Origin: Salvelinus alpinus
Lineage: Eukaryota > Chordata > Actinopteri > Salmoniformes > Salmonidae
NCBI RefSeq assembly: GCF_045679555.1
Contig: NC_092096.1
Location: 12,665,593-12,729,592 of the forward strand
Reading direction: 5' to 3'
DNA: 64,000 nt
Under the pieces are notes generated by a model. The model worked only from the letters and a program-made list of their open reading frames with translations, had not been told where the DNA came from and ran no database searches. A program made the translations under genes and the position numbers. Of this stretch, positions 1 to 64,000 are shown piece by piece; the first letter of the stretch is position 1; each line of letters opens with the position of its first letter.

Positions 1-245
1 TCACCTAAATGTATTGAAGCTAGTAGGACATCACCTAAATGTATTGAACTTCTAGAAAATTCTAAAATTTTCCCAAAATGATCATAAAACATGAAGATAA
101 GTCAGTGATGAATAAATTCCTTCAACTTCCTGAAGAGGCCAGGTCACAGGAACGCCCCAGTCTGTGTGCGCCCGTTTGTCTACCACTTTCTGTAGCCGTT
201 AGCGATGATGCTAATGGAAAAATAAACGAATAAAAAAACGCCATC

Positions 246-331
246 TGGCAAAATGGTAGCCTATTCCCTTTATAGTGCACTGCTTCAAAAAGAGGTACAC
301 TATATAGGGAATAGGGTGACATTTGGGACAG
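246..331. mobile_element. Palindromic 'tatagtgcac' short element, copy 1
   Basis: Imperfect inverted repeat: CTATTCCCTTTATAGTGCAC on the left against its complement TATATAGGGAATAGGGTG and ATTTGGGACA on the right. Several copies occur in the window (see 12091-12204 for the best one). No coding capacity, so a MITE-like element. Confidence 0.6.
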
Positions 332-531
332 TCATGTGATGCAGAGTTAATTAGCCTGTTTGAATAGTCCTGCAACCCCAGAAAACCAACAACACAGTTA
401 AGGCGTGCAACTCATTAAAAACCTCTGCCAGCTGTAATATACTCTGTGATTTTAATATTCAGAGCCATTTCAAATAAACTCAACTGTGCTCAGTTTGGCT
501 CATTAAAAGCAGAGGAGAGAGAGAGGCTCCG

Positions 532-606
532 TCCCAAACAACAACCCCGTTCCCTATAAAGTACTTTAGAAAGTAGTGCACTTCATAGGGAATAAGGTGC
601 CATTTA
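532..606. mobile_element. Palindromic 'tatagtgcac' short element, copy 2
   Basis: Diverged copy: GTCCCAAAC, CGTTCCCTATAAAG, then AGTAGTGCACTTCATAGGG and AATAAGGTGCCATTTA, with the same left/right complementarity. Confidence 0.5.
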
Positions 607-1863
607 TAGGGGTATAACGGGTGGACTATTCCCACTCCGGCCAGGAGAGAAAATGAGGAAAGAGACAGGCAGGTCGAGGATTACACAGTGAAGAACTATA
701 GGAGGGTCATTCTGTAACTCCTCCAGACTCCTGGTGACAATTCAGTGACATGGAAACATTCCTAATTGATATTTGGGAAAAAGGTTATTTACAAATGAAA
801 GCTGATTGTAATGGCCTTTTATCTGTGGATGAGTATCCCTATACTAGGATGGAAGCAAATATAAGTAATTATAACAAATCATGCAAATAATTATGTACAT
901 TTAACAAGAATATGTTAATGTATCGAGCAACGATTATGCCTTTTTTTCTTGTCATTAAGTTAATTTACGAAAATCGCTATTTAACAAGCTATCTGACTAG
1001 CTCACATTAGCCAGCTAGCTATACATTTATCTTGCTATATATGGAAGGTTGACATTTGAATGAATTGTCATTTGTGTTGTTTGAAAGGCCCAGTGTGGTT
1101 CAAATTCAGTGTTTCATATCGTACAACTGATGTGTTTTATATCATATTGTACAACAGCTGATGAAACTAACACTGTAAAAGAGTGAAAACATTTTATCAG
1201 TTTGATTTCCTGATAGTTTCTCGTTGAAAACAACCTATATACACAGGATCTTCTAATCAGCAGGTTGGCATGGGCGGGAGTCTCGGCTTTCCATGGTGAC
1301 ATCACAATGCAGTAAATTGGTTAATAGACCAATAACAAAAAGAGTTCCAAACCTCTCTGCCAATAAAAGCTAGTTCTGTTTTCCCCTCCTCACTTAGATC
1401 CCTCCCAGGGAATTCTTGCCTGAGAAATTGTATTTCTGTCCATTTTAAAAATTGAAAATTATTATAGTATGGTACTTCCATAAACCAGCAAACCAAGCGG
1501 TCATCTTGTGAACCAGTGGATGTAAAAGAATCTAGCTAAAGCATTTACTACAAATTAAATGAACAATGTTGTAAGCTTGCCTTGCTGTTCTTTAAAAACA
1601 TGTTTCAAAGTCAAACACTAGTCATTGTTCTTTATTGTAGTAAAGTTAGAGATTGAAGATGTTTGTGAAAATCTATCTTATTGTGTAGTGGATGATGAAA
1701 AGATAAACATGCCTATGGAGCTGTGTGGCCCATCTGTATGGACCCTAAAACGTTTGGTATAAATAATAGTTCAGAACACTGGTTTTAATTGCTCCAACTG
1801 GTTAATCATTAATCCCATAGAAATTGCAGAAAATTACAGAGTGAAGGAAATGCGACTGTCAAA

Positions 1864-4190
1864 TTACTACTCCACATTGAACCACAGCCAGAGGACGGCT
1901 ACATTACCACTCCACATTGAACCACAGCCAGAGGACAGCTACATTACCACTCCATATTGAACCACAGCCAGAGGACAGCTACATTACCACTCCACATTGA
2001 ACCGCAGCCAGAGGACAGCTACATTACCACTCTACATTGAACCACAGCCAGAGGACAGCTACATTACCACACTACATTGAACCACAGCCAGAGGACAGCT
2101 ACATTACCACTCCACATTGAACCACAGCCAGAGGACAGCTACATTACCACTCCACATTGAACCACAGCCAGAGGACAGCTACATTACCACTCCATATTGA
2201 ACCACAGCCAGAGGACAGCTACATTACTACTCCACATTGAACCAGACAGAGGATGACTACATTACCACTCCACACTGAACCACAGCTACATTACTACTCC
2301 ACATTGAACCACAGCCAGAGGACAGCTACATTACTACCCCACATTGAACCACAGCTACATTACTACTCCACATTGAACCGCAGCCAGAGGACAGCTACAT
2401 TACCACTCCACATTGAACCACAGCTACATTACCACTCCACATTGAACTGCAGCCAGAGGACAGCTACATTCCCACTCCACATTGAACCGCAGCCAGAGGA
2501 CAGCTACATTACCACTCCACATTGAACCACAGCCAGAGGACAGCTACATTACCACTCCACATTGAACCAGACAAAGGATGACTACATTACCACTCCACAT
2601 TGAACCACAGCCAGAGGACAGCTACATTACCACTCCACATTGAACTGCAGCCAGAGGACAGCTACATTACCACTCCACATTGAACCACAGCCAGAGGACA
2701 GCTACATTACCACTCCACATTGAACCACAGCCAGAGGACAGCTACATTACCACACTACATTGAACCACAGCCAGAGGACAGCTACATTACCACTCCACAT
2801 TGAACCACAGCCAGAGGACAGCTACATTACCACTCCACATTGAACCGCAGCCAGAGGACAGCTACATTACTACTCCACATTGAACCACAGCCAGAGGATA
2901 GCTACATTACTACTCCACATTGAACCACAGCCAGAGGACAGCTACATTACTACTCCACATTGAACCACAGCCAGAGGACAGCTACATTACCACTCTACAT
3001 TGAACCACAGCCAGAGGACAGCTACATTACCACTCCACATTGAACCACAGCAACAGTACTACTCCACATTGAACCACAGCCAGAGGACAGCTACATTACC
3101 ACGCTACATTGAACCGCAGCCAGAGGACAGCTACATTACTACTCCACATTGAACCACAGCCAGAGGACAGCTACATTACCACTCCACATTGAACCACAGC
3201 CAGAGGACAGCTACATTACCACTCCACATTGAACCACAGCCAGAGGACAGCTACATTACCACTCCACATTGAACCACAGCTACATTACTACTCCACATTG
3301 AACCACAGCCAGAGGACAGCTACATTACTACTCCACATTGAACCACAGCCGGAGGACAGCTACATTACTACTCCACATTGAACCACAGCCAGAGGACAGC
3401 TACATTACTACTCCACATTGAACCACAGCCAGAGGACAGCTACATTACCACTCCACATTGAACCACAGCCAGAGGACAGCAACATTACCACTCCACATTG
3501 AACCACAGCCAGAGGACAGCAACATTACAACCCCACATTGAACCGCAGCCAGAGGACAGCTACATTACTACTCCACATTGAACCACAGCCAGAGGATGAC
3601 TACATTACCACGCTACATTGAACCACAGCCAGAGGACAGCTACATTACCACTCCACATTGAACCACAGCCAGAGGACAGCTACATTACTACTCCACATTG
3701 AACCACAGCCAGAGGACAGCTACATTACCACTCCACATTGAACCACAGCCAGAGGACAGCTACATTACCACTCCACATTGAACCACAGCTACATTACTAC
3801 TCCACATTGAACCACAGCCAGAGGATGACTACATTACTACTCCACATTGAACCGCAGCCAGAGGACAGCTACATTACCACTCCACATTGAACCACAGCCA
3901 GAGGACAGCTACATTACCACTCCACATTGAACCACAGCCAGAGGACAGCTACATTACCACTCCACATTGAACCACAGCCAGAGGACAGCTACATTACCAC
4001 TCCACATTGAACCACAGCCAGAGGACAGCTACATTACCACTCCACATTGAACCACAGCCAGAGGACAGCTACATTACCACTCCACATTGAACCACAGCCA
4101 GAGGACAGCTACATTACCACTCCACATTGAACCACAGCCAGAGGACAGCTACATTACCACTCTACATTGAACCACAGCCAGGGAATGCGT
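1864..4190. repeat. Minisatellite, 40-bp unit, about 58 copies
   Basis: Unit starts CCACAGCCAGAGGACAGCTA and continues with a CATTACCACTCCACATTGAA half. Shortened units that lack the CAGAGGACAG part occur near 2280, 2340, 2420, 3270 and 3790. Sequence is homogeneous at the right end (3880-4150). Lies in TBC1D15 intron 5. Confidence 0.97.
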
Positions 4191-5047
4191 ACATTACAGG
4201 CACATCGTTGTTTTGCAGTTCTCATTTGTTTCTCATATGGTAAGTAGGTGTTGTTGCATGACAAATACAGTATGTGGAAAGCCATTACTGCCGTCAGTAC
4301 TGGCATTGAGAAAAACACAAGTCTCGTCTTCAATGAACTGCGAGGTAAGCAATCCTGTGGCGGCGTCTGCTGTGCATGAGTGATGTCCCATTCCATAGGG
4401 CTATTTATCTCTCCCTACGACTAAACGCTCCGTCTGAGGGACACTCCCCCACCGAGGGACACTCGAAAACGAGGGGAGGGCTAAGAGGGGTTATTGGAAT
4501 TGAGAGTCTCTCTCTCTCTCACGTCCCCCCCCTCCCCAATTGGTCCTAAGAGACCAGTAGACTCTTAACCTGACACAGCAGGTGGAAGGTAAGAAAAGGT
4601 CACACACCAACACAATGTAGTCACACACAGAACACACTGCAACTCACCACCCACAGCATTAGCATAGAAATGGTGTTGAAACACACCGGTTAAAACCGTC
4701 CCATTGAAGGGGAGAGAAGCCTTTAACAGCCAATCACAGCAGCATCTAGGAAGGAATAAACTACAATAGCAGCTCCCCGCATGCAAATAAATCACACAGC
4801 CTTCGTCCCAAATGGCACCCTATCCCATATATAGAGCACTAACTCCTACCAGAGCCCCTCTATAGAGGGGACAGTGTGGTGTTTGGGACGCAGACGCGGT
4901 GTGAAGACGGTTATTATTGTTACTAGAGAGGGGAAACCGCTGCTAAAGGCCACTGAGAAACTGTCTAACAAAACGCCTGATAGATGAACAGACAGTGGTG
5001 TGATTCTGTTGGACACATACAGGGCTGAGACTGGGCCAAATGGCACC
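4191..5047. other. Intron stretch between two arrays
   Basis: Non-repetitive sequence with a (CT)n run near 4507, a palindromic element copy at 4804-4892, and no recognisable gene. Confidence 0.4.
4804..4892. mobile_element. Palindromic 'tatagtgcac' short element, copy 3
   Basis: GTCCCAAATGGCACCCTATC at the left, and TATAGAGGGGACAGTG with GTTTGGGACG at the right. Confidence 0.6.
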
Positions 5048-6382
5048 CTGTTACCTGTTACCTGCACTACGTTAGACCAGAGCCCTATTCCCTGTTACCT
5101 GCACTACATTAGACCAGAGCCCTATTCCCTGTTTACTGCACTACATTAGACCAGAGCCCTATTCCCTGTTACCTGCACTACATTAGACCAGAGCCCTATT
5201 CCCTGTTTACTGCACTACATTAGACCAGAGCCCTATTCCCTGTTTACTGCACTACATTAGACCAGAGCCCTATTCCCTGTTACCTGCACTACATTAGACC
5301 AGAGCCCTATTCCCTGTTACCTGCACTACATTAGACCAGAGCCCTATTCCCTGTTACCTGCACTACATTAGACCAGAGCCCTATTCCCTGTTACCTGCAC
5401 TACGTTAGACCAGAGCCCTATTCCCTGTTACCTGCACTACGTTAGACCAGAGCCCTATTCCCTGTTACCTGCACTACGTTAGACTAGAGCCCTATTCCCT
5501 GTTTACTGCACTACGTTAGACCAGAGCCCTATTCCCTGTTACCTGCACTACATTAGACCAGAGCCCTATTCCCTGTTTACTGCACTACGTTAGACCAGAG
5601 CCCTATTCCCTGTTTACTGCACTACGTTAGACCAGAGCCCTATTCCCTGTTACCTGCACTACATTAGACCAGAGCCCTATTCCCTGTTACCTGCACTACG
5701 TTAGACCAGAGCCCTATTCCCTGTTACCTGCACTACATTAGACCAGAGCCCTATTCCCTGTTACCTGCACTACGTTAGACCAGAGCCCTATTCCCTGTTA
5801 CCTGCACTACGTTAGACCAGAGCCCTATTCCCTGTTACCTGCACTACGTTAGACCAGAGCCCTATTCCCTGTTTACTGCACTACATTAGACCAGAGCCCT
5901 ATTCCCTGTTTACTGCACTACATTAGACCAGAGCCCTATTCCCTGTTTACTGCACTACATTAGACCAGAGCCCTATTCCCTGTTTACTGCACTACGTTAG
6001 ACCAGAGCCCTATTCCCTGTTTACTGCACTACATTAGACCAGAGCCCTATTCCCTGTTACCTGCACTACATTAGACCAGAGCCCTATTCCCTGTTTACTG
6101 CACTACGTTAGACCAGAGCCCTATTCCCTGTTTACTGCACTACGTTAGACCAGAGCCCTATTCCCTGTTACCTGCACTACATTAGACCAGAGCCCTATTC
6201 CCTGTTTACTGCACTACATTAGACCAGAGCCCTATTCCCTGTTACCTGCACTACATTAGACCAGAGCCCTATTCCCTGTTACCTGCACTACATTAGACCA
6301 GAGCCCTATTCCCTGTTTACTGCACTACGTTAGACCAGAGCCCTATTCCCTGTTTACTGCACTACATTAGACCAGAGCCCAT
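5048..6382. repeat. Minisatellite, 37-bp unit, about 36 copies, grown inside a palindromic element
   Basis: Unit is TGCACTACATTAGACCAGAG followed by CCCTATTCCCTGTTACC. Both halves are parts of the palindromic element, whose left end (CCAAATGGCACCCTG) is at 5036-5050. Two unit variants alternate: CCTGTTACCTGC and CCTGTTTACTGC. Confidence 0.96.
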
Positions 6383-6526
6383 GTGAGTGAGTGTCTCTCC
6401 TCCCAGGTTCTGTAGCAGCGCAGCAGAACCCCCATAAATCACTGCTGGATGAGCAATGAAGCCTCCTGTAAATGACATTCATGTTAAGTAACGCCGACTG
6501 TACAAGCACCGGTCCGCTTAACTGGG

Positions 6527-6815
6527 GGTTCTGTTCTCACAGCACCGCTGGGGGCTCTGTTCTCACGGCACCGCTGGGGGCTGTATGCTCTGGGCTGTGT
6601 TCTCACAGCACCGCTGGGGGCTGTATGCTCTGGGCTGTGTTCTCACAGCACCGCTGGGGGCTGTATGCTGGGGGCTCTGTTCTCACAGCACCGCTGGGGG
6701 CTGTATGCTGGGGGCTCTGTTCTCACAGCACCGCTGGGGGCTGTATGCTGGGGGCTCTGTCCTCACAGCACCGCTGGGGGCTGTATGCTGGGGGCTCTGT
6801 CCTCACAGCACAGCT
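6527..6815. repeat. Minisatellite, 40-bp unit, about 7 copies
   Basis: Unit TCTCACAGCACCGCTGGGGG plus a CTGTATGCT half. The unit has a small hairpin, CAGC-ACC-GCTG. G-rich on the plus strand. Confidence 0.92.
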
Positions 6816-6994
6816 ATGTATAGCACCATGCTGATGTCACAGTATATGGTAAAACAAACCACACTACTTTCTACTCCTTATGGGGAGGTCATCAATGTGT
6901 AGGGAAATAATGAAACAAAACCAAAACAGACAGACCCATGGTGGTCCTGTAGTGTCCTTTTATAGATGTCAGGTAGACCGTGTTAAAACCTCTA

Positions 6995-7550
6995 CTCCTG
7001 AGTCACCACAGTCCTGGTTACTGTACCAAACCGTGTACACTGAGTCACCACAGTCCTGGTTACTGTACCAAACCGTGTACACTGAGTCACCACAGCCCTG
7101 GTTACTGTACCAAACCGTGTACTCTGAGTCAACACAGCCCTGGTTACTGTACCAAACCGTGTACACTGAGTCAACACAGCCCTGGTTACTGTACCAAACC
7201 GTGTACACTGAGTCAACACAGCCCTGGTTACTGTACCAAACCGTGTACACTGAGTCACCACAGTCCTGGTTACTGTACCAAACCGTGTACACTGAGTCAC
7301 CACAGTCCTGGTTACTGTACCAAACCGTGTACACTGAGTCACCACAGTCCTGGTTACTGTACCAAACCGTGTACACTGAGTCACCACAGTCCTGGTTACT
7401 GTACCAAACTGTGTACACTGAGTCACCACAGTCCTGGTTACTGTACCAAACCGTGTACACTGAGTCACCACAGTCCTGGTTACTGTACCAAACCGTGTAC
7501 ACTGAGTCACCACAGTCCTGGTTACTGTACCAAACTGTGTACACTGAGCG
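6995..7550. repeat. Minisatellite, 42-bp unit, about 13 copies
   Basis: Unit CTGAGTCACCACAGTCCTGG plus TTACTGTACCAAACCGTGTA and CA. Contains the perfect palindrome GTGTACAC. Because 42 is a multiple of three, several frames stay open; none is a gene. Confidence 0.96.
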
Positions 7551-7718
7551 CTGGCCAACAGGACACGTTCACATCAATACTGTGATGGATACAGTCACGC
7601 CTTCATAAAACATTATAATATGTTGTAAACAACATCAGCAGTAACACCAGTTGATGAGATTGCCAATAATAATCATATGAATTAAACTAGGCTACCGGTA
7701 CTCATAAGGGACACACAG

Positions 7719-8956
7719 AGCATTCAGAAAGTATTCAGACCCTGTGATTTTTTTCCCTCACATTCTGTTATGTTAAAGCCTTATTCTAAAATTGATGAAA
7801 TAAACAGAAATACGTAGAGCTCCGAGACAGGATTGTGTCGAGGCACCGATCTGGGGAAGGCAACCAAAACATTTCTGCAGTATTGAAGATTCCCAATATT
7901 TTTTTAACCACCAAGACTCTTCCTAGAGCTGGCCGCCCGGCCAAACTGAGCAATCAGGGGAGAAGGGCCTTGGTCAGGGAGGTAACCAAGAACCCAATGG
8001 TCACTCTGACAAAGCTCCAGAGTTCCTCTGTGGAGATGGGAGAACCTTCCAGAAGGACAACCAACTCCGCAGCACTCCACCAATCAGGCCTTTAAGGTAG
8101 AGTGGCCAGACGGAAGCCACTCCTCAGTAAAAGGCACATGACAGCCTGGTTGGAGTTTTCCAAAAGGCACCTAAAGACTCTCAGACCATGAGAAACAAGT
8201 GTCACGTCTGGAGGAAACCTGGCACCATCCCTACGGTGAAGCATGGTGGTGGTGGCATCATGCTGTGGGGATGTTTTTCAGTGGCAGGGACTGGGAGACT
8301 AGTCAGGATCGAGGCAAAGATGAACGGAGCAAAGTACAGAGAGATCCTTGATGAAACCTGCTCCAGAGCACTCAGGACCTCAGACTGGGGCGAAGATTCA
8401 CCTTCCAACAGGACAACAACACTAAGCACACAGCCAAGACAACGTAGGAGTGGCTTCGGGACAAGTCTCTGAATGTCCTTGAGTGACCCAGCCAGAGATT
8501 GGAATTGAATTTGATTGAACATCTCTGGAGAGACCTGAAAATAGCTGTGCAGCGACGCTCCCCATCCAACCTGACAGAGCCTGAGAGGATCTGCAGAGAA
8601 GAATGGGAGAAACTCCCCAAATACAGGTGCCAAGCTTGTAGCATCATACCCAAGAAGACTCAAGGCTGTAATCGCTGACAAAGGTGCTTCAACAAAGTAC
8701 TGAGTAAAGGGTCTGAATACTTACGTAAATTAGATTTTAAATTTTAAACACATTTGAAAAAAAGTCTAAAAACTGTTTTTGCTTTGCATTATGGGGTATT
8801 GTGATGTCATTATGGGGTATGGTGATGTCATTATGGGGTATGGTGTGTAGATTGATGAGGGAGGGGGAAAAAAAGTGAATCCATATTAGAATAAAGCTGT
8901 AACGTAACAAAATGTGGGAAAAGTGAAGGGGTCTGAATACTTTCTGACTGCACCGT
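7719..8956 (+). mobile_element. Tc1-like transposon relic (CAGAAAGTATTCAGACC terminal repeat type)
   Basis: Left end CAGAAAGTATTCAGACCCTG and right end GGGGTCTGAATACTTTCTG form the inverted termini, ending in TA. The interior carries transposase fragments on the plus strand: a helix-turn-helix part near 7835-8095 and the [17 protein letters not shown] segment near 8240-8300. The frame is broken by shifts and an internal deletion near 8150-8190, so it cannot encode an active transposase. Confidence 0.9.
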
Positions 8957-9104
8957 ACATATATTACCAGAATACTAACTGGATACAGTCACAGTTGATG
9001 AGTTATTATACAGGGTGCTGCACTGATGACGTGAAACACAACAATACTACATCTTCGTTGTCTGTAGGCTACTAGAAGAAGAACAGCTGTTCACGTGATG
9101 ACAT

Positions 9105-9865
9105 CACTGGGGCGGAGCTTCCTGCCATCCAGGACCTGTATACCAGGCGGTGTCAGAGGAAGGCCACCCAAGTCGTAGACTGTTCTCTCTGCTACCACAC
9201 GGTACCGATGTCTGGAACCAACAGGACTGACCAGATTCTATCCCCAAACCAGAAGACTGCTAAACAAGACTCACACACACACTGAACTCTACCCACATGC
9301 TCACACACACACAGCTCACACACACACACTGGACTCGACCCACGTGCTCACACACACACACACACACAGCTCACACCCCAACACACACACACTGGACCCA
9401 CGTGCTCACACACACACACAGCTCACAGTTCACATCCCAACACACATACTGACCCCACACACACACTCGCTTTCACCACATATGCTGCTACCACCGTCTA
9501 TTATCTATCCTGTTGCCTAGTCACTTCACCCCTACCTATATGTACATATCTACCTCAATTACCTAGTACCTCTGCACATCAACTCAGTACTGGTACTTCC
9601 TGTATATAGCCATGTTATTACCTGGTACTTCCTGTATATAGCCATGTTATTACCTCATACCCCTCCACATCAACTCAGTATTGGTACTTCCTGTATATAG
9701 CCATGTTATTTTTACTCACTGTGTATTTATGCCTCGTGTCACGTTCTACATTTTTTATGTTCAACTCTGCGTTGTTGGTAAAATGGCCCGTCAGGAAGCA
9801 TTTCACTGTTAGTCTACACCTGTTGTTTACGAAGCATGTGACAAATAAACATTTGATGTGATGAA
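9105..9865 (+). mobile_element. LINE 3' end (RT C-terminal remnant plus 3' UTR and tail)
   Basis: Frame at about 9112-9170 reads AELPAIQDLYTRRCQRKA, the C-terminal segment of a fish non-LTR reverse transcriptase. Then follow a CA-rich expansion (9275-9460) and a 3' UTR ending AAGCATGTGACAAATAAACA and TTTGATGTGATG. 5' truncated. The same family appears reversed at 19660-19930 and 57509-59720. Confidence 0.75.
9275..9465. repeat. CA-rich microsatellite/minisatellite
   Basis: Runs of (CA)n separated by GCTCACA, ACTGGAC and CCACGTGCT blocks, inside the LINE 3' end. Confidence 0.8.
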
Positions 9866-10054
9866 GTACTACAGATGCTTTTCAAAACTGGAGGATGGCC
9901 ATTTTAACCCTGTAGGCACCTGCAACTTACTACAAGTAGAATAAATTACACTTGCCGAGAATTACTTGCCTCCAAAGAAAATTATTCGATTTTTGAATAA
10001 TTTGGTCCAGCCCATTTTTTAGTTGGAAGTGAAAAATCTTAATAAAAAAAATAG

Positions 10055-10282
10055 ATATTTTTTTATTTAACCTTTATTTAACTTGGCAAGTCAGTTTAGA
10101 ATTTTTTTACAATGACGGCCTACCCCGGCCAAACACAGACGACGATGGGCCAATTGTGCGCTGCCCTATGGGACTCCAAATCACAGCCGGATGTTATACA
10201 ACCTGGATTTCGAACCAGGGAATGTAGTGACGCCTCTTGCACTGTGATGCAGTACCTTAGACCGCTGCGCCGTTCGGGAGCC
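10055..10282 (-). mobile_element. tRNA-derived SINE, full-length type
   Basis: Minus strand: tRNA-like head GGCTCCCGAACGGCGCAGCG, B-box-like CCCTGGTTCGAAATCC, then body and tail CTTGCCAAGTTAAATAAAGG. Head plus tail make about 228 bp. Fits the salmonid tRNA(Leu)-like SINE group; the family name is not certain. Confidence 0.85.
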
Positions 10283-10554
10283 CTGAATTTCAGTTTCGGT
10301 CACATTTTTTGGGGGTCCTGTGCCAGTTGTAAATCAAACACCATTAGATTGGTGAAATTTGACATATGTTAGAAGAAATATTGAATTGTGAAATGATATT
10401 AATATAGTTGACTGCAACAAATGGACTGACTTCCATAGAGCCTGAAGCACTCTAGTGGTGAATATAGGAATTACACTGACACCCACTTAAATTACCATCA
10501 TACGCAAGGAAACCGTTTAACCTCTCTTTCTGGCCATTATATCTGCTAACAAAG

Positions 10555-11331
10555 GTGCAGAGAAGAACCTACAGGGGGATAACAGCAGAGAGGAACCTAA
10601 AGGGGGATAACAGCAGAGAGGAACCTACAGGGGGGATAACAGCAGAGAGGAACCTACAGGGGGGATAACAGCAGAGAGGAACCTACAGGGGGGATAACAG
10701 CAGAGAGGAACCTACAGGGGGGATAACAGCAGAGAGGAACCTACAGGGGGGATAACAGCAGAGAGGAACCTACAGGGGGGATAACAGCAGAGAGGAACCT
10801 ACAGGGGGGATAACAGCAGAGAGGAACCTACAGGGGGGATAACAGCAGAGAGGAACCTACAGGGGGGATAACAGCAGAGAGGAACCTACAGGGGGGATAA
10901 CAGCAGAGAGGAACCTACAGGGGGGATAACAGCAGAGAGGAACCTACAGGGGGGATAACAGCAGAGAGGAACCTACAGGGGGGATAACAGCAGGGAGGAA
11001 CCTACAGGGGGGATAACAGCAGAGAGGAACCTACAGGGGGGGATAACAGCAGAGAGGAATCTCCAGGGGGGATAACAGCAGAGAGGAACCTACAGGGGGG
11101 ATAACAGCAGAGAGGAACCTACAGGGGGATAACAGCAGAGAGGAACCTACAGGGGGGATAACAGCAGAGAGGAACCTACAGGGGGGATAACAGCAGAGAG
11201 GAACCTACAGGGGGGATAACAGCAGAGAGGAACCTACAGGGGGATAACAGCAGAGAGGAACCTACAGGGGGATAACAGCAGAGAGGAACCTACAGGGGGA
11301 TAACAGCAGAGAGGAACCTACAGGGGGATAA
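10555..11331. repeat. Minisatellite, 28/29-bp unit, about 27 copies
   Basis: Unit GGGGGGATAACAGCAGAGAG plus GAACCTACA. Length varies with the G run (5, 6 or 7 G). Plus-strand G-rich. Confidence 0.96.
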
Positions 11332-11414
11332 TTAATGTATTCTGCCTTCTTCAGAGTTAACCATGTACCTGTTGTGACTGTCCGTGATAAACATGAGACT
11401 TGAGATCCCCCTCT

Positions 11415-11902
11415 AGCCTCTCTCCCCCCCCACTCACTCTAGCCTCTCCCCCCACTCTAGCCTCTCCCCCCACTCTAGCCTCTCCCCCCACTCTAGCCTC
11501 TCCCCCCACTCTAGCCCCACTCTAGCCTCTCCCCCCACTCTAGCCCCACTCTAGCCTCCCCCCCCCCTAGCCTCTCCCCCCACTCTAGCCTCTCCCCCCA
11601 CTCTAGCCCCCATCCCCCCCCCCCCCCTCTAGCCTCTCCCCCCCCCTCTAGCCTCTCCCCCCCCCCTCTAGCCTCCCCCCTCTAGCCTCTCCCCCCCCTC
11701 TAGCCTCTCCCCCCCCCTCTAGCCTCTCCCCCCCCCCTCTAGCCTCTCCCCCCCCCTCTAGCCTCTCCCTCCCCCCCCCCCCTCTAGCCTCTCCCCCCCC
11801 CTCTAGCTTCTCCCCCCCCCCCCCAGCCTCTTCCCCCCCCCCCCCCAGCCTCTCCCCCCCCACCTCTAGCCTCTCCCCCCCCCCTAGCCTCTCCCCCTCA
11901 GA
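11415..11902. repeat. C-rich minisatellite with 14-18-bp units
   Basis: Units of CTCTAGCCTCTCCCCCC type. C runs lengthen to 8-14 towards the right. The complementary (transcribed) strand of TBC1D15 is GGGGGG-rich, with CTAGAG spacers. Confidence 0.93.
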
Positions 11903-11934
11903 CACAGCATGTGTTTCTAGTTATATCTTTCTCT

Positions 11935-12040
11935 CTACATAGTTGGAAAAGGTAAAGCCCTAAAGTAAGCATTTCAATGTCTAAACCTGCCTGTTGTTTA
12001 GGAAAGCATGTGACAAATAAAATGCATTACATTTTTTGTT
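11935..12040 (+). mobile_element. LINE 3' tail fragment
   Basis: Contains AAGCATTTCAATGTCTAAAC, then CCTGTTGTTTAGGAAAGCAT and GTGACAAATAAAATGCATTA. It is the same 3' tail as at 9790-9865. Confidence 0.6.
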
Positions 12041-12090
12041 TTTAACTGAACCTGGCAGAGCGGAAGCTGAACAGAAACCACTTTCAGGAT

Positions 12091-12204
12091 GTGTACCAAA
12101 TGGCGCCCTATTCCCTATATAGTGCACTACTTTCTACCAGGGCTCATAGGACCATGGCCAAAAGTAGTGCACTATATAGGGAATAGGGTGCCATTTGGGA
12201 CACA
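12091..12204. mobile_element. Palindromic 'tatagtgcac' short element, best copy
   Basis: Near-perfect 114-bp inverted repeat: the left arm has CCAAATGGCGCCCTATTCCC then TATATAGTGCACTACTTT; the right arm has AAAGTAGTGCACTATATAGG then GAATAGGGTGCCATTTGG. A central AGGGCTCATAGGACCATGG forms the loop. No protein; MITE-like. Confidence 0.8.
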
Positions 12205-12387
12205 CACTCAGTTTCAACGCCTGTTCACATGCTGCCACAGAACCAACCAGACCACCTGGTGTGTGGGCGCCGGGTCACTTTGTTTTTTTACAGCAGAATA
12301 GTCTACATCTGGCTGGGGGGGGGGGTTCATACTTTCCTACAAGCAATCATCTCCAGCACTGGGAAAGACTTTCAATTCTGGAGCGCG

Positions 12388-12620
12388 GTGTGTTCTGGAC
12401 TGTATCTGTCCAGGGCGTGACAGCTCTGCTCGGTCCACTAGTGACTGTCTGTATAACCTGTAATTGTGTTCTGGACTGTATCTGTCCAGGGCGTGACAGC
12501 TCTGCTCGGTCCACTAGTGACTGTCTGTATAACCTGTGATTGTGTTCTGGACTGTATCTGTCCAGGGCGTGACAGCTCTGCTCGGTCCACTAGTGACTGT
12601 CTGTATAACCTGTAATTGTG
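12388..12620. repeat. Tandem repeat, 76-bp unit, 3 copies
   Basis: Unit contains GTGTTCTGGACTGTATCTGT, then CCAGGGCGTGACAGCTCTGC and a CCTGTAATT end. The core TGGAC-TGTATCT-GTCCA is an inverted repeat. Confidence 0.95.
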
Positions 12621-12807
12621 TTCATCATGGGACTGGGCTTGGGCCTTGGCTGACATAGGATAGTGGCCCTTTGAGGAACACAAAGATCACCACACACCCA
12701 GTGTAACCAGTGGCAATACATACAACACTATTCCCTGGCTTTTTCATTGCTAAAGTTTTTAAAAAACTTTTAGAAAATTTGAATGAAGTGGAATAAGTTG
12801 TATTAGA

Positions 12808-13110
12808 CTCACCGAGCCCCGCTCCCTCACCTGGCCCCGTCTCCCTCACCTGGCACCGCTCCCTCACCTGGCCCCGCTCCCTCACCTGGCCCCGTCTCCC
12901 TCACCTGGCCCCGTCTCCCTCACCTGGCCCCGTCTCCCTCACCTGGCCCCGTCTCCCTCACCTGGCCCCGTCTCCCTCACCTGGCCCCGTCTCCCTCACC
13001 TGGCCCCGCTCCCTCACCTGGCCCCGCTCCCTCACCTGGCCCCGTCTCCCTCACCTGGCCCCGTCTCCCTCACCTGGCCCCGCTCCCTCACCTAGCCCCG
13101 CTCCCTCAGT
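12808..13110. repeat. Minisatellite, 18/19-bp unit, about 16 copies
   Basis: Unit CTCACCTGGCCCCGTCTCC, with a one-base-shorter CCGCTCC variant. Each unit carries CACCTG, an E-box-like hexamer. Confidence 0.95.
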
Positions 13111-13143
13111 TCTGTCTTTGAGAGACTAAGTTGAGTGTGTTTA

Positions 13144-13370
13144 TGTACTCTGTCAGCAGCATGGAGCTCAACATGTATATTTACTGTCTGGTCTACGTAC
13201 TCTGTGAGCAGCATGTATATTTACTGTCTGGTCTACGTACTCTCTGATCAGCATGTATATTTACTGTCTGGTCTACGTACTCTGTGAGCAGCATGTATAT
13301 TTACTGTCTGGTCTACGTACTCTGAGCAGCATGTACATTTACTGTCTGGTCTACGTACTCTGTGAGCAGC
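13144..13370. repeat. 40-bp repeat made of the TBC1D15 exon 5 end and its donor site
   Basis: Five units begin ATGTATATTT (or ATGTACATTT) at 13173, 13213, 13253, 13293 and 13331 (the fourth is 38 bp), plus a degenerate start near 13144. Each holds the complement of the last exon bases and GTACGTAG. The unit at 13331-13370 contains the real exon edge. Confidence 0.93.
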
Positions 13371-13584
13371 ATGTACTTCCTGAGACAGTCCAGGAAGTCT
13401 TCACTACCTCCCTGGTGAAAGTGCAGGGCAGGCAGCTCCACCCCCATGTTGCGGTCTCGGAGGGTGAACACCAGGTAGGACCAGCCCTCCTCCTTCACCC
13501 TGACCGAGGCCAGGTCACGGAGACGGAAGAACAGCCGGGAACCCTTACTCTTCTCTGGGATGGGAGCGGGTTTAGGAGGAGCAC
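13359..13584 (-). CDS. TBC1D15: TBC1D15 exon 5, with a donor site duplicated into the intron
   Basis: 226 bp between acceptor CTCTCCAG and donor GTACGT. It encodes LFFRLRDLASVRVKEEGWSY, a VELPALHFHQGG segment and DFLDCLRKYMLLTE. The 3' edge is ambiguous: GTACGT (exon end 13359) is preferred because the alternative GTAGAC four bases further on (exon end 13355) fits the donor consensus less well. The last 12 exon bases and the donor are the founding unit of the 40-bp repeat that follows in the intron. Confidence 0.88.
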
Positions 13585-16500
13585 CTGGAGAGAGAGGGAG
13601 AGAGAGAGAGGTTCAGATACAGGATATACAGAGACATAGAAACACACACAATGAGGTGAGAGAGAGAGAGAGAGAGAGAGAAGGAGGGAGAGAGGGTTTT
13701 AGATACAGGATATACACAGACATAGAAACACACACAATGAGGTGAGAGAGAGAGAGAGAGAGAGAGAGGAGGGAGAGAGGGGTTTAGATACAGGATATAC
13801 ACAGACATAGAAACACACACAATGAGGTGAGGGAGAGAGAGAGAGGGGCTTAGATACCCAACACTACAGATGCACACACACAGAAGAGACACACATAATG
13901 AGAGTGTGTGTGTGTATTCTCTCTAGGGGTTTTCCTAATGCAGAGAGACAAGCAACACAACGTCCATGCCACACTTCATCTAGAGTTGTATAGATCCATG
14001 TGTAATGCTTTTTAATTTGACTCTCTTGACATTTAAATGTCTGCAGAGCAGGAAGTAGCAGGAGGCCTGATTAATCCCCAGGGGCCTGCTGGAGAAGATT
14101 GATCGTACTGTGGGGAAACTGAAGCAATTAGTCTCCTCTCCTCCAACCAACTTAATCATGGTCGCTCCGCTAAAGCAGCTTCTGGACGTTAAGAGGAGAG
14201 GTGTTTTGGAATTCCAGCCAGAGAGGAGGGAGGGAGAGAAATGATATATGTATATATACACACACACACATATATATATGAGAGAGACTGCTGCACGCTT
14301 AACCTTGTTTAGTCTTGCCAGGAAGAACCACAGAACGGCAAGGCCAAGAACAACAATTATGTTGCATTGTGGTTCCAATACTAGACTTGACAGTTCAAAG
14401 AAACCAGACATGTTTACAGCTACAGGTAATGACAATATATCAGCTGGACAGGTAACGAAGTGTGACATTTTGGCTCTCCATAGAGGAAGCATGATGATGC
14501 TAAATCATTGATATGTTCTCCATGACTTCCCCTGACTAAATAAAAAGGTTTTAAAAAATGGCCATTCTTCCGTGGCCTGCTCTGTTCTGCTGTGTTCTAG
14601 GGTGCTCTGCTGTGTTCTAGGGTGCTCTGCTGTGTTCTAGGGTGCTCTGCTGTGTCCTAGGGTGCTCTGCTGTGTTCTAGGGTGCTCTGCTGTGTTCTAG
14701 GGTGCTCTGCTGTGTCCTAGGGTGCTCTGCTGTGTCCTAGGGTGCTCTGCTGTGTCCTAGGGTGCTCTGCTGTGTCCTAGGGTGCTCTGCTGTGTCCTAG
14801 GGTGCTCTGCTGTGTTCTCTCCCACTCACCTTTTCCATTGTTGCTGGGTTTCTTCCTGAACTGAACAGTGTGAACCATGTCCCACTCAGTCTCACAGCTC
14901 AGCTGGTGCTCCACCTGCCTGGGTGGGTGGTCTCCTGGGTCGTGGCTCGGACCCTGGTGCCGCTGGCCCCATTCAAACACGGAGCTAGACTCCTGGGAGA
15001 GAGAATACAGGTATACTCAGACCCACCCACATACGGTACTATATACAGTACACACAACTACCCATATACTGTACTATCTACACTACTGTCCAAAAGTTTG
15101 GGGTCACTCAGAAATGTCCTTGTTTTCCATGAAAACATACCTGAAATTTGTTGCAAAATGAATAGGAAATAGTCAAGATGTTGACAAGGTTATAAATAAT
15201 GATTTAATTGAAATAATAATTATGTCCTTCAAACTTTGCTTTTGTCAAAGAATCCTCCATTTGCAGCAATTACAGCCTTGCAGACCTTTGGCATTCTAGT
15301 TGTCAATTTGTTGAGGTAATCTGAAGAGATTTCACCCCATGCTTCCTGAAGCACCTCCCACAAGTTGGATTGTCTTGATGGGCACTTCTTACGTACCATA
15401 CGGTCAAGCTGCTCCCACAACAGCTCAATAGGGTTGAGATCCGGTGACTGTGCTGGCCACTCCATTATAGACAGAACACCAGCTGACTGCTTCTTCCCTA
15501 AATAGTTATTGCATAGTTTGGAGCTGTGCTTTGGGTCGTTGCCCTGTTGTAGGAGGAAATTGGCTCCAATTAAGTGCCGTCCACAGGGTATGGCGTTGCA
15601 AAATGGAGTGATAGCCTTCCTTCTTCCAAGATCCCTTTTACCCTGTACGAATCTCCCACTTCACCACCAAAGCACCCCCAGACCATCACATTGCCTCCAC
15701 CACGCTTGATAGATGGCGTCAAGCACTCCATCATCTTTTCTGCGTCTCATGAATCTTCTTCTTTGTGATCCGAACACCTCAAACTCTTATTCATCGGTCC
15801 ATAACACTTTTTTCCCCCCAAAATCTTCCTCTGTCCAGTGTCTGTTCTATTTCCCATCTCAATCTTTTCTTTTTAATTGGCCAGTCTGAGATATGGCTTT
15901 TTCTTTGCAACTCTGCCCCTAGAAGGCCAGCATCCCGGAGTCACCTCTTCACTGTTGACGTTGAGACTGGTGTTTTGCGGGTACTATTTAATGAAGCTGC
16001 CAGTTGAGGACATGTGAGGCGTCTGTTTCTCAAACTAGACACACTAATGTACTTGCCCTTTTGCTCAGTTGTGCACCGGGGCCTCCCACTCCTCTTTCTA
16101 TTCTGGTTAGAACCAGTTTGCACTGTTCTGTGAAAAGGGTTTTCTAATGATCAATTAGCCTTTAAAAATGATACATTTGGATTAGCTAACACAACGTGTC
16201 ATTGGAACACAGGAGTGATGGTTGCTGATAAATGGGCATCTGTACGCCTATGTAGATATTCCATAAAAAATCTGCAATTTTTTGAAATGTCTAAGTGACC
16301 CCAAAATGTTGTACTATCTATATACAGTACACACACACCCATATACAGTACTATATATATATACAGTACATAGTTCTGGCTGGCTGTGTAGGTAGTGGTA
16401 CAGATATATACATAAAAGGCTGGAAATACTATTAGAGAGGCTAATAAAATTAAACCGGTTTTGACAGAGAAAGAGAATAGGGGATGTTTTTTTCCTCCAC

Positions 16501-18956
16501 AGAGAACCTAACGGACAGACATCTGTCCTGAGTGGCTGATAGAGAGAGGAGAGTTAGTTTCTATGAAGAGATGAGCTAGCTATGTGTGTTCATCTCAACC
16601 GGGATGAACCATTATAGATTCAGGATATACTTCAGGGCTTTGGTTTCCTGTTGCATCTCTGCTATCAGGGTTTTTATTGCAGTCAGAGATCACTAGAACA
16701 TCTTTATTCTAGCGCAGCAGAGAAACAGAGACAGGAAACATGAAGCGATGCTGCTGTCACATGACCAAGGTGATTGGAGCCAGAGTGTGGTTTGACAGTC
16801 ATCATCGAGCTCTCAAGACAACTGATGTGTCACCATGGATACAGCCAAGCCAACATATACAATGTGGAGTGTTGTCATCCTAAATCGTGACTAATGTTCC
16901 CTTTAAGCTGCGCCGACACCCCGCAGAAGAAATATCAGCCCGCGCAGAGAAGCACGAGATTGAACTTCACTCAACTTTAGAGAGTTTTCCCCCCTTTAGT
17001 TAACACTATCAACGTTTCCCTTCACTGTGGGAATTGTGATCCGAGTCAATGCGTTATTAGCCACTTTCAACGCAACATCCCGAAACAAAACTAATTGTGC
17101 AAGACTTAGTAGGCAAAACTAACTATGCAAGAGATTTGTTTTTTGTAGGCAGAACACATCGGTGTATGATTCTATTGCATTGACAGGCACCACTCAGCCC
17201 GTACTCTACAGACCGGTGGCATAACCAATCAGAGCTGCAGTAGGCCTATATATACATAAACTGGGTGGTTCAAGCCCTGAAAGCTGATTGGCTGACAGCC
17301 GTGGTATATCAGACCGTATACCACGGGTATGACAAAACATTGTTTTACTGTTCTAATTACATTGGTATTAGCCCAGTTATAGATCATCTGTAGTCAGCAA
17401 TAGGATAGTGGTTGCTTCCTGCAAGACCACAAAACCTGTACATTTCTAGACATCTTTGAAACGTGAGTCAGGTAAAGAGCTTTTTTTTTGTCTTAAAGGG
17501 GCAGTGTTGTATTTTGAGACAAGCTTGAATAATCGAAGTATCCAATAGGCAGAGGGTAGTATAATTTGTCTGGTTCTCTGTAATAATGTTGGAATAATAA
17601 TGACATTTTCTTTTGTAAAGTGGTTTCTTGCATCAAACACCATTTTCAGTCACCTCCTTGTCTGAAGGACGAGTGGATAAAACAGGTTCATGTCAAGACC
17701 TGGGTGTATTTTGTTAAAAAATCTCATGGAATGTAGGCCTACATTGAACACCACACATTGGCTGCTACTGTAGGCTGAACGATAGAACAGCTATTTCCAT
17801 GTTAAACAAATTGCACTGTGTCTGTATTATCAGCACCAGACAACAGTTGTGGCCGAGCCAATTAGCAGTGTTTCTATATGAATTTACCAGTAAGATTGAT
17901 AAGAGTCTAAATCTTGTTAGTATTCTAATATATGTACATGTGTACACTTTGTTTATGATGACCTGAAACAAGGAATATTAAATAAAAAAAGATATGTAAA
18001 TAAAGTCTAACCTTGGCAGCACACAGCATGGCAGAGTGGTCGACATCTTCCATGGGTTTATATTCCAGCACTATGTCTCCATCCTGGTAGAAATGACGAG
18101 AAGGAATGTTCAGTCTGATCTGTGGACATTATAACAGGGAAGGAGACATCTCATTCTGTTCCATATTGACATACCTGGTCCAGGACACGCAGGGATCCTG
18201 AAGTGAGAGAATCCTGCTCTTCACGCCTTTCTGGGTTGGTGTGTATAAACACTCCATCATGCTCATATAGAACCTGGGAGAGAACGAGGGAAATACATTC
18301 AGAGATTAATACAACTCATGTTATGTTGTTGTTGGAGACTTGGTAAACAAATAGGCCGAATGTACCTAGCTAGCTTGCTAACTTCATCCAAATCAAGTGC
18401 CGTTTCCATGTGACAATGTAATGGGATACATTTGCTGTATTGTTTACAATTTTGCTGGCGGCTCTTTGAACATGGACCAATTTCACATTCTTTCACCGTT
18501 CTACCTTTTCAGCAGTGTGATGTGGCTAGCTAGGTAGCTGGCTCAACCAACTTCCTGACCACTTTTAAACTGTTTTGCATGTTTGTTTTGGTGGTTGCTA
18601 GTACAACAAGTTAGCTCAACTTGTCACTATGAAAGCTAACAACACGAGCCTGTTGGTATTCTGGAAGTCGACAGTTTTACGAGTTTTACAAGTAACTTCT
18701 TATGTCCGCAAACCACTTTGTTTCACCTGAAACTACTCTGCCAACTGGACAGGCAACTTCTACTAGCTAACGTTAGCTGTCAAGTGTCGACAATGGCTTG
18801 TTCAACTTCTAGCCAAATGATTTCGTTTAAACTATTTACAAAACCTCACAGACAACATGATCCATTGACAATGCGAACAAAACAAAGCACATAAAAAAAA
18901 TACGAAATGCCACAAATCTGTTTTCTCAGCACCTTGACGCCCGTTGAAGTCGCCAT
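13359..18956 (-). CDS. TBC1D15: TBC1D15 N-terminal part, exons 1-5 (gene continues beyond left edge)
   Basis: Five exons on the minus strand join in phase: 18956-18933, 18273-18175, 18083-18012, 14992-14830 and 13584-13359. They give about 195 residues of the TBC1D15 N-terminal region. Seen: an N-terminal YEHDGVFIH segment, an EWDMVHTV segment, a GWSYLVF segment and an ALHFHQGG segment, in the order found in vertebrate TBC1D15. The catalytic TBC domain lies in later exons that are not in this window. Known: TBC1D15 is a GTPase-activating protein for Rab7 that acts at late endosomes and is recruited to mitochondria by Fis1. The neighbouring RAB21 upstream in the same orientation reproduces the conserved vertebrate order and favours TBC1D15 over its paralogue TBC1D17. 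Introns 3, 4 and 5 carry transposons and minisatellites. I see no frameshift or premature stop in the five exons, so the gene is probably functional. Confidence 0.9.
13585..13880. repeat. Composite GA-rich repeat, about 80-bp unit, 3-4 copies
   Basis: Units of AGATACAGGATATACACAGA, CATAGAAACACACACAATGA and a long (GA)n run. It starts right at the exon 5 acceptor, so the intron's 3' end is purine/pyrimidine biased (CT-rich on the transcript strand). Confidence 0.92.
14243..14284. repeat. TA/CA microsatellite
   Basis: ATATATGTATATATACACAC type simple sequence in TBC1D15 intron 4. Confidence 0.8.
14578..14815. repeat. Minisatellite, 20-bp unit, about 12 copies
   Basis: Unit CTCTGCTGTGTTCTAGGGTG, with a TCCTAGGG variant grouped at 14650-14805. 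It abuts exon 4 of TBC1D15 at the donor side. Confidence 0.96.
14830..14992 (-). CDS. TBC1D15: TBC1D15 exon 4
   Basis: 163 bp between acceptor CTCCCAG and donor GTGAGT. It starts ESSSVFEWGQ and includes CETEWDMVHTVQFRKKP, the best conserved stretch in this part of the protein. It ends in phase 1. The donor sits only about 10 bp from the 20-bp minisatellite at 14578-14815. Confidence 0.9.
15079..16313 (-). mobile_element. Tc1-like transposon relic in TBC1D15 intron 3
   Basis: Left terminus CTACACTACTGTCCAAAAGT then TTGGGGTCACT; right terminus AAGTGACCCCAAA, with the outermost bases lost. The transposase is on the minus strand: AQSPDLNPIELLWEQLD near 15395-15460 (catalytic region with the final acidic residue) and a helix-turn-helix part near 15941-16123. 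Multiple frame breaks. Confidence 0.9.
16314..17257. other. TBC1D15 intron 3, mixed sequence
   Basis: No exon seen. At about 16890-16990 there is a dispersed-repeat-like segment (TTCCCTTTAAGCTGCGCCG). The remainder is unremarkable. Confidence 0.35.
17258..17368. mobile_element. Dispersed salmonid repeat fragment
   Basis: Contains CTGATTGGCTGACAGCCGTG then GTATATCAGACCGTATACCA, a segment I recognise as an abundant salmonid MITE-like repeat. Only one half is present. Confidence 0.5.
17369..18011. other. TBC1D15 intron 3 proximal part
   Basis: AT-rich non-repetitive sequence. No exon or RNA gene recognised. Confidence 0.4.
18012..18083 (-). CDS. TBC1D15: TBC1D15 exon 3
   Basis: 72 bp (24 codons, phase 0) between acceptor CTACCAG and donor GTTAGA. 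It encodes DGDIVLEYKPMEDVDHSAML and a short tail, the counterpart of the acidic 'VDWRPLDDA' region of mammalian TBC1D15. Confidence 0.87.
18175..18273 (-). CDS. TBC1D15: TBC1D15 exon 2
   Basis: 99 bp (33 codons, phase 0 at both ends) between acceptor TCCCAG and donor GTATGT. It begins VLYEHDGVFIH and ends SLRVLDQ, which aligns with the family segment around YEQEGVYIH and LRVLEK. Confidence 0.9.
18933..18956 (-). CDS. TBC1D15: TBC1D15 coding exon 1
   Basis: Eight codons from the start ATG (18956-18954), reading MATSTGVK, followed by donor GTGCTG at 18932. The start is chosen because this short exon sits in a non-repetitive stretch 660 bp upstream of exon 2, splices in phase 0, and matches the short first coding exon of the family. 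The donor is weak after its GT. Confidence 0.75.
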
Positions 18957-19060
18957 GTCGCCTGTCTCAGCTGACGACGTAGTAGCACAGCTCACGTGTT
19001 TCCAGTTGTTTTGACTTGTGGGAGGGGGGAAGAATAAATAACTAAATACTCGTCATTGGG
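18957..19060 (-). promoter_or_regulatory. TBC1D15 5' UTR and proximal promoter with an E-box
   Basis: Immediately upstream of the TBC1D15 ATG is a non-repetitive stretch with a CACGTG E-box at 18993-18998 and the CpG-containing TGACGACG near 18972. No TATA box is evident. CACGTG is the core bound by MiT/TFE and USF factors. Whether it works here is inference. Confidence 0.4.
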
Positions 19061-19075
19061 TGTTGCTGAATCCGT

Positions 19076-19260
19076 TTTTCACATTTCTTTTTATTTCACC
19101 TTCATTTAACCAGGTAGGCTAGTTTAGAACAAGTTCTCATTTACAACTGCGACCTGGCCAAGATGGAGCAAAGCAGTTCGACACAAACAACAACACAGAG
19201 TTACACATGGAATAAACAAACATACAGGCAATAATACAGTAGGAAAAAAAGTCTATATGA
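19076..19260. mobile_element. Dispersed repeat ('ttcatttaaccaggtaggct' type)
   Basis: TTTATTTCACCTTCATTTAA, then AACTGCGACCTGGCCAAGAT and ACAACAACACAGAGTTACAC. This is an interspersed sequence common in salmonid DNA, upstream of the TBC1D15 promoter. Class not determined. Confidence 0.55.
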
Positions 19261-19659
19261 TCTTTGACACATTCATTGTAAACCAACGACGCAATTAACG
19301 AGATCATTGAAATAGTTGAGTGTATCTCGCATACAACAGAGATTATTATTGAACTGTTTGTTGTTTAAGCTTCCACTTCCGCAAACATCCGCCAGGGAAC
19401 ATTAGCGTTAACAGGGGTGTAGTCATTATCCCAATTCTGTTGCAAAACGTTTCGTAAACGGAACGAAACGGGGAGGGACCTACCTTAATCTGTCCAATAG
19501 AATCTCTCGTTTTTTTTGCAACTGTTTGGACTAAGGATTACACCCAGCAGTAAGAGTGGGAGGAGGCACCTTTGGACGTTGTAATAGGATGTTGTTTAAT
19601 GTTTAATTTAGGGCTATTATTCCAGACAAAGGTTGAAAAACCCTGTACATATTCAGTCA

Positions 19660-19930
19660 AATCATATTGTATTTGTCACATGTACCGAGTACAACAGGTG
19701 TAGACCATAATAAAACAGATGTAGACCTTACAGTGAAATGCTTACTTACAAGTCCTTAACAAACAATGCAGTTTAATGAAAAATAAGTGTTAAGAATTAC
19801 TTACTAAAATAAACTGAAGTAAAAAATTTAAAATAAGAAAATAGAAAAATAACAAATAATTAAAGAGCAACAATAAAATAACTAGCAAGGCTATGTACAG
19901 GGGGTACCGGTCAAAGACTGGTCATACCTT
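19660..19930 (-). mobile_element. LINE 3' end, reversed
   Basis: Begins TCAAATCATATTGTATTTGT and CACATGTACCGAGTACAACA and continues to GGCTATGTACAGGGGGTACC at about 19887-19910. Holds one copy of the sequence that is amplified about 17 times at 58876-59538. Confidence 0.7.
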
Positions 19931-20984
19931 AAGCGAGCAGGTGATAAAATCAACTCTCTCTCTCTTCAATTCAAAGGGCTTTATTGTCATGGGAAACATG
20001 TTTACATTACCAAAGCAAGTGAAATAGATAATAAACAAAAGTGAAATAGACAATAATAAACAACAAAAGTTTAAAAGGAATAGAGACATTTCAAATGTCA
20101 TATTATGGATATGTACAGTGTTGTAACGATGTGTAAATAGTTAAAGTACAAAAAGGAAAATAAATAAGCATAAATATGGGTTGTATTTACAATTGTGTTT
20201 GTTCTTCACTGGTTGCCCTTTTCTTGTGGCAACAGGTCACAAATCTTGCTGCTGTGATGGCACAACTGTGGTACTGTATTTCAACCAATAGATATGGGAG
20301 TTTATCAAGATTGGATTGTTTTCAAATTCTTTGTGGGTCTGTGTATCTGAGGGAAATATGTGTCTCTAATATGGTCATACATTTGGCAGGAGGTTAGGAA
20401 GTGCAGTTCGGTCTCCACCTCATTTTGTGGGCAGTGTGCACATAGCCTGTCTTCTCTTGAGAGTCAGGTCTGCCGATGGCGGCCTCTCTCAATAGCAAGG
20501 CTATGCTCACTGAGTCTGTACATAGTCAAAGCCTTCCTTCATCTTGGGTCAGTCACAGTGGTCAGGTATTCTGCCACTGTGAACTCTCTGTTTAGGGACA
20601 AACAGCGTTATAGTTTTCTCCGTTTTTTCTTGGTTGGTGAGCGGACCCCAGACCTCACAACCATAAAGGGCAATGGGTTCTATAACCGATTCAAGTATTT
20701 TTTGCCAGATCCTAATTGGGATGTCAAATTTGATGTTCCTTTTGATGGCATAGAAGGTCCTTCTTGCCTTGTCTCTCAGATCGTTCACAGTTTTGTGGAA
20801 GTTACCTGTGGTGCTGATGTTTAGGCCAAGGTATGTATCGTTTTTGTGTGCTCCAGGTCAACGGTGTCAAGATGGAATTTGTATTTGTGGTCCTGGCGAC
20901 TGGACCTTTTTTGGAACACCATTATTTTTGTCTTATTTATGCTGCAATAGTTTATGTGTCGGGGGGCTAGGGTCGGTCTGTTAT

Positions 20985-21087
20985 CTCTGGAGTATTTCTC
21001 CTGTCTTATCCGGTGTCCTGTGTGAATTTAAGCATGCTCTCTCTAATTCTCTCTCTCCTTTCTTTCTTTCTTTCTTTCTTTCTTTAT

Positions 21088-21118
<31 letters not shown>

Positions 21119-21648
21119 CTCTCTCTCTCTCGGAGGACCTGAGCCCTAGGACCATGCCTCAGGACTACCTGGCCTGATGACTCCTTGCTGTCCCCAGTCC
21201 ACCTTGTTGTGCTGCTGCTCCAGTTTCAACTGTTCTGCCTGCAGCTATGGAACCCTGATCTGTTCACCAGACGTGCTACCTGTCCCAGACCTGCTGTTTC
21301 AACTCTCTAGAGACAGCAGGAGCGGTAGAGATACTCTGAATGATCAGCTATGAAAAGCCAACTGACAGTTACTCCTGAGGTGCTGACCTGTTGCACCCTC
21401 TACAACCACTGTGATTATTATTATTTGACCCTGCTGGTCATCTATCAGGCCACCCCTCATAGCCTGGTTCCTCTCTAGGTTTCTTCCTAGGTTCTGGCCT
21501 TTCTAGGGAGTTTTTCCTAGCCACCGTGCTTCTACACCTGCATTGCTTGCTGTTTGGGGTTTTAGGCTGGGTTTCTGTACAGCACTTTGTGACATCAGCT
21601 AATGTAAGAAGAGCTTTATAAATACATTTGATTGATTGATTTACTGTC
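20985..21648 (+). mobile_element. Retroposed repeat inserted in the LINE ('...tttgattgattga' tail)
   Basis: Starts near TCTCCTGTCTTATCCGGTGT, contains a (CT)/(CTTT) run, GAGGACCTGAGCCCTAGGAC, and GGTTTCTTCCTAGGTTCTGG, and ends TACATTTGATTGATTGA. LINE sequence resumes after it. A 5'-truncated copy is at 43892-44176. Confidence 0.75.
21054..21131. repeat. (TTTC)n/(CT)n microsatellite
   Basis: CTTTCTTTCTTTCTTTC runs, then CTCTCTCTCTC. Confidence 0.9.
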
Positions 21649-23312
21649 AGGGCCCAGGTCTGGCAGAATCTGTGCAGAATATCTAGGTGCTGCTGTAGGC
21701 CCTCCTTGCTTGGGGACAGAAGCACCAGATCATCAGCAAACAGTAGACATTTGACTTCAGATTCTAGTAGGGTGAGATCGGGTGCTGCAGACTGTTCTAG
21801 TGCCCTCGCCAGTTCATTGATATATATGTTGAAGAGGGTGGGGCCCAAGCTGCATCCCTGTCTCACTCCACGGCCCTGTGGAAAGAAATGGGTGTGTTTT
21901 CTGCCTGTTTTAACCGCACACTTGTTGTTTGTGTACATGGATTTTATCATGCCAAATTGAGTCAAAAGCTTTTTTGAAATCAACAAAGCATGAGAAGACT
22001 TTGCTTTTGTTGTGTTTTGTTTGTCAATAAGGGGGTGCAGGGTGAATATGTGGCTTGTCGTACGGTAATTTGGTAAAAAGCCAATTTGACATTTGCTCAA
22101 TACATTGTTTTCACTGAGGAAATGTAGGAGTCTGCTGTTAGTGATAATCCAGAGAATTTTCCCAAGGTTACTGTTGACACATATCTCACTGTAGTTATTG
22201 GGGTCGGATTTGTCCCCACTTTTGTGGATTGGGGTGATCAAGTCCTTGGTTCCAAGTTTTAGGGAAGATGCCAGAGCTGAGGATGATGTTAAAGAGTTTA
22301 AGTATAGCCAAGTGAAATTTATGGTCTGTATAATTTATAATTTCATGTAGGATACCATCAACACCACAGGCCTTTTTGGGTTGGAGGGTTTTTATTTTGT
22401 CCTGTAGCTCATTCAAGGTAATTGAAGAATTCAGTGGGTTTTGGTAGTCTTTAATAGCTGACTAATATTTTCTATTGTTCACGTATGTGTTTTTGCTGTT
22501 TGTTCTTTGTTATAAAAACAATATTTTGTGAAGTGGTTAACCCATACATCTCCATTTTGGATAGATAACTATTTTGTGTTTTCCAATTTTCCCAGAAGTG
22601 TTTAGAGTCTATGGATTCTTCAATTACATTGAGCTGATTTCTGACGTGCTGTTCCTTCTTTTTCCTCAGTGTATTGCTGTATTGTTTTAGTGATTCACCA
22701 TAGTGAAGGCGTAGGCTCAGGTTATCTGGGTCTCTGTGTTATTGGTTAGATATGTTCCTCAATTCCTTTCTTGGGATTTTGCACTTTTCATCAAACCATT
22801 TGTCATTGTTGTTCATTTTCTTAGGTTGTCTGGTTGAAATGTTTAGATTTGATAGTGAAGCAATTTAGGCTTTCTACTGCCAAGTTTACAACTTCGCTAT
22901 TGCAGTGAAACGTTTTGTCCAGGAAGTTGTCTAAAAGAGATTGAATTTGTTGTTGATGAATTACTTTCTGGTAGGTTTCTACACTACTTTCCTTCCATCT
23001 ATAGCATTTCCTAATAGTATGCAGTTTGTTCGGCTTTGATGCCTCATGATTGAATATTGCTCTGTTCAAGTAGAATGTGATTTTGCTGTGATCTGATAGG
23101 GGAGTCAGTGGGTTCTCTCTTTCTCCTCTCTCTCTTTCTAATGTATAATTTAGGGCATCTTGTTCTCACTTAATAGCAAATGAAAGCTGGAAATGCTCCA
23201 TTTACAGACCAGCTCACACATTTACCTCTTCTGGCTCCTGTAAGACCTCTTTGTCTTCACAGAAGAGAGATAGAAGTGGGAGAAATAGTGTGAGAGTTAG
23301 AGAGAGAGACAG

Positions 23313-24520
23313 AGGGAGAAGGAGGTGTCTCTGGGATGGATGAGGCTAATATTTCAGGAGAGACAGAGGGAGAAGGGATCTCTCGGATGGATGAGGCTAA
23401 TATTTCAGCATAGACAGAAGGAGAAGGAGTCTCTGGGATGGATGAGGCTAATATTTCAGGAGAGACAGAGGGAGAAGGAGTCTCTGGGATGGATGAGGCT
23501 AATATTTCAGCAGAGACAGAAGGAGAAGGGGTATCTGGGATGGATGAGGCTAATATTTCAGGAGAGACAGAAGGAGAAGGGGTATCTGGGATGGATGAGG
23601 ATAATATTTCAGGAGAGACAAGGAGAAGGGGTATCTGGGATGGATGAGGCTAATATTTCAGGAGAGACAGAAGGAGAAGGGGTCTCTGGGATGGATGAGG
23701 CTAATATTTCAGCAGAGACAGAGGGAGAAGTAGTCTCTGGGATGGATGAGGCTAATATTTCAGGAGAGACAGAGGGAGAAGGAGTCTCTGGGATGGATGA
23801 GGATAATATTTCAGGAGAGACAGAGGGAGAAGGAGTCTCTGGGATGGATGAGGCTAATATTTCAGGAGAGACAGAAGGAGAAGGAGTCTCTGGGATGGAT
23901 GAGGCTAATATTTCAGGAGAGAAGGAGGAGTCTCTGGGATGGATGAGGCTAATATTTCAGGAGAGAAGGAGAAGGGGTATCTGGGATGGATGAGGCTAAT
24001 ATTTCAGCAGAGACAGAGGGAGAAGGAGTCTCTGGGATGGATGAGGCTAATATTTCAGGAGAGAAGGAGGAGTCTCTGGGATGGATGAGGCTAATATTTC
24101 AGGAGAGAAGGAGAAGGGGTATCTGGGATGGATGAGGCTAATATTTCAGCAGAGACAGAGGGAGAAGGAGTCTCTGGGATGGATGAGGCTAATATTTCAG
24201 GAGAGAAGGAGGAGTCTCTGGGATGGATGAGGCTAATATTTCAGGAGAGAAGGAGAAGGGGTATCTGGGATGGATGAGGCTAATATTTCAGCAGAGACAG
24301 AGGGAGAAGGAGTCTCTGGGATGGATGAGGCTAATATTTCAGGACAGAAGGAGAAGGGGTATCTGGGATGGATGAGGCTAATATTTCAGAGGAGACAGAA
24401 GGAGAAGGTGTCTCTGGGATGGATGAGGCTAATATTTCAGGAGAGACAGAGGGAGAAGGGGTATCTGGGATGGATGAGGCTAATATTTCAGGAGAGAAGG
24501 AGAAGGGGTATCTGGGATGA
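23313..24520. repeat. Minisatellite, 51-bp unit with shorter variants, about 26 copies
   Basis: Unit GGATGGATGAGGCTAATATT then TCAGGAGAGACAGAGGGAGA and AGGAGTCTCTG. Variants lose 9-12 bases in the GAGACAG part. From 23930 to 24300 a three-unit block (long, GAGGAGTC, GGGGTATC) repeats as a higher-order unit. Confidence 0.96.
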
Positions 24521-24922
24521 CCCCTGGATGAGTCTGAAGGGAGGTGTGTATCACCTTCTCATAAACTGTTCTAACTCACCACTCAGTCTGTTCCCACTGG
24601 AGGCTGCAGCAGTCAGTAATAATGCTCTAAGTTCAAGTACAAACACTCCGTGAAGAACTGCTCGGTCTCTGGTTCTCTCAACCACAAACATGATGATGAC
24701 TCCCACAGTTAGACAGAGGACGAGTGCAGTTTCGTATATGATTAAAAATGAATACTCTCTCCATGGTGCCCTCCTACACACGCACGGACACGCACGAGCA
24801 CGAATATACACACACACACACACACACCGACTAACGTCTTTAACAACACAGGTCACTGTTTTCATGAGGTTATTGATGTCATTCTGTAAAAAGTGTCAGT
24901 GAACTTCTCCAGGAAACCTGGC
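24521..24922. other. Intergenic stretch with a short CA run
   Basis: (AC)n at about 24810-24828. No gene recognised between two arrays. Confidence 0.4.
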
Positions 24923-25412
24923 AAGTAGTTTTCCTGGCGTGATGTCACCACCTTGGTCTGTGTTCACGGTTCCCAGTAGTTTTCCTGGTGTGATGTCACC
25001 ACCTTGGTCTGTGTTCACGGTTCCCAGTAGTTTTCCTGGCGTGATGTCACCACCTTGGTCTGTGTTCACGGTTCCCATTAGTTTTCCTGGTGTGATGTCA
25101 CCACCTTGGTCTGTGTTCACGGTTCCCAGTAGTTTTCCTGGTGTGATGTCACCACCTTGGTCTGTGTTCACGGTTCCCAGTAGTTTTCCTGGTGTGATGT
25201 CACCACCTTGGTCTGTGTTCAAGGTTCCCATTAGTTTTCCTGGTGTGATGTCACCACCTTGGTCTGTGTTCACGGTTCCCATTAGTTTTCCTGGTGTGAT
25301 GTCACCACCTTGGTCTGTGTTCACGGTTCCCATTAGTTTTCCTGGTGTGATGTCACCACCTTGGTCTATGTTCACGGTTCCCATTAGTTTTCCTGGTGTG
25401 ATGTCGCCACCT
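24923..25412. repeat. Minisatellite, 51-bp unit, about 10 copies
   Basis: Unit TTTTCCTGGTGTGATGTCAC then CACCTTGGTCTGTGTTCACG and GTTCCCAGTAG. GTGA-TG-TCAC is a small hairpin core. Long frames are open on both strands because 51 is a multiple of three. Confidence 0.96.
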
Positions 25413-25439
25413 AGTGGTCTTATGTATTATTAGCTTCTA

Positions 25440-25745
25440 ACCAGTACAGCAAGAGGAGGATGCAGTTTGGCATTTATTGTCATGAACCTTGCCCTAGAGG
25501 CAGCCTGCAGAGTGTTCACTAGCTGGCACAGCCACAAAGTCATAAAATATCCATTTTAACCTAAACTTAACCACACTGCTAACCCTAATGACTAATCCCA
25601 AACTTAAAAGAAGACCAAGAAGCAAATGTTTGTTTTCATGAACTTTTACAATATAGCCTATTTTGACTTTGCTGCTGGCCCATCTAATGAAAATCACGCA
25701 GTTCTGCCTCCAGGGCAAGATTAATGACAATAAACGTCAACCTGC
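25440..25745. mobile_element. Dispersed salmonid repeat
   Basis: Segments GTTCACTAGCTGGCACAGCC, TAACCACACTGCTAACCCTA and GGCCCATCTAATGAAAATCA are familiar from an abundant salmonid interspersed element. No coding capacity. Confidence 0.5.
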
Positions 25746-25785
25746 GAGGAGGATGGGTCTCCTCCCGTCTGAGGGAGAATCTCAA

Positions 25786-25868
25786 ATGCATACTCCTCGC
25801 GTCCTCTCTCTCCTCGCGTCCTCTCTCTCCTCGCGTCCTCTCTCTCCTCGCGTCCTCTCTCTCCTCGT
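25786..25868. repeat. Short tandem repeat, 17-bp unit, about 4-5 copies
   Basis: Unit CTCGCGTCCTCTCTCTC. Confidence 0.9.
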
Positions 25869-26185
25869 CTCCTTCTCAAAACACATTGGGAAAAAGGTCC
25901 TTCCCCTCTGATCTTCTCCTCCAATGGGTTTTGAGAAGGAGCCGAGGAGAAATTAAGTTTCTCCCTGACTCTTGTTCCTCTCAAGGTTTCTTCCTTCTAA
26001 GGAGATGTTTACTTGTCACTATACTGCTGCTTGCACAGGGATCAAGGCCGGCTTACGGTAAAAGCACTTGGTGACTGATGATATAGAAAGGGATTTATGG
26101 ATGGAATTTGATTTGTCCCAGAGGGCAATTGGTTTTGCAGCAGGTAAGGACGAGACATGTAAAAAAACATGTAAAATCCACATAG

Positions 26186-26650
26186 ATCACAATGATACAC
26201 CAGAACAACAACACAATGATAAACCATGACAACAGCACAATGATACACCATGACAACAACACAATGATACACCATGACAACAACACAATGATAAACAAAG
26301 ACAACAGCACAATGTTACACCATGACAACAACACAATGATACACCATGACAACAACACAATGATACACCATGACAACAACACAACGATACACCATGAAAA
26401 CAACACAATGATACACACTGACAACAACACAATGATTCACCATGACAACAACACCATGACAACAACACAATGATACACCATGACAACAACACAACAATAC
26501 ACCATGACAACAACACAACAATACACCATGACAACAACACAATGACACAAAATGGAAACAACACAATGACAACAACACCATTATACACACTGACAACAAC
26601 ACAATGACGCACAAATATAACGACAACAACACAATGATACACAATGACAA
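26186..26650. repeat. Minisatellite, 24-bp unit, about 19 copies
   Basis: Unit ACAACAACACAATGATACACCATG with variants. Purine/adenine-rich on the plus strand. Confidence 0.94.
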
Positions 26651-26654
26651 CACA

Positions 26655-26755
26655 TAACCGGATAGAAACCAACATCACATAACCAGATAAAAACCATCAC
26701 ATAACCAGATAAAAACCATCACATAACCAGATAAAAACCATCACATAACCAGATT
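26655..26755. repeat. Short tandem repeat, 22-bp unit, about 4 copies
   Basis: Unit CACATAACCAGATAAAAACC plus AT. Confidence 0.93.
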
Positions 26756-26768
26756 GTTCAACTCATTA

Positions 26769-27010
26769 CCTGGCTAGCTCAGTGGGTGGAGCCTGATCTC
26801 TTAATCTCAGTGTCGTTGGTTCAAGCCCCCCGTTGGATGATCATTTCCTTTGGGGGTGGCAGGGAACCTAGAGGTTAGAGAAGCGGACCAGTAACGTTCG
26901 AATTCTGCTCGGAAGTGGGCCAGGAACTGAAGAGTTGCAAGTATCAATAACCTAGATGCAATCACCTGCCGTTGTGCCTTTGAGCAAGGCAATTAACCCC
27001 TGAAATGCTC
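26769..27010 (+). mobile_element. tRNA(Lys)-like SINE head fused to a second SINE body
   Basis: At 26769-26841 CCTGGCTAGCTCAGTGGGTG, TCTCTTAATCTCAG and GGTTCAAGCCCCCCGTTGG match tRNA(Lys) with a CTT anticodon, but one base is missing in the anticodon arm and pairing is imperfect, so it is a SINE head and not a tRNA gene. A second tRNA-like segment CTAGAGGTTAGAGAAGCGGA follows, and the body ends GAGCAAGGCAATTAACCCCT. The 33-bp array starts at its 3' end. Confidence 0.65.
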
Positions 27011-27014
27011 AACG

Positions 27015-30000
27015 GATGCAGTAGTACGGCTGCCCTCTGCTCCAATCTCTCCGATCTCTGTATATACAGGGCTGCCCTCTGTTCCAATCTCTGTATATAC
27101 AGGGCTGCCCTCTGCTCCAATCTCTGTATATACAGGGCTGCCTACTGTTCCAATCTCTGTATATACAGGGCTGCCCTCTGCTCCAACCTCTGTATATACA
27201 GGGCTGCCCTCTGCTCCAATCTCTGTATATACAGGGCTGCCTACTGTTCCAATCTCTGTATATACAGGGCTGCCCTCTGTTCCAACCTCTGTATATACAG
27301 GGCTGCCCTCTGTTCCAATCTCTGTATATACAGGGCTGCCCTCTGTTCCAATCTCTGTATATACAGGGCTGCCCTCTGTTCCAACCTCTGTATATACAGG
27401 GCTGCCCTCTGTTCCAATCTCTCCAATCTCTGTATATACAGGGCTGCCCTCTGTTCCAATCTCTCCAATCTCTGTATATACAGGGCTGCCCTCTGCTCCA
27501 ATCTCTGTATATACAGGGCTGCCCTCTGTTCCAACCTCTGTATATACAGGGCTGCCCTCTGTTCCAATCTCTGTATATACAGGGCTGCCCTCTGTTCCAA
27601 TCTCTGTATATACAGGGCTGCCTACTGTTCCAATCTCTGTATATACAGGGCTGCCCTCTGTTCCAATCTCTGTATATACAGGGCTGCCTACTGTTCCAAT
27701 CTCTGTATATACAGGGCTGCCCTCTGTTCCAACCTCTGTATATACAGGGCTGCCCTCTGTTCCAATCTCTGTATATACAGGGCTGCCCTCTGTTCCAACC
27801 TCTGTATATACAGGGCTGCCCTCTGTTCCAATCTCTGTATATACAGGGCTGCCCTCTGCTCCAATCTCTGTATATACAGGGCTGCCCTCTGTTCCAATCT
27901 CTGTATATACAGGGCTGCCCTCTGTTCCAACCTCTGTATATACAGGGCTGCCCTCTGTTCCAATCACTGTATATACAGGGCTGCCCTCTGTTCCAACCTC
28001 TGTATATATAGGGCTGCCCTCTGCTCCAATCTCTGTATATACAGGGCTGCCCTCTGTTCCAATCTCTCCAACCTCTGTATATACAGGGCTGCCCTCTGTT
28101 CCAACCTCTGTATATACAGGGCTGCCCTCTGTTCCAACCTCTGTATATACAGGGCTGTCCTCTGTTCCAATCTCTGTATATACAGGGCTGCCCTCTGTTC
28201 CAATCTCTCCAATCTCTGTATATACAGGGCTGCCCTCTGCTCCAACCTCTGTATATACAGGGCTGCCCTCTGTTCCAATCTCTGTATATACAGGGCTGCC
28301 CTCTGTTCCAACCTCTGTATATACAGGGCTGCCCTCTGTTCCAATCTCTCCAATCTCTGTATATACAGGGCTGCCCTCTGTTCCAATCTCTGTATATACA
28401 GGGCTGCCCTCTGTTCCAACCTCTGTATATACAGGGCTGCCCTCTGTTCCAATCACTGTATATACAGGGCTGCCCTCTGTTCCAACCTCTGTATATATAG
28501 GGCTGCCCTCTGCTCCAATCTCTGTATATACAGGGCTGCCCTCTGTTCCAATCTCTCCAACCTCTGTATATACAGGGCTGCCCTCTGTTCCAACCTCTGT
28601 ATATACAGGGCTGCCCTCTGTTCCAACCTCTGTATATACAGGGCTGTCCTCTGTTCCAATCTCTGTATATACAGGGCTGCCCTCTGTTCCAATCTCTCCA
28701 ATCTCTGTATATACAGGGCTGCCCTCTGCTCCAACCTCTGTATATACAGGGCTGCCCTCTGTTCCAATCTCTGTATATACAGGGCTGCCCTCTGTTCCAA
28801 CCTCTGTATATACAGGGCTGCCCTCTGTTCCAATCTCTCCAATCTCTGTATATACAGGGCTGCCCTCTGCTCCAACCTCTGTATATACAGGGCTGCCCTC
28901 TGCTCCAACCTCTGTATATACAGGGCTGCCCTCTGCTCCAATCTCTGTATATACAGGGCTGTCTTCTGTTCCAACCTCTGTATATACAGGGCTGCCCTCT
29001 GTTCCAATCTCTGTATATACAGGGCTGCCCTCTGCTCCAATCTCTGTATATACAGGGCTGCCCTCTGTTCCAATCTCTCCAATCTCTGTATATACAGGGC
29101 TGCCCTCTGTTCCAATCTCTCCAATCTCTGTATATACAGGGCTGCCCTCTGCTCCAATCTCTGTATATACAGGGCTGCCCTCTGCTCCAATCTCTCCAAT
29201 CTCGCTATATACAGGGCTGCCCTCTGCTCCAATCTCTCCAACCTCTGTATATACAGGGCTGCCCTCTGCTCCAATCTCTCCAACCTCTGTATATACAGGG
29301 CTGCCCTCTGCTCCAATCTCTGTATATACAGGGCTGCCCTCTGTTCCAACCTCTGTATATACAGGGCTGCCCTCTGCTCCAATCTCTGTATATACAGGGC
29401 TGCCCTCTGTTCCAATCTCTGTATATACAGGGCTGCCCTCTGTTCCAACCTCTGTATATACAGGGCTGCCCTCTGCTCCAATCTCTCCAACCTCTGTATA
29501 TACAGGGCTGCCCTCTGCTCCAATCTCTCCAATCTCTGTATATACAGGGCTGCCCTCTGTTCCAATCTCTGTATATACAGGGCTGCCCTCTGTTCCAATC
29601 TCTGTATATACAGGGCTGCCCTCTGTTCCAACCTCTGTATATACAGGGCTGCCCTCTGCTCCAATCTCTGTATATACAGGGCTGCCCTCTGTTCCAACCT
29701 CTGTATATACAGGGCTGCCCTCTGTTCCAATCTCTGTATATACAGGGCTGCCCTCTGCTCCAATCTCTGTATATAAAGGGCTGCCCTCTGCTCCAATCTC
29801 TCCAACCTCTGTATATACAGGGCTGCCCTCTGCTCCAATCTCTGTATATACAGGGCTGCCCTCTGTTCCAACCTCTGTATATACAGGGCTGCCCTCTGTT
29901 CCAACCTCTGTATATACAGGGCTGCCCTCTGTTCCAATCTCTGTATATACAGGGCTGCCCTCTGTTCCAATCTCTGTATATACAGGGCTGCCCTCTGTTC

Positions 30001-30292
30001 CAATCTCTGTATATACAGGGCTGCCCTCTGCTCCAATCTCTCCAACCTCTGTATATACAGGGCTGCCCTCTGTTCCAACCTCTGTATATACAGGGCTGCC
30101 CTCTGCTCCAATCTCTGTATATACAGGGCTGCCCTCTGCTCCAACCTCTGTATATACAGGGCTGCCCTCTGTTCCAATCTCTGTATATACAGGGCTGCCC
30201 TCTGTTCCAACCTCTGTATATACAGGGCTGCCCTCTGTTCCAATCTCTCCGATCTCTGTATATACAGGGCTGCCCTCTGTTCCAATCTCTTT
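27015..30292. repeat. Minisatellite, 33-bp unit (with 42-bp variants), about 95 copies, 3.3 kb
   Basis: Unit GCTGCCCTCTGTTCCAATCT then CTGTATATACAGG. The 42-bp variant has an extra CTCCAATCT. Each unit has the perfect palindrome TGTATATACA. Marker variants recur at a spacing of 489 bp between 27961 and 28650, showing a block duplication. Both unit lengths are multiples of three, so frames of about 1100 and 920 codons stay open on opposite strands; these are not genes. Confidence 0.98.
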
Positions 30293-30461
30293 ATACAAAA
30301 AAAAATTGCTCTACCTGTTTTGCATGTTATTTTGTCATTAATACGTGTCACATATCAGTTTGCAAAAAAAAGATAATTGAGGTAATGAAGCCGCATACAA
30401 ACATGGTGTCTTCTTGTTTTCTTGGCAGCTCCAAAACGCAGGTGTTTCAGCTCAGTGCTTT

Positions 30462-30765
30462 CTGCCTAGCCCAGGACCTCCACATCCGCCATCTTCACCT
30501 GTGGGATCATCTGAGACCAGCCACCTGGATAGCTGATGAAAATGAGGAGTATTTATGTCTGTAAGAAAGCCCTTTTGTGGGGAAAAACTCATTCTGATTG
30601 GCTGGGCCTGGCTCCCCAGCTGTGCCCCCTGCCCAGTCATGTGAAATCCATAGATTAGGGCCTAATGAATTCATTTCAATTGACTGATTTCCTTATATGA
30701 ACTGTAACTCAGTAAAATAGTTGAAATTGTTGCATGTTGTATTTCTACTTTAGTTCAGTATATAC
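30462..30765 (+). mobile_element. Tc1-like element remnant (3' part)
   Basis: Has AGCCCAGGACCTCCACATCC and GATCATCTGAGACCAGCCAC from a transposase DNA-binding region, then directly the 3' non-coding end AGTCATGTGAAATCCATAGA and TATGAACTGTAACTCAGTAA. The interior is deleted. A related deletion copy is at 43160-43795. Confidence 0.7.
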
Positions 30766-31561
30766 ATATAAAACATGTAAGGATCATGTAACATGTTATG
30801 TTTCTTACTACATAATGGACGTTGAAGTCAGATTTATTTTTCAAATTATGTAAATTGCCTTTTTTTCTGTTTGTAATTTAATTTTTAATTTTTGTTTCTT
30901 GTTTGGTTTATGATATTTAAAAAGAAGAAGACATCATGATATTATTACTAACCAATAGATATTCTTGACTTATTGTTTCGTTGATTTTATTTAATATTAG
31001 ATCAGTTGTTTCTCAATGTACCATCTGGCTTCTAAGAGTGAAGAGAAACCAATGATAAATGATAACCAGTTATTTATGCACTACTTTACCTCCCAAAAAT
31101 TAAAAGAAATCATTTAACTGAAATATTATTTAGTCGTTATCTTTCTTAATTGGAGAAGAACATTTCTTTAAGCATTAGACAAAACATGGAGGACACTACC
31201 CAACTTCCCATTCTGTCTCATTGATCAAACAAATTATTTATAAAATCATTCAGTAGTCAGTTATTAAGAAGAGAATCAGGTCTACACTTTCATTCTTCCA
31301 CAAAGCAGCACAAAGATTGCATCACCCGATCCGGTCCGTACAAAAATAACTGAATAACTCAAGCTTAATACATCCTGTTGGACTGGTTGGTTCTGATTCT
31401 GACGCATTGGGTTAAATGATGAAGACACAAGATTGTTTGTTTTTCACCTTGTTATCAATGCTTAGTTCACACAAAAAGTCAGAAACATTGTGATGTCATA
31501 GTACTACATGGCATCAAATCATTACAAAGCAGTAGGATTCAGCTGTGGAAGGAACTGTTTT
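30766..31561. other. AT-rich downstream region of the C1q gene
   Basis: Non-repetitive AT-rich sequence. Probably holds the 3' UTR of the C1q-domain gene; no clear polyadenylation signal can be assigned. Confidence 0.35.
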
Positions 31562-32200
31562 CTACGTGAAGAGCAGAAAGCCAGAGAAGGTGCTGTGGTG
31601 GTTCTTGTCATCAAAGACGTTAAATTCTGCCACCAGACGAGTGTAGACCTCATCTCCTGCATCCAACTGCAGTGTGACACCATTGGATCCACCGTCCTCG
31701 GAGTCTGAAACGTCATCGGTCACAGTCACCATTAGAAGTTCGTTTTTAAACAGCGACACTCTTCTCCCCTTGCTGGAGGTTGTAAAGGCAGTGTATGTGA
31801 AGTAGTAGACTCCATTAACCGGTGCTCTGAAGATACCCGTCACCGGACTGTAAGCCTCACCAATATTGTTGAAGACATGTTTGTAGACCAGGATGACATC
31901 ATCACTATTTGGTCCTTTGGATTCAGACAGCGAGGCTGAGAAGGCCACCTTCGGTCTCTCTCTGTTCTCTCTCTTCAGTTCCTCCACGCTGGCTGCCATC
32001 TCATTCAGTTTGGTGCTCTGTTGAGCCACAATGGCTCTCAGCTCCTGGAGTAGGACTCTCTGTTCCTCCACCTGGCTCTCGCTGGCCCTCAGTGTGGTTT
32101 CCATAAAGATTGGCTTCTTGGCATTGTCTGTAATGTGAAAAACCTGATGCTCAGAGAGACAGCTGCAGAGAACAAACAGCAGAACAACGAAGGTCCTCAT
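31562..32200 (-). CDS. Secreted C1q-domain protein (C1q/cerebellin-like, no collagen stalk)
   Basis: An intact 212-codon frame. Residues 1-16 form a signal peptide (hydrophobic FVVLLFVLCSCLS). Residues about 40-82 are heptad-rich and Q/E/L-rich, a probable coiled coil. Residues about 84-212 form a C1q (gC1q) domain. The C1q signature is visible as Y-x5-N-x4-Y-x6-F-x5-G-x-Y-x-F-x-Y around residues 106-136 (Y where F is usual at the first position), and the domain ends SGFLLF. Such proteins form secreted trimers and serve as lectin-like immune or synaptic factors; the exact role here is unknown. The whole frame is in one exon with no splice sites needed, which could mean a retrocopy or simply a single-exon coding region. 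It lies between RAB21 and TBC1D15 in the same orientation, and is not part of the mammalian order. Fish have very large C1q families, so no symbol is given. Confidence 0.88.
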   Translation of the reverse strand: MRTFVVLLFVLCSCLSEHQVFHITDNAKKPIFMETTLRASESQVEEQRVLLQELRAIVAQQSTKLNEMAASVEELKRENRERPKVAFSASLSESKGPNSDDVILVYKHVFNNIGEAYSPVTGIFRAPVNGVYYFTYTAFTTSSKGRRVSLFKNELLMVTVTDDVSDSEDGGSNGVTLQLDAGDEVYTRLVAEFNVFDDKNHHSTFSGFLLFT

Positions 32201-32250
32201 CTTTCAGATCAACTCTGGGATCCTTTGGTATCAAACACCTAAACTCAAGA

Positions 32251-32258
32251 ATTATATA
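32251..32258 (-). promoter_or_regulatory. TATA-like box of the C1q-domain gene
   Basis: On the minus strand TATATAAT lies about 50 bp upstream of the ATG at 32200. Transcription would then start near 32225 and give a very short leader. Spacing fits a core promoter, but the surrounding DNA is AT-rich, so chance is possible. Confidence 0.4.
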
Positions 32259-32732
32259 CAGATGAATAGTGAACCATTTACTCAGTCATTTATTGTTAAT
32301 ACTTAACTGTCCTTGGATAGGTGCCGATGTTGCGTGTTCTGGTGTTTAAGTTCAAAGTTTTTATTGATCCACTGGCAGACAGTAAACACTCTCTGAAATA
32401 CTTGGTGTGTTAACAGAATTCTTATATTAAGAGAATGAAACGAACATATGTCTTATAAAAAGATGTACGATGTAGAGTGCAAAAAGTCAGTTACAGACAT
32501 GCAGTACTTTGGCAACTAAGAAAGTATTTTTTCTAAACCTCCCTCTTTGGGCTGATTGTGTCCATATATAGGTCATACATGCTTAATCTGTGAGCAGAAT
32601 TACTTTACCTCAATTAACCATCAAATCCCTAGTTTAAAAGCAACTGTTTTTTTAAATACATTTCTCAACATTTCCCCCAACGTGGGCCAGCCCCCTAGCA
32701 GTTATAGCCAATGAGCGTCAGCCTCTCGCACG
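32259..32732. other. Upstream region of the C1q gene
   Basis: AT-rich sequence between the TATA-like box and the transposon cluster. No other gene is seen. Confidence 0.35.
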
Positions 32733-33045
32733 TTTCTTGTTAACAAACTATAGTTTTGGCAAGTCGGTTAGGACATCTACTTTGTGCATGACAAAAGTAA
32801 TTTTTCCAACAATTGTTTACAGACAGATTATTTAACTTATAATTCACCGTATCACAATTCCGGTGGGTCAGAAGTTTACATACACTAAGTTGACTGTGCC
32901 TTTAAACAGCTTGGAAAATTCCAGAAAATTATGTCATGACATTAGAAGCTTCTGATTGACATCATTTAAGTCAATTGGAGGTGTACCTGTGGATGTATTT
33001 CAAGGCCGACCTTCAAACTCAGTGCCTCTTTGCTTGACATCGTGG

Positions 33046-34052
<1,007 letters not shown>

Positions 34053-34231
34053 ATTGAGTGTGTGTAAACTTCTGACCCACTGGGAATGTGATGAAATAAA
34101 AGCTGAAATAAATAATTCTCTCTACTATTATTCTGACATTTCACATTCTTAAAATAAAGTGGTGATCCTAACACCTAAGACATGGAATTTTTACAAGGAT
34201 TAAATGTCAGGAATTGTGAAAAACTGAGTTT

Positions 34232-35659
34232 AACTTCTTATGGCTGCTGGGGCAGTATTGAGAAGCTTGGATGAAAGGTGCACAGAGGTGCCCATATTAA
34301 ACGGCCTGCTCCTTAGTCCCAGTTGCTAATATATGCATATTATTATTCATATTGGATAGAAAACACTCTGAAGTTTCTAAAACTGTTTGAATTATGTCTG
34401 TGAGTATAACAGAACTCATATGGCAGGCAAAAACCTGAGAAGTTCCACTTCCTGTTTGAATTGTTTCTGAGGTGTCAGATTTTCAACCATGCTCTCAATT
34501 GAAATGACAGTGAGATATAGATGAGTTTTCACTTCCTACGGCTTCCACTAGATGTCAATAGTCAACAGAACTTTTTCTGATGACTCTAATGTGAAGGGGG
34601 GCCGAAGGAGACAGGAATGAGTAATCACTTCCACGGGCTGATCACGCATTCACCATGCGCCTTCACATGAGTAGGACGTCTGTTCCACCGCTCTTCTGAA
34701 GTCAATCTAATTCTCCGGTTGGAACGTTATTCAAGATGTTAACAACATTCTAAAGATTGATTCAGTACATCGTTTGACATGTTTCTACTGACTGTTACAG
34801 AACTTTTGGACATTTCGTCACGTTATAGTGGAGGCGCTTTCTGACTTTAGAATTGTTTACCGAAGGCGCGAACCAAAGTAGCTAATTGGACATAAATAAC
34901 GGACATTATTGAACAAATCAAGCATTTATTGTGGACCTGGGATTCCTAGGACTGCATTCTGATGAAGTTCATCAAAGGTTTAGGAAACATTTATCATGTA
35001 TTTTCTGGTTTCTGTTGAGTCCAACATGGCGGCTAATTTGGCTATTGTTCTGAGCTCCGTCTCAGATTATTGCATGATTTGCTTTTTCCGTAAAGTTTTT
35101 TTGAAATCTGACACAGCGGTTGCATTAAGGAGAGGTATATCTATAATTCCATGTGTATAACTTGTATTATCATCTATATTTATGATGAGTATTTCTGTTG
35201 AAACGATGTGGCTATGCACCATCACTGGATGTTTTTGGAACTAGTGAATCTAACGCGCCAATGTTATAAATATGAACTTTATCAAACAAAACATGCATGT
35301 ATTGTGTAACATGAAGTCCTATGAGTGTCATCTGATGAAGATAATCAAAGGTTAGTGATTAATTTGATCTCTATTTCCACTTTATCTGACTGCTATCTTT
35401 CGCTGGATAAATGGCTGTGCCTGTTTGTGGTTTGATGGTCACCTAACATAATCGTTTGTAGTGCTTTCGCTGAAAAGCATATTTGAAATCGGACACTTTG
35501 GTGGGATTAACAACAAGAATACCTTTAAAATGATATAAGACACATGTATGTTTGAGGAATTTTAATTATGAGATTTCTGTTTTTTGAATTTGGCGCCCTG
35601 CACTTTATCTGGCTGCTGTCATATCGATCCCGGTAGCGGGATGCAGCCATAATAAGTTT
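34232..35659. mobile_element. Non-autonomous DNA element with TTAA-type duplication, nested in the Sleeping Beauty relic
   Basis: Left edge CTTCTTATGGCTGCTGGGGC and right edge, as complement, ACTTATTATGGCTGCATCCC are inverted. TTAA stands on both sides (34229-34232 and 35658-35661), embedded in the host element's AGTTTAA. No transposase is seen in 1.4 kb. TTAA targets are typical of piggyBac-type elements; that class assignment is inference. Confidence 0.7.
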
Positions 35660-35854
35660 AAATATATTTGGTTAAGGTGTATGTAAACTTCCGACTTCAA
35701 CTGTATGTGACGTAGTATGCCATTTCCGGGGACCACTTTTGGCTTGTGAGTGCTACTTTCAGAACCTCTGGCTAAAAAGTATACAAAAGTACCGGAGTAT
35801 CTCTTTAAGGTGATGATTAATGTCATCATAGACATGATGTCCTGGCTTCAGACT

Positions 35855-37045
35855 AGTGTATTCATTCGTTCCAATTCATCCCAAAGGTGTTCGATGGGGT
35901 TGAGGTCAGGACTCTGTGCAGGCCAGTCAAGTTCTTCCACACCGATCTCAACAAGCCATTTCTGTATGGACCTCGCTTTGTGCACGGGAGCATTGTCATG
36001 CTGAAACAGGTTGCCACAAAGTTGGAAGCACAGAACAATCTAGAATGTCATTGTATGCTGTAGAATAAAGATTTCCCTATACTGGAATTAAGGGGCCTAG
36101 CCCGAACCATGAAAAACTGCAACAGACCACCACATTTTACAGTTGGCATTATTCATAGAGGCAGGTAGCGTTCTCCTGGCATCCACCAAACACAGATTCG
36201 TCCATTGGACTGCCAGATGGTGAAGCGTGATTCATCGCTCCAGAGAACATATTTCAACTGCTCCAGAGTCCAATGGTGGAAAGCTTTACACCACTCCAGC
36301 CAACACTTTGCATTGAGTATGGTGATCTTAGGCTTGTGTCCGGCTGCTCGGCCATGGAAACCCATTTCATGAAGCTCCCGACGAACAGTTATTGTGCTGA
36401 CATTGCTTCTGTAACAGTTTAACTTTAGCCCGTCCGCTCGCCCCGACCCGGGCGCGAACCAGGGACCCTCTGCACACATCAACAACATTCACCCACGAAG
36501 CATCGTTACCCATCGCTCCACAAAAGCTGCGGCCCTTGCAGAGCAAGGGGAACCACTACTTCAAGGTCTCAAAGCGAGTGACGTCACCGATTGAAACGCT
36601 ATTAGCGCGCACCACCGCTAACTAGCTAGCCATTTCACATCGGTTACACTTCCAGAAGCAGTTTGTAACTCGGTAGTGAGTGTTGCAACTGAGGACAGAT
36701 AATGTTTACGCGTTACGTGCTTCAGCGGTCCCGTTCTGTGAGCTTGTGTGGCCTACCACTTCGCAGCTGAGCCGTTGTTGCTCCTAGACGTTTCCACTTC
36801 ACAATAACAGCACTTACATTTGAGCGGGGCAGCTCTAGCAGAGCCTACACTTGACGAACTGACTTGTTGGAAAAGTGGCATCCTATGACGGTGCCACGTT
36901 GAAAGTGACTGAGCTCTTCAGTCATTCTACTGCCAATGAGATTGCATGGCTGTGTGCTCGATGTTATACACTGGACAACAACGGGTGGGGCTGAAATTGC
37001 CGAGTCCACTAATTTTAAGAGGATTCACTATATACACAAAAGTAT
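35855..37045 (-). mobile_element. Second Tc1-like relic, interrupted by a SINE
   Basis: Minus strand transposase pieces: HELGFHGRAAGHKPKI-type segment (written as HEMGFHGRAAGHKPKI) near 36330-36380, WSDESRFTIWQSNGR near 36180-36250, and a C-terminal part near 35870-35940. The right end keeps TATATACACAAAAGTATCTC; the left terminus is lost. The SINE at 36411-36647 interrupts the coding part. Confidence 0.88.
36411..36647 (-). mobile_element. tRNA-derived SINE inside the Tc1 relic
   Basis: 237 bp bounded by GTAAC and GTTAC. Minus strand: A-box-like TAGCTAGTTAGCGG and B-box-like CTGGTTCGCGCCC. Holds a perfect CRE palindrome TGACGTCA at 36579-36586. A sister copy is at 53076-53300. Confidence 0.8.
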
Positions 37046-37149
37046 CTCAACAGTCAGCAGAATCACCCATTTGTATGGTTTAAATGACATGGGTATCATC
37101 TGAGTGGTGTAAATGGATATTTAGGTAGACTTCCACATTTATTTATATT

Positions 37150-37275
37150 ATTTTTTATTTAACCTTTATTTAACTTGGCAAGTCAGTTAAGAACAAATTC
37201 TTATTTACAATGACGGCCTACCCTGGCCAAACCCGGACGACGCTGGGCCAATTGTGCGCCACCCTATGGGACTCA
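37150..37275 (-). mobile_element. SINE tail fragment that leads into an array
   Basis: TTTAACCTTTATTTAACTTG and CAATGACGGCCTACCCTGGC to GTGCGCCACCCTATGGGACT, as in the full SINE at 10055-10282. The tRNA head is missing and is replaced by the 23-bp array. Confidence 0.85.
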
Positions 37276-37700
37276 TGTAGGACAGATATCCGTCGTGTAG
37301 AACAGACATCGTCCGTCGTGTAGAACAGACATCGTCCGTCGTGTAGAACAGACATCGTCCGTCGTGTAGAACAGACATCGTCCGTCGTGTAGAACAGACA
37401 TCGTCCGTCGTGTAGAACAGACATCGTCCGTCGTGTAGAACAGACATCGTCCGTCGTGTAGAACAGACATCGTCCGTCGTGTAGAACAGACATCGTCCGT
37501 CGTGTAGAACAGACATCGTCCGTCGTGTAGTACAGACATCGTCCGTCGTGTAGAACAGACATCGTCCGTCGTGTAGAACAGACATCGTCCGTCGTGTAGA
37601 ACAGACATCGTCCGTCGTGTAGTACAGATATCGTCCGTCGTGTAGAACAGATATCGTCCGTCGTGTAGGACAGATATCCGTCGTGTAGAACAGTGAATTG
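37276..37700. repeat. CpG-rich minisatellite, 23-bp unit, about 18 copies
   Basis: Unit TAGAACAGACATCGTCCGTC plus GTG; three CpG per unit. First and last units are variant (ATATCCGTC). Sits exactly where the SINE at 37150 breaks off. Confidence 0.96.
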
Positions 37701-38175
37701 AATGCATCAGCTATACATTACATTTCCATCTGCTACAATCTGAACATTTCACCTCACTGAATGTTACAATCAGCTGATCTGAGGCAGGAAGCTCTAGCCC
37801 CAGAGAATGACGCAGCTCTGATGGCTGCCTGCCTCGTGTGGAACCAGCCAGGCTTCAGACATGGTTGGTTGTAGTTACTGGAGTGAGAGGAGCTCACCAC
37901 AGGGACAGACAGGGTTTGCAATGTACATGCATACCAATTCTCATGATCTCCTTCCACACACATTTAAAAGCATTGAATTGGTGTAGGACTATGCATGGGC
38001 TAGAGGGAGTTTCCACTATCTCTTACACTAGTCCAAGAACATATTTGCATGGAACCAGTGTTTAGAGCCACAGCAACAGTAGTGAAAGACCATCATTTAC
38101 ATGTTACCAGCCTCTAGAACAACCCAAACCATGAAGACTACTTCATTGAAGACTGAGCTTGTCAAATGTGTAGGG
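37701..38175. other. Intergenic stretch
   Basis: Non-repetitive. No gene recognised. Confidence 0.4.
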
Positions 38176-38919
38176 CAGGGCTGTCCAACCCTGTTCCTGG
38201 AGAGCTACACTCCTGTAGGTTTTCCTTTCAACCCCAGTTGTAACTAACCCGATTCAGTTTATGAACCAGCTAATTATTAGAATCAGGTGTGCTAGATTAG
38301 GGTTGGAGAGAAAACCTACAGGACAGTAGATCTCCAGGAACAGGGTTGGAGTATAAACCTACAGGACAGTAGATCTCCAGGAACAGGGTTGGAGTATAAA
38401 CCTCGAGGACAGTAGATCTCCAGGAACAGGGTTGGAGTATAAACCTCGAGGACAGTAGATCTCCAGGAACAGGGTTGGAGTATAAACCTACAGGACAGTA
38501 GATCTCCAGGAACAGGGTTGGAGTGAAAACCTACAGGACAGTAGATCTCCAGGAACAGGGTTGGAGTATAAACCTACCAGGACAGTAGATCTCCAGGAAC
38601 AGGGTTGGAGAGAAAACCTACAGGACAGTAGATCTCCAGGAACAGGGTTGGAGTATAAACCTACCAGGACAGTAGATCTCCAGGAACAGGGTTGGAGTGA
38701 AAACCTACAGGACAGTAGATCTCCAGGAACAGGGTTGGAGTATAAACCTACAGGACAGTAGATCTCCAGGAACAGGGTTGGAGAGAAAACCTACAGGACA
38801 GTAGATCTCCAGGAACAGGGTTGGAGTATAAACTTAAAGGACGGTAGCTCTCCAGGAACAGGGTTGGAGTGAAAACCTACAGGACGGTAGATCTCCAGGA
38901 ACAGGGTTGGACAGCCCTG
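38176..38919. mobile_element. Palindromic MITE-like element whose right half is amplified
   Basis: Left terminus CAGGGCTGTCCAACCCTGTT and right terminus AACAGGGTTGGACAGCCCTG are perfect complements, so the element ends are intact. The right arm is expanded into the array at 38306-38905. Confidence 0.85.
38306..38905. repeat. Minisatellite, 43-bp unit, about 14 copies, inside the palindromic element
   Basis: Unit GGTTGGAGTATAAACCTACA then GGACAGTAGATCTCCAGGAA and CAG. Variants GAGAGAAAACC, GAGTGAAAACC and CTCGAGG occur; the first and last units match the parent element best. Confidence 0.96.
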
Positions 38920-38972
38920 GTGTAGGGGAATCTCTCTTTATCACGGTGTGGATACAGTATGTAGTTCTACCT

Positions 38973-39272
38973 TGTATGGTTAAGTCTTATGGAGACCAGA
39001 GGCTGTAGTGACTGGGTTTAACCAGTCAGCACTGTATGGTTAAGTCTTATGGAGACCAGAGGCTGTAGTGACTGGGTTTAACCAGTCAGCACCGTATGGT
39101 TAAGTCTTATGGAGACCAGAGGCTGTAGTGACTGGGTTTAACCAGTCAGCACTGTATGGTTAAGTCTTATGGAGACCAGAGGCTGTAGTGACTGGGTTTA
39201 ACCAGTCAGCACTGTATGGTTAAGTCTTATGGAGACCAGAGGCTGTAATGACTGGGTTTAACCAGTCAGCAA
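38973..39272. repeat. Minisatellite, 60-bp unit, 5 copies
   Basis: Unit TATGGTTAAGTCTTATGGAG to GTGACTGGGTTTAACCAGTC, almost identical copies. Core inverted repeat TGACTGG-GTTTAA-CCAGTCA (7-bp arms). Confidence 0.97.
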
Positions 39273-39334
39273 ATGAAATGAAGCTTTTCATCCTGGTGAG
39301 GATAAACCAGGGCAGAGTAGCACATCTGGGTTCA

Positions 39335-39425
39335 AATACTATTCCATATCATTACCAACACTATTCCATGATTACCAACACTATTCCATATCATTACCAA
39401 CACTATTCCATATCATTACCAATAC
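39335..39425. repeat. Short tandem repeat, 23-bp unit, about 4 copies
   Basis: Unit ACACTATTCCATATCATTACC and AA. Confidence 0.9.
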
Positions 39426-39715
39426 TTTAGCTGTGACTGCTTGTGGAACTAAAAGTGAAAACCCTGCCTATCTGGCTCAAGCAAACGTTGTTGAATAGTC
39501 TTTGAACCCAGGTCTGTAGAGCAGAGACCAATCATGAATCTCTCCCCGTTTCCCTGCAGAAATCCACCATAGACATGTAATTAAATAACATGAGATCTGG
39601 AATGAAGTCTCCCTCCCCGTAGGTCTCCTCTTGGTGTAGCCGGCGCCAGGAGAACTTCTATACATGGTGTTGGTGATCACAGTCCGTTGGTATAGTCTCA
39701 GGAAGTTACACTTTT

Positions 39716-40257
39716 AGAACATGTCCTCCTCCAATCAGAAGCAGTAGAACATGTCCTCCTCCAATCAGAAGCAGTAGAACATGTTCTCCTCCAATCAGAA
39801 GCAGTAGAACATGTCCTCCTCCAATCAGAAGCAGTAGACCATGTCCTCCTCCAATCAGAAGCAGTAGAACATGTCCTCCTCCAATCATAAGCAGTAGAAC
39901 ATGTCCTCCTCCAATCATAAGCAGTAGAACATGTTCTCCTCCAATCATAAGCAGTAGAACATGTTCTCCTCCAATCATAAGCAGTAGAACATGTTCTCCT
40001 CCAATCATAAGCAGTAGAACATGTTCTCCTCCAATCATAAGCAGTAGAACATGTTCTCCTCCAATCATAAGCAGTAGAACATGTTCTCCTCCAATCATAA
40101 GCAGTAGAACATGTTCTCCTCCAATCATAAGCAGTAGAACATGTTCTCCTCCAATCAGAAGCAGTAGAACATGTTGTCCTCCAATCAGAAGCAGTAGAAC
40201 ATGTTGTCCTCCAATCAGAAGCAGTAGAACATGTTCTCCTCCAATCAGAAGCAGTAC
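39716..40257. repeat. Minisatellite, 30-bp unit, about 18 copies
   Basis: Unit ATGTTCTCCTCCAATCATAA then GCAGTAGAAC. A gradient is seen: CAGAAG units at both ends, CATAAG units in the middle (39885-40135). Confidence 0.97.
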
Positions 40258-40806
40258 GTGACTACCTAACGCTATGTATTCTGAATATGTTTGAGTCTAA
40301 GTTCAAAACGGTTGGAGGATGTGTACTGAAGCTTCCATTGTTTCATAAAAAAGAATGACAATGTATTTGACACCTCTGCGTTGTAAATAGTTATAATTGT
40401 TCTATTACAAAACACGACACTAGCAGTTTAAAAAATTACAATTCCAGAAAGTGTGCTTTCATCCACAATTGTTATTTCATTTTACAATCATTAAGACTAT
40501 TGTACACTTTCCTACACCTGCGTATCCTTTCCCCAAAGCCTGTAAAAAGCAGATAAAACATCCAACGTTATTCATACTCTTCATCCGTTTTTTGGGTTGT
40601 TTTTTTAAATGTATTTTTTGTTGTTGTCATTTACATTTTTCACAGAGAAACTCAGCAAACAGGAAGAAAACGCAGTATAACAAAAGCATCGATAGTGACG
40701 GGTCAGTGCAAAACATCTGCTGTTTAAATCAGAGAGAAAGATCAAGAGAAAGGAGGGGAAGAGAGAACTTACGTTTTTTTTTTTTGTTATTGAAAAAGCA
40801 CAATGT

Positions 40807-40926
40807 CTGTATTCATAAAGGGTCTCAGAGCAGAAACGCTGATCTAGGATCAGTTTACTCTTTTAGAACTCAATAAGGTTACAGAGACAGGTGGGACTCC
40901 TACCGAGAAGCTTTATGAACACAGGC
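40807..40926. mobile_element. Palindromic dispersed element
   Basis: TGTATTCATAAAGGGTCTCA at the left and GAAGCTTTATGAACACAGG at the right are imperfect complements, with GATCTAGGATC in the interior. Probable RAB21 3' UTR. Confidence 0.55.
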
Positions 40927-41351
40927 CAAGAAAAGAGCTGGATGACGGAATCAGAGGGCTTTCACCACTTCACCACCACAGAAGAAGAAGCAGTACCGAG
41001 GGCTTGGACACATTTCCATACAACATGTACTTTAGTTTATCAACAATAAAGATCAGTTTTTTCTTCTTCTTTCTCTAAAGAGAAACCAAATGAAGCCTTC
41101 AGAGACGGATCACCTCATCATGCACATTATCCTCGCAAAAAAAAAAGGCCTAGAAATCTGGGGTATGAGTGTTTATGAGTTATAATGTAGTCTGTTGGTT
41201 TGTGTTCATTTGAGAGAGGTGGGGACAGTGTGTGTGTGTGTATTTCACGACAGTGTGTGAGTGTGTATTTCACACTAGTGTGTTAGAAGTCCATCTGCTA
41301 GTTTGTAGAAAGACAGAGGCAGATTCCTTCCTTTCATGTTCTCTTCACCTC

Positions 41352-41672
41352 TTCATCACTCAGAAGTCTCATACGGATGGGTCAGCAGGGGGTGTCAGAA
41401 GTCTCATACGGATGGGTCAGCAGGGGGTGTCAGAAGTCTCATACGGATGGGTCAGGAGGGGGTGTCAGAAGTCTCATACGGATGGGTCAGGAGGGGGTGT
41501 CAGAAGTCTCATACGGATGGGTCAGCAGGGGGTGTCTGAAGTCTCATACGGATGGGTCAGCAGGGGGTGTCAGAAGTCTCATACGGATGGGTCAGGAGGG
41601 GGTGTCAGAAGTCTCATATGGATGGGTCAGCAGGGGGTGTCAGAAGTCTCATATGGATGGGTCAGGAATGGG
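41352..41672. repeat. Minisatellite, 35-bp unit, about 9 copies
   Basis: Unit AGAAGTCTCATACGGATGGG then TCAGCAGGGGGTGTC. The CAGCAGG and CAGGAGG variants alternate. Downstream of RAB21. Confidence 0.96.
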
Positions 41673-41850
41673 CACCAATGAATGAATATTACAGTATAAA
41701 GAATAGTATATAAGCCAGCACATTGTTCCATAGAGGGAGAAGTGTAGTGAGTAAAGTGTACGATGACTCAGAGGGAGAACAGCAGTCTTCATGTCATAAG
41801 GAGGGAGATGAGAGGGGAGGCTGAGGGCAGAGGCAACAGTCCTGGTTGCT

Positions 41851-41979
41851 TAAGGGGGGGGGAAGGGGGAGGGGGGGGTAGGTTGGGACGTGGAGGTGGG
41901 GGGTAAGTTGGGACGTGGAGGTGGGGGTTAAGTTGGGACATGGAGGTGGGGGGGTAAGTTGGGATGTGGAGGGTGGAGG
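41851..41979. repeat. G-rich repeat directly after the RAB21 stop codon
   Basis: A poly-G/A stretch, then about four units of GTAAGTTGGGACGTGGAGGT with GGGG. The last unit merges with the stop codon. On the RAB21 mRNA strand this is C-rich. Confidence 0.9.
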
Positions 41980-47662
<5,683 letters not shown>

Positions 47663-47811
47663 CTGGAAGAGACAAAAACACATTAGTCATGTGTCTGGAG
47701 AAACACACACAGTAACAGGCCCTGTTTTAACTGACACAGTATTAACTAGATTCAGCTCCTATCAACAAGGTGCTGTGAAGAAACACGTAAGACGCACAGG
47801 GAGGAACAGGG

Positions 47812-48846
47812 ACAGACACGGGCCCTGGTGAACAGGGACAGACATCAGCTGTGACACGGGCCCTGGTGAACAGGGACAGACATCAGCTGAGACACGGGCC
47901 CTGGTGAACAGGGACAGACGTCGGCTGTGACACGGGCCCTGGTGAACAGGGACAGACGTCGGCTGTGACACGGGCCCTGGTGAACAGGGACAGACGTCGG
48001 CTGTGACACGGGCCCTGGTGAACAGGGACAGACAGACATCAGCTGTGACACGGGCCCTGGTGAACAGGGACAGACATCAGCTGAGACACGGGCCCTGGTG
48101 AACAGGGACAGACATCAGCTGAGACACGGGCCCTGGTGAACAGGGACAGACAGACATCAGCTGAGACACGGGCCCTGGTGAACAGGGACAGACAGACATC
48201 AGCTGTGACACGGGCCCTGGTGAACAGGGACAGACGTCGGCTGTGACACGGGCCCTGGTGAACAGGGACAGACGTTGGCTGTGACACGGGCCCTGGTGAA
48301 CAGGGACAGACATCAGCTGAGACACGGGCCCTGGTGAACAGGGACAGACGTCGGCTGTGACACGGGCCCTGGTGAACAGGGACAGACATCAGCTGTGACA
48401 CGGGCCCTGGTGAACAGGGACAGACGGACGTCGGCTGTGACACGGGCCCTGGTGAACAGGGACAGACAGACGTCGGCTGTGACACGGGCCCTGGTGAACA
48501 GGGACAGACGTCGGCTGTGACACGGGCCCTGGTGAACAGGGACAGACGTCAGCTGAGACACGGGCCCTGGTGAACAGGGACAGACGTCGGCTGTGACACG
48601 GGCCCTGGTGAACAGGGACAGACGTCGGCTGTGACACGGGCCCTGGTGAACAGGGACAGACATCAGCTGTGACACGGGCCCTGGTGAACAGGGACAGACA
48701 TCAGCTGTGACACGGGCCCTGGTGGACAGGGACAGACATCAGCTGTGACACGGGCCCTGGTGGACAGGGACAGACATCAGCTGTGACACGGGCCCTGGTG
48801 GACAGGGACAGACATCAGCTGTGACACGGGCCCTGGTGGACAGGGA
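47812..48846. repeat. Minisatellite, 38-bp unit, about 27 copies, RAB21 intron 1
   Basis: Unit ACGGGCCCTGGTGAACAGGG then ACAGACATCAGCTGAGAC. A 4-bp insertion (CAGACAGAC) marks some units. Core hairpin CCCTG-GTGAA-CAGGG; the last four units have GTGGA instead of GTGAA. Confidence 0.97.
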
Positions 48847-49639
48847 TAGGCTCCCCCTTGCCAAGTCTTGCCTGGCAGTGGATGTGTGTCATTGGGAAAA
48901 CTATCCCCTTTTAGCCCAGTCATCTACCTGGAAAACCATTCCCGTGGGGAACACGTTCCTTCTTAGTATGTAACAACTACACTATATACTTTGACAACAT
49001 TAGTAAGTTAAGTCATTCTGTTCCCATCCACAGTAATGATCTGGTTCTAAGCATCTCTGTTGCGGTAACATCATCATCATCTCTACATTCTCTTCCTCAT
49101 TAAGACACAAAGGGATTCCATAATGAAAAGAGCTCTGTTGAGAAATGAAGATGGAACAGGAAGACATTTAGTTGAATGGGTATTCCTCTCAGGAAAGGGT
49201 AGGCAATAACTTTAGAATTCACCCGACTGTCAGAGGAAAGATTACCAGAAAGGAGATCCTCATTTCTTTCTCAGACTGACATTTCAGCATCTGCCTGCCT
49301 CTGAGCTTTAGATTTTTAATAGAACTGACAGTTTGAGAGAAACAGATAATGAGTTTTAAAATAGCTCAAAACAGCATGAAGACACAACAACATCTGCTAA
49401 TGTCATTAAGGCCCAGTCAGATTGACTAGGCTAGCTGAGGACACATCGTATCCCAGCTCTCAGTCCACCAGCATATGATCACAATCACGTGTTGCTCAGC
49501 AGGGTTCTAGAATTCCAGTCAGTCCCCTGTATCCACGGTAACACGCTGTCCAGATAGTACAGTAGAACAGCTCAGTCACGTAGGCTAATCCAGGAAAACT
49601 TGAGGATACTGATGGGATTACTAGGCCTTGTTAAAAACA
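48847..49639. other. RAB21 intron 1 stretch
   Basis: Non-repetitive sequence. No exon or RNA gene recognised. Confidence 0.4.
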
Positions 49640-50045
49640 TTGGGGAGCAGCGGTGATAGCTGCGTCACTACAGATCCTGGTTCGATTCCAGGCTGTGTCA
49701 CAGCCGACCGAGACTCACGAGGTGGGGCACAATTGGCCCAGCGTCATCCGGATTAGGGGAGGGGTTTGGCTCCCTGGGATGTCCTCGTCCCATCACGCTC
49801 CTTGTGGCGGGCCGAGCGCATGCACGGTTGTCAGCTGTACAGTGTTTCCTCCGACACATTGGTGCGGCTGGCTTCTGGGTTAAGTGGGTATTGTGTCAAG
49901 AAGCAGTGCGGCTTGGCGAGGTCATGTTTCGGAGGACTCTCGACCTTCGCCTCTCCCGAGTCCGTACGGTAGTTGCAGCGATGGGACAAGACTGTAACTA
50001 CCAATTGGATACTCCGAAATTTGTGATTAAAAGGGGTAAAAAAAT
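49640..50045 (+). mobile_element. Long tRNA-derived SINE
   Basis: B-box GGTTCGATTCC at 49679-49689, then ACAATTGGCCCAGCGTCATC, TTTCCTCCGACACATTGGTG, GCGGCTGGCTTCTGGGTTAA and GAAGCAGTGCGGCTTGGCGA, and the 3' end AAAAGGGGTAAAAAAATC. The 5' end is degraded. Typical of a salmonid SINE family of about 400 bp. Confidence 0.85.
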
Positions 50046-50750
50046 CATATTTGGGGAGCATTTAGATGTCGTTTTTATTTGGATACAGATTCATAACTAA
50101 TGAATGTCAGGGAAAGTAATCTGAAGACGAAGCCTACTGTGTGAGGTATGATAGCTAGGGTAAATTATTGACAATCAGTGTTCAGTTCATACATGACGCA
50201 ACACCTCTCAAATGTTGTCCTGTCGTTATGGTTTCTCTTTCTGCAGCTATAAGACGAGACAACACAGGCCATTTCCACACGTTTCAGCCAGGCATCCAGA
50301 CGCCCAGTTAGGGTAGAGACATGTTCAAAATGTGCCTTGGTGAGGATGGCATGAAGGCTGCATATTGGTTCCTGACTCCCTGCCCCACAACTAAACCAGT
50401 TACCTCCAAAGCATCTGGTTTTCCTCCAAGACAGAAGCGAACAATGAAAGTAAAAAGGTGTGAACTCAGACAACATACCGCATCACAATCACAGACAACC
50501 TTTCTCCAGCAGGAGGGTATTTTACCCAGGATCCTCTCATTAGCTTCCAGAGCTGACCAGTATCTCTAGTCGGCTCTGGGCAGAGCTAATGGCCCGGCTG
50601 TCTGCCTGGAGCCTCTGTCTCTCAGCCAGGACCAGCCCAGTGATGACTGACTGACCAATAAAAAGCTCTTGGCTGCTCTGAAGAGGTGGAGACTAACAGA
50701 GAAATAAATAAAGTGTCCTGAGGAGAATTGGGGTCTGAGGGAGAGAGAGA
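50046..50750. other. RAB21 intron 1 stretch
   Basis: Non-repetitive. No exon of RAB21 recognised on the minus strand. Confidence 0.4.
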
Positions 50751-52396
50751 CAAAGAGCTCTGACAGAGAGAGAGATGGGGATGAGGTGAGACCAGAGAGC
50801 TCTGACAGAGAGAGAGATGAGAGGAATGAGGTGAGACCAGAGAGCTCTGACAGAGAGAGAGATGGGGATGAGGTGAGACCAGAGAGCTCTGACAGAGAGA
50901 GAGATGGGGATGAGATGAGACCAGAGAGCTCTGACAGAGAGAGAGATGGGGATGAGGTGAGACCAGAGAGCTCTGACAGAGAGAGAGAGAGAGATGGGGA
51001 TGAGGTGAGACCAGAGAGCTCTGACAGAGAGAGAGATGAGAGGGATGAGATGAGACCAGGGAGCTCTGACAGAGAGAGAGATGGGGATGAGGTGAGACCA
51101 GAGAGCTCTGACAGAGAGAGAGAGAGAGATGGGGATGAGGTGAGACCAGAGAGCTCTGACAGAGAGAGAGATGGGGATGAGATGAGACCAGAGAGCTCTG
51201 ACAGAGAGAGAGATGGGGATGAGATGAGACCAGAGAGCTCTGACAGAGAGAGAGATGGGGATGAGGTGAGACCAGAGAGCTCTGACAGAGAGAGAGATGG
51301 GGATGAGATGAGACCAGAGAGCTCTGACAGAGAGAGAGATGAGAGGGATGAGATGAGACCAGGGAGCTCTGACAGAGAGAGAGATGGGGATGAGATGAGA
51401 CCAGAGAGCTCTGACAGAGAGAGAGATGGGGATGAGGTGAGACCAGAGAGCTCTGACAGAGAGAGAGATGGGGATGAGATGAGACCAGAGAGCTCTGACA
51501 GAGAGAGAGATGAGAGGGATGAGATGAGACCAGAGAGCTCTGACAGAGAGAGAGATGGGGATGAGATGAGACCAGAGAGCTCTGACAGAGAGAGAGATGG
51601 GGATGAGGTGAGACCAGAGAGCTCTGACAGAGAGAGAGATGGGGATGAGGTGAGACCAGAGAGCTCTGACAGAGAGAGAGATGAGGATGAGATGAGACCA
51701 GAGAGCTCTGACAGAGAGAGAGATGAGAGGAATGAGATGAGACCAGAGAGCTCTGACAGAGAGAGAGATGGGGATGAGGTGAGACCAGAGAGCTCTGACA
51801 GAGAGAGAGATGAGGATGAGATGAGACCAGAGAGCTCTGACAGAGAGAGAGATGGGGATGAGGTGAGACCAGAGAGCTCTGACAGAGAGAGAGATGGGGA
51901 TGAGATGAGACCAGGGAGCTCTGACAGAGAGAGAGATGGGGATGAGATGAGACCAGAGAGCTCTGACAGAGAGAGAGATGAGAGGAATGAGATGAGACCA
52001 GAGAGCTCTGACAGAGAGAGAGATGGGGATGAGATGAGACCAGGGAGCTCTGACAGAGAGAGAGATGGGGATGAGATGAGACCAGAGAGCTCTGACAGAG
52101 AGAGAGATGGGGATGAGGTGAGACCAGAGAGCTCTGACAGAGAGAGAGAGAGAGATGGGGATGAGGTGAGACCAGAGAGCTCTGACAGAGAGAGAGATGG
52201 GGATGAGATGAGACCAGAGAGCTCTGACAGAGAGAGAGATGGGGATGAGATGAGACCAGAGAGCTCTGACAGAGAGAGAGAGAGAGATGGGGATGAGGTG
52301 AGACCAGAGAGCTCTGACAGAGAGAGAGATGGGGATGAGGTGAGACCAGAGAGCTCTGACAGAGAGAGAGATGAGAGGAATGAAGTGAGACCAGGG
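50751..52396. repeat. Minisatellite, 42-bp unit, about 39 copies, purine-rich
   Basis: Unit CTCTGACAGAGAGAGAGATG then GGGATGAGGTGAGACCAGAG and AG. Variants: extra GAGA pairs, GATGAGAGG(A/G)ATGAG units, GGTGAG or GATGAG. Palindrome AGAGCTCT once per unit. Open on both strands for 550-680 codons; not a gene. Confidence 0.98.
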
Positions 52397-53075
52397 CCGG
52401 CCCTCTCATTAGGCAGATTGACAAGGGTGACATTTTCTGAGCTCAACTGACCAAGACGCACCCCCAACAACACATAAAACCTCACATAATTCTGCCCAAA
52501 AACAATGACAATTTCTCTCAACCAGTGGCATATTGGCTTTTTAGGTGAGCGCTGATGCCGCCCTGCGATAAGCAGTGCCCACTTTGTCAAAGGCAGGGAC
52601 ACAAAATATTTATCTTGTCCATTACCAACGCTCCTCTCCTGGGTGCTGTTGGAGAGATTGGTCGCTGCAGCGCTCCACCAACATTACGACAAAAAACTAA
52701 TCTAACATAAATCATGTAGTAGATATAGGATAAGGTAGAAAGAGTATGTGGCATTTTCTGTAGCCTTCAGGCTGGAGATAAAATGGATGACAAAGTAATG
52801 AGACTGAAACTTTTATAATCAGTGGTTTCAAGTGGTTACACGCTGATCATATCGAAAAAGAAAAATACTTCTGCATTTCCCGCTGTGTAAACACAATGCA
52901 AACAGACTCAGGATATCTCCTCCTGATAAAGTTGAGTAGCTGATATTCAGAGTTTAAATAGCCAGATTGATTAGTCACAGGAATCAGGACTAATAAAGCC
53001 AATGTAACGGCCTGTTTTACAGACGGTGGGCGTAACACACGGATGGGCATTCAGAACATTCCATTGAGGGCCTAT
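52397..53075. other. RAB21 intron 1 stretch
   Basis: CCAGGGCCGGCCCTC at 52391 may be the end of a dispersed element. Otherwise no gene recognised. Confidence 0.35.
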
Positions 53076-53300
53076 GTAACAGTATAGCTTCCGTCCCTCT
53101 CCTCGCCCCTACCTGGGCTCCAACCAGGGACCCTCTGCACACAGACAACAGCCACCCTCGAAGCATCGCTACACAAAAGCCACGGCAGAGCAAGGGGAAC
53201 AACTAACAACTACTTTAAGGTCTCAGAGTAAGTGACGTCACCGATTGAAACGCTATTAACACACACCCCACTAACTAGCTAGTCATTTCACATCGGTTAC
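53076..53300 (-). mobile_element. tRNA-derived SINE, sister of 36411-36647
   Basis: Bounded by GTAAC and GTTAC, with CCAACCAGGGACCCTCTGCA and TGACGTCACCGATTGAAACG. Its 3' 36 bp are the seed of the 54-bp array that follows. Confidence 0.82.
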
Positions 53301-53925
53301 ATCGACATGGTAGGCTACACCCCAGTAACTAGCTAGTCATTTCACCTCGGTTACACTGACATGGTAGGCCACACCCCAGTAACTAGCTAGTCATTTCACA
53401 TCGGTTACACCGACATGGTAGGCTACACCCCAGTAACTAGCTAGTCATTTCACATCGGTTACACCGACATGGTAGGCTACACCCCAGTAACTAGCTAGTC
53501 ATTTCACCTCGGTTACACCGACATGGTAGGCTACACCCCAGTAACTAGCTAGTCATTTCACATCGGTTACATCGACATGGTAGGCTACACCCCAGTAACT
53601 AGCTAGTCATTTCACCTCGGTTACACCGACATGGTAGGCTACACCCCAATAACTAGCTAGTCATTTCACATCGGTTACACCGACATGGTAGGCTACACCC
53701 CAGTAACTAGCTAGTCATTTCACATCGGTTACACCGACATGGTAGGCTACACCCCAGTAACTAGCTAGTCATTTCACATCGGTTACACCGACATGGTAGG
53801 CTACACCCCAGTAACTAGCTAGTCATTTCACATCGGTTACACCGACATGGTAGGCCACACCCCAGTAACTAGCTAGTCATTTCACATCAGTTACACCGAC
53901 ATGGTAGGCTACAGCCCAGTAAGCA
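53265..53925. repeat. Minisatellite, 54-bp unit, about 12 copies, made of SINE end plus flank
   Basis: Unit ACCCCAGTAACTAGCTAGTC then ATTTCACATCGGTTACACCG and ACATGGTAGGCTAC. The first 38 bp are the SINE end and the rest is its flank. Palindrome ACTAGCTAGT in each unit. Confidence 0.96.
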
Positions 53926-53997
53926 CGGGTCTTTTTTATGTGCTGTCCGGGACCGCAGTCTTTGTTGTGTTTTACAAAATGGTAGACCTATCACATA

Positions 53998-54285
53998 CAT
54001 CGCCTTCAGAAAGCATTCAGACCTCTTGACTTTTTCCACATGGTTAGGTTACAGACTTATTCTAAAATTGATTAAATTGTTGGTTCCCCCCCCCCCCCCT
54101 CATCAATCTATACACAATACCCCATAATGACAAAGCAAAAACAGTTTTGGAAAGTTTTGCTAATTTATATTTAAAAACTATTTAAAAAAAAAACGGAAAT
54201 ATCACATTTACATAAGTATTCAGACCCTTTACTCTGTACTGTCAGTACTTTGTTGAGGCACCTTTGGCAGCGATTACAGCCGGTG
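53998..54285 (+). mobile_element. Tc1-like terminal fragment
   Basis: TTCAGAAAGCATTCAGACCT, TTATTCTAAAATTGATTAAA, a poly-C run (about 14) and CCCCATAATGACAAAGCAAA: the 5' end of the same family as 7719-8956. Joined at about 54285 to a SINE tail. Confidence 0.85.
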
Positions 54286-54347
54286 TAGGCAGTCATTGTA
54301 AATAAGAATTTGTTCTTAACTGACTTGCCTAGTTAAATTTAAAAAAC
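54286..54347 (+). mobile_element. SINE tail fragment
   Basis: GTAGGCAGTCATTGTAAATA then TTTGTTCTTAACTGACTTGC; the complement matches the tail at 37150-37220. Confidence 0.75.
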
Positions 54348-54647
54348 TAGATATAAAACAAATAACTTCCAGGCCGACTGTAATTTGCATTGGTCTCCTA
54401 CAGCAAACTAGGCAAGGAGACGGGGAAGGTGAGGAAGTGAGTCAGAGACCTTTCAGACAGCAGATATAATGACTACAGCAACCCAAAGAAACCGTTTGTC
54501 TCCAAGGAAGCAGAACCACAGCTCAACTCGCTGCCAAATTGATGGTTTAACACATTCATGAATCTGTGGATCTGTTGGCAGATGGTCAGGCTGTGGGCCT
54601 CCAACTCTCACGTCTGATTATTTTACTGTACATGCAGCAGCTGGAGT

Positions 54648-54880
54648 CAGCAGGGTCAGCTCAGGTCAACGTCCAAGCTTCCTACAGCGATGTTTAACCC
54701 CCTACAACAATCTGATCCAATCCCCAGGGTCAGCTCAGGTCAACGTCCAAGCTTCCTACAGCGATGTTTAACCCCCTACAACAATCTGATCCAATCCCCA
54801 GGGTCAGCTCAGGTCAACGTCCAAGCTTCCTACAGCGATGTTTAACCCCCTACAACAATCTGATCCAATCCCCTTGAACC
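54648..54880. repeat. Tandem repeat, 75-bp unit, 3 copies
   Basis: Unit CAGGGTCAGCTCAGGTCAAC then GTCCAAGCTTCCTACAGCGA and TGATCCAATCCCC. Copies nearly identical. Confidence 0.96.
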
Positions 54881-55185
54881 GTTTCCTTACCATATCTCTT
54901 CCTCCTCAGATGGATATTGCTTATGGCTCTGTTCCTCATGTAACAAGTGATGAAATGGAAGACATAGAAGCGTATGGAAAAGCAGGACATGAAAGCTTCA
55001 TTTCCAGTCAGGATTGATCTTCATTTCCCTGCCCATTAGACCTATACACTGTACAGTACCAAGGCACAGCCTCTCTCTCATATGCTACTATTAGATCTGA
55101 TCAATAAAACACACTTAGCATCCATTCTCTATGGAGGTCATTATTGACTGACTGCACCTTGAAGTAGAAGGGCTGTAAACGGAAA

Positions 55186-56990
55186 CCTCCCATTACATCA
55201 TGAGGGCCTGTCAACCTGACATTACTACCTCCCAATACATCATGAGGGCCTGTCAACCTGACATTACTACCTCCCATTACATCATGAGGGCCTGTCAACC
55301 TGACATTACTACCTCCCATTACATCATGAGGGCCTGTCAACCTGACATTACTACCTCCCAATACATCATGAGGGCCTGTCAACCTGACATTACTACCTCC
55401 CATTACATCATGAGGGCCTGTCAACCTGACATTAATACCTCCCATTACATCATGAGGGCCTGTCAACCTGACATTAATACCTCCCATTACATCATGAGGG
55501 CCTGTCAACCTGACATTAATACCTCCCATTACATCATGAGGGCCTGTCAACCTGACATTAATACCTCCCATTACATCATGAGGGCCTGTCAACCTGACAT
55601 TAAAACCTCCCATTACATCATGAGGGCCTGTCAACCTGACATTACTACCTCCCATTACATCATGAGGGCCTGTCAACCTGACATTACTACCTCCCATTAC
55701 ATCATGAGGGCCTGTCAACCTGACATTAAAACCTCCCATTACATCATGAGGGCCTGTCAACCTGACATTAAAACCTCCCATTACATCATGAGGGCCTGTC
55801 AACCTGACATTAAAACCTCCCATTACAACATGAGTGCCTGTCAACCTGACATTAATACCTCCCATTACAACATGAGGGCCTGTCAACCTGACATTAATAC
55901 CTCCCATTACAACATGAGGGCCTGTCAACCTGACATTAATACCTCCCATTACATCATGAGGGCCTGTCAACCTGACATTAATACCTCCCATTACATCATG
56001 AGGGCCTGTCAACCTGACATTAATACCTCCCATTACATCATGAGGGCCTGTCAATCTGACATTAATACCTCCCATTACATCATGAGGGCCTGTCAACCTG
56101 ACATTAATACCTCCCATTACATCATGAGGGCCTGTCAACCTGACATTAATACCTCCCATTACATCATGAGGGCCTGTCAACCTGACATTACTACCTCCCA
56201 TTACATCATGAGGGCCTGTCAACCTGACATTACTACCTCCCATTACATCATGAGGGCCTGTCAACCTGACATTAAAACCTCCCATTACATCATGAGGGCC
56301 TGTCAACCTGACATTACTACCTCCCATTACATCATGAGGGCCTGTCAACCTGACATTAAAACCTCCCATTACATCATGAGGGCCTGTCAACCTGACATTA
56401 AAACCTCCCATTACATCATGAGGGCCTGTCAACCTGACATTAAAACCTCCCATTACAACATGAGTGCCTGTCAACCTGACATTAATACCTCCCATTACAA
56501 CATGAGGGCCTGTCAACCTGACATTAATACCTCCCATTACAACATGAGGGCCTGTCAACCTGACATTAATACCTCCCATTACATCATGAGGGCCTGTCAA
56601 CCTGACATTAATACCTCCCATTACATCATGAGGGCCTGTCAACCTGACATTAATACCTCCCATTACATCATGAGGGCCTGTCAATCTGACATTAATACCT
56701 CCCATTACATCATGAGGGCCTGTCAACCTGACATTAATACCTCCCATTACATCATGAGGGCCTGTCAACCTGACATTAATACCTCCCATTACATCATGAG
56801 GGCCTGTCAACCTGACATTACTACCTCCCATTACATCATGAGAGCCTGTCAACCTGACATTAATACCTCCCATTACATCATGTGGGCCTGTCAACCTGAC
56901 ATTAATACCTCCCATTACATCATGAGGGCCTGTCAACCTGACATTAATACCTCCCATTACATCATGAGGGCCTGTCAACCTAATATTATT
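55186..56990. repeat. Minisatellite, 42-bp unit, about 43 copies, with a 630-bp higher-order block
   Basis: Unit CTCCCATTACATCATGAGGG then CCTGTCAACCTGACATTAAT and AC. Marker variants TGAGTGCCTG (55831 and 56461) and TCAATCTGAC (56051 and 56681) recur 630 bp apart, i.e. 15 units. Hairpin TGTCA-ACC-TGACA per unit. Frames of about 600 codons on both strands are artefacts. Confidence 0.98.
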
Positions 56991-57206
56991 TAGGCTATTT
57001 CTTTCCATTTAAATCCCTTGGTCTGTGAATCTTCCTGAAATAGCAGCTAGCTCTAACAGGAAGCCTCCTGGCTGCAACACCTCCTGCATCACTTCACACC
57101 TCTTGGGTTCAAGTGTTGTTTGAAATCTTAAGATTGTTTTCCCTTTAAAAAGGAACGATTCACCCATTTTGAATGTTAAATCTCTGAGCTACGTTCTATC
57201 TATTCC

Positions 57207-57260
57207 AGGGGTCATAAGTAGTGCACTATATAGGAGATATATGGGGCCATTTGGGATGCA
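57207..57260. mobile_element. Palindromic short element, half copy
   Basis: AGTAGTGCACTATATAGGAG then GGGGCCATTTGGGATGC. Confidence 0.6.
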
Positions 57261-57548
57261 GCCCCTTTCCAGCATAGCCTCGCTCGCCTCTGCAGCCTGG
57301 ATCCATCTAAAGGTATTATTTTAATGCATTTCCTAGCATGCTTCCTGGCATCCAATCGCAGCGCAGGAGGCAAGGAAATTAACATACAGAGGGGGTGTAA
57401 GAATAGCTTCACTCAGGGGCTGTTAGTGATATCAATGTAAAGACTGTATGGATGGATTCAGATGGAGAATTTAAGGTCGATGTAGGGCTCTGGTCAAAAG
57501 TAGCACTACAAGCCCTTAACCAACAATGCTTTAAGAAGTTAAGAAAAA

Positions 57549-58807
57549 TAAACTCAGCAAAAAAAGAAGTGTCCCTTTTTCAGGACCCTGTCTTTCAAAG
57601 ATAATTCGTACAAATCCAAATAACTTCACAGATCTTCATTATGCTTGTTCAATGAACCATAAACAATTAATGAACATGCACCTGTGGAACGGTCGTTAAG
57701 ACACTAACAGCTTACAGACGGTAGGCAATTAAGGTCACAGTTATGAAAACTTAGGACACTAAAGAGGCCTTTCTACTGACTCTGAAAAACAACAAAGATG
57801 CCCATAGTCCCTGCTCATCTGCGTGAACGTTCCTTAGGCATGCTGCAAGGAGGCATGAGGACTGCAGATGTGGCCATATCCGTAATGTGAGACGCCTAAG
57901 ACAGCGCTACAGGGAGACAGGACGGACAGCTGATCGTTCTCGCAGTGGCAGACCACGTGTAACAACACCTGCACAGGATTGGTACATCCGAACATCACAC
58001 CTGCGGGACAGGTACAGGTGGCAACAACAACTGCCCGAGTTACACCAGGAACGCACAATCCCTCCATCAGTGCTCAGACTGTCTGCATTAGGCTGAGAGA
58101 GGCTGGACTGAGGGCTTGTAGGCCTTTTGTAAGGCAGGTCCTCACCAGACATCACCGGCAACAACGTCACTTATGGGCACAAACCCACCATTGCTGGACC
58201 AGCATCATCGGACTGAGCTTGTTGTCATTGCAGGCAATCTCAACGCTGTGCGTTACAGGGAAGACATCCTCCTCCTCATTTGGTACCCTTCCTGCAGGCT
58301 CATCCTGACATGACCCTCCAGCATGACAATGCCACCAGCCATACTGCTCGTTCTGAGCGTGATTTCCTGCAAGACAGGAATGTCAGTGTTCTGCCATGGC
58401 CAGCGAAGAGCCCGGATCTCAATCCCATTCAGTACGTCTGGGACCTGTTTGATTGGAGGATGAGGCAGAAATGTCCGGGAACTTGCAGGTGCCTTGGTGG
58501 AAGTGTGGGGTAACATCTCACAGCAAGAACTGGCAAATCTGGTGCAGTCCATGAGGAGGAGATGCACTGCAGTACTTAATGCAGCTGGTGGCCACACCAG
58601 ATACTGACTGTTACTTTTGATTTTGACCCCACCTTTGTTCAGGGACACATTATTCCATTTCTGTTAGTCACATGTCTGTGGAACTTGTTCAGTTTACGTC
58701 TCAGTTGTTGAATCTTGTTATGTTCATACAAATATTTACACATGTTAAGTTTGCTGAAAATAAACGCAGTTGACAGTGAGAGGACGTTTCTTTTTTTGCT
58801 GAGTTTA
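57549..58807 (+). mobile_element. Nearly full-length Tc1-like transposon with TA duplication
   Basis: TA at 57549-57550 and 58806-58807; termini AACTCAGCAAAAAAAGAAGT and, at the right, TTTCTTTTTTTGCTGAGTT are inverted repeats. The transposase is on the plus strand: RQRYRETGRTADRSRSGRPR near 57900-57960, HDNATSHTARSERDFLQ near 58310-58375 and KSPDLNPIQYVWDLFDW near 58400-58460. Several frame shifts, and Gln replaces the expected last acidic residue (NPIQ), so inactive. Confidence 0.92.
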
Positions 58808-58875
58808 AGTGTTAGGTAAACATTTTTAAATAAAAGTAACAAATAATTCAACAGCATCAGTAAAATAACAATAGC

Positions 58876-59538
58876 GAGGCTATATACAGGGGGTACCGGT
58901 ACAGAGTCAATGTGGAGGCTATGTACAGGGGGTACCGGTACAGAGTCAATGTGGAGGCTATATACAGGGGGTACCGGTACAGAGTCAATGTGGAGGCTAT
59001 ATACAGGGGGTACCGGTACAGAGTCAATGTGGAGGCTATATACAGGGGGTACCGGTACAGAGTCAATGTGGAGGCTATATACAGGGGGTACCGGTACAGA
59101 GTCAATGTGGAGGCTATATACAGGTGGTACCAGTACAGAGTCAATGTGGAGGCTATATACAGGGGGTACCGGTACAGAGTCAATGTGGAGGCTATATACA
59201 GGGGGTACCGGTACAGAGTCAATGTGGAGGCTATATACAGGGGGTACCAGTACAGAGTCAATGTGGAGGCTATATACAGGGGGTACCGGTACAGAGTCAA
59301 TGTGGAGGCTATATACAGGGGGTACCGGTACAGAGTCAATGTGGAGGCTATATACAGGGGGTACCGGTACAGAGTCAATGTGGAGGCTATATACAGGTGG
59401 TACCAGTACAGAGTCAATGTGGAGGCTATATACAGGGGGTACCGGTACAGAGTCAATGTGGAGGCTATATACAGGGGGTACCGGTACAGAGTCAATGTGG
59501 AGGCTATATACAGGGGGTACCGGTACAGAGTCAATGTG
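58876..59538. repeat. Minisatellite, 39-bp unit, about 17 copies, in a LINE 3' UTR
   Basis: Unit AGGCTATATACAGGGGGTAC then CGGTACAGAGTCAATGTGG. Perfect palindrome GTACCGGTAC; in three units CGG is CAG (GTACCAGTAC). A single unit is seen in the other copy of this LINE at about 19885-19910. Confidence 0.97.
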
Positions 59539-59799
59539 GGGGGGGCACTGGTTAGTCGAGGTAATATGTACATGTAGGTAGAGGTAAAGTGACTATGCGT
59601 AGATAATAAACAGAGAGTAAGAGCAGTGTAAAAGAGGGGTCTGGGTAGCCATTTGATTAGCTGTTCAGGAGTCTTATGGCTTGGGGGTAGAAGCTGTAAA
59701 GAAACCTTTTGGACCTAGACACCTGGAATAGGGTGCCATTTGGTGCAAAGCCTCATCTCTGCAGTGCTAGCCTGCCTCAACTGACACTTTCTGCTTACC

Positions 59800-61056
59800 A
59801 TCAACACTTAGATAGTATCCTGATACTCTTGGTTGGTCATCAACACTTAGACAGTATCCTGATACTCTTGGTTGGTCATCAACACTTAGATAGTATCCTG
59901 ATACTCTTGGTTGGTCATCAACACTTAGATAGTATCCTGATACTCTTGGTTGGTCATCAACACTTAGATAGTATCCTGATACTCTTGGTTGGTCATCAAC
60001 ACTTAGATAGTATCCTGATACTCTTGGTTGGTCATCAACACTTAGATAGTATCCTGATACTCTTGGTTGGTCATCAACACTTAGATAGTATCCTGATACT
60101 CTTGGTTGGTCATCAACACTTAGATAGTATCCTGATACTCTTGGTTGGTCATCAACACTTAGATAGTATCCTGATACTCTTGGTTGGTCATCAACACTTA
60201 GATCGTATCCTGATACTCTTGGTTGGTCATCAACACTTAGATAGTATCCTGATACTCTTGGTTGGTCATCAACACTTAGATAGTATCCTGATACTCTTGG
60301 TTGGTCATCAACACTTAGATAGTATCCTGATACTCTTGGTTGGTCATCAACACTTAGATCGTATCCTGATACTCTTGGTTGGTCATCAACACTTAGATAG
60401 TATCCTGATACTCTTGGTTGGTCATCAACACTTAGATAGTATCCTGATACTCTTGGTTGGTCATCAACACTTAGATCGTATCCTGATACTCTTGGTTGGT
60501 CATCAACACTTAGATAGTATCCTGATACTCTTGGTTGGTCATCAACACTTAGATAGTATCCTGATACTCTTGGTTGGTCATCAACACTTAGATCGTATCC
60601 TGATACTCTTGGTTGGTCATCAACACTTAGATAGTATCCTGATACTCTTGGTTGGTCATCAACACTTAGATAGTATCCTGATACTCTTGGTTGGTCATCA
60701 ACACTTAGATAGTATCCTGATACTCTTGGTTGGTCATCAACACTTAGATAGTATCCTGATACTCTTGGTTGGTCATCAACACTTAGATAGTATCCTGATA
60801 CTCTTGGTTGGTCATCAACACTTAGATCGTATCCTGATACTCTTGGTTGGTCATCAACACTTAGATCGTATCCTGATACTCTTGGTTGGTCATCAACACT
60901 TAGATAGTATCCTGATACTCTTGGTTGGTCATCAACACTTAGATCGTATCCTGATACTCTTGGTTGGTCATCAACACTTAGATAGTATCCTGATACTCTT
61001 GGTTGGTCATCAACACTTAGATCGTATCCTGATACTCTTGGTTGGTCATCAACACT
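59800..61056. repeat. Minisatellite, 39-bp unit, about 32 copies
   Basis: Unit TTGGTCATCAACACTTAGAT then AGTATCCTGATACTCTTGG. Hairpin AGTATC-CT-GATACT. The only frequent variant, GATCGT for GATAGT, stands at 60201, 60357, 60474, 60591, 60825, 60864, 60942 and 61020. Copies are otherwise almost identical. Confidence 0.98.
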
Positions 61057-61249
61057 GTCTTGGTATGGTTCTGTTAAGTTGTCATATCAACAGGTTGTCC
61101 AATAAACATGACACTATAATTAGGCTAGGTCCCTCTGCTTGGGGCTGTGCCCAGATAGTACAGCAGAGGACCAGGGGCTGGGGCCAGATAGCAGGGCCCA
61201 GAACCTCTAATTGCCAGGCAAAATAACCCATTATTCAGACTTACTGGTC

Positions 61250-61353
61250 AGCCTGATCCTGGATCTGTTTGTGCAGTCTTGCCAGGCCAACCCTATGTTA
61301 ATTTCAACCATAAGAGTTGGCAAGACATCACCAACAGATCCAGGAACAAGGTT
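61250..61353. mobile_element. Short inverted-repeat element
   Basis: AGCCTGATCCTGGATCTGTT at the left and AACAGATCCAGGAACAAGGT at the right are imperfect complements, about 104 bp apart. MITE-like. Confidence 0.55.
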
Positions 61354-61960
61354 AACTGCCACCTGCATGGAAAAATACACTAAAATAGGCCTAGAGCATC
61401 CACCTCCAATCCTGATCCATAACGCTTAACATTGGGGGATGTGAAACATGCAGGTGAAGCTATTAGCAGCACAGAAGCGTACCCCTCTCATGTGAGCTGG
61501 GCTAGATGACGATCCTTTGACCTAGACTTACATCATTACAAATCTCTGGCTGGCTGCTAAGGCCTTTCCACTGACCATGCCTGATCTGCAATACGTCACA
61601 TGGTTGTGTGTAATGTGTGTGTGTGAGAACTAGGCCTATGTGTAAGGAAGAGGGAAAGCAGTTCGATGTGATCTGTTATATTTCACCATGACCTACCTAC
61701 CCATCGTTCAACTGATCTATCCACTTACCAAGTCTACAGTGGGCCTTCCTACCAGACCTTCCAGATTAGTGGGCAGACAAAGGTGGGTGATGGTAGCAGC
61801 AGTAGGATGTCAGTGAAACTGGATCACTGGGGGCTGTTTCCTATTCATTAGGACACACGTTTTGCAACAGAAAAACATGCATTTCAAACTCAGGGAGTCC
61901 TTCCCAATTTCTATACATTTTCTCCAGTTTGGTGCCTAATGAATATGACCCAGGAGAAGA
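61354..61960. other. RAB21 intron 1 stretch
   Basis: Non-repetitive sequence. No exon recognised. Confidence 0.4.
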
Positions 61961-61965
61961 GGACA

Positions 61966-63668
61966 GCCCGGGCATGGCTGCCTCCCCCAGGGCATGGCTG
62001 CCTCCCCCAGGGCATGGCTGCCTCCCCCAGGGCATGGCTGCCTCCCCCAGGGCATGGCTGCCTCTCCCAGGACAGCCCAGGGCATGGCTGCCTCCCCCAG
62101 GACATGGCTGCCTCCCCCAGGGCATGGCTGCCTCCCCCAGGGCATGGCTGCCTCCCCCAGGCCATGGCTGCCTCCCCCAGGCCATGGCTGCCTCTCCCAG
62201 GACAGCCCAGGGATTGGCTGCCTCCCCCAGGTCATGGCTGCCTCCCCCCAGGACATGGCTGCCTCCCCCCAGGACATGGCTGCCTCTCCCCAGGACATGG
62301 CTGCCTCTCCCCAGGACATGGCTGCCTCTCCCCAGGACATGGCTGCCTCTCCCCAGGACATGGCTGCCTCTCCCCAGGACATGGCTGCCTCTCCCCAGGA
62401 CATGGCTGCCTCTCCCCAGGACATGGCTGCCTCTCCCCAGGACATGGCTGCCTCTCCCCAGGACATGGCTGCCTCTCCCCAGGACATGGCTGCCTCTCCC
62501 CAGGACATGGCTGCCTCCCCCTGGACATGGCTGCCTCCCCCTGGACATGGCTGCCTCCCCCAGGGCATGGCTGCCTCCCCCAGGACAGCCCAGGGCATGG
62601 CTGCCTCCCCCAGGACAGCCCGGGCATGGCTGCCTCCCCCAGGACATGGCTGCCTCCCCCAGGACAGCCCAGGGCATGGCTGCCTCCCCCAGGACATGGC
62701 TGCCTCCCCCAGGACAGCCCGGGCATGGCTGCCTCCCCCAGGACATGGCTGCCTCCCCCAGGACAGCCCAGGGCATGGCTGCCTCCCCCAGGACATGGCT
62801 GCCTCCCCCAGGACATGGCTGCCTCCCCCAGGACAGCCCAGGGCATGGCTGCCTCCCCCAGGACAGCCCGGGCATGGCTGCCTCCCCCAGGGCATGGCTG
62901 CCTCTCCCAGGACAGCCCAGGGCATGGCTGCCTCCCCCAGGACAGCCCAGGGCATGGCTGCCTCCCCCAGGACATGGCTGCCTCCCCCAGGACAGCCCGG
63001 GCATGGCTGCCTCCCCCAGGACATGGCTGCCTCCCCCAGGACATGGCTGCCTCCCCCAGGACAGCCCGGGCATGGCTGCCTCCCCCAGGACATGGCTGCC
63101 TCCCCCAGGACAGCCCAGGGCATGGCTGCCTCCCCCAGGGCATGGCTGCCTCCCCCAGGACAGCCCAGGGCATGGCTGCCTCCGACCCAGGGCATGGCTG
63201 CCTCCGACCCAGGACATGGCTGCCTCCGACCCAGGACATGGCTGCCTCCGACCCAGGACATGGCTGCCTCCGACCCAGGACATGGCTGCCTCCGACCCAG
63301 GACATGGCTGCCTCCGACCCAGGACATGGCTGCCTCCGACCCAGGACATGGCTGCCTCCGACCCAGGACATGGCTGCCTCCGACCCAGGACATGGCTGCC
63401 TCCCCCAGGACAGCCCAGGGCATAGCTCCCTCCCCCGGGCCATGGCTGCCTCCCCCGGGCCATGGCTGCCTCCCCCGGGCCATGGCTGCCTCCCCCGGGC
63501 CATGGCTGCCTCCCCCAGGACAGCCCAGGGCATGGCTGCCTCCCCCGGGCCATGGCTGCCTCCCCCGGGCCATGGCTGCCTCCCCCGGGCCATGGCTGCC
63601 TCCCCCGGGCCATGGCTGCCTCCCCCAGGACAGCCCAGGGCATGGCTGCCTCTCCCAGGACAGCCCAG
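61966..63668. repeat. C-rich minisatellite, 20-22-bp units, about 80 copies in four subfamilies
   Basis: Base unit CATGGCTGCCTCCCCCAGGG. Subarrays: 21-bp CTCTCCCCAGGA type (about 62270-62510), 22-bp TCCGACCCAGGA type (about 63180-63400), CCGGGC type (63430-63630), and mixed units with an extra ACAGCCCAGGG (62570-63180). Nine or so frames of 450-620 codons on both strands are artefacts. The RAB21 transcript strand is G-rich. Confidence 0.97.
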
Positions 63669-64000
63669 CTCACATGAGAGGGGTATACATGGCAGTTAGG
63701 CCTCATTTGCATGTGAATGATTGGAATCTCTTGAAAGGAACAATATTCCGAAACAGCTCAATTCAGCTGTATTGCAAATGGGGGGAAAAGTATAAATATG
63801 GGTATTATATAAAAGTGACCTAATAAGAATATTCTCTCAAAACAACACACATGAGATCCTTATAGATTCATTGTTAACTGGCCATTTCAATGACTTCCCA
63901 GGGACACACAACAAAAGGATGATTGTTATGCGTGTTTGGGTTTTGTAACACTCCAGAAGATCCAGTCCAGCATGTAGCCTACTAGACCAGAGAAACACAG
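63669..64000. other. RAB21 intron 1, right edge
   Basis: AT-rich. No RAB21 exon 1 (P-loop exon) recognised. Confidence 0.4.

Follow-up and report, generated by a model that had tools for sequence, protein, structure and literature searches.

The donor splice site of exon 5 of tbc1d15 in this fish has been copied, together with the end of the exon, in a minisatellite of 40-bp units that extends into the downstream intron, where four decoys identical to the authentic donor are found. As the array spans the exon-intron boundary and its units carry the splice signal, it is a mirage minisatellite. It is probably a passenger: the authentic donor would dominate, and any mRNA occasionally spliced at a decoy would be removed by nonsense-mediated decay. 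Of greater interest are the sizes of the arrays at other exons of tbc1d15 and the presence of such arrays in other genes. The window is the whole stretch of DNA that was analysed, of 64 kb; "exon 5" and all other exon numbers are working names, and a slash in a sequence marks the exon-intron border.

The array at the exon 5 donor

The gene was identified with human TBC1D15 and TBC1D17 as queries, both sequences being provisional. In tblastn, TBC1D15 matches ten exons, collinear on the minus strand and partly outside the window, and with these provisional queries its bit score is higher than that of TBC1D17 in all eight exons matching both. The assignment to TBC1D15 in the original prediction is thus upheld by the order of the ten exons and by the closer match in 8/8. 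A Pfam search with exon 5 alone gave no family at E <= 0.001. The next exon starts at about C11:12,658,079, 20.9 kb downstream of the exon 5 donor, and it completes a GAG codon from GA/G, by which the donor and its phase are fixed. The features of this part of the window are the following.

13359..13584, minus strand: exon 5 of tbc1d15, 226 nt, from tblastn with human TBC1D15, its ends taken from splice signals and the next exon; acceptor CTCTCCAG/GTGCTCC, donor ACAGA/GTACGTAG, last codon split GA/G
13172..13375, minus strand: 40-bp mirage minisatellite, 5.2 copies (TRF and junction matches)
13357..13358, minus strand: GT of the authentic donor, AGA/GTACGT (splice-signal scan; same codon position as the GT of the C15 paralogue)
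13319..13320, minus strand: decoy donor 1, +38 nt, frameshift with a stop in the next exon; its 38-bp unit is missing from the second gene copy
13279..13280, minus strand: decoy donor 2, +78 nt, in-frame TAG
13239..13240, minus strand: decoy donor 3, +118 nt, in-frame TAG
13199..13200, minus strand: decoy donor 4, +158 nt, in-frame TAG
13147..13148, minus strand: terminal copy, diverged (ACAGA/GTACATAA), as it is in the second gene copy
12808..13108, minus strand: 19-bp minisatellite in the intron downstream of exon 5, 15 copies of AG/GTGAGG (TRF and splice-signal scan)
13588..13845, minus strand: 86-bp array ending just short of the acceptor's CAG, the pyrimidine tract being copied and the acceptor AG not (TRF)
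14586..14815, minus strand: 20-bp array beginning 14 bases into the intron that follows the previous exon's donor, without exon bases (TRF)

TRF gave a single array at 13172-13375 (period 40, 5.2 copies, 94% match, score 373), which covers the final 17 bases of the exon (13359-13375) as well as the start of the intron. On the minus strand the exon ends in ...CTGCTCACAGA/GTACGTAG, intron base 1 being 13358, and AGA/GTACGTAG occurs five times on this strand of the window, at 13358, 13320, 13280, 13240 and 13200, with spacings of 38, 40, 40 and 40; GTACGTAG was not found on the plus strand of the 64-kb window. The junction 24-mer had five matches in the window at up to three mismatches, compared with none in 100 dinucleotide shuffles. 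Moreover, the splice nonamer is identical in the authentic donor and its four decoys, the exception being a diverged sixth copy (GTACATAA) at 13148 on the minus strand; inner units that are alike and a diverged edge unit are found in both gene copies. The original prediction had proposed a donor copied as a minisatellite, the real site coming first and the decoys 38, 78, 118 and 158 nt behind it. The array and the five junctions agree with this, coordinates and offsets included, and the interval given there started at 13144 because of the diverged copy at 13148.

When the exon 5-6 junctions were joined by script, the frame was open in the canonical form, and every decoy led to a premature stop, four in the window copy and three in the second. 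Use of the +38 site shifts the frame, with a stop in the next exon; at +78, +118 and +158 a TAG is read in frame soon past the exon end. Both the frameshift and the in-frame TAG had been predicted. Donors were scored with an approximate frequency matrix, not with a trained model. By this matrix the authentic exon 5 donor appears weak, with a score of 3.49, the same as that of each of its four decoys, compared with 12.37 for the previous exon's donor (AAG/GTGAGT at 14829). The window as a whole gave 94 TRF rows (1-64000, overlapping rows counted), which is an unusually large number of minisatellites. The SINE-like and Tc1-like sequences of this DNA suggest that the fish is a salmonid.

The second gene copy, other exon edges and other genes

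The genome searched was the window's own (2.37 Gb, 928 contigs). At C11:12.934M, on the same contig and some 255 kb from the first copy, tbc1d15 is present a second time with all ten exons; once arrays are masked, the 44,543 aligned bases of the two copies show 605 differences, or 1.36% (67 blocks of at least 90% identity). The second copy has four units at a spacing of 40, without the 38-bp unit, and its first decoy stands at +40, compared with +38 in the window copy. These two near-identical copies on one contig, with five units in one and four in the other, may be haplotypes left unmerged or a tandem duplication. On C15, a distant paralogue has 71% DNA identity across part of exon 5, and its exon ends at the same codon (ACTGA/GTGAGT); no array was found at that exon end. 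Most simply, the array would have arisen after the split from the C15 paralogue and before that of the two near-identical copies, loss in the paralogue being possible.

The edges of tbc1d15 exons were scored at 19 positions, an array being counted when it overlapped at least 8 exon bases and 20 intron bases; two acceptor positions were one base off, which is immaterial at thresholds of 8 and 20 bases. Exon-spanning arrays were found at 5 of the 19 edges in each gene copy, namely four donors and one acceptor. The donor array of exon 8 (35 bp, 4.1 copies) and that of exon 10 (55 bp, 2.6 copies) have these values in both gene copies. The other two are far larger:

C11:12,620,885-12,626,472: 39-bp array at the donor of exon 11, a downstream exon outside the window
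C11:12,628,073-12,631,341: acceptor array of exon 10, outside the window, holding a 100-N gap in the window copy

The junction GACCTGG/GTAAGA is intact 138 times at exon 11 of the window copy versus 48 times in the second copy. The exon 10 acceptor array, with units of 42-44 bp, has 71 intact copies of CAG/GGATGAGTA in the second copy and 67 in the window copy, the latter figure being uncertain because of the 100-N gap inside the array. Furthermore, arrays without exon bases adjoin exon 4 and exon 6 at their donors, and exon 5 on its upstream side.

Exon 11 ends in DFDLG and its 39-bp unit amounts to 13 codons in frame. Past the end of the exon, the reading frame runs on through the array for 100 codons in the window copy and for 35 in the second copy; therefore about the first seven decoys of the former and the first two of the latter would insert 13 codons each without a stop. 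The exon that follows matches PF00566 at positions 87-123 of 216, and insertions of the 39-bp units would fall inside the TBC domain.

An attraction of arrays to exon edges was ruled out: in 1000 circular shifts of the arrays the mean number of edges covered was 9.4 (sd 2.7) for the window copy and 7.4 (sd 2.8) for the second copy, and the observed 5 of 19 is no more than random placement gives. Five edges or fewer were covered in a share of 0.07 of the shifts for the window copy and 0.27 for the second copy, a deficit that is not significant and has the direction expected if arrays that disturb exons are lost.

Other genes were sampled through the TBC domain. PF00566 has at least 112 matches in the genome (150 of 190 candidates scored), and the sample consisted of 40 loci, rows 1-20 and 41-60 of the first 60 among those matches. 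TRF was run on all 40, and the 11 whose exon bore an array or had one close by were inspected by eye; L071 and L074, with short repeats within the exon, were left out of this inspection. Arrays with copied splice sites, six edges in total, are carried by 4 of the 40 exon loci:

L049, C7:51.007M: donor, 64 bp
L063 and L066, C6:94.30-94.41M: acceptor and donor, the acceptor repeat of L066 having been recognised by eye, not by TRF
L076, C6:94.30-94.41M: donor, 43 bp

L063, L066 and L076 share one duplicated C6 region, and the four loci thus amount to two independent regions. The C6 exon is present twice, about 112 kb apart. The loci L051, L052, L059, L064, L067 and L068 were not counted (array only beside the exon, or none at the edge), nor was L073, whose exon ends in an imperfect repeat (16 bp, 1.9 copies). 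Separately, a 32-bp array at L003 (C7:68,567,691-68,568,965) has about 25 bases in common with the 40-bp unit, a likeness that may be due to chance, inflated by repeats.

Arrays cover 50% of the tbc1d15 locus in the window and 40% (0.405) of the second copy. Ten random 4-kb stretches of the genome, a small and very uneven background (0 to 1.0), gave covers of 0, 0.08, 0.54, 0, 0.57, 0.04, 1.0, 0, 0.29 and 0, with a mean of 0.25.

Origin of the array and competing explanations

The most likely origin is a tandem duplication of 17 terminal exon bases and some 23 intron bases, about 40 in all, after which slippage or unequal exchange would have altered the unit number. The founder can be identified, because the exon-side unit is coding and has its donor at the codon position found in the paralogue, the other units being intronic. 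The genome abounds in minisatellites, among which the array would then be a passenger. In a donor array the authentic site comes first, in the acceptor array it comes last, and each time the exon so formed is the shortest; for this reason, exon definition would be expected to pick the authentic donor, and likewise to favour the last copy at acceptors. Rare use of a decoy would give a frame-broken mRNA, which nonsense-mediated decay would remove. Several points nevertheless weigh against a passenger. Real use of the decoys is conceivable, given that the authentic donor shares its nonamer with them and scores low by the approximate matrix. Apart from the diverged terminal copy, no change is seen in the nonamer of any decoy, four in one gene copy and three in the other, which may reflect selection or, alternatively, recent homogenisation. 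Moreover, repeat units of IFI6 are reported to be used as donors (PMC4526556), and human boundary repeats can give alternative splicing (PMC2812944).

The original prediction held that a change of copy number could tune the isoform ratio, and the array may alternatively be a regulatory device of this sort, in which the extra donors absorb U1 or yield isoforms with stops, and the number of units sets tbc1d15 output through nonsense-mediated decay. The stops that follow all decoys in both gene copies would suit this role, as would the apparent weakness of the authentic donor and the difference of five versus four units, and an intronic 38-bp VNTR has been reported to alter splicing in TERT (PMC11830802). 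Nevertheless, the first decoy is spaced differently in the two gene copies (38 versus 40), most random intronic extensions would presumably hold stops as well, and arrays occur at several tbc1d15 exon edges, at no more than the rate of random placement, and in other genes too. A regulatory device is therefore unlikely, and the passenger reading is preferred.

It is very unlikely, in turn, that the 19-bp array acts as the real competitor, whether by giving an extended or cryptic exon or by binding U1 in such a way that premature polyadenylation is blocked. In its favour, 14 of the 15 copies read CAG/GTGAGG and score 11.44, versus 3.49 for the authentic donor, both by the approximate matrix, on which this array looks like a far stronger decoy set than the 40-bp one; moreover, the count of AG/GTGAGG is 15 in both gene copies. 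Its GTs, however, lie 267-528 nt downstream of the authentic donor (12830-13091), and the extended exon would reach at least some 490 nt, with the same in-frame TAG as the 40-bp decoys. An exon of about 490 nt or more is unfavourable for exon definition. The original prediction was right about the set of decoys in the 40-bp array, and it overlooked both the apparent weakness of the authentic donor and the stronger decoys of the 19-bp array.

An assembly artefact, with repeat units collapsed or invented, is highly improbable: two near-identical copies on one contig could indeed be unmerged haplotypes, and the window copy has a 100-N gap in the exon 10 acceptor array, but the exon 5 array is just 204 bp long, both copies share its diverged terminal copy and differ by one clean unit, and the donor arrays of exons 8 and 10 have equal copy numbers in both.

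Significance and comparison with known systems

A broader proposition, that mirage minisatellites are common throughout the genome of this fish, with few to more than 100 copies at 5' and 3' sites, and that some of them alter the protein in a manner dependent on copy number, is for now a doubtful one. If it were true, the arrays would be natural, polymorphic tests of the choice of the spliceosome between identical sites. Identical donors or acceptors beside a required one amount to natural competition experiments for exon definition, and should decoys be used, fish would vary in isoforms and expression according to copy number, a variation that short-read annotation could miss. To our knowledge, the founder unit is not known for most minisatellites; here the direction of copying can be read, because the founder is a coding exon edge.

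As regards previous descriptions, neither the phrase "mirage minisatellite" nor the combination of tandem repeats, exon-intron boundaries, salmonids and splice sites was found in the open-licence literature. The VNTR6-1 of TERT is an intronic VNTR of 38 bp, deletion of which alters splicing (PMC11830802). With some 3.5 kb between it and the exon, it is proposed to act through G-quadruplexes, in contrast with the copied splice sites of tbc1d15.

The IFI6 (6-16) gene reportedly contains a minisatellite with multiple donor sites, which is said to have been described by Turri in 1995. As in tbc1d15, the end of an exon is the site of the minisatellite, whose units contain donors, and downstream repeat units are reported to serve as donors (PMC4526556). 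Human segmental duplications contain internal tandem repeats at exon-intron boundaries, and among recent duplicates their unit number varies; these repeats can yield novel introns and alternative splicing, and transcripts support 27 intron modifications (PMC2812944). The difference lies in the use of repeat units as donors in the former and the transcript support in the latter, whereas the decoys of tbc1d15 are known from the genomic sequence.

Among the closest known systems are the amphioxus mirages, tandem repeats across exon-intron boundaries described in Adh3, the globins BflGb6 and BflGb9, troponin C and also PGBD5, many of the units of which carry splice signals; their unit number varies between haplotypes, the inner units are homogenised and the edge unit is diverged, and regular splicing is reportedly left undisturbed (PMC3087553, PMC3902484). 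The arrays of tbc1d15 differ in belonging to a vertebrate, in the 40-bp unit at exon 5 and in the 138 intact donors at another exon. The kind of repeat is thus already known, and the array at exon 5 is another case of it, in a vertebrate tbc1d15.
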